Source: Eubacteriaceae bacterium
Lineage (GTDB): Bacteria > Bacillota > Clostridia > Eubacteriales > Garciellaceae
NCBI GenBank assembly: GCA_012838085.1
Contig: DUPX01000073.1
Span: 1-34,992, forward strand
Direction of reading: 5' to 3'
Length of the DNA stretch: 34,992 nt
The position numbers and the translations under genes are program-made. How positions within the stretch are numbered: the stretch's first letter is position 1; the number at the start of each line of letters is the position of its first letter. Shown here in pieces: positions 1 through 34,992 of the stretch. The notes below the pieces were generated by a model. It saw only the letters and a list, made by a program, of their open reading frames with translations, ran no database searches and was not told where the DNA came from.

Positions 1-11
1 AAAGGTTTTTG

Positions 12-314
12 TTAAATAGACAATACCAAAAACGTAGTTACAACTGCCCCTAATACTGGTATAATAATTCCTCCCTTATACCAGCCATAAGCTAGGGCAA
101 ATATTCCACCTGCTATTGCAGCTATTGGCATTTGTGGAGTAGCACTAAAGATTCCAGGTAATATAAGGGCCCCTAAGGTAGTATAGGGTATAAATCGTAA
201 AAAACTTCGCAGTCCTTTGGGAAATTTAATTTTGGATGCTAATAAAAAAGGTATTAGCCTAGGTAAATAGGTAACAATCATCATTCCAATAATTAATAAT
301 TTAATCCTATTCAA
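12..314 (-). CDS. azlD: AzlD-type branched-chain amino acid exporter small subunit
   Basis: A 100-residue, almost wholly hydrophobic protein with about four membrane segments. It has the early TYLPRLIPF motif and the PYTTLGALILPGIFSATP segment usual in AzlD. AzlD pairs with AzlC in the inner membrane to export branched-chain amino acids and their analogues. The start is a TTG that overlaps the end of azlC by 8 bases, with a GGGGG ribosome site about 9 bases upstream, which implies translational coupling. The length is normal for the family. The gene is last in its operon, and the window begins only 11 bases beyond its stop, so no terminator can be seen. The family call is firm; the exact substrate is inferred. 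Confidence 0.9.
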   Translation of the reverse strand: MNRIKLLIIGMMIVTYLPRLIPFLLASKIKFPKGLRSFLRFIPYTTLGALILPGIFSATPQMPIAAIAGGIFALAYGWYKGGIIIPVLGAVVTTFLVLSI

Positions 315-1020
315 TGGTAATAACCCCCTTTTCTTTCAGAATTATACCTAAGGTGGATATAGATAAAACACTTACCACTATACTCCAACCCTGAGGTAAA
401 AAATTCAAATAGGTTAATATGGTGTTAACCATTCCTGATAATATTGCCAAAATAGCCATCTCCCTTGATTTCTTTGCTTCAGGTAGTAGAAGAGCTATAA
501 ACATGGCATAAATTCCTATTCCCATGCTAGCCTGTATAGCCTCTGGTAAAAAGTTCCCTATAATATATCCCAAAACTGTCCCCCCTGGCCAACTTAAATA
601 GGCGAGGAGCTCTAGGCTTAATAAATATTCTTTAGTAAGGCTTTTTTCTCTAAAGGAAGCTACTGAAAATATCTCATCACTTACCCCAAAGGCTATTAAT
701 GCCAAGTAGCCCTTAGATGGGGACTCTATATCCTCCATTTTTTCTGCTAGAGAAGCTGTCATTAAAAAATATCTAAAATTTACTAAAAATGTGGTAATTA
801 TTATGCCCCCTATACCTGTGCCTACTAGCAATAAGTTTAAGGACATAAATTGGCTAGACCCTGCATATACTAGGGCAGAAAACATAAAGCTCTCTAGGAG
901 GCTAATACCTGCAGTCTTAGAAAGCAAGCCAAAGGCCATCCCTATTGGTATATATCCTACTATAATAGGTAGGGCTCCCATTAAGCCTTCCCTTATCTCC
1001 ACTTTATTTATTTTCCTCAT
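307..1020 (-). CDS. azlC: AzlC-family branched-chain amino acid exporter large subunit
   Basis: A 237-residue membrane protein with about five to seven hydrophobic segments. It has the AzlC signature near the N-terminus (GLMGALPIIVGYIPIGMAFG) followed by ALVYAGSSQFM and an FRYFLMTASL segment. AzlC forms the main transport subunit with AzlD and exports valine, leucine, isoleucine or analogues. The ATG is preceded by an AGGAGG site. An almost perfect consensus promoter lies upstream, and azlD overlaps the 3' end. It is divergent from thrC, so one control region separates a branched-chain amino acid exporter from threonine synthesis. Threonine is the precursor of isoleucine, so joint control would make sense. 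Confidence 0.92.
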   Translation of the reverse strand: MRKINKVEIREGLMGALPIIVGYIPIGMAFGLLSKTAGISLLESFMFSALVYAGSSQFMSLNLLLVGTGIGGIIITTFLVNFRYFLMTASLAEKMEDIESPSKGYLALIAFGVSDEIFSVASFREKSLTKEYLLSLELLAYLSWPGGTVLGYIIGNFLPEAIQASMGIGIYAMFIALLLPEAKKSREMAILAILSGMVNTILTYLNFLPQGWSIVVSVLSISTLGIILKEKGVITIE

Positions 1021-1064
1021 TCCAACCTCCTAAATAATACTATATTAGATAACAAATTAGCACT

Positions 1065-1093
1065 ATTATATTAGTTGATTTGATAGCTGTCAA
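1065..1093 (-). promoter_or_regulatory. azlCD promoter
   Basis: On the minus strand a perfect TTGACA (1088-1093) is separated by 17 bases from a perfect TATAAT (1065-1070). Transcription would begin near 1058, about 38 bases before the azlC ATG. A promoter this close to consensus should be strong unless repressed. The 16-bp palindrome at 1115-1130 lies just upstream of its -35 box. Confidence 0.85.
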
Positions 1094-1114
1094 TTTATCA
1101 TTTATCTTCATTAC

Positions 1115-1130
1115 AAATACAATTGTATTT
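1115..1130. promoter_or_regulatory. Perfect 16-bp palindrome, candidate operator between azlC and thrC
   Basis: AAATACAATTGTATTT is a perfect dyad with no spacer. It lies 21 bases upstream of the azlC -35 box and overlaps the expected -35 region of the thrC promoter. That position suits a dimeric repressor or activator serving both divergent units. It does not match the CodY consensus AATTTTCWGAAAATT. The cognate protein is unknown and none is encoded next to it. Confidence 0.5.
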
Positions 1131-1147
1131 AATAGAAAACCAATATA

Positions 1148-1156
1148 TGTTATACT
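1148..1156 (+). promoter_or_regulatory. thrC-thrB promoter, extended -10 type
   Basis: TGTTATACT is an extended -10 (TGN plus TATACT at 1151-1156). No good -35 box is seen at the right spacing, where the sequence overlaps the right half of the 16-bp palindrome. Transcription would begin near 1163, leaving a leader of about 43 bases. That is too short for a T-box riboswitch. Confidence 0.55.
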
Positions 1157-1205
1157 TAGTAAAATAGATTGACCATAAATCAAGATCCTTAAGGAGGCTT
1201 AATAG

Positions 1206-2681
1206 ATGAATTACATAAGTACTAGGAACAAAAAAATAATTAAAACTCCTTCTGAAGCAATCCTACAGGGTATTTCAGAAGATGGTGGCCTTTTTGTACC
1301 GGAAAAACTGCCTAAATTAAATGAATCCATAGATAAACTGATAGGTAAAAGTTATAAGGATTTGGCTTTTACTATAATGAAATATTTCTTTACGGATTTT
1401 ACAGAAGATGAACTAAAAAATTGTATAGACCTTGCCTATGACCAAAAATTTGATAGGGAAGAGATTGTACCTGTGGTGAAAAAAGATGGGGTGTTTTTTT
1501 TAGAATTATTTCATGGACCCACCCTAGCCTTTAAGGATATGGCCTTATCCATCCTTCCCCATCTTCTAAATACTGCCTTAAAGAAACTAGCTATAGATAA
1601 GGAAATCTTAATTCTTACTGCCACCTCGGGAGATACTGGAAAGGCAGCATTAGAAGGCTTTGGTAATGTGGATAATATAAAAATTATGGTGTTTTATCCC
1701 CAGGATGGAGTTAGCGAAATTCAAAAGTTGCAAATGTTAACTCATCAAGGAGATAATACCTGTGTAGTTGGGATATATGGTAATTTTGATGATGCTCAAA
1801 ATGGTGTAAAGGAATTATTTAATGATAGAAACTTTAATAATGAATTAGCGGATATAAATATTTTATTGTCCTCTGCTAACTCTATAAATATTGGTAGACT
1901 GGTTCCCCAAATTGTATATTATTTTTATGGATATCTGAATATACTGGAAACCAATGAAATTAGGTCCGGTGAAAAGATTAATATTGTTGTGCCCACCGGC
2001 AACTTTGGAAATATATTGGCAGCCTATTATGCTAAAAATATGGGACTGCCTGTAAATAAGCTTATTTGTGCTTCTAATGAGAATAATGTCCTTACGGATT
2101 TCTTTAATACAGGTATATATGATATTCGGCGAGATTTTAAAATGACCAGTTCCCCCTCCATGGACATTCTTATTTCCAGTAATTTAGAAAGACTTCTTTT
2201 TGAAATATCAAATAGGAAGGATGAATTGACTAAAGAACTGGTAAACAACCTTAAGATAGATAAAAAATATAGTATAAGTCCTGCTATGAAAGAAAACTTA
2301 AAGGATTTTTATGGAGGCTTTGCCAATGAAAAAAAAGTGGAAGAAAGCATTGGTCAGTTATTTAAAACTACCGATTATTTGATAGATACCCATACTTCAG
2401 TAGCCTATAGTGTGTATAAAGATTATAGAGAAAAGCTACAGGATGATACTAAAACCCTTATTGCCTCTACTGCCAGCCCCTTTAAATTTGGTGCTAGTGT
2501 GGGCAGGGCCCTTGGTATAGAAGAACTGGAAGATGATTTTGAAATCTTATATGAATTAGCTAAGCTATCCCATTTAGAGATTCCAAAAAATATACAAGAC
2601 CTAAAAAACAAAGACATTATTCACAATAATATCTGTGAAAAAAATGAAATGCAGTCTATGGTGGTAAAATTTTTAAGTTAA
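1206..2681 (+). CDS. thrC: Threonine synthase
   Basis: A PLP enzyme that converts O-phosphohomoserine to threonine and phosphate. At 491 residues it belongs to the long threonine synthase form found in clostridia and Gram-negatives. The N-terminal threonine-synthase domain carries the STRNKK and GISEDGGLFVPE motifs. The PLP lysine is K110 in HGPTLAFKD, and the phosphate-binding TATSGDTGKAA follows at 138-148. A GNFGN motif comes later. An AAGGAGG site precedes the ATG by a short spacer. The next gene, homoserine kinase, makes its substrate and begins 12 bases after the stop. No homoserine dehydrogenase is present in this window. Confidence 0.97.
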   Translation: MNYISTRNKKIIKTPSEAILQGISEDGGLFVPEKLPKLNESIDKLIGKSYKDLAFTIMKYFFTDFTEDELKNCIDLAYDQKFDREEIVPVVKKDGVFFLELFHGPTLAFKDMALSILPHLLNTALKKLAIDKEILILTATSGDTGKAALEGFGNVDNIKIMVFYPQDGVSEIQKLQMLTHQGDNTCVVGIYGNFDDAQNGVKELFNDRNFNNELADINILLSSANSINIGRLVPQIVYYFYGYLNILETNEIRSGEKINIVVPTGNFGNILAAYYAKNMGLPVNKLICASNENNVLTDFFNTGIYDIRRDFKMTSSPSMDILISSNLERLLFEISNRKDELTKELVNNLKIDKKYSISPAMKENLKDFYGGFANEKKVEESIGQLFKTTDYLIDTHTSVAYSVYKDYREKLQDDTKTLIASTASPFKFGASVGRALGIEELEDDFEILYELAKLSHLEIPKNIQDLKNKDIIHNNICEKNEMQSMVVKFLS

Positions 2682-2693
2682 GGGGGAGAATTT

Positions 2694-3581
2694 ATGATTA
2701 AGGTAAAGGTGCCAGCTACCAGTGCTAATATGGGTCCTGGCTTTGACACCATGGGGATTGCTCTAAATATATATAATTATTTTTTTGTAGAAGAGACCAA
2801 AGGGGGATTGGAGATTTCCGGATGTGAGGACGATTTATGTAATGAAAATAACTTAGTGTATAAATCCATGGTCCATTGTTTTAATCTAATGGGATATAAG
2901 TTTAAAGGGTTGAAAATAAGGTTAGAAGGAGATATTCCCTTATCCCGAGGTTTTGGCAGTAGTGCCACCTGTATAATAGGAGGAATATTAGCTGCCAACA
3001 CAATAGCAGGTAATCCATTAAATAAGGAGGAAGTCCTTGATCTGGCAATAAGTATAGAGGGCCATCCAGATAATGTTGCTCCTGCTTTATTAGGAAGTTT
3101 AGTTCTCTCCACTATGGATAATGATAAGGTTATTTATAATAGGCTTAAGATTGCTAAGGGATTAAAGTTTTGTGCCCTAGTTCCTGACTTTACCCTTTCT
3201 ACAAGGAAGGCTAGGGCAGTGTTGCCTAAAACTGTTTCCTATAAAGATGCTGTCTTTAATCTCTCCAGATCATCCTTATTGGTATCTGCCCTAATGAATG
3301 GAAATTTTAATATTATTCCTCAAAGCTGTCAGGATAGACTTCACCAACCCTATAGGAGTAAGTTAATACCTAGCTTTGATGAAATATTTGAAAAAAGCAA
3401 GGAACTAAATAGCTTAGCCACTTATCTAAGTGGTGCTGGGCCATCAATTATGGTAATTTTAAGGGAAAATGATAATGATTTTGTTCAGAATATAGAGAGG
3501 TTTCTAGAAGGTTTACCTCATAAATGGAAGGTGATTGAATTGGAAATAGACGAGATTGGGGCAGTAGTGGAAAATATATAG
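2694..3581 (+). CDS. thrB: Homoserine kinase
   Basis: A GHMP-family kinase that phosphorylates homoserine with ATP to give the threonine synthase substrate. It has the N-terminal VPATSANMGPGFDTMG motif, the ATP-binding loop PLSRGFGSSATC (82-93) and the C-terminal GHMP motif YLSGAGPSIM. The 295-residue length is normal. A GGGGGAG site lies just before the ATG, and the 12-base gap to thrC indicates a two-gene operon. The 3' end is followed by a small hairpin and then by a decayed transposase on the opposite strand. Confidence 0.96.
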   Translation: MIKVKVPATSANMGPGFDTMGIALNIYNYFFVEETKGGLEISGCEDDLCNENNLVYKSMVHCFNLMGYKFKGLKIRLEGDIPLSRGFGSSATCIIGGILAANTIAGNPLNKEEVLDLAISIEGHPDNVAPALLGSLVLSTMDNDKVIYNRLKIAKGLKFCALVPDFTLSTRKARAVLPKTVSYKDAVFNLSRSSLLVSALMNGNFNIIPQSCQDRLHQPYRSKLIPSFDEIFEKSKELNSLATYLSGAGPSIMVILRENDNDFVQNIERFLEGLPHKWKVIELEIDEIGAVVENI

Positions 3582-3613
3582 TGATTAGTGGCCCCGACAA
3601 GGGAAATTAATCA
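3582..3613. repeat. Small hairpin after thrB, at the end of the transposase remnant
   Basis: TGATTA (3582-3587) pairs with TAATCA (3608-3613), and CCC/GGG can pair inside. There is no T-tract after it, so it is a poor terminator. It overlaps the original stop of the REP-associated transposase remnant and could be the element's flanking hairpin. Both readings are tentative. Confidence 0.3.
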
Positions 3614-4102
3614 TCATTATGATATTTATATTCAACCTATTTTAACGGGTTGTTTTTAACATATTCTAGGATTGTTAAGTATTCTTCTCTTGACCTTATA
3701 ACCCTGTCATAATAGTTATGTTGCCATAAACTTTTTATTTTAAACTCATAACATAATCTAGTGGTTACAGATTTATACCCCTGTATGATTTGATGTAGGG
3801 GAGGACGCCTCTGTCCACCCGATAAATTATTAATAATTCCATGTATATGGTTGGGCATTAAACAAAAGGCATCTGTACTGACATTATCGTATACTTCGTT
3901 TATTTTTCCCCAGCATTGGCATAGGATTTTTCCTATATGATTTGCTTAAATATATTCCTCCGGGCTGACAGGGTCGTCTGTCCCTACAATTCTTCCCAAA
4001 AACAGTTTCATTCTTTGTGCATATATTTATGAAATAATATCCTATCTAGGAATAATCAAGATCTTTTAAACGTAATCTTTTTCTTTGGGGCAAATTATTC
4101 AT
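3607..4102 (-). pseudogene. REP-associated tyrosine (Y1, HUH) transposase remnant
   Basis: Reading the minus strand from ATG 4102 gives MNNLPQRKRLRLKDLDYS, then a TAG where a Gln codon is expected, then IGYYFINICTKNETVFGK. This is the N-terminus of a RAYT/TnpA-REP transposase. The frame then shifts (somewhere near 3930-3990) into IGKILCQCWGKINEV, then AFCLMPNHIHGI, which is the HUH metal motif. It continues to LWQHNYYDRVIR, which holds the catalytic Tyr region, and EYVKNNPLK. A TAG replaces the usual Trp at 3637-3639, and seven more codons lead to the likely original TAA at 3607. At least two nonsense codons and one frameshift mean it cannot make transposase. The longest intact piece is 73 residues (3637-3858). 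An AGGAGAGG site still precedes the ATG. Confidence 0.85.
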
Positions 4103-4130
4103 AAATTCCTCTCCTACTATCCCTTATCCT

Positions 4131-5363
4131 CTATATCTCTACAAAATTGCCATTTTTAAAAATCTCTACCTTATCTCCATTCCAGGTGGTACCCACAATC
4201 TCTAGATCTCTACTTCCAATCATAAAATCCGTATGTACTAAGGAATCATTAACCCCTGCCTTTTTTAATTCTTCTTTATTCATATTTTGCCCATCCTTTA
4301 GGCATACAGGATAGGCTTTTCCAAAGGCGAAATGACAGGAAGCATTTTCATCAAAGAGGGTATTATAAAATAAAATATTCAGATTAGAAATCGGTGAATC
4401 ATAGGGTACTAGGGCAACCTCTCCTAAATAATAGGAGCCTTCATCAGTTTCTATTATATTTTTTAGGGTTTCATAACCCTTTTCAGCCGTAAAATCTATT
4501 ATTTTGCCCTCTTTAAATCTTAAGCTAAAATCTTCTATAAGATTTCCATTATAATTAAGGGGCTTAGTACTGACCACCTTACCATTAACACCAGTCTTTT
4601 TCGGTAGGGTAAATACTTCTTCAGTGGGGATATTAGCATTAAATTCTATCCCTGCAGGAGTAAACTCTGAACCCCCTAACCATATATGATCCTTTGGTAA
4701 TTCCACAGTCAAATCTGTCCCTAAAGAATTTTTATAGTGTAAGGTCTTAAAATTTTTATTGTTTAAAAACTCCCTAGTTTTTCTAAGATTTTTATTATGT
4801 TCCTTCCATTGGTTTATAAAATCTCCACCATCTATTCTCACTGCCTTTAAGATGGTGGACCACAATTTATTAATAACCTTTTCCTGAGGTAAGTGGGGAA
4901 ACACCTTTTTAGCCCAGGAAAGAGTAGGGATAGATGCTACACACCAGGTGTTTTTATTGGACATTATACTTTCCCTATATTCCCTTAAAGCTGTATTTGT
5001 TGTCTTATTGGCCTTAGCCATTCTACTTGGATCCACATCCATAAAAAGCTCTGGATCAGAAGCAGAAATGCTTAAAAAAGCTGCCCCTTCTTTTATGTAA
5101 TGTAAATAAAAGTCCCTTTTCCATTGGGGAAACTCTTCAAAGACCTCTTCAGGTGCCTTTAAAAATCTCATTCTAGAAAACTTCTCATCTCCCCAATTTA
5201 ATACCACATCTCTGGCCCCTTCATTAAAGGCCACTTCCCCAACTATCCTTACAAATTCTGCCCCTTCAATTGGTGAAGTAATGACAAGGGTTTGATTTTT
5301 TTGAATGTTTAACCCTATCTTAATAATTAATTGGGCATAATTTTCTAAAAGACTTATGTCCAT
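4131..5363 (-). CDS. M29-family metallo-aminopeptidase (AmpS/PepS type)
   Basis: A 410-residue aminopeptidase of MEROPS family M29, expected to be cytoplasmic and to trim N-terminal residues from peptides with two divalent metals. The candidate metal ligands of the family are visible: E249 in IPTEEVF, E315 in YLGEVALV, H344 in CHFAFG, and H377 with D379 in HTDFMIG. There is no signal peptide. The ATG has a GAGGTGAT site. It lies 120 bases downstream of an M20 peptidase on the same strand, so the two may form a peptide-degradation unit. The decayed transposase begins 28 bases past its stop. Confidence 0.93.
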   Translation of the reverse strand: MDISLLENYAQLIIKIGLNIQKNQTLVITSPIEGAEFVRIVGEVAFNEGARDVVLNWGDEKFSRMRFLKAPEEVFEEFPQWKRDFYLHYIKEGAAFLSISASDPELFMDVDPSRMAKANKTTNTALREYRESIMSNKNTWCVASIPTLSWAKKVFPHLPQEKVINKLWSTILKAVRIDGGDFINQWKEHNKNLRKTREFLNNKNFKTLHYKNSLGTDLTVELPKDHIWLGGSEFTPAGIEFNANIPTEEVFTLPKKTGVNGKVVSTKPLNYNGNLIEDFSLRFKEGKIIDFTAEKGYETLKNIIETDEGSYYLGEVALVPYDSPISNLNILFYNTLFDENASCHFAFGKAYPVCLKDGQNMNKEELKKAGVNDSLVHTDFMIGSRDLEIVGTTWNGDKVEIFKNGNFVEI

Positions 5364-5402
5364 TTTATTATCACCTCTATCTTACAAAATTCTCTTTATA
5401 TA

Positions 5403-5463
5403 CCAGATTGCCCCCAGCTAATAGAGAAATCAGCCCCTTATTTAAGGATACCAAGTCATCTGG
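5403..5463 (-). repeat. Inverted-repeat structure between the two peptidase genes
   Basis: CCAGAT (5403-5408) and ATCTGG (5458-5463) can pair and enclose a CCTTA/TAAGG hairpin (5436-5447). In the RNA this would fold in the 120-base gap before the M29 aminopeptidase. It could be a leader structure, an intercistronic processing site or chance. No known riboswitch class is recognised. Confidence 0.3.
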
Positions 5464-5483
5464 TTTGTTATTGGGACAGATTC

Positions 5484-6593
5484 TTAGGCTAGTTTTACTA
5501 TTTCCAGCACAAGCCTTGCTGCCTTTTCCAGATCCTCAATATGTATATGTTCTTCTAATGTATGGGGTTTTCTCTCACCAACGGCCAAATTAACAGCCCT
5601 TATTCCCTTTTGATTAAATATATTGGTATCGCTGCCTCCTCCCGAGCCCTTAGCTTGAAAATCCAAATTAAGATTTGTAGAAGCTTTTTTAACTAATTCC
5701 ACAATTTCATCTCTTTTATCTATATTATAAGCATGGTATTCCCTAGCTACCTTTACTTCTGCCTTCCCGCCATTCTCCTTAGCTGCATCTTGAATAACCT
5801 TCTCCATATGCTTGCTTTGTAGATTAAGTTTCTCCTCATTTAAGCTTCGGGCTTCCCCCTTAATACTCACTTCAGGAGTTATTATATTAGTGGCCTCTCC
5901 ACCTTGAATTATACCAATATTTGCAGTGGTTTCCTCATCTATTCTAAATAGTTTCATGTTATTAATAGCTTGGGCAGCTATTTTAATTGCACTTATCCCT
6001 TCCTCTGGAGCCACCCCTGCATGGGCCGGTTTGCCTATTATCTTGGCAATTATATTATCCTGGCCTGGACCTTCAATTATTACTTCTCCTGGAGTTCCAC
6101 CGCTATCTAAGACAAAGGCCCTTTTTGATTCTATTCTATCATATTCTAAATTCTTTGCCCCTAATAAACCTACTTCCTCACAGGTGCTAAAGGCTAATTC
6201 AATTGGGCCATGGTCAATATTACTTTCTACTATTACCCTAAGGGCTTCTATTAATGCGGCTATACCCGCCTTATTATCTGCCCCTAATATTGTGGTTCCA
6301 TCTGAATAAATAACTCCCTCTCTTATAGTTGGCTTTATACCTATAGCAGGAGTAACTGTATCTAAGTGACAGCTAAATAATAGTGGGGAACTGTCCTTTA
6401 TTCCTTTGAGTTTTGCTATGATATTTCCTGTATTGCTTCCTGTATCTTTGCTTGAATTATCCCTATATACATCTAATCCTAGTTCTTTTAATTCTTCTTC
6501 AATAAAATCAGCAAATTCCTTTTCCTTTCTGGAGGGACTGCCTATTTTAACATATTTTATAAAACTTTTTACTAACCTGTCTTGATTTACCAT
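5484..6593 (-). CDS. M20-family peptidase, peptidase T-like (tripeptide aminopeptidase type)
   Basis: A dizinc M20 exopeptidase. In numbering from the upstream ATG it shows the metal motif SCHLDT (H81, D83), bridging D111 in GADNKAG, the catalytic pair E144-E145 in STCEEVGLLG, D168 in FVLDSGG, and a C-terminal HTLEEHI histidine. The dimerisation domain sits between the two catalytic halves. The frame opens at ATG 6608, but that codon lacks a ribosome site. ATG 6593 (MVNQDRLV) has GGAG 9 bases upstream and is chosen here. It probably releases amino acids from short peptides and is followed by the M29 aminopeptidase. Substrate preference cannot be read from the sequence. Confidence 0.92.
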   Translation of the reverse strand: MVNQDRLVKSFIKYVKIGSPSRKEKEFADFIEEELKELGLDVYRDNSSKDTGSNTGNIIAKLKGIKDSSPLLFSCHLDTVTPAIGIKPTIREGVIYSDGTTILGADNKAGIAALIEALRVIVESNIDHGPIELAFSTCEEVGLLGAKNLEYDRIESKRAFVLDSGGTPGEVIIEGPGQDNIIAKIIGKPAHAGVAPEEGISAIKIAAQAINNMKLFRIDEETTANIGIIQGGEATNIITPEVSIKGEARSLNEEKLNLQSKHMEKVIQDAAKENGGKAEVKVAREYHAYNIDKRDEIVELVKKASTNLNLDFQAKGSGGGSDTNIFNQKGIRAVNLAVGERKPHTLEEHIHIEDLEKAARLVLEIVKLA

Positions 6594-6623
6594 TTGACTC
6601 ATCTCCATCTCAGTTTTTTATGA

Positions 6624-6644
6624 TTAGTCCATTAATTAGACTAA
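6624..6644. promoter_or_regulatory. Inverted repeat upstream of the M20 peptidase
   Basis: TTAGTC (6624-6629) and GACTAA (6639-6644) form an inverted repeat with a 9-base spacer, about 31 bases before the chosen peptidase start. It could be an operator or a 5'-leader hairpin. Evidence is limited to the symmetry. Confidence 0.25.
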
Positions 6645-6734
6645 ATCTACAAAGTCATATTAAATTATTTTACCCTAAATATATAATAAAACAACATTAA
6701 TTTCCAAGTTTTTTATGAATAAAACTTAAGAAAG

Positions 6735-6765
6735 TTGAAACCTTTAGGGGAATTTGTGATATAAT
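6735..6765 (+). promoter_or_regulatory. Promoter of the permuted-papain-like gene
   Basis: TTGAAA (6735-6740) and a perfect TATAAT (6760-6765) are 19 bases apart. The -10 box is extended by an upstream TGN, which compensates for the long spacer. The start would fall near 6772, about 33 bases before the ATG. Confidence 0.6.
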
Positions 6766-6804
6766 TAGTATTATTTATTCAAAAAACAAATAGGAGTCTA
6801 GAAA

Positions 6805-7371
6805 ATGGAAAAGCATTATATATATTTAATATTTTCTAAAACAGGAACTATTCTTTCCCAAGTCTTGTCTTTTTTTTGTGAAACTAAATATGTTCATTCT
6901 GCTTTTAGCTTTGATGATAGCTTTACCCAAATATATTCCTTTGGAAGGAAAAATCCCTACAATCCTTTTTCAGGAGGTTTCGTAATAGAAAACTTCTCAG
7001 CTGGGGTTTATTCTCGTTTTCCCCGGAGTGAATGTTACATAACAAAACTTGAGCTTACAGAAGAACAATACAGCACCCTTAAAAAGGAATTAGAAATTTT
7101 TATGTCCAAAAAGGATAGCTATAAATATAACTTCTTAGGTTTGTTTGGAGTACTATTTAATATCCCCATTAAAAGAAATAATTATTATTTTTGCAGTCAA
7201 TTTGTTTCAGAAATGTTAATAAAAAGTGGGATTTATAATGCAAATAAGCCTCCGGAATTAATAAAAACCGACGATCTTATCAGTATAGAAAACCAAGAAC
7301 TTTACTATAATGGTTTAGTTAACCAATGTGTTCCATTTAAACAATTATACAACTTCACCCTTAAACTCTGA
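6805..7371 (+). CDS. Permuted papain-like (YiiX/YaeF, NlpC/P60 superfamily) protein
   Basis: A 188-residue protein with the order His first, Cys later that marks circularly permuted papain-fold enzymes. H31 is in YVHSAFSFD near the N-terminus and C130 is in NYYFCSQFVSEMLI, the usual CSxF/CSEL-like block. Superfamily members cleave amide or ester bonds in peptides or lipid-linked substrates. The real substrate here is unknown. There is no signal peptide or membrane segment, so it is probably cytoplasmic. An AGGAG site precedes the ATG. It is monocistronic and divergent from the M20 peptidase. Confidence 0.65.
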   Translation: MEKHYIYLIFSKTGTILSQVLSFFCETKYVHSAFSFDDSFTQIYSFGRKNPYNPFSGGFVIENFSAGVYSRFPRSECYITKLELTEEQYSTLKKELEIFMSKKDSYKYNFLGLFGVLFNIPIKRNNYYFCSQFVSEMLIKSGIYNANKPPELIKTDDLISIENQELYYNGLVNQCVPFKQLYNFTLKL

Positions 7372-7380
7372 TAGCTTAGT

Positions 7381-7409
7381 TTTACATTATATATAATATA
7401 TCATATAAT
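7381..7409 (+). promoter_or_regulatory. Promoter of the S1-domain gene
   Basis: TTTACA (7381-7386), a 17-base spacer and a perfect TATAAT (7404-7409). The start would be near 7416. The box lies inside a 9-bp inverted repeat (TTAAACTCT 7361-7369, AGAGTTTAA 7416-7424) that also spans the stop of the gene before it. Confidence 0.65.
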
Positions 7410-7450
7410 GGTATTAGAGTTTAAAAATATCAAGGAGGATTCTTATTTTA

Positions 7451-7816
7451 ATGTCAATAAAAAGTGGAGATGTAGTAGAAGGTGTAGTTACAAAGATTAC
7501 AAAGTATGGAGCCTTTTTTAAGTTGCCCGACAATAATACAGGACTATGCCATATTTCAGAAGTATCTAATGAATTTGTTAAAGATGTAAATGACTATTTA
7601 AAAGAAGAACAAGTAGTTAAAGTTAAAGTTCTTAATGTTAAAGATGATGGTAAAGTAGAACTTTCCATTAAAGCCCTAAAGCAAAAAGCCCCTAATAATC
7701 CAAGGAGTTTTAAAAAGGAAAAACCTAATGTAGATTTTGAAAATATGTTGTCAGATTTCTTAAAAAATAGTGAAGATAATCTAAAGGTTTTAAAGGAAAG
7801 GGATCAGAAATTTTAA
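7451..7816 (+). CDS. S1-domain RNA-binding protein (YugI/CvfD type)
   Basis: A 121-residue protein. Residues 4-76 form one S1 domain (GDVVEGVVTKITKYGAFFKL, then GLCHISEVS, then VKVKVLNVKDDGKVELSIKA). The C-terminal tail of about 45 residues is charged and probably flexible. Small single-S1 proteins of this type in Firmicutes, such as YugI (general stress protein 13) and CvfD, bind RNA or the ribosome and tune translation or stress responses. An AAGGAGG site lies about 12 bases from the ATG, which is on the long side. It has its own promoter and a hairpin terminator. The precise role is inferred from the family. Confidence 0.85.
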   Translation: MSIKSGDVVEGVVTKITKYGAFFKLPDNNTGLCHISEVSNEFVKDVNDYLKEEQVVKVKVLNVKDDGKVELSIKALKQKAPNNPRSFKKEKPNVDFENMLSDFLKNSEDNLKVLKERDQKF

Positions 7817-7858
7817 TATTGTTATTATCTACCTTAACAGGTTTAAATAATTTTTTTT

Positions 7859-7883
7859 AAAATAGGATGCTCATCCTATTTTT
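7859..7883. terminator. Terminator between the convergent S1 and glycosylase genes
   Basis: AAAATAGGATG (7859-7869) pairs perfectly with CATCCTATTTT (7872-7882). The plus strand ends in five Ts. It begins directly after the stop of the minus-strand glycosylase gene, so it may serve both genes, though the minus strand lacks a long T-run. Confidence 0.75.
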
Positions 7884-8486
7884 CTATTTACTAGCTATCT
7901 CCCAAAGATATATGGATGCGGTGGTGCCATAGGGGGAATATCTTTTTCTATATACTTCAAATTCCTCCTTAGATAATTGGGATAGGCCATATAATTTCAT
8001 TATTCCCCTTCTTATTCCTAAATCCTTATAGCTAAGAATATTCGGTCTTTCTAATGAATGAATTAGTAGCATTTCCACAGTCCATTCTCCCACACCTTTT
8101 ATCCTTGTTAATTCTCTGATTATCTCTTGATCCTCTAGGTTAGATAGGTTGTCAAATTCTATAATGCCATTAATGGCAGCCTCTGCTATCCCCTTTATAT
8201 AGTCTGCTTTTCTATGGGACATACCACATTTTTGAATCTCTCCTATACTTGTCTTATCTATAATATGGGGATTAATCTCCCCTAATAATTCTTTTAACCT
8301 AGATTTTACGGTAAGGGCAGCATTAGTGGAAATCTGCTGGCTGATTATACTGGATATTAGGCCTTCAAATATATTAATTTCCACTCTTCGCTTCACCATT
8401 CCTATTTCATCTATTGCCTGTCCCAAGATTTTATCACTATTTTTTAGATGTTCTATTTCCTTTTTTCCATATTTAAAATAGGTCAT
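7884..8486 (-). CDS. DNA-3-methyladenine glycosylase II (AlkA-like, HhH-GPD)
   Basis: A base-excision repair glycosylase that removes alkylated purines. The 200-residue protein is the short form that lacks the AlkA N-terminal domain. The helix-hairpin-helix is at about 123-142 (ELTRIKGVGEWTVEML). The catalytic Asp is D155 in LSYKDLGIRRG, which matches the AlkA DLGxRR motif. There is no Fe-S cysteine cluster, so EndoIII or MutY is excluded. An AGGGGGAT site precedes the ATG. It stands alone, convergent with the S1 gene. Confidence 0.9.
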   Translation of the reverse strand: MTYFKYGKKEIEHLKNSDKILGQAIDEIGMVKRRVEINIFEGLISSIISQQISTNAALTVKSRLKELLGEINPHIIDKTSIGEIQKCGMSHRKADYIKGIAEAAINGIIEFDNLSNLEDQEIIRELTRIKGVGEWTVEMLLIHSLERPNILSYKDLGIRRGIMKLYGLSQLSKEEFEVYRKRYSPYGTTASIYLWEIASK

Positions 8487-8555
8487 TTTATCCCCCTATA
8501 TTCGTTATTTAATGCTAAGGCTATGTCTATTATATATAATTTTCTTTTTACTTCA

Positions 8556-8705
8556 AAAACACCCTGTTGAGAGTTTATAGAATATTTTTAGTAAATTTTC
8601 TGCTGCCTTTACTTTTATTTAGCGGCACTAATAAGGTGCAAAAATAATACCCTAAGAAAAGAGTCCTAAATTAAAACATCCTGTTGATATCTATAGTATT
8701 ATTTT
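8556..8705. repeat. Pair of imperfect direct repeats in the 291-base gap
   Basis: Two copies of about 33 bases (8556-8588 and 8673-8705) share AAAACAYCCTGTTGA followed by a similar TATAG...ATTTT tail with one gap. They are 117 bases apart. The second copy ends where the promoter of the gamma-CA-like gene should start. The remaining gap (8487-8777) shows no gene. Function is unknown; tandem regulator sites or a decayed duplicate are possible. Confidence 0.35.
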
Positions 8706-8739
8706 GAATTGGTTTCTTTTGTTTTCATCTTCATTACTA

Positions 8740-8745
8740 TATAAT
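8740..8745 (+). promoter_or_regulatory. Probable -10 box of the gamma-CA-like gene
   Basis: A perfect TATAAT lies 32 bases before the ATG. No convincing -35 box is seen at 16-18 bases; TTGAAT (8704-8709) is too far upstream. The position fits a short leader. Confidence 0.4.
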
Positions 8746-8777
8746 ATTAGTTACATATATTTACAAGGAGGCATACC

Positions 8778-9752
8778 ATGGCAATATTAAAAATTGAAAA
8801 GTCTGCTGTCTTAATAGGTAAATTAAGATTAGGGGCAAAGGCATATATAGGCCAAGGCTCTATTCTCCGATCAAAAGAGGATTCTATAACTATGGGTAAT
8901 TCCACTTGGGTATTGGAAAACTCTGTACTTATAGGTACTCCTGAAAATCCATTAAAGATAGGAAGTAAAACAGTTTTTGGTCATAAATGTATAGCCATTG
9001 GTGCAGAAATCGGTGACTTATGCGAGATAGGAAATGGCACTATATTCCTCCCTGGTTCAAAGATAGGAAATATGTGTATATTTGGGGAAGGAACTATAAT
9101 TCCTGAAGACGCTGTTATTCCAGATGAATCTGTAGTAGTGGGACGGCCTAGTAAAATCATAAGAAAACTTACTAATAAGGATAGAGAAATGATTTCTAGA
9201 ATGAGGGGTAATGATATTACCTTAAAAGCCTATCAAGAGAATATTATTAATAATGAATTAAAGGGAGAGGAAGAAATGGGTAAATTACATGGATATAAAG
9301 ATAAGTACCCTGTAGTGTCTAAGTCTGCAAAACTTTTTGATACATCAGAGGTTACAGGGGATGTGGTTATAGGAGATAATACAATAATAGCTGCCGGTGT
9401 AAAAATTATAGGAAATTCTCATGGTCCAGTTAGAATTGGTAATAATGTTCAAATTTTAGAGAATTCAGTATTACATCTCCTGCCCGACAATAAGTTAATA
9501 ATAGAGGACAATGTAACCATAGGTCCTGGATGTATTATTCATGGCACCACCATCGGAAAAAATAGTGTAATAGAGTCAGGGTCCACAGTATGTGATTATA
9601 GTAAATTAGGAGAAAATACCCTTGTTAAATCAGGAAGTCTTATAAAACAAAGAAGTACCTTTGAAGATAATCAGATAATTGAGGGCTTCCCAGCAAAAGC
9701 TATTGGACAAAATTCTGATATACTTAAAAGACCTAATTGGGGGATAAAATAA
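8778..9752 (+). CDS. Tandem-duplicated gamma-carbonic-anhydrase-like hexapeptide-repeat protein
   Basis: 324 residues made of two left-handed beta-helix units (about 1-150 and 167-312), each with gamma-CA/YrdA-like hexapeptide repeats and a GxPxK/A end motif (VGRPSKIIR, EGFPAKAIG). A usual gamma-CA has one unit of 170-210 residues. The three zinc histidines are split. In the N-half, H69 matches Cam His117, but the His81 and His122 positions are I52 and I74. In the C-half, H233 and H255 match His81 and His122, but the His117 position is P250. In Cam a site is built from His81 and His122 of one subunit and His117 of its neighbour, so the two halves together could form one site. An acyltransferase is less likely because no acyltransferase signature is seen. 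An AAGGAGG site precedes the ATG. The gene is monocistronic, with a strong hairpin after it. Confidence 0.85.
   Translation: MAILKIEKSAVLIGKLRLGAKAYIGQGSILRSKEDSITMGNSTWVLENSVLIGTPENPLKIGSKTVFGHKCIAIGAEIGDLCEIGNGTIFLPGSKIGNMCIFGEGTIIPEDAVIPDESVVVGRPSKIIRKLTNKDREMISRMRGNDITLKAYQENIINNELKGEEEMGKLHGYKDKYPVVSKSAKLFDTSEVTGDVVIGDNTIIAAGVKIIGNSHGPVRIGNNVQILENSVLHLLPDNKLIIEDNVTIGPGCIIHGTTIGKNSVIESGSTVCDYSKLGENTLVKSGSLIKQRSTFEDNQIIEGFPAKAIGQNSDILKRPNWGIK
9261..9278 (+). promoter_or_regulatory. Internal ribosome site and ATG at the start of the second gamma-CA unit
   Basis: Within the reading frame, AAGGGAGAGGAAGAA directly precedes ATG 9276 (Met167), where the second beta-helix unit begins. The spacing suits initiation, so a free C-terminal half of 158 residues may be made alongside the full protein. 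Purine-rich GAG/GAA codons can mimic such sites, so this is a prediction. Confidence 0.45.
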
Positions 9753-9757
9753 AGTCC

Positions 9758-9800
9758 AGGATAAAAGGACAGATTGACCTGTCCTTTTATCCTCCTTTAT
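9758..9800 (+). terminator. Terminator after the gamma-CA-like gene
   Basis: A perfect 15-bp stem: AGGATAAAAGGACAG (9758-9772) pairs with CTGTCCTTTTATCCT (9779-9793) around a 6-base loop. Only a weak T-rich stretch follows. The stem begins 5 bases past the stop codon. Given its symmetry, it could also stop transcripts arriving from the selenium operon on the other strand. Confidence 0.7.
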
Positions 9801-9899
9801 ATCATTAAGATATCTTTATTATGGTTATCTTCTTTAGAGCTATATCTGTCTTTCTCCATCTATATTTTGGCTAAATCTAAATATCCCCCTGGTTTATTC

Positions 9900-10136
9900 T
9901 TATTCCTTATTCTCATATATTGATATATATTCTCCTTCTTTAAATGAAAAAATCTTTTCTATCTCATCATCTATTAATTGCTCTATATCTTCTGCATTAA
10001 TCTTTGCACTAATGCTGCAATTGGAGCTTAATATCCTGGGCACTGGCATTAGTTCACAGGGGATATTATTTTTTTTGCATTTTCTCTGAAATTTTATGGC
10101 CCCTGAATGGGTGTAAAACAATACCATATATTCCAT
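9900..10136 (-). CDS. DUF3343 putative Se/S carrier-like protein
   Basis: A 78-residue protein matching the DUF3343 pattern: a beta-strand with a YTHSGAIKFQ start, then a short segment with two cysteines (C27 and C40) around PVPRILSSNCSIS, then an acidic helix. The family is annotated as putative selenium or sulfur carriers and is often found beside TusA-like and YedE genes, as here. It follows the TusA-like gene by 2 bases and is last in a yedE-tusA-DUF3343 operon. A TAGGA site overlaps the end of the upstream gene. The biochemical role is unproven. Confidence 0.8.
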   Translation of the reverse strand: MEYMVLFYTHSGAIKFQRKCKKNNIPCELMPVPRILSSNCSISAKINAEDIEQLIDDEIEKIFSFKEGEYISIYENKE

Positions 10137-10138
10137 AA

Positions 10139-10345
10139 TTATTTCCTAGCCTCTATTAGAAAAGAATCTTCCAATTCTTTGATGGATACATTATATCCCG
10201 AATGCTTTAGAAAGCTCTCTACATTTTCCCTAGCCACATTATTATCCACAATAACATCTACTCCTTCAGGACTCTTTTCTATCCCCTTCTTTGTCATCAA
10301 CACTGGTTGTGGACAGCTCATTCCAGAAGTATCTATTTTATCCAC
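10139..10345 (-). CDS. TusA/SirA-like sulfur or selenium carrier
   Basis: A single TusA domain (MDKIDTSGMSCPQPVLMTKK...) with the sulfur-accepting cysteine in the CPQP motif, residue 11 from the chosen start. TusA proteins carry persulfide, and selenium-linked relatives may carry Se between a desulfurase-like enzyme and SelD. The frame opens at GTG 10354, but GGGGG sits immediately next to it. GTG 10345 has GGGGG 8 bases upstream and is chosen here, giving 68 residues. Unlike the longer YedF proteins there is no C-terminal DsrE-like domain. Its place between yedE and DUF3343 supports a selenium role by association. Confidence 0.85.
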   Translation of the reverse strand: MDKIDTSGMSCPQPVLMTKKGIEKSPEGVDVIVDNNVARENVESFLKHSGYNVSIKELEDSFLIEARK

Positions 10346-10361
10346 ATTATCCACCCCCTTA

Positions 10362-11417
10362 TTATTTTTTCACTGATATTTCTGAATTACTATAGGAAAT
10401 TATCCACAGGAATATAAAGCATATTACCACCGCCACCTGTCCATTGAAGGTAGCACCTGCACCGCTGGAAGCCAATCCAAAATTATGGGCTATGGCAGCA
10501 CCCATAATCATACCCATTATGGATATTACCGAGTCAATATTTCCTTCACCTGATAGAATTAGTTGCCTTAAAGGACAGCCTCCTAATAGTACTGATCCCC
10601 AGCCTACTACGGCCATTCCCAAGAAGTTCCATAATCCATCTGTATGGGCTATAGGCTGGTCAGCAAATCCCAAGTTAAAAAATCCAAAACTCAGATTAGC
10701 AATAAAGCTAAATACAATTATTGAGATAAATCCTACTAGTAAATGGGAATTATTAAATAACATCATATCTCTAGTGCCGCCTACCATACATAGCCTTGTT
10801 CTTTGAGCCAAGGCCCCTACTATAAGACCAGCTAATAGTGATATGGCTATTGGTGCCCTTAGAGATCCTGGACCACTTTCACTAAAAAATATAAAAGCTG
10901 GTGAGGCAATCAATAATACTAGCAAACCTATACTCACTCCAGGGAAAACATAGCCCTCAATTTTAGTCACTTTATAGTTTCTTTTTAAATTAAAGCCTTT
11001 GTTTAGGAATTTAACACCTATCCATATTCCCGATACAAATCCTGCTATACCTAGGAGTGCATTTAAATCCCCTCCACCTAATCTAAGGACCATCCTTAAG
11101 GGGCAACCTAAGAATACTAAAGCTCCTATCATTACCACTATCCCTAACATAAATCGTATAAAGGGGGAAGAACCTCCCCTAGATTGAAATTCCTTATTTT
11201 TCAGAGCTAATATAGATGCACCTACTATTAATCCTATAATCTCTGGTCTTATGTATTGGACTACCTCTGCCCTGTGAAGACCTATCCCTCCTGCTATGTC
11301 CCTTAAGAAACAGGCTATACAAAATCCCATATTGGCAGGATTTCCAAAATATACTAATAATACAGATATGATTCCTACTATTCCACCTGCAATAATAATT
11401 TTAGTTTTATTACCCAT
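10362..11417 (-). CDS. yedE: YedE-family putative selenium transporter
   Basis: A 351-residue polytopic membrane protein of the YedE/YeeE family with about nine or more hydrophobic segments. It is an internal duplication: LGCPLRMVLRLGGGD (103-117) and LGGCPLRQLILSGEGN (278-293) are equivalent, with cysteines C105 and C281. More cysteines occur at C33 and C36 (FCIACFLRD) and C210 (RLCMVGGTRD). Such cysteines handle thiosulfate in YeeE; the YedE branch is proposed to import a selenium compound. An AAAAGGAGGG site precedes the ATG. The TusA-like gene follows within 17 bases. Confidence 0.9.
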   Translation of the reverse strand: MGNKTKIIIAGGIVGIISVLLVYFGNPANMGFCIACFLRDIAGGIGLHRAEVVQYIRPEIIGLIVGASILALKNKEFQSRGGSSPFIRFMLGIVVMIGALVFLGCPLRMVLRLGGGDLNALLGIAGFVSGIWIGVKFLNKGFNLKRNYKVTKIEGYVFPGVSIGLLVLLIASPAFIFFSESGPGSLRAPIAISLLAGLIVGALAQRTRLCMVGGTRDMMLFNNSHLLVGFISIIVFSFIANLSFGFFNLGFADQPIAHTDGLWNFLGMAVVGWGSVLLGGCPLRQLILSGEGNIDSVISIMGMIMGAAIAHNFGLASSGAGATFNGQVAVVICFIFLWIISYSNSEISVKK

Positions 11418-11444
11418 TTTCTCCCTCCTTTTGTGTTTAATAAT

Positions 11445-11474
11445 ATTTTAACAAGCTTAATATTTAATGTACAA
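11445..11474 (-). promoter_or_regulatory. yedE operon promoter
   Basis: On the minus strand, TTGTAC (11469-11474) and TAAAAT (11445-11450) are 18 bases apart. The -10 box has an upstream TGN extension. Transcription would begin near 11438, about 20 bases before the ATG. Confidence 0.6.
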
Positions 11475-11524
11475 TAGGTTTAATTAATAGGAGCTATACT
11501 TAGGATAAGTAAAATTTATAGTGA

Positions 11525-11553
11525 TTGTGTAATTTTTTGTAAACTTATATAAT
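11525..11553 (+). promoter_or_regulatory. Promoter of the class V aminotransferase-lysR unit
   Basis: TTGTGT (11525-11530), 17 bases, then a perfect TATAAT (11548-11553), about 46 bases before the ATG. Two TTGTAAA-type motifs near the -10 box (around 11538 and 11556) might be part of a LysR target. The divergent yedE promoter is about 50 bases away, so one regulator could act on both. Confidence 0.55.
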
Positions 11554-11598
11554 GATTGTAAAGATGGATTGTATTAAATACATATAGGTGGGATATAT

Positions 11599-12747
11599 AT
11601 GAATTTTGTATATTTGGATAATGGTGCCACTTCCTATCCTAAGGCTCCAGGGGTAGCTGAAAGCATGTCAGATTTTATATTAAATATTGGTGTTAATGTA
11701 GGACGGGGAGCCTATGATATCTCCTATAAAGCAGAACATACTGTCTATGAAACAAGGGAGTTATTATGTGAACTTTTTAATTTTAATCAACCAGAGAATG
11801 TTATTTTTACAAAAAACATAACGGAAAGTATGAATGTTCTAATTAAGGGATTATTAAAAGATGGAGATCATGTGATAATTTCTTCTATGGAGCATAATGC
11901 TATTATGCGGCCATTAAATTCTCTGGGACAAAAAATAAGCTATACCAGAATTTTAGCAAATTCTTTAGGGGAAATTAATATTGAGGATGTTAAAGTTTCT
12001 ATAAAGCCTAATACTAAGGCTATAATAATGAGCCATGCTTCAAATGTATGTGGGACTATTTTAGATTTGGAGAAGGTAGGTCAGCTATCCAGAGAAAACA
12101 ATCTGTACTTTATAATAGATTCTGCCCAGACCGGAGGGTTTTTAGATATGGACTTTGAAGGGCTTAATGCAGATGCTATTGGATTTACTGGCCATAAAGG
12201 CTTACTAGGACCTCAGGGTATAGGAGGCTTTATAATCAATAATAGATTAGCCAAAGAATTAAATAGCTTTATAGAGGGGGGAACTGGCAGTCTATCAGAT
12301 ACAGAGTCTCAGCCAGAATATCTTCCAGACAAATTTGAAGCTGGCACATTAAATATTCCTGGTATATACGGGCTAAATGCCTCATTAAAGTATTTATTAA
12401 AGTGGAGTGTAAAAAGTATTAGAGAAAAGGAAATTGCCCTTTTAGATAAATTTTTAGAAGGCCTATTAAATATTAATAATATAAAAATTATTGGCAAGAA
12501 GACCTCCCAAGGAAGAACGGCTATAGTGTCCTTGGATTTTCCTAAAGATGATAATGGTTTAATAGCCCACCAATTAAGTAGGGATTTTAATATCATGACT
12601 AGAAATGGACTTCATTGTGCCCCTTCTGCCCATAAAACCTTAGGCACCTTTCCTGAAGGTACCATAAGATTTTCCTTAAGCCATTTTACCACCTTTAAAG
12701 AAATAGATTATACTCTGGATTGTATAAATAAATTAGCAAATAATTAA
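11599..12747 (+). CDS. Class V aminotransferase, EF2568-type cysteine desulfurase/selenocysteine lyase family
   Basis: A PLP-dependent enzyme of fold type I and 382 residues. It has the N-terminal YLDNGATSYPK motif, the Schiff-base lysine K200 in GFTGHKGLLGPQG and a C-terminal cysteine C340 in TRNGLHCAPSAHK, placed like the reactive Cys of SufS-type desulfurases. The family (EF2568 type) recurs next to YedE and DUF3343 genes in clostridia and is thought to mobilise sulfur or selenium from (seleno)cysteine. A GGTGGGAT site precedes the ATG. lysR follows in the same direction. Whether it prefers selenocysteine cannot be read from the sequence. Confidence 0.88.
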   Translation: MNFVYLDNGATSYPKAPGVAESMSDFILNIGVNVGRGAYDISYKAEHTVYETRELLCELFNFNQPENVIFTKNITESMNVLIKGLLKDGDHVIISSMEHNAIMRPLNSLGQKISYTRILANSLGEINIEDVKVSIKPNTKAIIMSHASNVCGTILDLEKVGQLSRENNLYFIIDSAQTGGFLDMDFEGLNADAIGFTGHKGLLGPQGIGGFIINNRLAKELNSFIEGGTGSLSDTESQPEYLPDKFEAGTLNIPGIYGLNASLKYLLKWSVKSIREKEIALLDKFLEGLLNINNIKIIGKKTSQGRTAIVSLDFPKDDNGLIAHQLSRDFNIMTRNGLHCAPSAHKTLGTFPEGTIRFSLSHFTTFKEIDYTLDCINKLANN

Positions 12748-12768
12748 TATCTTTTAAGGGGGATTATT

Positions 12769-13680
12769 TTGGAATTTAATCAATTAGAAAGTTTTATATC
12801 TGTTGTAAAGCATAAGAGTTTTTCTAAGGCTGCCCGAGAGCTATTTTTGACCCAACCTTCTATTAGCAATAATATTCAAAATCTGGAAAAAGAGTTAGGT
12901 GCTGTTTTACTTGATAGAAAAGGCAAAACAATTGCATTAACTGATTCGGGAAAGATATTTTATAGATATGCCCTAGAGCTTATAAATACAAGGGAGCAAG
13001 CGATCCATTCTATTAAAGACCACTTAAATAAGATTGAAGGTAAGATAGAATTAAAGGCCAGCTCTATTCCAGAACAATATATTTTACCTTATATAATAAA
13101 AGATTTTACTAAAATCTATCCTAAAGTCACCTTTTCTATCATTCATAAAAACTCTATGGATATAATTGATGATATTCTAATAGGAAAAGAAAGTTTTGGA
13201 ATAGTGGGTATAAAATGTGAGGCAAAGATGTTGGAATATATTAATTTCTACCAAGATGAGCTAGTGCTAGCTACCCCTTATGAAAAAGAATATCCTAAAA
13301 CTTCTTCTAATATTTTAGATATTAATATTTTATTTTCGGAAAATTTTATTTTTAGAAAGGAAGGATCAGGTACAAGGCTATTTATTGAAGAAAGATTATC
13401 TGAGAAAAATATTAGCTTGGAGGATTTAAATATTATATCTATCATAGATAGTAATGAAATGATAAAAAAGATGATTGAATTATCACTAGGTGTTAGCTTT
13501 ATATCTAAGATAGCTATAAAAGACCAAGAAACACTAAAAATTATAAAATCCTATAAAATAGAGGGTTTAGATTTAACCCGAGATTTTTATTTTGTTTATA
13601 ATAAAAATAGAACACTCTCTCCCCTAGTGGAGACTTTTAAAGATTTTCTGCTAAATTGGCCAGGACTTGATATTATATAA
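12769..13680 (+). CDS. LysR-family regulator, selenium-metabolism type
   Basis: 303 residues with an N-terminal winged helix-turn-helix (QLESFISVVKHKSFSKAARE, then LFLTQPSISNNIQNLE) and a C-terminal LysR substrate-binding domain. The start is a TTG with AAGGGGGAT 7-8 bases upstream. It begins 21 bases after the aminotransferase stop, so the two form one unit. LysR regulators of this type accompany the YedE/EF2568 locus in Firmicutes and are named as selenium-metabolism regulators. The likely targets are the divergent promoters at 11445-11553. The effector is unknown. Confidence 0.88.
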   Translation: MEFNQLESFISVVKHKSFSKAARELFLTQPSISNNIQNLEKELGAVLLDRKGKTIALTDSGKIFYRYALELINTREQAIHSIKDHLNKIEGKIELKASSIPEQYILPYIIKDFTKIYPKVTFSIIHKNSMDIIDDILIGKESFGIVGIKCEAKMLEYINFYQDELVLATPYEKEYPKTSSNILDINILFSENFIFRKEGSGTRLFIEERLSEKNISLEDLNIISIIDSNEMIKKMIELSLGVSFISKIAIKDQETLKIIKSYKIEGLDLTRDFYFVYNKNRTLSPLVETFKDFLLNWPGLDII

Positions 13681-13710
13681 AATATCTTAATTTAGCAGGG
13701 TGTAAATTAT

Positions 13711-13745
13711 GAGATAGCCCCCATCTAAAGAGGACTATCTCATTT
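13711..13745 (+). terminator. Terminator after lysR
   Basis: GAGATAG (13711-13717) pairs with CTATCTC (13735-13741), with CC/GG pairs extending the stem past one mismatch. ATTTT follows. Confidence 0.6.
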
Positions 13746-13822
13746 TAATGTAAATTATCCACTAAATTTTCCTTTAGAAAGATTTAAGACAATATAAATT
13801 CTTTTTGGTTTTATTTGATATT

Positions 13823-13869
13823 GATGGCATTTGCATCTTATTATTAGATGACTATTTCCCTTTGCCATC
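13823..13869 (-). terminator. Nested hairpin at the end of the arginine operon
   Basis: Directly after the stop of the last operon gene, GATGGCA pairs with TGCCATC (outer stem, 13863-13869 with 13823-13829) around an inner CATCT/AGATG hairpin. No T-run follows, so it may stabilise the 3' end rather than terminate. Confidence 0.4.
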
Positions 13870-15708
13870 TTATATTTTATTGTTTTTATTGTTTTTTATA
13901 AAATCATTTATAATTGTTTCAAGATTAGGCTGCCCCACCTCTTTTAACTCATAGTGAACCCTAGTATGGGGTTTTTTTATATTTATTACCCTTGATAAAT
14001 CAATGGGTGTACCTATAATAACCCCATCACAATCTGACTTATTGATGGTTTCTTCTAAGTCCTTAAGTTGTTGTTCACCGTAGCCCATAGCCGGTAAAAG
14101 ATTGCCGATTCCTTTATATTTATCAAAGGTTTCAATAAGCTTTCCTACTATAAAAGGTCTAGGATCAATTATTTCTTTTGCACCAAATCTTTCAGCAGCA
14201 ACAATTCCTGCACCAATATTCATACCTCCATGGGTTAAAGTAGGGCCGTCCTCCACAACTAATACCCTTTTGTCCATAATTAATTTAGGATCTTCTATAG
14301 TAATTTCAGATTCTGCCTTAATAATTATTCCATTAGGATTCACCTTTTTAATATTTTGTTCTATTTGAAATATAGAATCCATATCTGCACTATCTATCTT
14401 ATTTATAATGGCCACATCTGCAGTACGCAAATTAACTTCACTGGGATAATAGCTAAGCTCATGACCCACCCTATGAGGATCTAATATTGTAATGGCTAAA
14501 TCTGGTTGATAAAATGAGAAATCATTATTGCCCCCATCCCAAATAATTACATCACAACCATCAGGATCATTTTCTGCTGCCCTTAAAATTGCCTCATAAT
14601 CTACCCCTGCATATATGATATTGCCTCTTTCTATATGGGGTTCATATTCCTCCATTTCCTCAATGGTACACTTATGTTTTTTAAGATCCTCTATTGTGGC
14701 AAATCTCTGTACCTTTTGTGCTGATAAGTCCCCATAAGGCATAGGATGTCTAATAGTTACCACCTTAAGACCTTTTCCCATCAATAATTCTATTACCTTC
14801 CTGGAAGTTTGGCTTTTCCCACATCCTGTTCTAACAGCACATATGGAAATAACAGGTTTGCTACTATTTAACATTGTGTTTTTTGGTCCAAGGAGTCTAA
14901 AATCTGCTCCCCCAGCATTTACTATTGCACTTAAACCCATTACAGCATTATAGGATATATCGCTATAGGCAAAGACGCATTCATCTACCTTTAATTCCTT
15001 TATAAGATGGGGAAGTTCTTCCTCTGAATAAATAGGGATGCCTTCAGGGTATAGTTTCCCTGCCAGGTCACTAGGATAAATTCTCCCATCTATATCTGGT
15101 ATTTGAGTTGCAGTAAAGGCCACCACATTATATCTTTCATTATCCCTAAAATATGTGTTAAAATTATGAAAGTCCCGACCTGCAGCCCCTAAAATTATAG
15201 TATTAATCTTTTCCATTTTTTTTTCCTCCCCTAAATTGTTTAATTCTTTACAAAAATATCCTCGAATATAGCCTTTATCAGTAGTAACGGATTGAATATA
15301 AAAACCCATGCCATAATAAAGTCTAACAAGATTGCTCATTTTTGTTGCGGTATGGAGGGTGAGCTTTTTAATTTTCTTTTTTATAGCCTCTTTCTCTACT
15401 GTAAGCAACAATGCCTTTCCCACCCCATTATTATGGTTGCTAATTTTTACCCCAAATCTACTTATATACCATGTATCACCTGGCTCTACAACTTCACAGC
15501 GTATAGTCCCAACAGGGGTTTCCCCTAGCCAAGCTACCAATATTATTTTTTTCTCAATATCCTCTTTAATAGATTCATAGGTTTCCTTAAGGGCTTCCAC
15601 TTTATCAGGAAGACCTAGATCTTTAGCATACTTTTCAAAAGATTCCATAATTATATCGTGTATCATCGGAATATCATCATAGGTTGCCCTTTTAATTATT
15701 GGTCCCAT
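13870..15708 (-). CDS. GNAT acetyltransferase fused to a cyclic 2,3-diphosphoglycerate synthetase-like protein
   Basis: 612 residues in two parts. Residues 1-155 are a GNAT domain with the acetyl-CoA loop NNGVGKALL (93-101) and a C-terminal YYGMGF. Residues 165-612 match cDPG synthetase-type P-loop NTPases in length and sequence: an N-terminal ILGAAGRDFHNFN motif, P-loop AVRTGCGKSQTSR (291-303), IIWDGGNNDFSF (388-399) and NKID (436-439). In methanogens cDPGS makes the osmolyte cyclic 2,3-diphosphoglycerate; bacterial relatives have no firm role. It is last in the argCBDF operon, 32 bases after argF, with an AAGGAG site before the ATG. The operon lacks an N-acetylglutamate synthase, so the GNAT part is a candidate, but not a proven one. 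An internal start at 15216 may also release the second part alone. Confidence 0.85.
   Translation of the reverse strand: MGPIIKRATYDDIPMIHDIIMESFEKYAKDLGLPDKVEALKETYESIKEDIEKKIILVAWLGETPVGTIRCEVVEPGDTWYISRFGVKISNHNNGVGKALLLTVEKEAIKKKIKKLTLHTATKMSNLVRLYYGMGFYIQSVTTDKGYIRGYFCKELNNLGEEKKMEKINTIILGAAGRDFHNFNTYFRDNERYNVVAFTATQIPDIDGRIYPSDLAGKLYPEGIPIYSEEELPHLIKELKVDECVFAYSDISYNAVMGLSAIVNAGGADFRLLGPKNTMLNSSKPVISICAVRTGCGKSQTSRKVIELLMGKGLKVVTIRHPMPYGDLSAQKVQRFATIEDLKKHKCTIEEMEEYEPHIERGNIIYAGVDYEAILRAAENDPDGCDVIIWDGGNNDFSFYQPDLAITILDPHRVGHELSYYPSEVNLRTADVAIINKIDSADMDSIFQIEQNIKKVNPNGIIIKAESEITIEDPKLIMDKRVLVVEDGPTLTHGGMNIGAGIVAAERFGAKEIIDPRPFIVGKLIETFDKYKGIGNLLPAMGYGEQQLKDLEETINKSDCDGVIIGTPIDLSRVINIKKPHTRVHYELKEVGQPNLETIINDFIKNNKNNKI
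15214..15230 (-). promoter_or_regulatory. Internal ribosome site and A9 tract between the GNAT and cDPGS parts
   Basis: On the minus strand GGGGAGG, eight As and ATG 15216 (Met165) lie in frame inside the fused gene. The spacing is ideal, and the ATG is where free-standing cDPGS-like proteins would start. Nine As in a row could also allow polymerase slippage. Separate synthesis of the cDPGS-like part is therefore likely. Confidence 0.55.
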
Positions 15709-15740
15709 ATCTATTCTCCTTAATTATATTTTATTTCTCA

Positions 15741-16703
15741 CTAATCCCCCATAAGTAAAGCCATAATAGCTTTTTGCACATGAAGTCGATTTTCCGCTTC
15801 TTCAAATACCATAGAATTCTTTCCCTCTATAACTTCCTTTGTCACTTCTTCACCACAATGGGCAGGCAAACAATGTAGAAAAATGCTGTCTGCCTTTGCC
15901 TGGGAAAATAATTCTTTATTTACCTGAAAGGGAAAGAATACTTCATATCTTCTAAGGGCTTCCTCCTCTTGGCCCATACTGGTCCAGACATCTGTATATA
16001 CTATATCTGCATCTTCAATAGCTTCTTGAGGATCTTGGGTTATTAGAATCTTAGATCCGGAATATTCACTATTTAAATACCCTTTTTGTAAAATATCTTT
16101 TTGGGGTTGGTACTCTTTAGGTCCCCCAAAGGATATATTTATACCCACCTTTGTACAGGCTATCAACAGAGAATTAAATACATTATTGCCATCTCCAATA
16201 TAGGCAAGTTTTAATCCCCTTAATACACCCTTTGCTTCATATATTGTCATAAGATCTGCAAAGGCTTGACAAGGGTGTAATAAATCTGTGAGACCATTTA
16301 TAATAGGCATAGAACCAAACCTTGCCAAATCTTCTACATCCTTCTGGGAATAGGTTCTAATCATACAGCCGTCTAAATATCTAGATAATACCTTGGCAGT
16401 ATCTTCTATAGATTCTCCCCTTCCTAATTGTATATCTGAGGAATTTAGGAATAATCCATAACCCCCTAGTTGATGGATTCCCACTTCAAAGGATACCCGT
16501 GTTCTAGTAGAAGATTTTGAAAAAATCATCCCCAATGTTTTTCCCTTTAAAATATTATTGTGAAAAATCTTCTTCTTATTTTCCTTCTTCAACTTTAAGG
16601 CTAAACTCAACACCTGATATATTTCGTTGGCACTATAATCCTGCATACTTAAAAGATGACGTTGAGTAAAGTCCTCCCTAGGGATATAATTATATAAATC
16701 CAT
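15741..16703 (-). CDS. argF: Ornithine carbamoyltransferase
   Basis: It transfers the carbamoyl group to ornithine to make citrulline. The carbamoyl-phosphate motif STRTR is at 65-69, HPCQAFAD at 143-150 and the ornithine-loop HCLPAH at 277-282. These distinguish it from aspartate carbamoyltransferase and from acetylornithine carbamoyltransferase, although close relatives such as the YgeW group cannot be excluded by motif alone. The 320-residue length is normal. A GGAGAAA site overlaps the end of argD, which stops 3 bases before the ATG, so the pair is tightly coupled. Confidence 0.93.
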   Translation of the reverse strand: MDLYNYIPREDFTQRHLLSMQDYSANEIYQVLSLALKLKKENKKKIFHNNILKGKTLGMIFSKSSTRTRVSFEVGIHQLGGYGLFLNSSDIQLGRGESIEDTAKVLSRYLDGCMIRTYSQKDVEDLARFGSMPIINGLTDLLHPCQAFADLMTIYEAKGVLRGLKLAYIGDGNNVFNSLLIACTKVGINISFGGPKEYQPQKDILQKGYLNSEYSGSKILITQDPQEAIEDADIVYTDVWTSMGQEEEALRRYEVFFPFQVNKELFSQAKADSIFLHCLPAHCGEEVTKEVIEGKNSMVFEEAENRLHVQKAIMALLMGD

Positions 16704-16706
16704 TTA

Positions 16707-17972
16707 TTATTTCTCCTTTCCAAGGTCATTAAATTTTCCCTTATAGCCAAAACTACTAAAGGATTGGTCCAGTCCATTAATAAACCTTTCTATTTCTTGT
16801 TTTTCAATAATAAGAGGGGGTACAAATCTTAAGGTATTATCTCCTGTACAATTTATAATAAAACCTCTATTTAACATATCTAAAACTACATCCTTTCCCT
16901 CTATACTAGAGTTTAACTCCAAGCCTAGCATCAATCCTTTTCCACGAATATCCTTTATAAAGGAATAACTGTTCTTTAAATCTAGAAGTCGTCCTTTGAA
17001 AAATGCAGCTTTTTCTTCCACTTTTTCTAAAAATTCATCTTCTATAATGGTGGATAAAACTGCTAGACCTACACTTGTGGCCAGAGGGTTTCCGCCAAAG
17101 GTGGTACCATGATCTCCCGGTTCTATAGCGGAGGCAATTTCATCCTTTGCCACTACTGCCCCTATTGGAATACCTCCTCCCAACCCCTTAGCCAAAGTAA
17201 ATATATCTGGTTCAATATCATAGTGTTGATAACCAAAAAGTTTTCCTGTTCTGCCAATGCCGGTTTGCACCTCATCAAAAATAAGTAAAATGTCCTTTTT
17301 GTCGCATAGTTCTTTTAATTCCTTCATATAGTCTAAGTTGGCCTCAACAATTCCACCTTCCCCCTGGATAGGTTCTACCATAACAGCACAGGTGCTATAA
17401 TTTATAGCTTTTTTTATTGCATTTATATCATTATAGGGAACATGGACAAATCCAGTAGGCATAGGCTCAAAGGGTTTTTGATATTTTTCTTGACCAGTGG
17501 CTGATAGAGTTGCCATCGTTCTGCCATGGAAGGAGTTTAAGGTAGTTATAATTTCATATTTGTGCTTGCCTTTTGCATAAAAATACTTTCTTGCTAGCTT
17601 TATAGCACCTTCATTTGCTTCTGCCCCACTATTGCAAAAAAATGCCTTGTCGCCACAACTATTCTCCACTAAAGCCTTTGCTAAAAAACTCTGGGATTTT
17701 ATATAAAAGAAATTAGAGCAGTGGAGCAACTTTTTTGACTGGGTCTCTATAGCATTTAAAATAGCAGGGTGGCCATAGCCTAAAATATTTACTGCAATAC
17801 CAGCTAAAAAGTCTAAATAGGCTTTCCCTTCTCTATCATAGAGGGTTGATCCTTCACCATATTCAAAGACCGCTGGTAGACGTGTGCCAAAACAATTTAA
17901 ATAATACTCCTGGTCTAAAGCCTGGATTTCTTCAAAACTAAGATTTTCTTTATCAATATCCTTAATTTTCAC
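16707..17972 (-). CDS. argD: Acetylornithine aminotransferase
   Basis: A class III PLP aminotransferase that converts N-acetylglutamate semialdehyde to N-acetylornithine. In the 421-residue protein used here, [19 protein letters not shown] lies near 112-130, [11 protein letters not shown] at 233-243, and the PLP lysine K262 in TLAKGLGGG. The frame is open upstream to 18056, but those 28 extra codons lie inside argB and have no family match. GTG 17972 has AGGGGGAT about 8 bases upstream and begins [11 protein letters not shown]. It overlaps the argB stop by 11 bases, which implies coupling. Confidence 0.93.
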
Positions 17973-18846
17973 TATTATGATCCCCCTTTTCCACCATAGT
18001 TCCAATCCCCTTATCAGTAAATATTTCCAAAAGTATGGGATGGGGAATGGTTCCATTTAGTATATGGGTTTTATTAACCCCTTCTTCCACACCTTTTATA
18101 CAGCCTAAAACTTTTGGTATCATGCCCCCATCTATGATACCTTTCTTAATTAGTTTGTGAATTTCCGGAACAGATATAACAGATATTAAGCTTTCGTTGT
18201 TTGTCGGATCCAAGAAGATTCCATCTATATCCGTTAGGTATATAAGTTTTTCTGCCTTTAAGGCAATAGCTATTTCACTGGCCACAATATCAGCATTTAT
18301 ATTGTAGCTTTGACCCTTTTTGTCAGTACCTATAGGTGCAATAACAGGAATATATTCATCATCTGCCAGTACTTCTATAATTCTACTATTTATTTTACTT
18401 ACTTCTCCAACAAAGCCTAAATCCACCCCTTCTACAGGGGCTGCTTTTTCCACTTCTATAAGATTACCGTCCTTACCACAGATGCCTATAGCCTTTCCCC
18501 CAAGGGCATTTAATTGGGATACTATTTCTTTATTAATAGAACCTGCCAATACCATTTCTACCACATTGACTGCATCTTTATTAGTGACCCTTAAACCTTT
18601 ATAAAACTTTGATTTTATATCCATAGCATTTAGCATCCGGCTAATCTGGGGTCCACCTCCATGGACTACTACAGGATTCACCCCCACATATTTTAATAGG
18701 GTAATATCCTCCATTATTGTCTTGGTAATTTCCGAATCAATCATGGCATTACCACCATATTTTATTACAACAGTCTTTCCATTGAGTTTTTGAATATAGG
18801 GTAAAGCCTCAATCAATATATTAGCTTTGTAGATCAATGTATTCAT
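17962..18846 (-). CDS. argB: Acetylglutamate kinase
   Basis: An amino acid kinase-fold enzyme that phosphorylates N-acetylglutamate. The N-terminal [10 protein letters not shown] and [14 protein letters not shown] motifs bind phosphate and substrate. YLTDIDGI and the late [13 protein letters not shown] complete the family pattern. Acetylglutamate kinases with an extra N-terminal helix are usually arginine-inhibited; here the N-terminus ([21 protein letters not shown]) includes such a helix, so feedback inhibition is plausible. It is 294 residues, with AGAAGG before the ATG. It is 18 bases from argC and overlaps argD. Confidence 0.95.
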
Positions 18847-18864
18847 TTAAACACCTTCTTTATT

Positions 18865-19905
18865 TTATAAATACCATCCTATTTTATTTAATCCTGTGGT
18901 TTCTTCTAAATCAAACATTATATTCATATTTTGTATTGCTTGCCCCCCCGCCCCCTTTATTAAATTATCTATAGCCGTCAAAATAATAATCCTATTATTT
19001 CTTTTATCTATGGTAAATCCTATATGACAACCATTGGAGCCATTTACATACTTTAATTCCGGTAGTTTTCCTTCAGGATAGATACTAATAAATGGTTGAT
19101 TTTTGTAAAACTCCTTATATACTTCATATATATCTGAGAAACTATTAGTCTTCTTAAGGGAAGCATATATAGTGCTAAGTATACCCCTTTTTATAGGTAG
19201 TAGGTGGGGGGTAAAGGAAATAGTTATATCCTGGCCTGCCAGTAGTCCTAACTCCTGTTCAATTTCTGAAGTGTGGCGATGATTGGCCACTTTATAAGCT
19301 TTTATGTTTTCATTTACTTCACAAAAACTAAGCTCTACCGAATTCGAACGACCTGCACCTGTTCCACCAGACTTAGAATCCACTATAATAGATTTATTAT
19401 CTATCAATTGGCCCTTTAACAAGGGAGAAAGACCTAAAATGGCACTGGTGGGATAACAGCCAGGATTGCCCACTAAAGTACTATCTCTTATATCCTTTTT
19501 ATAAAGTTCTGGCAATCCATAAATAGAGTTTTTTAAGAGTTCAGGATTAGGATGGGCATAGCCATACCACTCTTCATAAACCTTTTCCGATAGATAACGA
19601 TAATCTCCACTAAGATCTATAATCCTTAATCCCTTTTTATAAAGCTTCGGAATAATCTTTGAGGATGCTCCATGGGGAAGGCTGGTAAATACCAGATGGC
19701 TTTCATCAGTAATCTTCTCTATATCTAAACTGCCAAGAATAATCTTCTTATGAAGGGAAAATTGGGGATAAATATCCTGCAATTTCTTCCCCCCATGACT
19801 ATGAGAAATTAAATTAATAAGTTTAACATTTGGATGGGAGGATAACAGCCGAACCAACTCAATCCCTGCATACCCTGTAGCACCAATAACACTAACTTTG
19901 ATCAT
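18865..19905 (-). CDS. argC: N-acetyl-gamma-glutamyl-phosphate reductase
   Basis: An NADPH-dependent reductase. It has the N-terminal Rossmann motif IGATGYAGIELVRLL, the catalytic cysteine C150 in VGNPGCYPTSA and the HRHTSEIEQEL histidine motif near 208-213. The length of 346 residues is typical of the long bacterial form. GGGGTGA precedes the ATG. It is the first gene of the operon, directly after an ARG box and promoter, so it marks the regulated start of argC-argB-argD-argF-GNAT/cDPGS. Confidence 0.96.
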   Translation of the reverse strand: MIKVSVIGATGYAGIELVRLLSSHPNVKLINLISHSHGGKKLQDIYPQFSLHKKIILGSLDIEKITDESHLVFTSLPHGASSKIIPKLYKKGLRIIDLSGDYRYLSEKVYEEWYGYAHPNPELLKNSIYGLPELYKKDIRDSTLVGNPGCYPTSAILGLSPLLKGQLIDNKSIIVDSKSGGTGAGRSNSVELSFCEVNENIKAYKVANHRHTSEIEQELGLLAGQDITISFTPHLLPIKRGILSTIYASLKKTNSFSDIYEVYKEFYKNQPFISIYPEGKLPELKYVNGSNGCHIGFTIDKRNNRIIILTAIDNLIKGAGGQAIQNMNIMFDLEETTGLNKIGWYL

Positions 19906-19934
19906 TATAAATTCACCCCTTTATATAGTTTATA

Positions 19935-19963
19935 ATTATACATTATTATGAATAATTATGCAA
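19935..19963 (-). promoter_or_regulatory. argC operon promoter
   Basis: On the minus strand, TTGCAT (19958-19963), 17 bases, then a perfect TATAAT (19935-19940). Transcription would begin near 19928, about 23 bases before the argC ATG. The ARG box covers the -35 box and most of the spacer. Confidence 0.8.
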
Positions 19964-19964
19964 T
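19947..19964. promoter_or_regulatory. ARG box (ArgR/AhrC operator)
   Basis: TATGAATAATTATGCAAT matches the Bacillus-type ARG box (CATGAATAAAAATKCAAK) closely. It overlaps the argC -35 box, so an arginine-loaded ArgR/AhrC hexamer would block transcription. A weaker second half-match lies directly beside it (19929-19946) over the -10 box. Paired ARG boxes are normal for strong ArgR control. No argR gene is in this window. Confidence 0.75.
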
Positions 19965-19978
19965 AGTTTTTTTATATC

Positions 19979-20007
19979 TTGATATTATTATTAAAAAAGG
20001 TTATTAT
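19979..20007 (+). promoter_or_regulatory. Promoter of the M20D amidohydrolase
   Basis: TTGATA (19979-19984), 17 bases, then TATTAT (20002-20007). The ARG box ends only 14 bases before this -35 box, so ArgR could affect the divergent gene too. Confidence 0.6.
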
Positions 20008-20073
20008 TAAACCATCTATTGGGAATTGTGTTATCTGGTGATAAGCTTATATTTAGAAGGGTAGGAATAATTA

Positions 20074-21225
20074 ATGTTTATAGATAAGGATATAATCTCT
20101 CTTAGAGAAAAGGTAATAAAGCATAGAAGGGCATTGCATAAAATTCCCGAGTTGGGATTTAATGTTTATAAGACCAAGGACTATATTCTAAAGGTGTTGG
20201 AAGAATGTGAATTTAAGAATATTGAGATACTAGCAAAAACAGGAATAAAGGTGGTGGTCCCAGGTGTTGAGGGTGCTAAAACCTTGGCCTTTAGGACGGA
20301 TATGGATGGAATTTTACTCAATGAAAACACAGGACATAGCTTTTCATCCATTCATAAAGGATGTATGCATGGATGTGGTCATGATGGCCATATGGCCATG
20401 CTTTTAGGATTATGTCATTGGTTGGCAAAAAACCGAAAAAATATAAAAGACAATATTGTTTTGGTGTTTCAGCCTAATGAAGAAGATGGGGGAGGAGCCC
20501 TCCCTATGATAGAGGAAGGTTTGCTAAAAAATCCAAAGGTAGATGCTATATTTGGAATTCATATATTGCCAGAAATAGAACAGGGTAAGGTGGGACTTAG
20601 CCCAGGACCTGTCATGGCTCAAACCAGCGAAGTAGACATAATACTTAGGGGTAAAAGCGCCCATGGGGCACTGCCTCATAAAGGTAATGATACCATTGTG
20701 GCCGCAGCTTATTTTATAAATCTTATTCAATCATTAATATCACGAACGGTTGACCCTAATGAAAAGGTGGTATTCTCTATAGGTCGCATATATGGTGGGG
20801 ATGCAAGAAATGTATTAGCAGAAAAAGTAGTGTTAGAATGTACCATAAGGACCTTTAGTGAAAAATTATATAAGGAGATAAAGGATAGAGTTATAGATAT
20901 TTTAAAATCTATGGAATATTCCCAGGGAATTAAAGGAGAATATATAGAAAGGGTTTACTACCCTCCAGTTATAAACCATGAAAAATGGACTAAAGGAATA
21001 ATGGACCTTTTACCAAAAAGCCAATTACAAAGAGTTCTCCCTCTAATGATATCGGAGGACTTTTCCTACTATCAAAAAAATATACCTGGTGTATTTATAT
21101 TTTTAGGTAGTAGAAATAAAGAAAAGGGATATATTTATCCCCTTCATAGTAGTTCTTTTGATTTTGATGAAAATATATTATTACATGGCCTTCAAATATA
21201 CAAAGAAATCATAACAAAATACTAA
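20074..21225 (+). CDS. M20D-family metal-dependent amidohydrolase (N-acyl amino acid hydrolase type)
   Basis: A 383-residue M20D amidohydrolase. Family members remove acyl groups from N-acyl amino acids (hippurate, IAA-amino acids, N-acetyl-diaminopimelate or N-acetylcysteine). Visible metal ligands are C101 and H103 in HGCGHDGH, E136-E137 in QPNEEDGGGA, H163 in GIHILPE and a C-terminal histidine in PLHSSSFDF. The dimerisation domain carries SAHGALPHKGND. A GGGTAGGA site precedes the ATG. It is divergent from argC and shares its ARG box region. The operon has no argE or argJ, so acetylornithine deacetylation is an inferred possible role. Confidence 0.85.
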   Translation: MFIDKDIISLREKVIKHRRALHKIPELGFNVYKTKDYILKVLEECEFKNIEILAKTGIKVVVPGVEGAKTLAFRTDMDGILLNENTGHSFSSIHKGCMHGCGHDGHMAMLLGLCHWLAKNRKNIKDNIVLVFQPNEEDGGGALPMIEEGLLKNPKVDAIFGIHILPEIEQGKVGLSPGPVMAQTSEVDIILRGKSAHGALPHKGNDTIVAAAYFINLIQSLISRTVDPNEKVVFSIGRIYGGDARNVLAEKVVLECTIRTFSEKLYKEIKDRVIDILKSMEYSQGIKGEYIERVYYPPVINHEKWTKGIMDLLPKSQLQRVLPLMISEDFSYYQKNIPGVFIFLGSRNKEKGYIYPLHSSSFDFDENILLHGLQIYKEIITKY

Positions 21226-21430
21226 AAATAGCTCCCTCAGAGCTTTCCACCATAAATTACTAAGGAGTCAGCGAAATTTTTCAAGCTAAGGTAGCTATCT
21301 ATTTATTGAAAGACTAGATTTCCTTGGACGGTTGTCCTCAACCAAAACAACTTATTAAATGAGCAGGGGATTTCTCTACAGCCCCTATAATAAAAGAGGA
21401 CTTTTCTACTAAATAAAAATAACCAATATC
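21226..21430. other. 205-base gap between convergent genes
   Basis: No gene is seen. AGCTC/GAGCT right after the amidohydrolase stop (about 21230-21245) is a weak terminator-like hairpin. AGGGG/CCCCT near 21365-21386 could end the PII-like transcript on the other strand. The middle has no recognisable feature. Confidence 0.4.
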
Positions 21431-22096
21431 CTAATCACCTTTATATAAACCTGTGGTCCTGCTCACATCCATAACAAATATAATTCCCTTTCCCCTTTTA
21501 TTTGCATCTATGCTGCTTTCTATTGAGCTTACTATTGCTTCTGTATTTTCCACCCTGGATAATATGAGAACTATATCCTTTTCTGGTTCTATATCTATAT
21601 TAAAAAGTTTTGCCGTTTCTTCTGTTCCTGAACCCCTACCATGTATTATAGTACCCCCTGTTGACCCGGCCTTATTGGCTGCTTGGATTACTTCCTCTGA
21701 CATTCCTTTATTTACAATTGTAAGAATAGCTTCATATTTTACCACAAAGTCACCTTCCTTACTCTTTTTTAAATTATGCTTGCCAGAATTTATTTCTAAT
21801 ATTTGTTTCAAGGGAATGGAAAAAAGAATACCATGATTAGGTTTGTTTAGATGAAATTGTTTTTCCAGTTCCTTATGGATATGTTGATCTAGATCACCTT
21901 TAACACCCATTAATACTATTTCTTTTCTGCTCTCATTAAGGCCTAGGAGGGAAAGGACATGACTTCTGACTGTTCCCTTTCCTAAAAGAATTGTTCCCCC
22001 TGTTGCACCAAGCTTTTTTGCTAATTGTATTACCTTAGTAGCCTTCCCACAATCTACAATCACAAAAAGTAAATAAAAATTATCTAGAAGATCCAT
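21431..22096 (-). CDS. Tandem PII-like protein
   Basis: 221 residues with two PII-like ferredoxin-fold domains. The first (about 1-105) has GATGGTILLGKG (30-41) and the second (about 115-221) has GSTGGTIIHGRG (144-155), followed by RGKGIIFVMDV (201-211) and RTTGLYKG at the end. Classical PII proteins are single domains of about 112 residues that trimerise and bind ATP/ADP and 2-oxoglutarate. Here the T-loop region is short, and the uridylylated Tyr51 region is not conserved. It follows a DUF1538 membrane protein by 8 bases, so it probably senses a ligand and controls that partner. GGGAGG is 11 bases before the ATG. Confidence 0.85.
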   Translation of the reverse strand: MDLLDNFYLLFVIVDCGKATKVIQLAKKLGATGGTILLGKGTVRSHVLSLLGLNESRKEIVLMGVKGDLDQHIHKELEKQFHLNKPNHGILFSIPLKQILEINSGKHNLKKSKEGDFVVKYEAILTIVNKGMSEEVIQAANKAGSTGGTIIHGRGSGTEETAKLFNIDIEPEKDIVLILSRVENTEAIVSSIESSIDANKRGKGIIFVMDVSRTTGLYKGD

Positions 22097-22104
22097 CAGT
22101 AAAT

Positions 22105-23571
22105 TTACCTCCCTCTAGTTTTCCATCTATATATTAGCCCTAATGTTTGAACAGCCACCAGTGGTGTCATAGCTACCATAGCAATTATTCCAAATCCATC
22201 TATAAGAAGATTTGCAGTGGGAATAGCATTGGTAGCCCCCTGAGCAAATGCTAATACAAAAGTAGCAGTCATAGGTCCAGATGCAACCCCTCCAGAATCA
22301 TATGCAATTCCTACGAAAATAGAAGGGACAAAAAAACTAAATAATGCACCTAAGGCAAAGCCCGGTAGTAAAAAGTGCCAAAGTTTTAAATTAGGTATCA
22401 TAATCCTTAACATAGAAAAGGCCATAGCAAAAGCAATACCAACAGATAAAGTTAATAATATTACCTTTCGCTTTATATGTCCTGATGTTACCTCTTCAAC
22501 CTGTTCCGTCAAAACATAGACAGCCGGTTCAGCAATAACAATCACCATACCCAATAGAAATCCAATGGCAGGCAATACCCATTTTGCCTCTAAGGCTGCA
22601 ATACCCTGTCCCATTTCCCTACCTACTTCCATAAAGCCAGCATTTACACCTAGCATAAATATAGATAATCCTATATATGTATATAGCATACCCTTTAGTA
22701 TTTTATTTCTACTGCCTTTTTTTAATTTAAATGAAAAATAGTTAAATATTATAAATAATATTAATAAGGGGGCCAAGGTTATTATTGATTCCAAAAGTAT
22801 TTTAGGTAATAAATCCAGATAAGGGCCTATAATTCCCGTATGGTTTTTAAATGCTTCCATGTGACCTTCTAGCTTTACTTTGCCCTTTATAATATTTAAA
22901 AGCATTAGTGCAATAATGGGACCTCCAGAAGCAAAACCCACAAGACCAAAGCTATCTTCTTCGGAACTTTTTCCGCCCTTTAATTGGGATACACCTAAAC
23001 CTAATGCTAGAATAAATGGGGTAGTTATGGCACCTGTGGTAGCACCTGAAGCATCCACAGAAAATGCTAAAAACTCTTCAGATACCATTATTCCCAATAC
23101 TAAGATTAGGGTATAAATAGTGGCATAGGATCTATTTAGGGGGATTCCTAATAATATTCTGATTAATCCATATGCTACAAGTATTCCTACTCCTACTGAT
23201 ACAACAATTAAGACTAGTGGTCCTGATATAATCCCACCAGTAGCCACATTTATTTGTTTGGCTAATATTTGTATATCTGGTTCTGCCACATTTATAAAAA
23301 ACCCTAATATAAAACCTAGCAGTAAAACAAAGCTATACTTGTTTGTTTTAGCGATGCTTTCACCCATTAGGTTGCCTATAGGGGTTATACCAATATGAAC
23401 CCCCATTAAAAAAATTGACAGCCCAATTGTTACTAACATAGCACCGATAATAAAACGAGCTAGCATTTCTATCTCAATGGGAACTAATGAAAAGCTAAGT
23501 ATAATAACTAATATTGTTATAGGTAATACTGAAAATAGTATATCTTTAAATGTTTTTGTTAGTAAGTTCAA
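22105..23571 (-). CDS. DUF1538 membrane protein
   Basis: 488 residues with about twelve or more membrane segments, built from two homologous halves. LSIFLMGVHIG (51-61) repeats as LSIFMLGVNAG (302-312). NVAEPDIQ (94-101) repeats as VIAEPAVY (345-352), and DASGATTGAITTPF (173-186) as DSGGVASGPMTATF (425-438). This two-fold repeat is typical of transporters. The DUF1538 family has no established substrate. It is paired with a PII-like protein. The start is TTG with AAGGGG 7 bases upstream. A transporter of ammonium-like, anionic or metal substrates is possible but cannot be chosen. Confidence 0.88.
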   Translation of the reverse strand: MNLLTKTFKDILFSVLPITILVIILSFSLVPIEIEMLARFIIGAMLVTIGLSIFLMGVHIGITPIGNLMGESIAKTNKYSFVLLLGFILGFFINVAEPDIQILAKQINVATGGIISGPLVLIVVSVGVGILVAYGLIRILLGIPLNRSYATIYTLILVLGIMVSEEFLAFSVDASGATTGAITTPFILALGLGVSQLKGGKSSEEDSFGLVGFASGGPIIALMLLNIIKGKVKLEGHMEAFKNHTGIIGPYLDLLPKILLESIITLAPLLILFIIFNYFSFKLKKGSRNKILKGMLYTYIGLSIFMLGVNAGFMEVGREMGQGIAALEAKWVLPAIGFLLGMVIVIAEPAVYVLTEQVEEVTSGHIKRKVILLTLSVGIAFAMAFSMLRIMIPNLKLWHFLLPGFALGALFSFFVPSIFVGIAYDSGGVASGPMTATFVLAFAQGATNAIPTANLLIDGFGIIAMVAMTPLVAVQTLGLIYRWKTRGR

Positions 23572-23679
23572 ATAAAAACCCCTTCCAATATTTAGTTTTT
23601 ACCTTAGAGGTTTGCCTATTTTATATTATAAAGTAAGCTAAAGAAAATAGATAGAATTATTTGTAAAATGATAAATATT

Positions 23680-24894
23680 TTACCCTTTAAAATTATAAAG
23701 AGGTTTTAAAATATCTATAATTTCTACTGTTTCACCAAGACTATCTAATATTTCCTCCATAGATTTATAGGCAAAGGGGGCTTCATCTAAGGTACTTTTA
23801 TTTATGGAGGTGGTATAAATTCCCTCCATAGCCTTTTTAAATTCCTTTAAATTTAATCTTTCCCTAGCTTGATTCCGACTCATTACCCTCCCTGCTCCAT
23901 GGGGTGCAGAATAATTCCAATCAGGATTTCCTTTTCCTATAGCCAGAATAGAGCCATCTCTCATATTAATGGGTATAAGTACCTTCTCCCCTTCATAAGC
24001 AGATATAGCACCCTTTCTAATAATATTATCCTTAAAGTTTATATAGTTATGAATGGTTTCAAAATAGGGATATTCTTCTATTACCTTATTAAAAAGACTA
24101 TTTATAATTATCTCCCCCATCACCACTCTATTAGTGCTGGCATAGTCTTGACATATCTTCATATCCTGAAGATACATTTCTCTATATTTTCCTGTTAGAA
24201 AACATAGGTCCTTTGGATAATTTGGCTTTAAATTCTTATACTCCCTTTCTAATTCCTTAAGGGCCTTTTTAATTTCTTTCTTTCTTCCTGTTTCTTTATA
24301 ATGGGAAATTATCTTCTGCTTTTTCTCATAATAGTCCTGATTCCCTTTGGCTAAATCTATTGCCATCTTTTGATAGTGGTCTGCTACCTGTTTCCCAAGA
24401 TTTCTACTGCCGGAATGAATTATTAGAAATTTATTTTTCTTAGAATCCTCCCCTATCTCAATAAAGTGATTGCCCCCTCCCAGGGTACCTATACTCTTTT
24501 CAAATCTCTTAGTATCCTTTAAATCTCTAAAGCAATATAAGTCCTGTAATCTAGGATATTTATATTTTCTTTCTTCATGAATCCTAAAGCCAGAAGGTAT
24601 CTTGTTATGGATAATCTTATCTAGAGTGGAGTAGTCTATTTCAATGGCACCTAATTCCACCACTAACATTCCACAGCCTATATCCACCCCTACAATATTT
24701 GGAATTACCTTATCTCCCATATCTGCTGTAAAGCCTATAACACAACCCATACCCTGGTGAACATCTGGCATAATGCGCACCTGGGCTCCCTCTATAAAGT
24801 CCTGATCTAAAAGCTCAATGATTTGATCCTTTGCTCCCGGCTCTAAATTCTCTGTAAAAACTTTTGCCATACCATATTTGCCCCTTAATTCCAT
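23680..24894 (-). CDS. rtcB: RtcB-type RNA ligase
   Basis: It joins RNA 2',3'-cyclic phosphate or 3'-phosphate ends to 5'-OH ends using GTP and manganese. The metal and guanylylation motifs are in order: D71 and C74 in GVDIGCGM, H143 in GGGNHFIEIG, H160 in IIHSGSRNLGKQ, H282 in ETIHNYIN and the guanylated histidine H332 in SAPHGAGRVMSR. The 404-residue length matches bacterial RtcB. GGAGG precedes the ATG. No rtcA or archease gene is adjacent, and it appears monocistronic. In bacteria RtcB usually repairs cleaved tRNA or rRNA. Confidence 0.95.
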   Translation of the reverse strand: MELRGKYGMAKVFTENLEPGAKDQIIELLDQDFIEGAQVRIMPDVHQGMGCVIGFTADMGDKVIPNIVGVDIGCGMLVVELGAIEIDYSTLDKIIHNKIPSGFRIHEERKYKYPRLQDLYCFRDLKDTKRFEKSIGTLGGGNHFIEIGEDSKKNKFLIIHSGSRNLGKQVADHYQKMAIDLAKGNQDYYEKKQKIISHYKETGRKKEIKKALKELEREYKNLKPNYPKDLCFLTGKYREMYLQDMKICQDYASTNRVVMGEIIINSLFNKVIEEYPYFETIHNYINFKDNIIRKGAISAYEGEKVLIPINMRDGSILAIGKGNPDWNYSAPHGAGRVMSRNQARERLNLKEFKKAMEGIYTTSINKSTLDEAPFAYKSMEEILDSLGETVEIIDILKPLYNFKG

Positions 24895-24966
24895 TAAATC
24901 CTCCTATCTTTATCTCTTATATTTCCATACCTTTTTCACTATAGACCATCTTATTAAACTGAGGAT

Positions 24967-25000
24967 AAAAAAAGGGGATTAGTATGTCTACCTCTCCCCT
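24967..25000 (-). terminator. Terminator after ilvE
   Basis: On the minus strand AGGGGA (24995-25000) pairs with TCCCCT (24973-24978) around a loop of 16 bases, and seven Ts follow. It lies just beyond the ilvE stop and ahead of rtcB. Confidence 0.55.
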
Positions 25001-25008
25001 AGCTCTTC

Positions 25009-26070
25009 TTATAGCTTTGTTATCCAATTATGTTTATCTTCTATAGTCCCATCCTGTATTCCAGTAATAAGGTCATATATCTTTTGTGAATATTCTCCTA
25101 TTTCAAAATTGTTAATAATAATATCATTACCCTTCCAGCCTAGTTGACCAATGGGAGATATTACTGCTGCAGTACCGGTGGCAAAGGCTTCCGTTAACCT
25201 ACCCTCTTGGTGCCACTGGAATACCTGCTCTATAGTAAATTTTTCTTCTACTACCTCTACTCCCATTTCTTTAAATAGAGTAATGGCTGAATCTCTGGTA
25301 ATTCCGGCCAAAATACTACCAGCTAGTGGAGCAGTATATACCTTTCCATCCACAACAAACATGGCATTGCTGGTACCAACCTCCTCCACATATTTCCTTT
25401 CCTTTCCGTCTAGCCATAGGACTTGAGAATAACCTTTTTGGGCAGCTTCTAATTGGGCCCTTAAACTGGCTGCATAATTTCCTCCTGTTTTTGCTGTTCC
25501 CAATCCTCCTACCACTGCACGAACATATTTGTCTTCCACATATATCTTGGTGGGTTGAATACCCTCTTTATAATAGGAACCTACAGGGGAAAGAATGATA
25601 ATAAACATATATTTGGAGGAAGGCTTAACTCCAAGGGATGGTTCAGTAGCTATTACAAAGGGCCTTATATAAAGAGAGGTACCCTTTGCCCTGGGAACCC
25701 AATCCCTGTCCACATCTACTACAGTCTTTATAGCCTCTATAATCATTTCTTCTTCAATGTAAGGAATACAAACTTGTTCATCGGATATATTCAATCTTTT
25801 AGCATTTTCCTCCACCCTAAATAATTGAATAGTACCATCTTTAGTTCTATAGGCCTTAAGCCCTTCAAAGGTTTCTTGCCCATAGTGAAGCACCATAGCT
25901 GAAGGATCTAATTCTAATGGCCCGTAAGGTACTACCCTAGGATCAAACCAACCCTTTCCCTCTTCATAGTTCATAATAAACATATGATCTGTGAAGTTCT
26001 GGCCAAATACCAATTTGCTTTCATCAGGTTTTACTTTTGGATTTTTAGTTCTATTGATAGAAATATTCAT
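25009..26070 (-). CDS. ilvE: Branched-chain amino acid aminotransferase
   Basis: A class IV PLP aminotransferase of the longer, eukaryote-like form (353 residues). It has LHYGQETFEGLKAYR (61-75), SLYIRPFVIATEP near 132-144, the PLP lysine K194 in GTAKTGGNYA, and EEVGTSNAMF. It interconverts leucine, isoleucine and valine with their keto acids and could also act on 4-methylthio-2-oxobutyrate. AAGGGGTG precedes the ATG. It follows the nucleoside phosphorylase gene by 68 bases, but has its own consensus promoter in that gap and is not necessarily part of that operon. Confidence 0.95.
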   Translation of the reverse strand: MNISINRTKNPKVKPDESKLVFGQNFTDHMFIMNYEEGKGWFDPRVVPYGPLELDPSAMVLHYGQETFEGLKAYRTKDGTIQLFRVEENAKRLNISDEQVCIPYIEEEMIIEAIKTVVDVDRDWVPRAKGTSLYIRPFVIATEPSLGVKPSSKYMFIIILSPVGSYYKEGIQPTKIYVEDKYVRAVVGGLGTAKTGGNYAASLRAQLEAAQKGYSQVLWLDGKERKYVEEVGTSNAMFVVDGKVYTAPLAGSILAGITRDSAITLFKEMGVEVVEEKFTIEQVFQWHQEGRLTEAFATGTAAVISPIGQLGWKGNDIIINNFEIGEYSQKIYDLITGIQDGTIEDKHNWITKL

Positions 26071-26100
26071 ATTGCACCCCTTCTCAATATTGTTTTTAAA

Positions 26101-26129
26101 ATTATATACTAATATTAGGGAGTATTCAA
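26101..26129 (-). promoter_or_regulatory. ilvE promoter
   Basis: On the minus strand TTGAAT (26124-26129), 17 bases, then a perfect TATAAT (26101-26106). It lies between the phosphorylase stop and ilvE, 30 bases before the ilvE ATG, so ilvE can be expressed on its own. Confidence 0.75.
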
Positions 26130-26138
26130 TAGATAGTA

Positions 26139-26903
26139 TTAAAGCTCTATTATCGAACGATCACAATTACAATTGTTTTGGTCCAATCCTTCTTTAAAAA
26201 TCCTTAAGAAAACATCGGTTATCTGTTCTCGATTTCTGTCCATTGCCCCTTGGATATCATGGAGTTGAATTTCTCCCCTAATGCCAGTACACCAATTAGT
26301 AATAATGGCTATGGTAGAATAGCACATCCCTAATTCCTTTGCCAATACCACCTCTGGAATGCTGGTCATTCCCACCACATCCCCACCTAGACTTCTATAC
26401 ATCTTTATTTCACTGGCAGATTCAAACCTAGGGCCTTCTACACATACATAAACAGCATTACCTTTAATATCCAATCCTTTACTCTTAGCCATAATAGAAA
26501 ATCTATCCCTTAAGTTTTTACAATAGGGATCCCCCATATCCACATGTTTTACTGGCTCCTTCCCTCCTTCAAAGAAAGTTAGTGGCCTTATCTTGGTAAA
26601 ATCTAAGAAATCCTTTACTATTACAATATCTCCAGGGGCATATTTTTCATTACAGGAACCCACTGCAGCTGTGGCATAAATATAGTGGACACCAATATCT
26701 TTTAGTGCCATTATATTAGCCCTATAATTTATCAAGTGGGGTGGCACTGAATGACCTCTCCCATGGCGGGCTAAGAATACTACTTCTTCTCCCTCTATAT
26801 TTACTATATCTAATTCTACTTCCCCATATTTTGTAGACACTTTTTCTTCTCTTTTATTATATCCTGTACTATAGACTCCAGTACCACCTATAATTGCTTT
26901 CAT
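26139..26903 (-). CDS. mtnP: Methylthioadenosine/methylthioinosine phosphorylase family protein
   Basis: A purine nucleoside phosphorylase-fold enzyme of 254 residues. It has the N-terminal IIGGTGVYS, phosphate-binding RHGRGHSVPPHLINYRANI, and the VEGPRFESASEI and GMTSIPEVVLAKE motifs of the MTAP/MTIP group. It cleaves a 5'-methylthio- or deoxy-nucleoside with phosphate to base and sugar-1-phosphate. Where human MTAP has Asp220-Tyr-Asp222 to read the 6-amino group, this protein has N203-W-C205. That resembles 6-oxopurine enzymes and points to methylthioinosine or inosine. It is 27 bases after mtnA and last in the salvage operon. AGGAGG precedes the ATG. Confidence 0.88.
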   Translation of the reverse strand: MKAIIGGTGVYSTGYNKREEKVSTKYGEVELDIVNIEGEEVVFLARHGRGHSVPPHLINYRANIMALKDIGVHYIYATAAVGSCNEKYAPGDIVIVKDFLDFTKIRPLTFFEGGKEPVKHVDMGDPYCKNLRDRFSIMAKSKGLDIKGNAVYVCVEGPRFESASEIKMYRSLGGDVVGMTSIPEVVLAKELGMCYSTIAIITNWCTGIRGEIQLHDIQGAMDRNREQITDVFLRIFKEGLDQNNCNCDRSIIEL

Positions 26904-26930
26904 TATTGGCGCCTCCTTTACCCCATATCC

Positions 26931-27968
26931 CTATCTCCACTTCATAATATTCTCTTTGTAGGGTGCTTTAATAATTCCCTTTTCGGTAATTATCCCTGTA
27001 ATATTCTCCCAGGGGGTTACATCAAAGGCTGGATTATAAACCTCTATTCCTTCAGGAGCGATCACAATTCCCTCTATATGGGTTACCTCTGTTGAATTTC
27101 TTTCTTCTATTTCTATCTCTTTTCCTGACTTCATTCCAAAATCTATTGTAGTGGTAGGTGCAACAATATAAAAAGGCACATTATATTCCTTAGCTATTAC
27201 TGACAGCATAAAGGTACCTATTTTATTGGCTGTATCTCCATTAGAAGCTATTCTATCTGCCCCTACTAATATTACATCTATCTTTCCATCTCGAATTAAG
27301 GTAGCTGCCACATTATCTGCTATAAGTTTTGAAGGGATTTTTTCTTGAACTAGCTCCCAAGCAGTTAGCCTACTCCCCTGTAGCCTAGGTCGGGTCTCAT
27401 CTGCATAGACAAAGATTTTTTTCCCTGTATAATGGGCTTCCCTAACCACCCCTAAGGCAGTACCATATCCTACTGTAGCTAAGGCTCCTGTATTGCAATG
27501 GGTTAAAATAGTGGCCCCCTCTTTTATAATCTGGTTGCCATGCTTAGCCATTGCCTTATTAGTCTCTAGATCCTCTTTATAGATTAAATCCGCCTCTTCC
27601 CTAATCTTCTGATAAATTTCTTCTATAGTTAACTCTTTATTTTCTTCTATTATATTCCTCATACGGCCTATTGCCCACATTAGGTTTACTGCTGTTGGCC
27701 TGGAGACATTTAGCTCATCTAAGGCCTTGTCCATTTTCTTGAAAAAATCTTTCCTATCTTCCTTTAGAAATTCCTTTGCAGCAAGTACTACCCCATAGGC
27801 AGCAGTGGCACCTATAGCCGGTGCTCCCCTAACTACCATATCATTAATTGCATAATCCACTTCCCTATAATCCCTGCATTTAAATATCTCATAACTAGTA
27901 GGAAGCCTCCTTTGATCTATAAGATAAAGTATGTCATTTTTAAATTCTATGGTTTTAATTTTCTTCAT
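26931..27968 (-). CDS. mtnA: S-methyl-5-thioribose-1-phosphate isomerase
   Basis: An eIF2B-like isomerase that turns methylthioribose-1-phosphate (or 5-deoxyribose-1-phosphate) into the ribulose-1-phosphate. Key residues are visible: RGAPAIGATAAYG (48-59), catalytic C158 in LTHCNTGALAT and D238 in LVGADRIASNGDTANKIGT. The 345-residue length is normal and separates it from the e2b2/R15P isomerase groups. AGGTGAG precedes the ATG. It overlaps the aldolase gene by 14 bases. None of mtnK, mtnW, mtnX or mtnD is present, so the classical methionine salvage pathway is not encoded here. Confidence 0.95.
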   Translation of the reverse strand: MKKIKTIEFKNDILYLIDQRRLPTSYEIFKCRDYREVDYAINDMVVRGAPAIGATAAYGVVLAAKEFLKEDRKDFFKKMDKALDELNVSRPTAVNLMWAIGRMRNIIEENKELTIEEIYQKIREEADLIYKEDLETNKAMAKHGNQIIKEGATILTHCNTGALATVGYGTALGVVREAHYTGKKIFVYADETRPRLQGSRLTAWELVQEKIPSKLIADNVAATLIRDGKIDVILVGADRIASNGDTANKIGTFMLSVIAKEYNVPFYIVAPTTTIDFGMKSGKEIEIEERNSTEVTHIEGIVIAPEGIEVYNPAFDVTPWENITGIITEKGIIKAPYKENIMKWR

Positions 27969-28614
27969 TATTTCTCACCTGTCCATAAGTTTTGAATTTT
28001 TCTAACATAAGTTTCATCTCATCTTCTGGCAATATCACTGGGTCCCCAATGGATCTACTTCTATAGTAAAGCTCTGCACAATATTCTATTTCTTCAGTTA
28101 TATTAAAGGCCCTTGCTAAATCCTTTCCTCCTGCTAATAATCCATGGTTGGCCAATAGTACAGCATATCTATCTTTCATGGCCTCAAAGGCATTTTCTGC
28201 CAGGTCTTTAGTGCCGAAGGTAGCATATTTCGCACATCTAACATCTAGTCCGGCAAAAGCAACTAAATAATGAAGGGCAGGTAAGGTGATATTAAGGCAA
28301 GATAAGGTGGTGGCAAAGACTGTGTGGGTATGGATTATTCCATTTATGTCCTTCCTATTTTTATAAAATATCCTGTGAAGTTCCAACTCTGATGAGGGCT
28401 TTTTCTCCCCTTCTACTATATTTCCATCCAAATCTATTACTACCACATCTTTTGGTTCTATCTCAAAATAATCTATACCAGAGGGGGAAATGACAAAGAG
28501 TTCTTTCTGTCTATTATAAATACTTAAATTACCCCCTGTCCCCTTAGTTAAGCCAGAGGTGATTAACTTCTTTCCGTACTCTACTATCTCTTTTCTTTCT
28601 TCTAATAATAACAT
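27955..28614 (-). CDS. Class II aldolase (fuculose-1-phosphate aldolase type), likely methylthioribulose-1-phosphate aldolase
   Basis: 219 residues of the AraD/FucA class II aldolase family. Zinc ligands are H95 and H97 in IIHTHTVFATT and H157 in LLANHGLLAGG. The catalytic acid is E76 in KPSSELELH. It is too divergent in context for MtnB dehydratase, which would need mtnX or mtnD partners. Overlap with mtnA and the nearby phosphorylase match the DHAP shunt, in which such aldolases (Ald2) split 5-(methylthio)- or 5-deoxyribulose-1-phosphate into DHAP and (methylthio)acetaldehyde or acetaldehyde. The family is firm and the substrate is inferred from neighbours. Confidence 0.88.
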   Translation of the reverse strand: MLLLEERKEIVEYGKKLITSGLTKGTGGNLSIYNRQKELFVISPSGIDYFEIEPKDVVVIDLDGNIVEGEKKPSSELELHRIFYKNRKDINGIIHTHTVFATTLSCLNITLPALHYLVAFAGLDVRCAKYATFGTKDLAENAFEAMKDRYAVLLANHGLLAGGKDLARAFNITEEIEYCAELYYRSRSIGDPVILPEDEMKLMLEKFKTYGQVRNNEEN

Positions 28615-28657
28615 ATAACCACTTCCTTGTATTAATGTGTCTTACCCTTTAGCTAAG

Positions 28658-29617
28658 TTACCTCTTTCCCTTATCGTATATTTCTCCTAATGCCCTTGGC
28701 GGGTGATTGGCCTTAGAAAAGAATATTAGCAATAATAATGTTAGTACATAAGGTAGTATCATTATTAAATCTGAAAAGGTACTAGGCATTTTTAATAGTT
28801 GGGCAATATAATATCCTCCTGATCTTGCAAATCCAAATAATAAACAAGCTCCAAAAGTAGGTAGTACCTTCCAATTGCCAAAGATCAATGCGGCAATTGC
28901 CAAGTAGCCATAACCCATATATATGGCAGGGGAAAAGTTAGTAGATATGGAATAGGCAAAGGATATTCCCCCCAGACCTGATAATGCCCCAGAAATCATT
29001 ACTGCTAAATACTGGATTCTTGATACTTCCACACCAGCTGCATCTACTGAATGGGGATTATCTCCACAGGCCCTTAGCCGTAAACCAAACCTAGTTTTAT
29101 TCAAGACATAGGCAGCAAAAACTGCAATAATTAAAATCACCACTTGAAAGGGATAGATATTTTTAAAAGCTGCCCCTACTATTGGAATCTTTGCTAAAAA
29201 CTCTATGGTAAATCTATTGGAGGTACCTATGCGAAACTTATCTGACATTGCTCCAAAGACAATGCTATTTATTTGAGTAGTTAAAAATATTGTTAGTGCC
29301 ATAGAAAGGATATTTATTACTACCCCACTAATAACCTGATTTGCCTTAAACTTTATACATAATAATCCATGGAGGGTGGAAAACAACATTCCTCCAAACA
29401 TGGATAGTAATAAGGCTAGATAAAATAATTTTTGAAGGGGAATATCAAAAAAATGGCCTACTAAAATTATGGACAGAGAACCAAAAAATGCCCCAAAACC
29501 TTGCAGACCTTCGATAGCAAGATTAATAATCCCACTTCTCTCACTGTATATTCCCCCTATTGCCATAATAAAAAGGGGTAAGCCAAAGGATAGACCATCA
29601 ATAATAATAGTTTCCAT
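28658..29617 (-). CDS. Nucleoside ABC importer, permease 2
   Basis: 319 residues of the BPD_transp_2 (LivM/RbsC-like) family with about eight to ten membrane segments. It has the GIYSERSGIINLAIEGLQG start motif and AGVEVSRIQYLAVMISGALSGLGG, both typical of the NupQ/YufQ partner in BMP-linked nucleoside transporters. Its ATG overlaps the stop of permease 1 by one base, so the two are translationally coupled. The aldolase gene follows 43 bases later, which links import directly to catabolism. Confidence 0.93.
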   Translation of the reverse strand: METIIIDGLSFGLPLFIMAIGGIYSERSGIINLAIEGLQGFGAFFGSLSIILVGHFFDIPLQKLFYLALLLSMFGGMLFSTLHGLLCIKFKANQVISGVVINILSMALTIFLTTQINSIVFGAMSDKFRIGTSNRFTIEFLAKIPIVGAAFKNIYPFQVVILIIAVFAAYVLNKTRFGLRLRACGDNPHSVDAAGVEVSRIQYLAVMISGALSGLGGISFAYSISTNFSPAIYMGYGYLAIAALIFGNWKVLPTFGACLLFGFARSGGYYIAQLLKMPSTFSDLIMILPYVLTLLLLIFFSKANHPPRALGEIYDKGKR

Positions 29618-30762
29618 TATTTTATCTCCTTTCTGGCCTTATATTCTAAATTATCCTTTTTACTTTGAATTTTATGTTGAACATACACACTACAGGCACT
29701 AAAAAGTAATATTAAGGCAGTAATAACTGAAGCTATCTCTTGCCGTACCCCTGCCTTTGAACTCATATAGGTGCTCCCCTTATCAATGATAGATATAATA
29801 AAGGAGGCGGCAATAATTCCATAGGAATGTAAATTCCCTAAAAGGGCAACTGCTATTGCATCAAAACCCATACTGGGCAACACCCTTGGTTGAATAGATG
29901 CAAAATATCCTAAATAATAGGTTACCCCTGCCAAACCGGCAAAGGCTCCGGAAATCAGCATAGTCAACACCCTAGTTCTACCTACATTTATACCGGCGTA
30001 ATTAGCCCCCTTATGATTAGCTCCTACAGCCTTTATCTCAAAACCTAAGCGGGACTTGTCCAAAAATACCTTTACAGCAATTGCCAATATAATAGCTATA
30101 ATAAACCCTATTGATAAGTCCATCTTTAAATTAAACATTTGCACATTAACTAGGGTTAATCTAGATGCATCACTTATATATTTAGACTGCCTAGACACCG
30201 GATCAATGTAATATCCATGGATAAAAAAACTAAAAACATATTGAATTATATAATTAAACATTATGGAAGAAACCACTTCATTGATATTAAATTTATGTTT
30301 TAATAGGCCAATTAAACCTCCTATGATAGCCCCGCCGATTATTCCAACAATCAATACTAGAGGTTTTGCAATAGCCCAGTCAAGACCACTGTATCCCACT
30401 AATATGGTGGCAAAAAACCCTCCAAATAACATTTGACCGGAAACTCCTATATTAAATAGCCCTCCTTTTAATGCTATGGCTACAGATAGGGAAGCAAAAA
30501 TCATAGGGGTCATATAATTTAATAAGGATAAAAAATCCGTTAACATACTTTTATGACCTCCATAAGCTGGTTTTGGCGCAAGACCAGAGCCCTGGAGTAA
30601 GTTGTAAAAGGCTAGAAAAGGATTTTTCCCTAAAAATATAATAATGATAGCGGCCACTATAAAACTTAATAATATTAAAAATACCGGTATAGTAACCAAA
30701 TACCACTCCTCTTTGCCAAATATCTTTAAGAAAGCTTTATTCATCTTAGCCCTAATCATCAT
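29617..30762 (-). CDS. Nucleoside ABC importer, permease 1
   Basis: 381 residues of the NupP/YufP branch of BPD_transp_2 permeases. It has a long N-terminal segment, a family-typical loop with GSGLAPKPAYGGHKSMLTD, then ALKGGLFNIGVSGQMLFGG and AGINVGRTRVLTMLISGAFAGLAG. It probably forms a heterodimer with the next permease. The start overlaps the ATPase gene by 11 bases; two adjacent ATGs (30762 and 30759) are possible starts. Confidence 0.93.
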   Translation of the reverse strand: MMIRAKMNKAFLKIFGKEEWYLVTIPVFLILLSFIVAAIIIIFLGKNPFLAFYNLLQGSGLAPKPAYGGHKSMLTDFLSLLNYMTPMIFASLSVAIALKGGLFNIGVSGQMLFGGFFATILVGYSGLDWAIAKPLVLIVGIIGGAIIGGLIGLLKHKFNINEVVSSIMFNYIIQYVFSFFIHGYYIDPVSRQSKYISDASRLTLVNVQMFNLKMDLSIGFIIAIILAIAVKVFLDKSRLGFEIKAVGANHKGANYAGINVGRTRVLTMLISGAFAGLAGVTYYLGYFASIQPRVLPSMGFDAIAVALLGNLHSYGIIAASFIISIIDKGSTYMSSKAGVRQEIASVITALILLFSACSVYVQHKIQSKKDNLEYKARKEIK

Positions 30763-32287
30763 ATTTAACCCCCATCATAAATTCCCCTACCTCATTAATA
30801 GATAGTGATTGGGTAGCTTGAATTTTTAATATCTCACCATTATAAATAACACCTATAGTATCTGATATACTCATAATCTCATCTAATTCTAAAGAAATTA
30901 AGAGAATGGCCTTCCCCTTATCCCTTTCTTCCAAAATCATTTTTTGGATATTTTCTATGGCACCAATATCTAAACCCCGGGTAGGCTGTACAAATATCAT
31001 AAGGGAAGATTCTAATTCTATTTCCCTTCCAATAATAGCCTTTTGTTGATTCCCCCCACTCATTGAACGAACCTGGGTTTTTATCCCCTGTCCACTTCGA
31101 ATATCATATTTTTCTATTAGCTGTGCTCCATAGTCATTAATAACCTTCCTATTTAAAAACCCATTTTCATTAAAGGGTTTTTTATAATAATCCTTAAGGG
31201 ATAGATTTTCTGCCAAGGAAAAGTCTAATATTAATCCCACATCTTGGCGATCCTCTGGAATATAGGATATTCCCATCTCTATCCTATCCCGAATGGTAAG
31301 ATCTTTAATGTTCTTTCCATTTAAATAAATATTGCCTTGGGATATCTTTCTAAGACCGGCAATAGCATCTGCAATCTCTATCTGGCCATTGCCTGAAACC
31401 CCTGCTATTGCAAATATTTCCCCCTTACGAATATTAAAGGAAACACCTTTTACTATATCAAAATTATCTTGATTTCTTATCCATAGATTTTCCACCTTTA
31501 AAACTACTTCACCAAATGTGCTGGGTTTTTTCGCTACTTCAAAGGAGACCTCCCGTCCTACCATTAAATTTGCCATTGTCTTAGTGGAAGTATCCTTTAC
31601 ATCTAATACTGATACTAATCTACCCTTATTTAAAATGGCACATCTATCAGCTACCTTTTTGACTTCCTCCAACTTATGGGTAATAAGAATAATAGTTTTT
31701 CCACCATTTCTTAGTTCTTCAATAATCTTTAATAAAAATTCTACTTCTTGGGGAGTTAGAACTGCTGTAGGCTCATCAAAAATAAGTATTTCAGCTTCTC
31801 TATAGAGCATTTTTATTATTTCTACCCGCTGTTGAAGGGAAACATTTATATCCTCAATCTTTTTATTTGGATCTACCTCCAGACCATATCTTTTAGATAA
31901 CTTAGCAATATCCTTGGCTGCCTGGTTAAGGTTTACATAGGGAAATAGCCCCCCGTATCTTTTTATAGGTTCTATACCTAAAATAATATTCTCTGTAACA
32001 GTATAATTTCTCACCAACTTAAAGTGTTGGTGAACCATTCCTATATTTAGTTTTGTAGCCTGGTTCGGCGATTTTATATTTACCTTTTCCCCTCGAATCC
32101 AGATTTCTCCCTGGTCTGGTTCATACATCCCAAAAAGCATACTCATCAGGGTAGACTTCCCTGCCCCGTTTTCTCCTAAAATAGAATAAATCTCGCCTTT
32201 TTTTATTTGAATGGTAATATCATCATTAGCCACTACTCCAGGAAATCTCTTTGTAATATTTTTCATTTCTACAATATACTCAGACAT
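30752..32287 (-). CDS. Nucleoside ABC importer, double ATPase subunit
   Basis: 511 residues with two ABC domains (NupO/YufO type). Domain 1 has Walker A GENGAGKST (38-46), a degenerate signature VSLQQRVEI and Walker B ILIFDEPTAVLT. Domain 2 has a degenerate P-loop (AGVSGNGQIEI) but an intact signature MSGGNQQK and Walker B with the family-typical QPTRGLD. Such asymmetry is normal in the sugar/nucleoside class. AAGGAG precedes the ATG. The gene is 101 bases after the binding-protein gene, with a terminator-like hairpin in between. Confidence 0.95.
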   Translation of the reverse strand: MSEYIVEMKNITKRFPGVVANDDITIQIKKGEIYSILGENGAGKSTLMSMLFGMYEPDQGEIWIRGEKVNIKSPNQATKLNIGMVHQHFKLVRNYTVTENIILGIEPIKRYGGLFPYVNLNQAAKDIAKLSKRYGLEVDPNKKIEDINVSLQQRVEIIKMLYREAEILIFDEPTAVLTPQEVEFLLKIIEELRNGGKTIILITHKLEEVKKVADRCAILNKGRLVSVLDVKDTSTKTMANLMVGREVSFEVAKKPSTFGEVVLKVENLWIRNQDNFDIVKGVSFNIRKGEIFAIAGVSGNGQIEIADAIAGLRKISQGNIYLNGKNIKDLTIRDRIEMGISYIPEDRQDVGLILDFSLAENLSLKDYYKKPFNENGFLNRKVINDYGAQLIEKYDIRSGQGIKTQVRSMSGGNQQKAIIGREIELESSLMIFVQPTRGLDIGAIENIQKMILEERDKGKAILLISLELDEIMSISDTIGVIYNGEILKIQATQSLSINEVGEFMMGVKYDD

Positions 32288-32312
32288 TGTTATTTCTCCT
32301 TAAACTTTTAAA

Positions 32313-32359
32313 AAAATTTATCACTTCCTATAGTAAAACTATAGAAAGCGATAAATTTT
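32313..32359 (-). terminator. Attenuator-like hairpin between the binding protein and ATPase genes
   Basis: A long stem with outer arms AAAATTTATC/GATAAATTTT (32350-32359 with 32313-32322) and an inner CTATAGT/ACTATAG stem. On the minus strand it runs into seven Ts. It should reduce read-through to the ATPase and protect the upstream message, giving more binding protein than ATPase. Confidence 0.65.
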
Positions 32360-32388
32360 CAATTCTTAAAACATACTATCCAATAAAA

Positions 32389-33534
32389 TTATTTTAGTCC
32401 TGGAAAATCATCGGACGTATAACCATTAAAGTTTGCAGCAGGAACTATTTCCCCTGCCTTTAATAATTCAAAGGCTTCATCCAATTTTGCAATAGTATCA
32501 TCAGATAATTGATGACGGCCAGGTGTACTTACATAACCTGTAGAATCAGTATCAGCCCTTAGTAACACATTAGCCCCTTGAAAGGTGCCATCTTTAATAG
32601 CATTTAATGCCCTTTCAACATTAATGCTCATTACCTTTAAAGCAGAGGTAAGAACAATATTTTCATCACCATTTGCCCCATCATCAAATTGGTCAACATC
32701 ACAACCTATTACCTTAACATCTCTAGAGGCTTCTTTAGCTGCTGTAAAAACCCCATTGCCTGTACCCCCTGCAGCTACAAAAATTATGTCACAGCCTTCT
32801 GCAATTAGAGCATTTCCAATTACTTTACCGGTAGCTTCATCAGCAAAGTCCCCTGCATAGTTTCCACCGACATTTGCATTGGTAACATCTGTTCCTGCAT
32901 AGGAAGCTAATTCAATATATTTTACATCTTTATTATACTTTTGGTTTACATAGTTTACGCCAGATTCAAAACCCCATTGGTAGTTTACATTTGACGGGAA
33001 AGCTATACCATTGACAACAGCTACTTTATTAGTCTTTGTCTCTAAGGCTGCTGCCATACCTGCTAAAAATCCACTCTCTTCTTCAGCAAAAGTCATTGCA
33101 TATATATTGTCAAATTCTTGTACCCCATCCACCTCTGCAGGAAAGTCATCAATTAGGATAAACATCTTATCTGGGTTTTCCACTGCTATTTGAGAAATAC
33201 CTGCAAATTGGAAACCAGGAGTAATTATTACATCATAATCTGCCACAATATCTGCCACAGCCTCTACCCCTGCTGCTGGGTCACCAGTAGGTTCCTTAAC
33301 AGTCTTAACATTTGTATCAGGATTGTTTTTTACAAATGCTAAAATACCATTATAGTTGTCCTCATTAAAGGATCCATCATCTACACCAGATGGACTGGTA
33401 ACTATTGCCACATTTAAACCTTCTCCTTCTTTTGACTCATCTGGTGCCTTTTCACCACCACAGCCACTTAGTAATATCCCAATTACTAGAGTCATAATAA
33501 GTAATACTGAAATAACTCTTTTTTTGCCTTTCAT
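32389..33534 (-). CDS. BMP-family nucleoside-binding lipoprotein
   Basis: A 381-residue substrate-binding lipoprotein. It has a positively charged N-terminus (MKGKKR), a hydrophobic stretch and a lipobox LLSGC with the lipidated cysteine C25, so it is anchored outside the membrane. Two periplasmic-binding lobes follow, with the Med/BMP features VDDGSFNEDNYNGI and GGTGNGVFTAAKE. Relatives (PnrA, BmpA, NupN) bind purine nucleosides. AAGGGGGA precedes the ATG. It starts 78 bases after the dehydrogenase stop, and the ABC subunits follow. Confidence 0.93.
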   Translation of the reverse strand: MKGKKRVISVLLIMTLVIGILLSGCGGEKAPDESKEGEGLNVAIVTSPSGVDDGSFNEDNYNGILAFVKNNPDTNVKTVKEPTGDPAAGVEAVADIVADYDVIITPGFQFAGISQIAVENPDKMFILIDDFPAEVDGVQEFDNIYAMTFAEEESGFLAGMAAALETKTNKVAVVNGIAFPSNVNYQWGFESGVNYVNQKYNKDVKYIELASYAGTDVTNANVGGNYAGDFADEATGKVIGNALIAEGCDIIFVAAGGTGNGVFTAAKEASRDVKVIGCDVDQFDDGANGDENIVLTSALKVMSINVERALNAIKDGTFQGANVLLRADTDSTGYVSTPGRHQLSDDTIAKLDEAFELLKAGEIVPAANFNGYTSDDFPGLK

Positions 33535-33581
33535 TGTTTTCCCCCTTGTTTTTATATATTATTTGTCTTGCTTAAGATCTT

Positions 33582-33607
33582 TATATATTGATATACTCCA
33601 ATATATA
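33582..33607. promoter_or_regulatory. 9-bp inverted repeat upstream of the binding-protein gene
   Basis: TATATATTG (33582-33590) and CAATATATA (33599-33607) with an 8-base spacer, in the 78-base gap between the dehydrogenase and the lipoprotein gene. It could be an operator or an AT-rich hairpin. No clear promoter is seen in this gap. Confidence 0.3.
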
Positions 33608-33612
33608 TTAGG

Positions 33613-34536
33613 TTAAAATATAAAACCAGCCTTAAAGGCCTTGGAACTAAAAGCTTTTTCATAGTCCTTTAATTGATATAGGTCTATAGGTGGAAATTCT
33701 ATTAAGCCCTTTTTCAAAAGCTCTAAGGCAGGCTTAAAGGGTCCACATCTGCTACCCTTAATGGTCACCTCATTTACCACAAAATCACTCATATCTATTT
33801 TAACTTTCTCAGCATAGGTAGATTTAATAATTATTGTTCCCCTTTTTCGAACAATTCTTTGGGCTGTTAATAAACCTGACGGGGACCCGGAAGCATCTAT
33901 AACCACTTCAAAAGCATCACTAGTTTCTTTAGTAACCTTGCCAAAGGATTTAAAAAGGTCCAGCTTATCTTCATGCCTACCTATAATTGTAAGGTCTGCC
34001 CCTATAAGATGGATTACTTGGGCAATCATAAAGGCTAAACGCCCATCTCCAATAATTGCAACATTAATAGAAGGTTTTATATGTACTTGATCCATTATTT
34101 CCAAGGCAGCAGCTAAGGGTTCAGTAAATATGGCTATTTCAGGAGAAATTTCATCGGGAACTTGATGAAGTAGTGAATTTCTCATTACTAAATACTCTGC
34201 AAAGCTACCGTCCTTTCCAGAGATGCCTACCACCTTTCGGTTTTCACAATGGGTAGGTCGGCAGGTTCTACAATAAAGACATGTACCGCAATTTTCATTT
34301 ATTTCCCCTACTACCCTTTTACCAATAAGGCAATCTTCCTTCGATTCTACCACCTGACCCACAAACTCATGACCTAGGATTCCCTTAAAATCTGGTCGAT
34401 AACCCTTTAATATCTCCTTATCAGTATTACAAATGGCAGAAATTATAATCTTAATTAAACTTTCACCAGCACCAATAGTGGGTACAGGATATTCTTCAGT
34501 ATATTTTAAACACCCATCATAATATAATGCTTTCAT
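33613..34536 (-). CDS. Zinc-dependent medium-chain dehydrogenase (alcohol dehydrogenase family)
   Basis: An MDR oxidoreductase, 307 residues from the chosen start (shorter than the usual 340-350). Catalytic-zinc ligands are C36 and H56-E57 (ILGHEFVG). A structural zinc site is C83, C86, C89 and C97. The Rossmann loop AIIGDGRLA has an Ala at the third glycine. The frame opens at TTG 34548, but ATG 34536 (MKALYYDG) has GGGG 7 bases upstream. It is the first gene before the nucleoside importer and DHAP-shunt genes, so it might reduce the aldehyde formed by the aldolase. This is inferred; a sugar-alcohol dehydrogenase is equally possible. Confidence 0.85.
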   Translation of the reverse strand: MKALYYDGCLKYTEEYPVPTIGAGESLIKIIISAICNTDKEILKGYRPDFKGILGHEFVGQVVESKEDCLIGKRVVGEINENCGTCLYCRTCRPTHCENRKVVGISGKDGSFAEYLVMRNSLLHQVPDEISPEIAIFTEPLAAALEIMDQVHIKPSINVAIIGDGRLAFMIAQVIHLIGADLTIIGRHEDKLDLFKSFGKVTKETSDAFEVVIDASGSPSGLLTAQRIVRKRGTIIIKSTYAEKVKIDMSDFVVNEVTIKGSRCGPFKPALELLKKGLIEFPPIDLYQLKDYEKAFSSKAFKAGFIF

Positions 34537-34581
34537 ATGTATCCCCAATTTATAATTAACATTGTTTTAGATCCTGCCATT

Positions 34582-34610
34582 ATTATAATTCAAGGAAGGA
34601 TTGTTATCAA
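34582..34610 (-). promoter_or_regulatory. Promoter of the dehydrogenase-nucleoside salvage cluster
   Basis: On the minus strand TTGATA (34605-34610), 17 bases, then a perfect TATAAT (34582-34587). Transcription would begin near 34575. No other strong promoter is seen until ilvE, so the genes from 34536 down to 26139 may be one operon of eight genes. Confidence 0.75.
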
Positions 34611-34700
34611 TAGAACAATATAGTATATAATATTAATTAATTATGACGTCTTATATTTTATATATAGCTCTATTAGCCTCAAATAAGGGCAGATATCACC

Positions 34701-34992
34701 TTAACTATTTTCAAGATTTGGAATTATAAAGCGAGTGATAAAGTTACCTTCTTTTCTCAATGTAGCTAATTTATTCTTAGATAAATAAACCCTACCTGCG
34801 TAAGTAGATTTTATTGCCCCAGTATCACTTAGAAATCTTAAAGCAAGCATTTCATTCTTGCGGCCTTTTATTGCCTTCTCCAAAAAACCTTGATTTTTTA
34901 TCCCCAGTTCTTCACTTAATACTGCATTCTCTGCATTTAAGGCCTTTTTTCTCTCAAAAATTTTTATTACCTTTATTATATTTCTTTTTAAA
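34701..34992 (-). CDS. Unrecognised protein, C-terminal part (5' end outside the window)
   Basis: The reading frame is open from the window edge down to TAA 34701, giving at least 96 residues, so the gene is cut by the window border. It starts LKRNIIKVIKIFERKKAL, continues with AVLSEELGIKNQGFLEKA, and ends GRVYLSKNKLATLRKEGN and FIIPNLENS. It is charged and mostly helical, with a beta-like GRVYLS segment that could be part of a winged-helix end. A TTG at 34883 is only an internal codon. No family is recognised. Confidence 0.6.
   Translation of the reverse strand, partial: LKRNIIKVIKIFERKKALNAENAVLSEELGIKNQGFLEKAIKGRKNEMLALRFLSDTGAIKSTYAGRVYLSKNKLATLRKEGNFITRFIIPNLENS

Follow-up and report, generated by a model that had tools for sequence, protein, structure and literature searches.

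A two-domain gamma-carbonic-anhydrase-like protein with its predicted metal ligands divided between the two halves of one chain

The window analyzed here, the whole stretch of 34,992 nucleotides from an Eubacteriaceae bacterium (contig DUPX01000073.1), contains an ORF (8778–9752, + strand) encoding a protein of 324 aa with two gamma-carbonic-anhydrase-like left-handed beta-helix halves in one chain. In trimers of gamma-carbonic anhydrase (gamma-CA), His81 and His122 are contributed by one subunit and His117 by its neighbour (PMC4519908). Each half of this protein has kept only part of this ligand set, and what the two halves retain sums to exactly one full set. As shown in Table 1, the gene has a strong RBS and is followed by a terminator-like stem, which suggests that its transcript ends with this gene or contains no other.

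Table 1. Features of the two-domain gene and protein (residue equivalents in Cam numbering; counts refer to orthologues)
Feature	Position	Strand	Remarks
RBS AAGGAGG	8765..8771	+	6 nt upstream of ATG 8778; read directly
N-half, residues 1-157	8778..9248	+	gamma-CA-like beta-helix and C-terminal helix; sole ligand is the His117 equivalent
R31, Arg59 equivalent	8868..8870	+	kept in 36/38
E47, Asp76 equivalent	8916..8918	+	invariant Glu; C-half counterpart E228, invariant
I52, lost His81 equivalent	8931..8933	+	never His in 38 (I28, V7, L1, E1, K1)
H69, His117 equivalent	8982..8984	+	His in 38/38
I74, lost His122 equivalent	8997..8999	+	never His in 38 (I24, L8, V4, M1, R1)
N86, replaces pocket Met	9033..9035	+	invariant; Met in 63/65 stand-alone gamma-CAs
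E104, replaces Ala	9087..9089	+	invariant; Ala fixed in 65 stand-alone gamma-CAs
Linker, residues 158-169	9249..9284	+	9-12 aa in 36/37 (joint alignment)
C-half, residues 170-310	9285..9707	+	gamma-CA-like beta-helix without C-terminal helix; His81 and His122 equivalents retained
H215	9420..9422	+	fourth invariant His, 37/37; in or one residue beside the Glu62 column
H233, His81 equivalent	9474..9476	+	His in 37/37
P250, lost His117 equivalent	9525..9527	+	Pro in 37/37
H255, His122 equivalent	9540..9542	+	His in 37/37
C-terminal tail (PxW motif) and stop	9708..9752	+	short; replaces the gamma-CA C-terminal helix
Terminator-like stem-loop	9758..9793	+	15-16 bp stem; directly 3' of the gene

Hexapeptide repeats were identified in both halves with Pfam, and the NCBIfam gamma-CA family NF050158 matched over two stretches with 177.6 bits, which did not reach the cut-off of 250. 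A search of PDB sequences gave gamma-CA matches at residues 170–289 and 84–157, the latter aligning without gaps with residues 98–171 of gamma-CA 9jyw; no single solved chain spanning both halves was found among the PDB sequences. The AF2 model of the C-half, made from an alignment of both halves together (14 rows), had a pLDDT of 93 and a pTM of 0.89, and its best PDB matches were gamma-CAs (TM about 0.88, 0.8–0.9 Å, Z 27.6 over 155 residues). A full-chain AF2 model from seven orthologues had a pLDDT of 58.8 and meaningless PDB matches, and was not used. The model supports a gamma-CA-type left-handed beta-helix for the C-half, and homology supports the same predicted fold for the N-half. The tail after P305 was 18–25 residues long in nearly all orthologues vs at least 30 in stand-alone gamma-CAs, and the C-terminal helix of the C-half was absent from all complete orthologues as well as from the model. 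The N-terminus of the N-half is short, as it is in some stand-alone gamma-CAs. In the linker, M167 was present in 33/38 orthologues and may be a relic of the start codon of the second domain.

To compare the ligand positions, both halves were aligned jointly with 65 stand-alone gamma-CAs taken from the loci, all of which (65/65) had His at the three ligand columns. I52 and H233, H69 and P250, and I74 and H255 fell into the single columns of Cam residues 81, 117 and 122, respectively, and the residue assignments of the original prediction were therefore correct. Three His ligands within one subunit type, as in gamma-CAs, were not found: the N-half had one of three and the C-half two of three, and a complete set arose only with both halves combined, a pattern fixed across the 38 orthologues. 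The predicted complementarity of the losses, along the natural subunit interface, was kept in every one of them, and the loss of histidines was not random. Because H69, H233, H255 and P250 are invariant and His never occurs at residues 52 and 74, the split pattern is, as judged from this alignment, fixed and selected rather than the product of decay. The fourth invariant histidine, H215, had been missed in the original prediction; it sits one beta-helix turn (18 residues) ahead of H233. H171, the only remaining His of the protein, varied among orthologues. The possibility that the conserved C71, C82, C100 and C252 serve as additional ligands was rejected, since the hexapeptide register assigns them to the inward-facing position of small residues, and one of them lies where the canonical gamma-CA of the same genome also has Cys.

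The 38 orthologues came mostly from Tissierellia and Peptostreptococcales, with amino-acid-fermenting anaerobes as hosts, among them Clostridium mobile, Sedimentibacter hydroxybenzoicus, Acetoanaerobium pronyense, Gudongella sp., Peptoclostridium acidaminophilum and Tissierellia MAGs. The protein was encoded in 20/249 genomes of one order and 15/297 of another, and in 391 genomes sampled evenly from the class of the window, the window's own copy was the only one, indicating a narrow family. The alignment was built with the first eight orthologues and later with all 38; pairwise identity averaged 60%, with a minimum of 33%. The most divergent orthologue (L095 1537–2505, − strand), 38% identical to the window protein, still keeps the split: it has the four conserved His and Pro250, with Glu and Arg in place of the two lost ligands of the N-half. 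No phage homologue of the two-domain protein was found in a search for one. The only annotated record, that of the Peptoclostridium orthologue, names it 'DapH/DapD/GlmU-related protein'. This orthologue, WP_025436643.1 (L141 9001–9981), is located on an 808-kb megaplasmid of P. acidaminophilum, about 8 kb from the proline reductase gene prdB and with an NADH-dependent hydrogenase nearby.

To determine which interface is conserved, the residues of each face tabulated for Persephonella gamma-CA (PMC8000050 Table 2) were mapped onto both halves, face A being the His81/His122 side and face B the His117 side. Entropy was compared with a paired sign-flip test at the 27 positions that belong to only one of the faces. 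The mean entropy was 0.34 bits for C(A) plus N(B) vs 1.19 for N(A) plus C(B) (p = 5e-6), and 0.39 vs 1.23, respectively, when the ligands were removed (p = 3e-5). The contrast persisted without the most divergent orthologue, without H215, and in 13 sequences less than 65% identical. The outer faces displayed the reverse difference (N 0.82 vs C 1.07), so the contrast is not due to one half simply being more conserved. The signal lies at the level of the hexapeptide turn, as positions shifted by +1 to +3 still gave 0.33–0.61 vs 0.95–1.27, with less of it left after shifts of −1 to −3; for the B face alone, p was only 0.03. Within these sequences, the constrained pair is the H81/H122 face of the C-half and the H117 face of the N-half, that is, the two faces with retained ligands.

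This pairing matches the geometry of the termini. In gamma-CA trimers, the N-terminus of the H81/H122 donor touches the C-terminus, a C-terminal helix, of the H117 donor (PMC8000050 Table 2), with contact bonds Val3–Val167 and Arg5–Phe165 (PMC8000050). In the two-domain protein, the H117 donor is the N-half, followed by a linker of about 12 residues and the H81/H122 donor, so that by homology the two faces would pack within one chain. A head-to-tail join through the natural subunit contact would make C(A):N(B) the intrachain interface, and of the two possible 1 + 2 ligand splits, the observed one would complete exactly this interface. The opposite N(A):C(B) interface appears degenerate, since all three of its ligands are lost and the C-half helix that would have occupied it is gone. 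The analysis thus suggests a complete site within a single chain, which had not been proposed originally. The original statement that a trimer could hold at most one complete site is right as geometry, and the ligand inventory, counted from residues alone, allows one C(A):N(B) site per trimer. As the C-half has lost its C-terminal helix, the presumed trimer may fail to close, and heterotypic contacts could not by themselves close it. Conservation of R31 and E228 on the 'dead' N(A):C(B) faces indicates that this interface may still form.

The surroundings of the predicted site were compared with the 65 stand-alone gamma-CAs, in which Asp61, Asn73, Gln75 and Asp76 are fixed in 65/65. Asp61, Asn73 and Gln75 were replaced by K33, W44 and L46 in the N-half and by N213, Q225 and L227 in the C-half, respectively. 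Among Arg59, Asp61, Asn73, Gln75 and Asp76, only Arg59 survived, and only in the N-half. The pocket Met position is S267 in the C-half. That the protein is still a carbonic anhydrase, as in the original prediction, is not supported by this comparison, since it retains none of Asp61, Asn73, Gln75, Asp76 and the pocket Met. Retention of the predicted metal site amid rebuilt surroundings argues against decay as well as against simple CO2 hydration. The loss of Asp61, Asn73, Gln75 and the pocket Met, together with the fixation of E47/E228, N86, E104 and H215, makes a substrate other than CO2 more likely. The reading that we consider the most probable, with fair though not high confidence, is that a single chain would bear one full His3 metal site (H69, H233 and H255) with a rebuilt second shell and a substrate that is likely not CO2. 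A divalent metal (Zn or Fe) would activate water at this composite site, and H215 could possibly act as a proton shuttle or fourth ligand. A more speculative extension, which we put forward only tentatively, is a two-domain beta-helix metalloprotein freed from the gamma-CA trimer: the chain would represent two thirds of the old trimer, with one composite His3 (perhaps His4 with H215) site and a new chemistry used in the metabolism of anaerobes that ferment amino acids.

Several other explanations were weighed against a composite site with a new substrate. The protein might still be an ordinary CO2 hydratase with one gamma-CA site per chain and no need for the others, as in the trimer of plant complex I. 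Each of the three ligands is indeed kept once, H215 adjoins the position of Glu62, the proton-transfer residue of Cam (PMC8000050), E47/E228 is a conservative replacement of Asp76, and zinc-bearing gamma-CA trimers with one site exist (PMC7447434, PMC7567890). However, neither side has kept Asp61, Asn73 or Gln75, Asn takes the place of the CO2-pocket Met in the N-half, the NF050158 score is below its cut-off, and 29 of the 38 genomes carrying the two-domain protein already have a stand-alone gamma-CA; the genome of the window, for example, also encodes a canonical one with all three His (contig 107, L031 4181–4729). The two-domain protein is therefore probably not an ordinary CO2 hydratase, and we regard this explanation as unlikely. 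The remaining nine genomes (G528, G529, G531, G533, G617, G668, G672, G682 and G801), whose completeness was not given, had no stand-alone gamma-CA at E <= 1e-15. This distribution bears on a mixed trimer with a stand-alone gamma-CA, in which two complete sites would arise, one from the C-half and His117 of the partner, the other from H69 and the partner's His81/His122. The three lost ligands do make up a single N(A):C(B) interface and both other interfaces would be complete, and a possible partner is encoded in most of the genomes. All nine genomes without it nevertheless keep the same split, indicating that a partner protein is not needed, and the genes for the two proteins were not neighbours in the loci examined, which leaves the mixed trimer very improbable.

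The halves could also assemble separately into NNN and CCC trimers, with a site of H215, H233 and H255 in each C-half subunit and H69 kept for another reason. H215 is as invariant as H233 and H255 and precedes H233 by one turn, and homotrimers are usual for gamma-CA-like chains (PMC8000050). Such an assembly would leave unexplained both the conservation of the N-half H117 and C-half H81/H122 faces, whose homotypic partners N(A) and C(B) vary more, and the match of the split to the geometry of the termini; we give it little credence. Similarly little weight falls on a metal-free scaffold or binding protein in which the remaining His would be structural leftovers. The protein has indeed lost the catalytic second shell, and inactive gamma-CA relatives are known in the plant CAL subunits (PMC7447434), but four His remain invariant while positions 52 and 74 drift in the same sequences, which is unlike leftovers.

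Regarding the origin of the protein, the N-halves and the C-halves each formed one clade in the trees (100/100 each), so the join, as far as the phylogeny indicates, was probably a single event before the family spread. The C-half grouped weakly with YtoA-like gamma-CAs (81/73), and a tree with the N- and C-halves constrained together was not rejected (p-AU 0.54). The trees fit either an internal duplication or a fusion of two paralogues and cannot tell them apart. In the original prediction, duplication followed by subfunctional loss had been preferred to decay; the fixed pattern disfavours decay, but the duplication was not established by this test. In another bacterial family of the same order, a canonical gamma-CA domain is fused behind a long N-terminal region in proteins of about 430–600 aa (L034 1854–3161, L035 1485–2774 and L037 2080–3669, and also L033, L038 and L039).

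Like the gamma-CAs (Cam, CamH and Gram-positive YtoA-like proteins; 9jyw, 3vnp, 1xhd, 9qev), the two-domain protein has a left-handed beta-helix and ligand positions 81/117/122, and its predicted site would also sit between two beta-helices. Unlike them, it has two domains per chain, each half incomplete alone, a C-half without the C-terminal helix, and a replaced set of second-shell and pocket residues. The gamma-CA/CAL heterotrimer of plant mitochondrial complex I (PMC7447434, PMC7567890) likewise has unequal subunits in which ligand losses leave one site. Its subunits are encoded by separate genes and its complete zinc site lies between two CA-type subunits, whereas the protein described here is bacterial and its ligands are split exactly 1 + 2 between the halves of one chain. 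The CcmM–CcmN complex (7d6c) is also a mixed beta-helix assembly of the gamma-CA superfamily, though made from two carboxysome genes without fusion. Hexapeptide acyltransferases, to which the annotation 'DapH/DapD/GlmU-related' refers, share the hexapeptide-repeat beta-helix, but the closest sequence and structure matches of the two-domain protein were gamma-CAs. We treat it as a variant of the gamma-CA kind rather than as a carbonic anhydrase. Trimers of unequal gamma-CA subunits that hold a single complete site are already known; the literature searched contained no single-chain 1 + 2 split fixed throughout a family, nor any other description of a two-domain or split-site gamma-CA, most subscription papers being outside the scope of the search. 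If the composite site is real, the protein would be a naturally occurring example of fusion bringing an obligately intersubunit enzyme site into a single chain. With the ligands divided as the old interface dictates, it would be a clean record of a homo-oligomeric active site turning asymmetric. The family is a conserved and unnamed one, and marks a predicted rebuilt gamma-CA site in fermenting anaerobes.

A conserved gene context was sought across the 38 loci and not found. The frequent neighbour clusters were rejected because they are shadows of the gene on its reverse strand; those remaining were common to few loci only or consisted of common ABC-transporter genes. In the window, a selenium-metabolism cluster lies beside the gene (10362–13680), encoding a YedE-family selenium transporter on the − strand, and a cysteine desulfurase/selenocysteine-lyase-like protein and a selenium-associated LysR regulator on the + strand. 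The ORFs at 6805–7371 (+) and 10107–10376 (+) had no Pfam or NCBIfam match. A P-II-like protein adjoining a DUF1538 membrane protein is encoded at 21431–23571 (−). An arginine biosynthesis run with argC, argB, argD and the ornithine carbamoyltransferase gene was identified at 15741–19905 (−). In the ORF list, argD and argB overlap by 95 nt, and the family match of argD begins at residue 58, indicating that the true start of argD is probably downstream.

Follow-up and report, generated by a model that had tools for sequence, protein, structure and literature searches.

The window, by which we mean the whole stretch of 34,992 nucleotides under analysis, carries on its minus strand a gene for a membrane protein with two DUF1538 domains and, behind it, a gene for a protein with two PII domains. 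The upstream gene (22105-23571, minus strand; 488 aa) begins with a TTG codon behind GGAAGGGG, as read directly in the start region, and its product matches PF07556 twice (430.6 bits, cut-off 22.6; E 9.7e-130), which places it in the DUF1538 family. The downstream gene (21431-22096, minus strand; 221 aa) follows after a gap of 8 nt, and its Shine-Dalgarno-like GGGAGG (22108-22113, minus strand), also read directly, lies within the end of the DUF1538 gene. An earlier sequence-only reading had placed both open reading frames at these positions and described a two-fold-repeat membrane protein directly followed by a double PII-like protein. The double PF07556 match bears out the first part of this description, the profile search and AlphaFold2 model presented below bear out the second, and the 8 nt gap with the overlapping GGGAGG agrees with "directly followed".

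The two PII domains were recognized by different routes. The C-type domain (21449-21727, minus strand; residues ~124-216) matches the PII family PF00543 with 53.2 bits over residues 124-215 (cut-off 25; E 4e-14), and its fold agrees. The N-type domain (21800-22072, minus strand; residues ~9-99) scored 19.8 bits in the genome search, under the PF00543 cut-off, and is assigned from the profile built here, the model and the N-type clade that its relatives form in the PII tree. A profile built from related proteins finds both domains, and the AlphaFold2 model (pLDDT 86.8, pTM 0.84, 54 sequences) contains two PII folds. In structure comparisons the model matched 161 PDB chains at E ≤0.001, mostly PII among the matches listed, with GlnK3 (3ta1) at Z 10.7 over residues 121-216 and CPII (5ds7) at Z 9.8 over residues 1-102. 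A sequence search for solved relatives gave only weak PII matches. CPII and PotN of Lentilactobacillus hilgardii (7o4x, Z 10.1) tie with canonical PII as fold matches. CPII, the best chain for the N-type domain, and SbtB resemble the window protein in having a PII fold without the nitrogen signature; they belong with other transporters, and CPII shares 14% sequence identity with the window domain. PotN is likewise a Bacillota PII-like protein and is presumably encoded beside a transporter, but it has a single domain, 18% identity and a transporter of another type.

The T-loop had been called reduced, and it is indeed about 5 residues short: the conserved G and the conserved K are 18 steps apart in the family profile, compared with 23 in A. 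fulgidus GlnK1. An alignment with the same GlnK1 served to match GlnB positions to C-type columns. We take Q39, K90, R101 and R103 to be the canonical ATP/2-oxoglutarate contacts of GlnB-type PII, and Y51 to be the T-loop tyrosine that is modified in canonical GlnB/GlnK. By these marks the C-type domain is not a canonical GlnB/GlnK, since the T-loop is without Y51, position 39 is mostly H, position 90 is I, and the C-loop arginines are absent. Because these contacts are not kept, binding of a ligand in the classical way appears unlikely from the sequence, and the idea that the ligand is a nucleotide is weakened as well. What is kept across the family is the C-type signature G147, T149, R154, G155, G157, H159/E160, K173 and G204; the window domain retains the family signature except for H159, replaced by E, and P201, replaced by R.

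In a quick PII tree (98 columns, 138 rows, SH-aLRT support only, with long branches that meet, and with rows other than the window's own two PII domains), the N-type domains group together (97), as do the third domains that are fused to some transporters (99). The N-type domains evolve faster and sit on long branches. The single PII domain of systems with two separate DUF1538 genes groups with the C-type domain, from which we infer that the PII partner duplicated after the transporter pair had arisen.

The DUF1538 protein divides into two halves, each with seven hydrophobic segments. Half 1 (22852-23571, minus strand; residues 1-240) has hydropathy peaks at 20, 49, 87, 128, 154, 186 and 219, and half 2 (22105-22851, minus strand; residues 241-488) at 267, 300, 342, 379, 415, 438 and 471; an alignment of 55 DUF1538 proteins likewise gives seven peaks per half. 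We scored K/R bias as the in-minus-out count over loops. The window protein shows +3 for half 1, a bias for N-in, and the opposite bias of -6 for half 2. The same opposition is found in 18 first halves (+6.9 ± 1.4) and 18 second halves (-8.8 ± 1.7), and in split pairs, with +3.5 ± 1.5 for 31 first genes and -6.9 ± 2.2 for 31 second genes; the first genes of split pairs are the more weakly biased, at +1.8 without tails. Loop charges are cleaner in half 1 than in half 2, where two "outside" loops carry ~1.5 K/R each. Since the K/R residues of the two halves fall on opposite sides, a 7+7 inverted repeat whose two ends lie inside is the most likely topology of the fused protein.

Two acidic positions stand out in this repeat. 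E97 of an A-E-P motif (23281-23283, minus strand) has its partner in E348 (22528-22530), and the position is E in 93-100% of each of the five DUF1538 domain groups. D173 of DASGATTG (23053-23055, minus strand) lies in a helix break and pairs with D425 of DSGGVASG (22297-22299), a position that is D in 100% of all five groups. The AlphaFold2 model of the protein (pLDDT 90.9, pTM 0.89) has helix breaks at 179-182 and 431-432, and a basic residue at 138/389 accompanies the near-invariant acids in all groups. Together these residues form a plausible candidate for a two-fold ion site. Against solved folds there was no reliable match: Foldseek placed none of 297 matches at ≤0.001 (best E 8.1e-3). 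The weak structural matches of the model include transporters with elevator or hairpin folds, namely GltPh, VcINDY, EAAT1 (Z 4.3) and NCX_Mj (Z 5.4 over 170 residues); UraA/SLC26 is not among the matches listed, and a sequence search for solved DUF1538 relatives found none.

Regarding what is carried, the sequence-only reading had stated that no substrate or ligand is established. This holds for the window pair itself; with respect to substrate it overlooked a relative that has been tested. The available part of PMC5484666 describes UmpAB of Halomonas zhaodongensis, the founding DUF1538 pair and the only tested member, as a Na+(Li+, K+)/H+ antiporter that works best at pH 9. According to the same text, UmpA and UmpB are two seven-segment proteins that co-precipitate as a hetero-dimer, confer salt and alkali tolerance and show antiport in E. 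coli KNabc vesicles (PMC5484666). In the accessible portion of a further report, an UmpAB clone used as a K+/H+ control helped growth in 0.9 M KCl (PMC5996927), and DUF1538 appears in a table of pH-predictive families in what is available of PMC13255231. The halves of UmpAB and of the window protein are homologous and follow one another in the same order, have seven segments apiece, and share the acids and the arginine; the two systems differ in that UmpAB is encoded by two genes and the window protein by one. The whole window protein falls far under the equivalog cut-offs, with 156.4 bits for UmpA (NF041627, cut-off 490) and 153.7 bits for UmpB (NF041628, cut-off 500), the query being two fused halves, and is thus not assigned to either equivalog. 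Half 1 alone scores 95.1 bits for UmpA and 89.8 for UmpB against the same cut-offs of 490/500, and half 2 alone 78.3 for UmpB and 74.5 for UmpA.

Given the antiport of UmpAB, the weak matches of both halves to the UmpA/UmpB models, the invariant acids and the pH table, the window protein is probably a monovalent cation/proton antiporter, by analogy with its tested relative. Most known PII-transporter pairs serve the uptake of nitrogen or carbon, which favors a different assignment, as do the low UmpA/UmpB scores and the structural nearness of the N-type domain to CPII (5ds7, Z 9.8). DUF1538 would then carry another substrate such as bicarbonate, ammonium or an organic ion, the PII would act as an SbtB- or GlnK-like carbon/nitrogen valve, and the antiport of UmpAB would be a side activity or specific to its lineage. 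We consider this unlikely, as the one tested member swaps monovalent cations for protons (available part of PMC5484666), the flanks of related loci contain no recurring nitrogen or carbon transport gene, and the canonical 2-oxoglutarate contacts are missing.

The sequence-only reading had paired the PII-like protein with the transporter-like protein and had named a lack of conserved gene pairing in other genomes as the finding that would speak against it. The least selected comparison covers 41 genomes, namely that of the window and 40 relatives, with a PII query of the window's subtype and counts that ignore kinship. The same 15 genomes hold both genes, side by side in each case (15/15), and the other 26, among them some from the window's own family or genus, hold neither; none of these 26 has any match to the PII query. 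PII genes are scarce in the window's genome, with three in 1.70 Mb, and chance adjacency should accordingly be rare.

Wider searches gave the same picture. A scan of species genomes yielded 63 loci that encode a DUF1538 relative, and at 57 of them a PII domain adjoins or is fused to it; 2-63 nt (median 23) separate the transporter stop from the first PII codon in 41 pairs of this set. Four of the remaining loci lack PII with flanks of at least 1.6 kb on both sides (L007, L008, L035, L063), one was seen on its downstream side only (L043) and one lies at a contig end (L039). In Bacillota, DUF1538 was found in 101 of 299 genomes, and PII adjoins it at 82 of 84 places, which come from the 81 higher-scoring of the 100 matching genomes other than the window's; L104 and L160 overlap and count as one place, which makes 84 of 85. 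The two exceptions are L143 (>2 kb seen on each side) and L182 (contig end). In Spirochaetota there is a match in 27 of 149 genomes, 26 of them over the cut-off, and all 28 clusters from those 26 genomes carry PII. Nine plasmid records match, and all five that were inspected have a "P-II family nitrogen regulator" beside DUF1538; it was through plasmids that Proteobacteria were sampled. Searches of 19 stretches from viral contigs found no relative. Left out of the pairing count were loci of the window's own genome (L001-L003, L072-L075, L196-L198; L197 is also given as the second locus of the L057 genome, with one DUF1538 and one PII gene), re-fetched or wider versions (L106, L121, L123, L127, L129, L134, L135), the second locus of a counted genome (L109, which has PII) and a match of 37 residues that contains a stop and scores below the cut-off (L132); L060 and L066 were counted although a contig end cuts their DUF1538 part.

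The pairing thus recurs, contrary to the refuting condition named in the sequence-only reading. In 13 whole loci of one lineage a PII domain is fused behind the second DUF1538 half, as would suit a C end in the cytoplasm. That the PII protein is a direct partner of the transporter is supported by adjacency, co-occurrence and fusion, and the loci without PII indicate that the transporter can stand alone. These observations bear on whether the PII is an ordinary nitrogen regulator that happens to share the operon, a view that might be taken from its PF00543 membership and from the name "P-II family nitrogen regulator" in database records. That reading is hard to credit: the two genes are present or absent together in the 41 genomes and are fused elsewhere, the T-loop has no Y51 and position 39 no Q, and the five annotated plasmid neighborhoods contain no amtB or glnA. 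Like GlnK with AmtB, the window PII has its gene next to that of a membrane transporter and presumably acts on this transporter, but its partner matches DUF1538 and not AmtB, and it differs from GlnK itself in having two domains in one chain, a short T-loop and none of the canonical ligand residues.

No recurring third gene that holds over many lineages was found in the flanks of related loci, where most clusters consist of ORFs antisense to the pair and synteny is common to genomes within a lineage. Rfam gave 0 matches on the window, and on sets of 16, 20, 18 and 20 loci it gave seven matches, none of them a DUF1538 leader. A c-di-GMP-I aptamer lies 350 nt above the DUF1538 gene on the other strand at one locus (L137), and sRNA_1300 lies ~1.5-1.7 kb upstream at two others (L010, L062). 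A promoter and terminator scan gave as many sites as shuffled sequence did.

In order to compare arrangements we denote a DUF1538 domain by D, a PII domain by P and a gene border by a slash. We observed D/P, D/D/P, D/D/P/P, D/D/PP, DD/PP, DD/P/P, PP/DDP, P/DD/PP and the spirochaete DD/PPP; DD/PP, the window's type, is the commonest. The window's genome has DD/PP at 21431-23571, D/P on contig C77 and a lone P behind a DUF1622 gene on contig C8. The lone PII keeps H159 and P201 and is closer to the C-terminal of the two domains in the double PII of a relative (69%) than to that of the window (57%); that it serves as a third ring member is speculation. Two P per two D halves are the majority. One P per two D (D/D/P) occurs at nine loci in Bacillota, at a further two where the set is present in tandem and on two plasmids of Alphaproteobacteria, and three P per two D occur at the 13 loci with PP and a fused P (PP/DDP), at one with P and PP, and in five spirochaete clusters with PPP. 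The 11 single-domain DUF1538 loci each have a single PII.

The sequence-only reading had suggested matched stoichiometry from the two-fold repeat of both proteins. As a rule this is rejected, because the number of PII domains that accompany a two-half transporter varies from one to three, and because the DUF1538 halves, predicted to be inverted, would show different faces to the cytoplasm. Binding of one PII domain by one DUF1538 domain would account for the 1:1 ratio in the 11 single-domain loci and the 2:2 ratio in the majority, both of which exist in the window's genome; ratios of 2:1 and 2:3 are also common, and we judge such one-to-one binding very improbable. Solved PII proteins are trimers, which again is at odds with it. 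Three PII domains in a chain or operon could close into one ring, and three copies of a two-domain chain could provide two.

The single-domain members provide a view of how the transporter may have arisen. Their K/R bias is -0.3 ± 1.5 (n=11, one clade, so that the statistics do not count independent events) and ranges from -2.0 to +1.4 when loops are dropped or widened. Near-zero charge bias is a mark of dual-topology proteins in the portion of PMC3962082 available; the single-domain DUF1538 proteins have it, and it is to them, not to the window protein, that the comparison applies. For 7 of the 11, the protein is the only DUF1538 match in its genome, and these seven would have to work with themselves. 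We regard dual topology of a single-domain DUF1538 half-transporter as a strong prediction from sequence and not as a result, because all singles belong to a single clade, the tree was made quickly and the charge rule is statistical. In that DUF1538 tree (75 of 111 domains, SH-aLRT only, root placement left unspecified), singles, first halves and second halves make three well-supported groups, and the fused halves nest within the corresponding split genes, in both cases beside the same two loci, L082 and L102. Such nesting is as expected from a course from single to pair to fusion. L013 and L057, split pairs close to fused loci that were left out of the tree, may be secondary splits. Single-domain proteins, pairs of split genes and fusions are thus all present in the family, and duplication of the PII partner accompanies them. 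Unbiased singles, opposite pairs and fusions within one family are also described for EmrE/SMR, CrcB/Fluc and DUF606 (PMC3962082) and for UPF0016 (PMC4067407), as far as the accessible text of these papers goes; the dual candidates tabled in the accessible part of PMC3962082 have 3-4 segments, whereas the DUF1538 unit has seven and a PII partner.

We can tentatively extend this to the family as a whole, at somewhat less than even odds: DUF1538 may span all stages of an inverted repeat, from halves that insert both ways, form antiparallel homodimers and have a single PII, through oppositely biased pairs, to 14-segment fusions, while the PII partner gains a second and then a third domain and is finally fused, and an as yet unnamed PII subfamily gates monovalent cation/proton exchange. 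Three PII domains in one chain or operon would, on this series, be a ready-made ring.

Taken together, we slightly favor a model in which the DUF1538 protein and the double PII form one regulated ion carrier, an antiporter gated by a non-canonical PII ring. The recurrence of the pairing in nearly every genome examined makes it probable that the carrier is switched by a sensor of cell state. The transporter would be a 14-segment inverted-repeat secondary transporter with both ends cytoplasmic. Its most likely reaction would be the exchange of Na+ and/or K+ for H+, as in UmpAB, and E97/E348 and D173/D425 at the helix breaks would be the likely sites for the ion and the proton. The double PII protein would form PII-type three-domain rings on the cytoplasmic face of the transporter and slow or release transport according to a small ligand. 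Among ligands an adenine nucleotide, reporting energy state and bound by the C-type domain, would be the most likely; that such a nucleotide or a related signal occupies the same PII cleft is a possibility to which we give somewhat less than an even chance. The N-type domain would by now be mainly structural.

That UmpAB works in E. coli without its own neighbors suggests that the PII partner serves control rather than catalysis. E. coli carries PII proteins of its own, as found in the PII search of this control genome, so UmpAB in that host was not strictly PII-free. The available text of PMC5484666 has the 4.2-kb clone end with umpB and mentions no PII. A PII that is a permanent structural subunit or assembly factor, not a ligand-driven switch, would explain the fixed pairing and the fusions, the loss of the canonical phosphate contacts, and the faster evolution and long branches of the N-type domain. 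It sits poorly with the highly conserved C-type pocket (R154, G155, G157, E160, K173, G204) and with the activity of UmpAB without native neighbors in the accessible part of PMC5484666, and we hold it to be unlikely, a shade more so than transport of another substrate.

PII-transporter pairs are already known; new are the DUF1538-PII pair, a PII partner of one to three domains, and the half-transporter series. The openly available literature that we searched contains no report of the pair, and the papers within it that name DUF1538 mention no PII neighbor; the single "PII" in the available portion of PMC7221264 is part of a peptide motif. With records named "P-II family nitrogen regulator", these PII proteins are probably filed under nitrogen, though their constant neighbor is a probable ion carrier. 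If the PII gates Na+/K+/H+ exchange, PII signaling would extend to pH and ion balance, a role outside nitrogen and carbon control. The DUF1538 family also offers a tractable natural series for the origin of inverted-repeat transporters, in which the seven-segment half-transporter is directly testable for dual topology, and its one-, two- and three-domain PII proteins are material on how symmetric rings turn asymmetric.

When the window's own genome and 40 relatives were searched with the PII query, only one PII match did not lie near DUF1538. This match is a lone PII gene of the C-type, the group of the window's second PII domain, on contig C8 of the window's own genome (near 6144-6440). A gene for a DUF1622 membrane protein precedes it by 183 nt (L074:910-1788).

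Elsewhere the DUF1538-PII arrangement varies. In an Aerococcus-like MAG a gene with two DUF1538 domains is flanked on both sides by PII genes, of one domain before it and of two domains after it (L046:3666-6171), and in two genomes a whole set of two one-domain DUF1538 genes and a one-domain PII gene is repeated in tandem (L136:3958-7676 and L144:2653-6228). Spirochaete DUF1538 proteins (546-737 aa) carry long inserts and have PII partners of 371-443 aa (L121, L124-L126, L128, L130, L176-L178 and L194), with three PII domains recognisable in five of these clusters.

In two clostridial genomes the DUF1538-PII pair lies ~1.5-1.7 kb downstream of a match to Rfam sRNA_1300, a family whose name derives from Enterococcus (L010:2282-2481 and L062:2114-2314). 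DUF1538 is also encoded in six phage-collection records without annotation (matches H19-H24), two titled 'Listeria phage' and four 'Bacteriophage sp.' from faeces, which are probably bacterial DNA.

Contig C77 of the window's own genome encodes a one-domain DUF1538 protein with a one-domain PII protein (L196:4597-5660), and we regard this single DUF1538 protein as a candidate dual-topology half-transporter.
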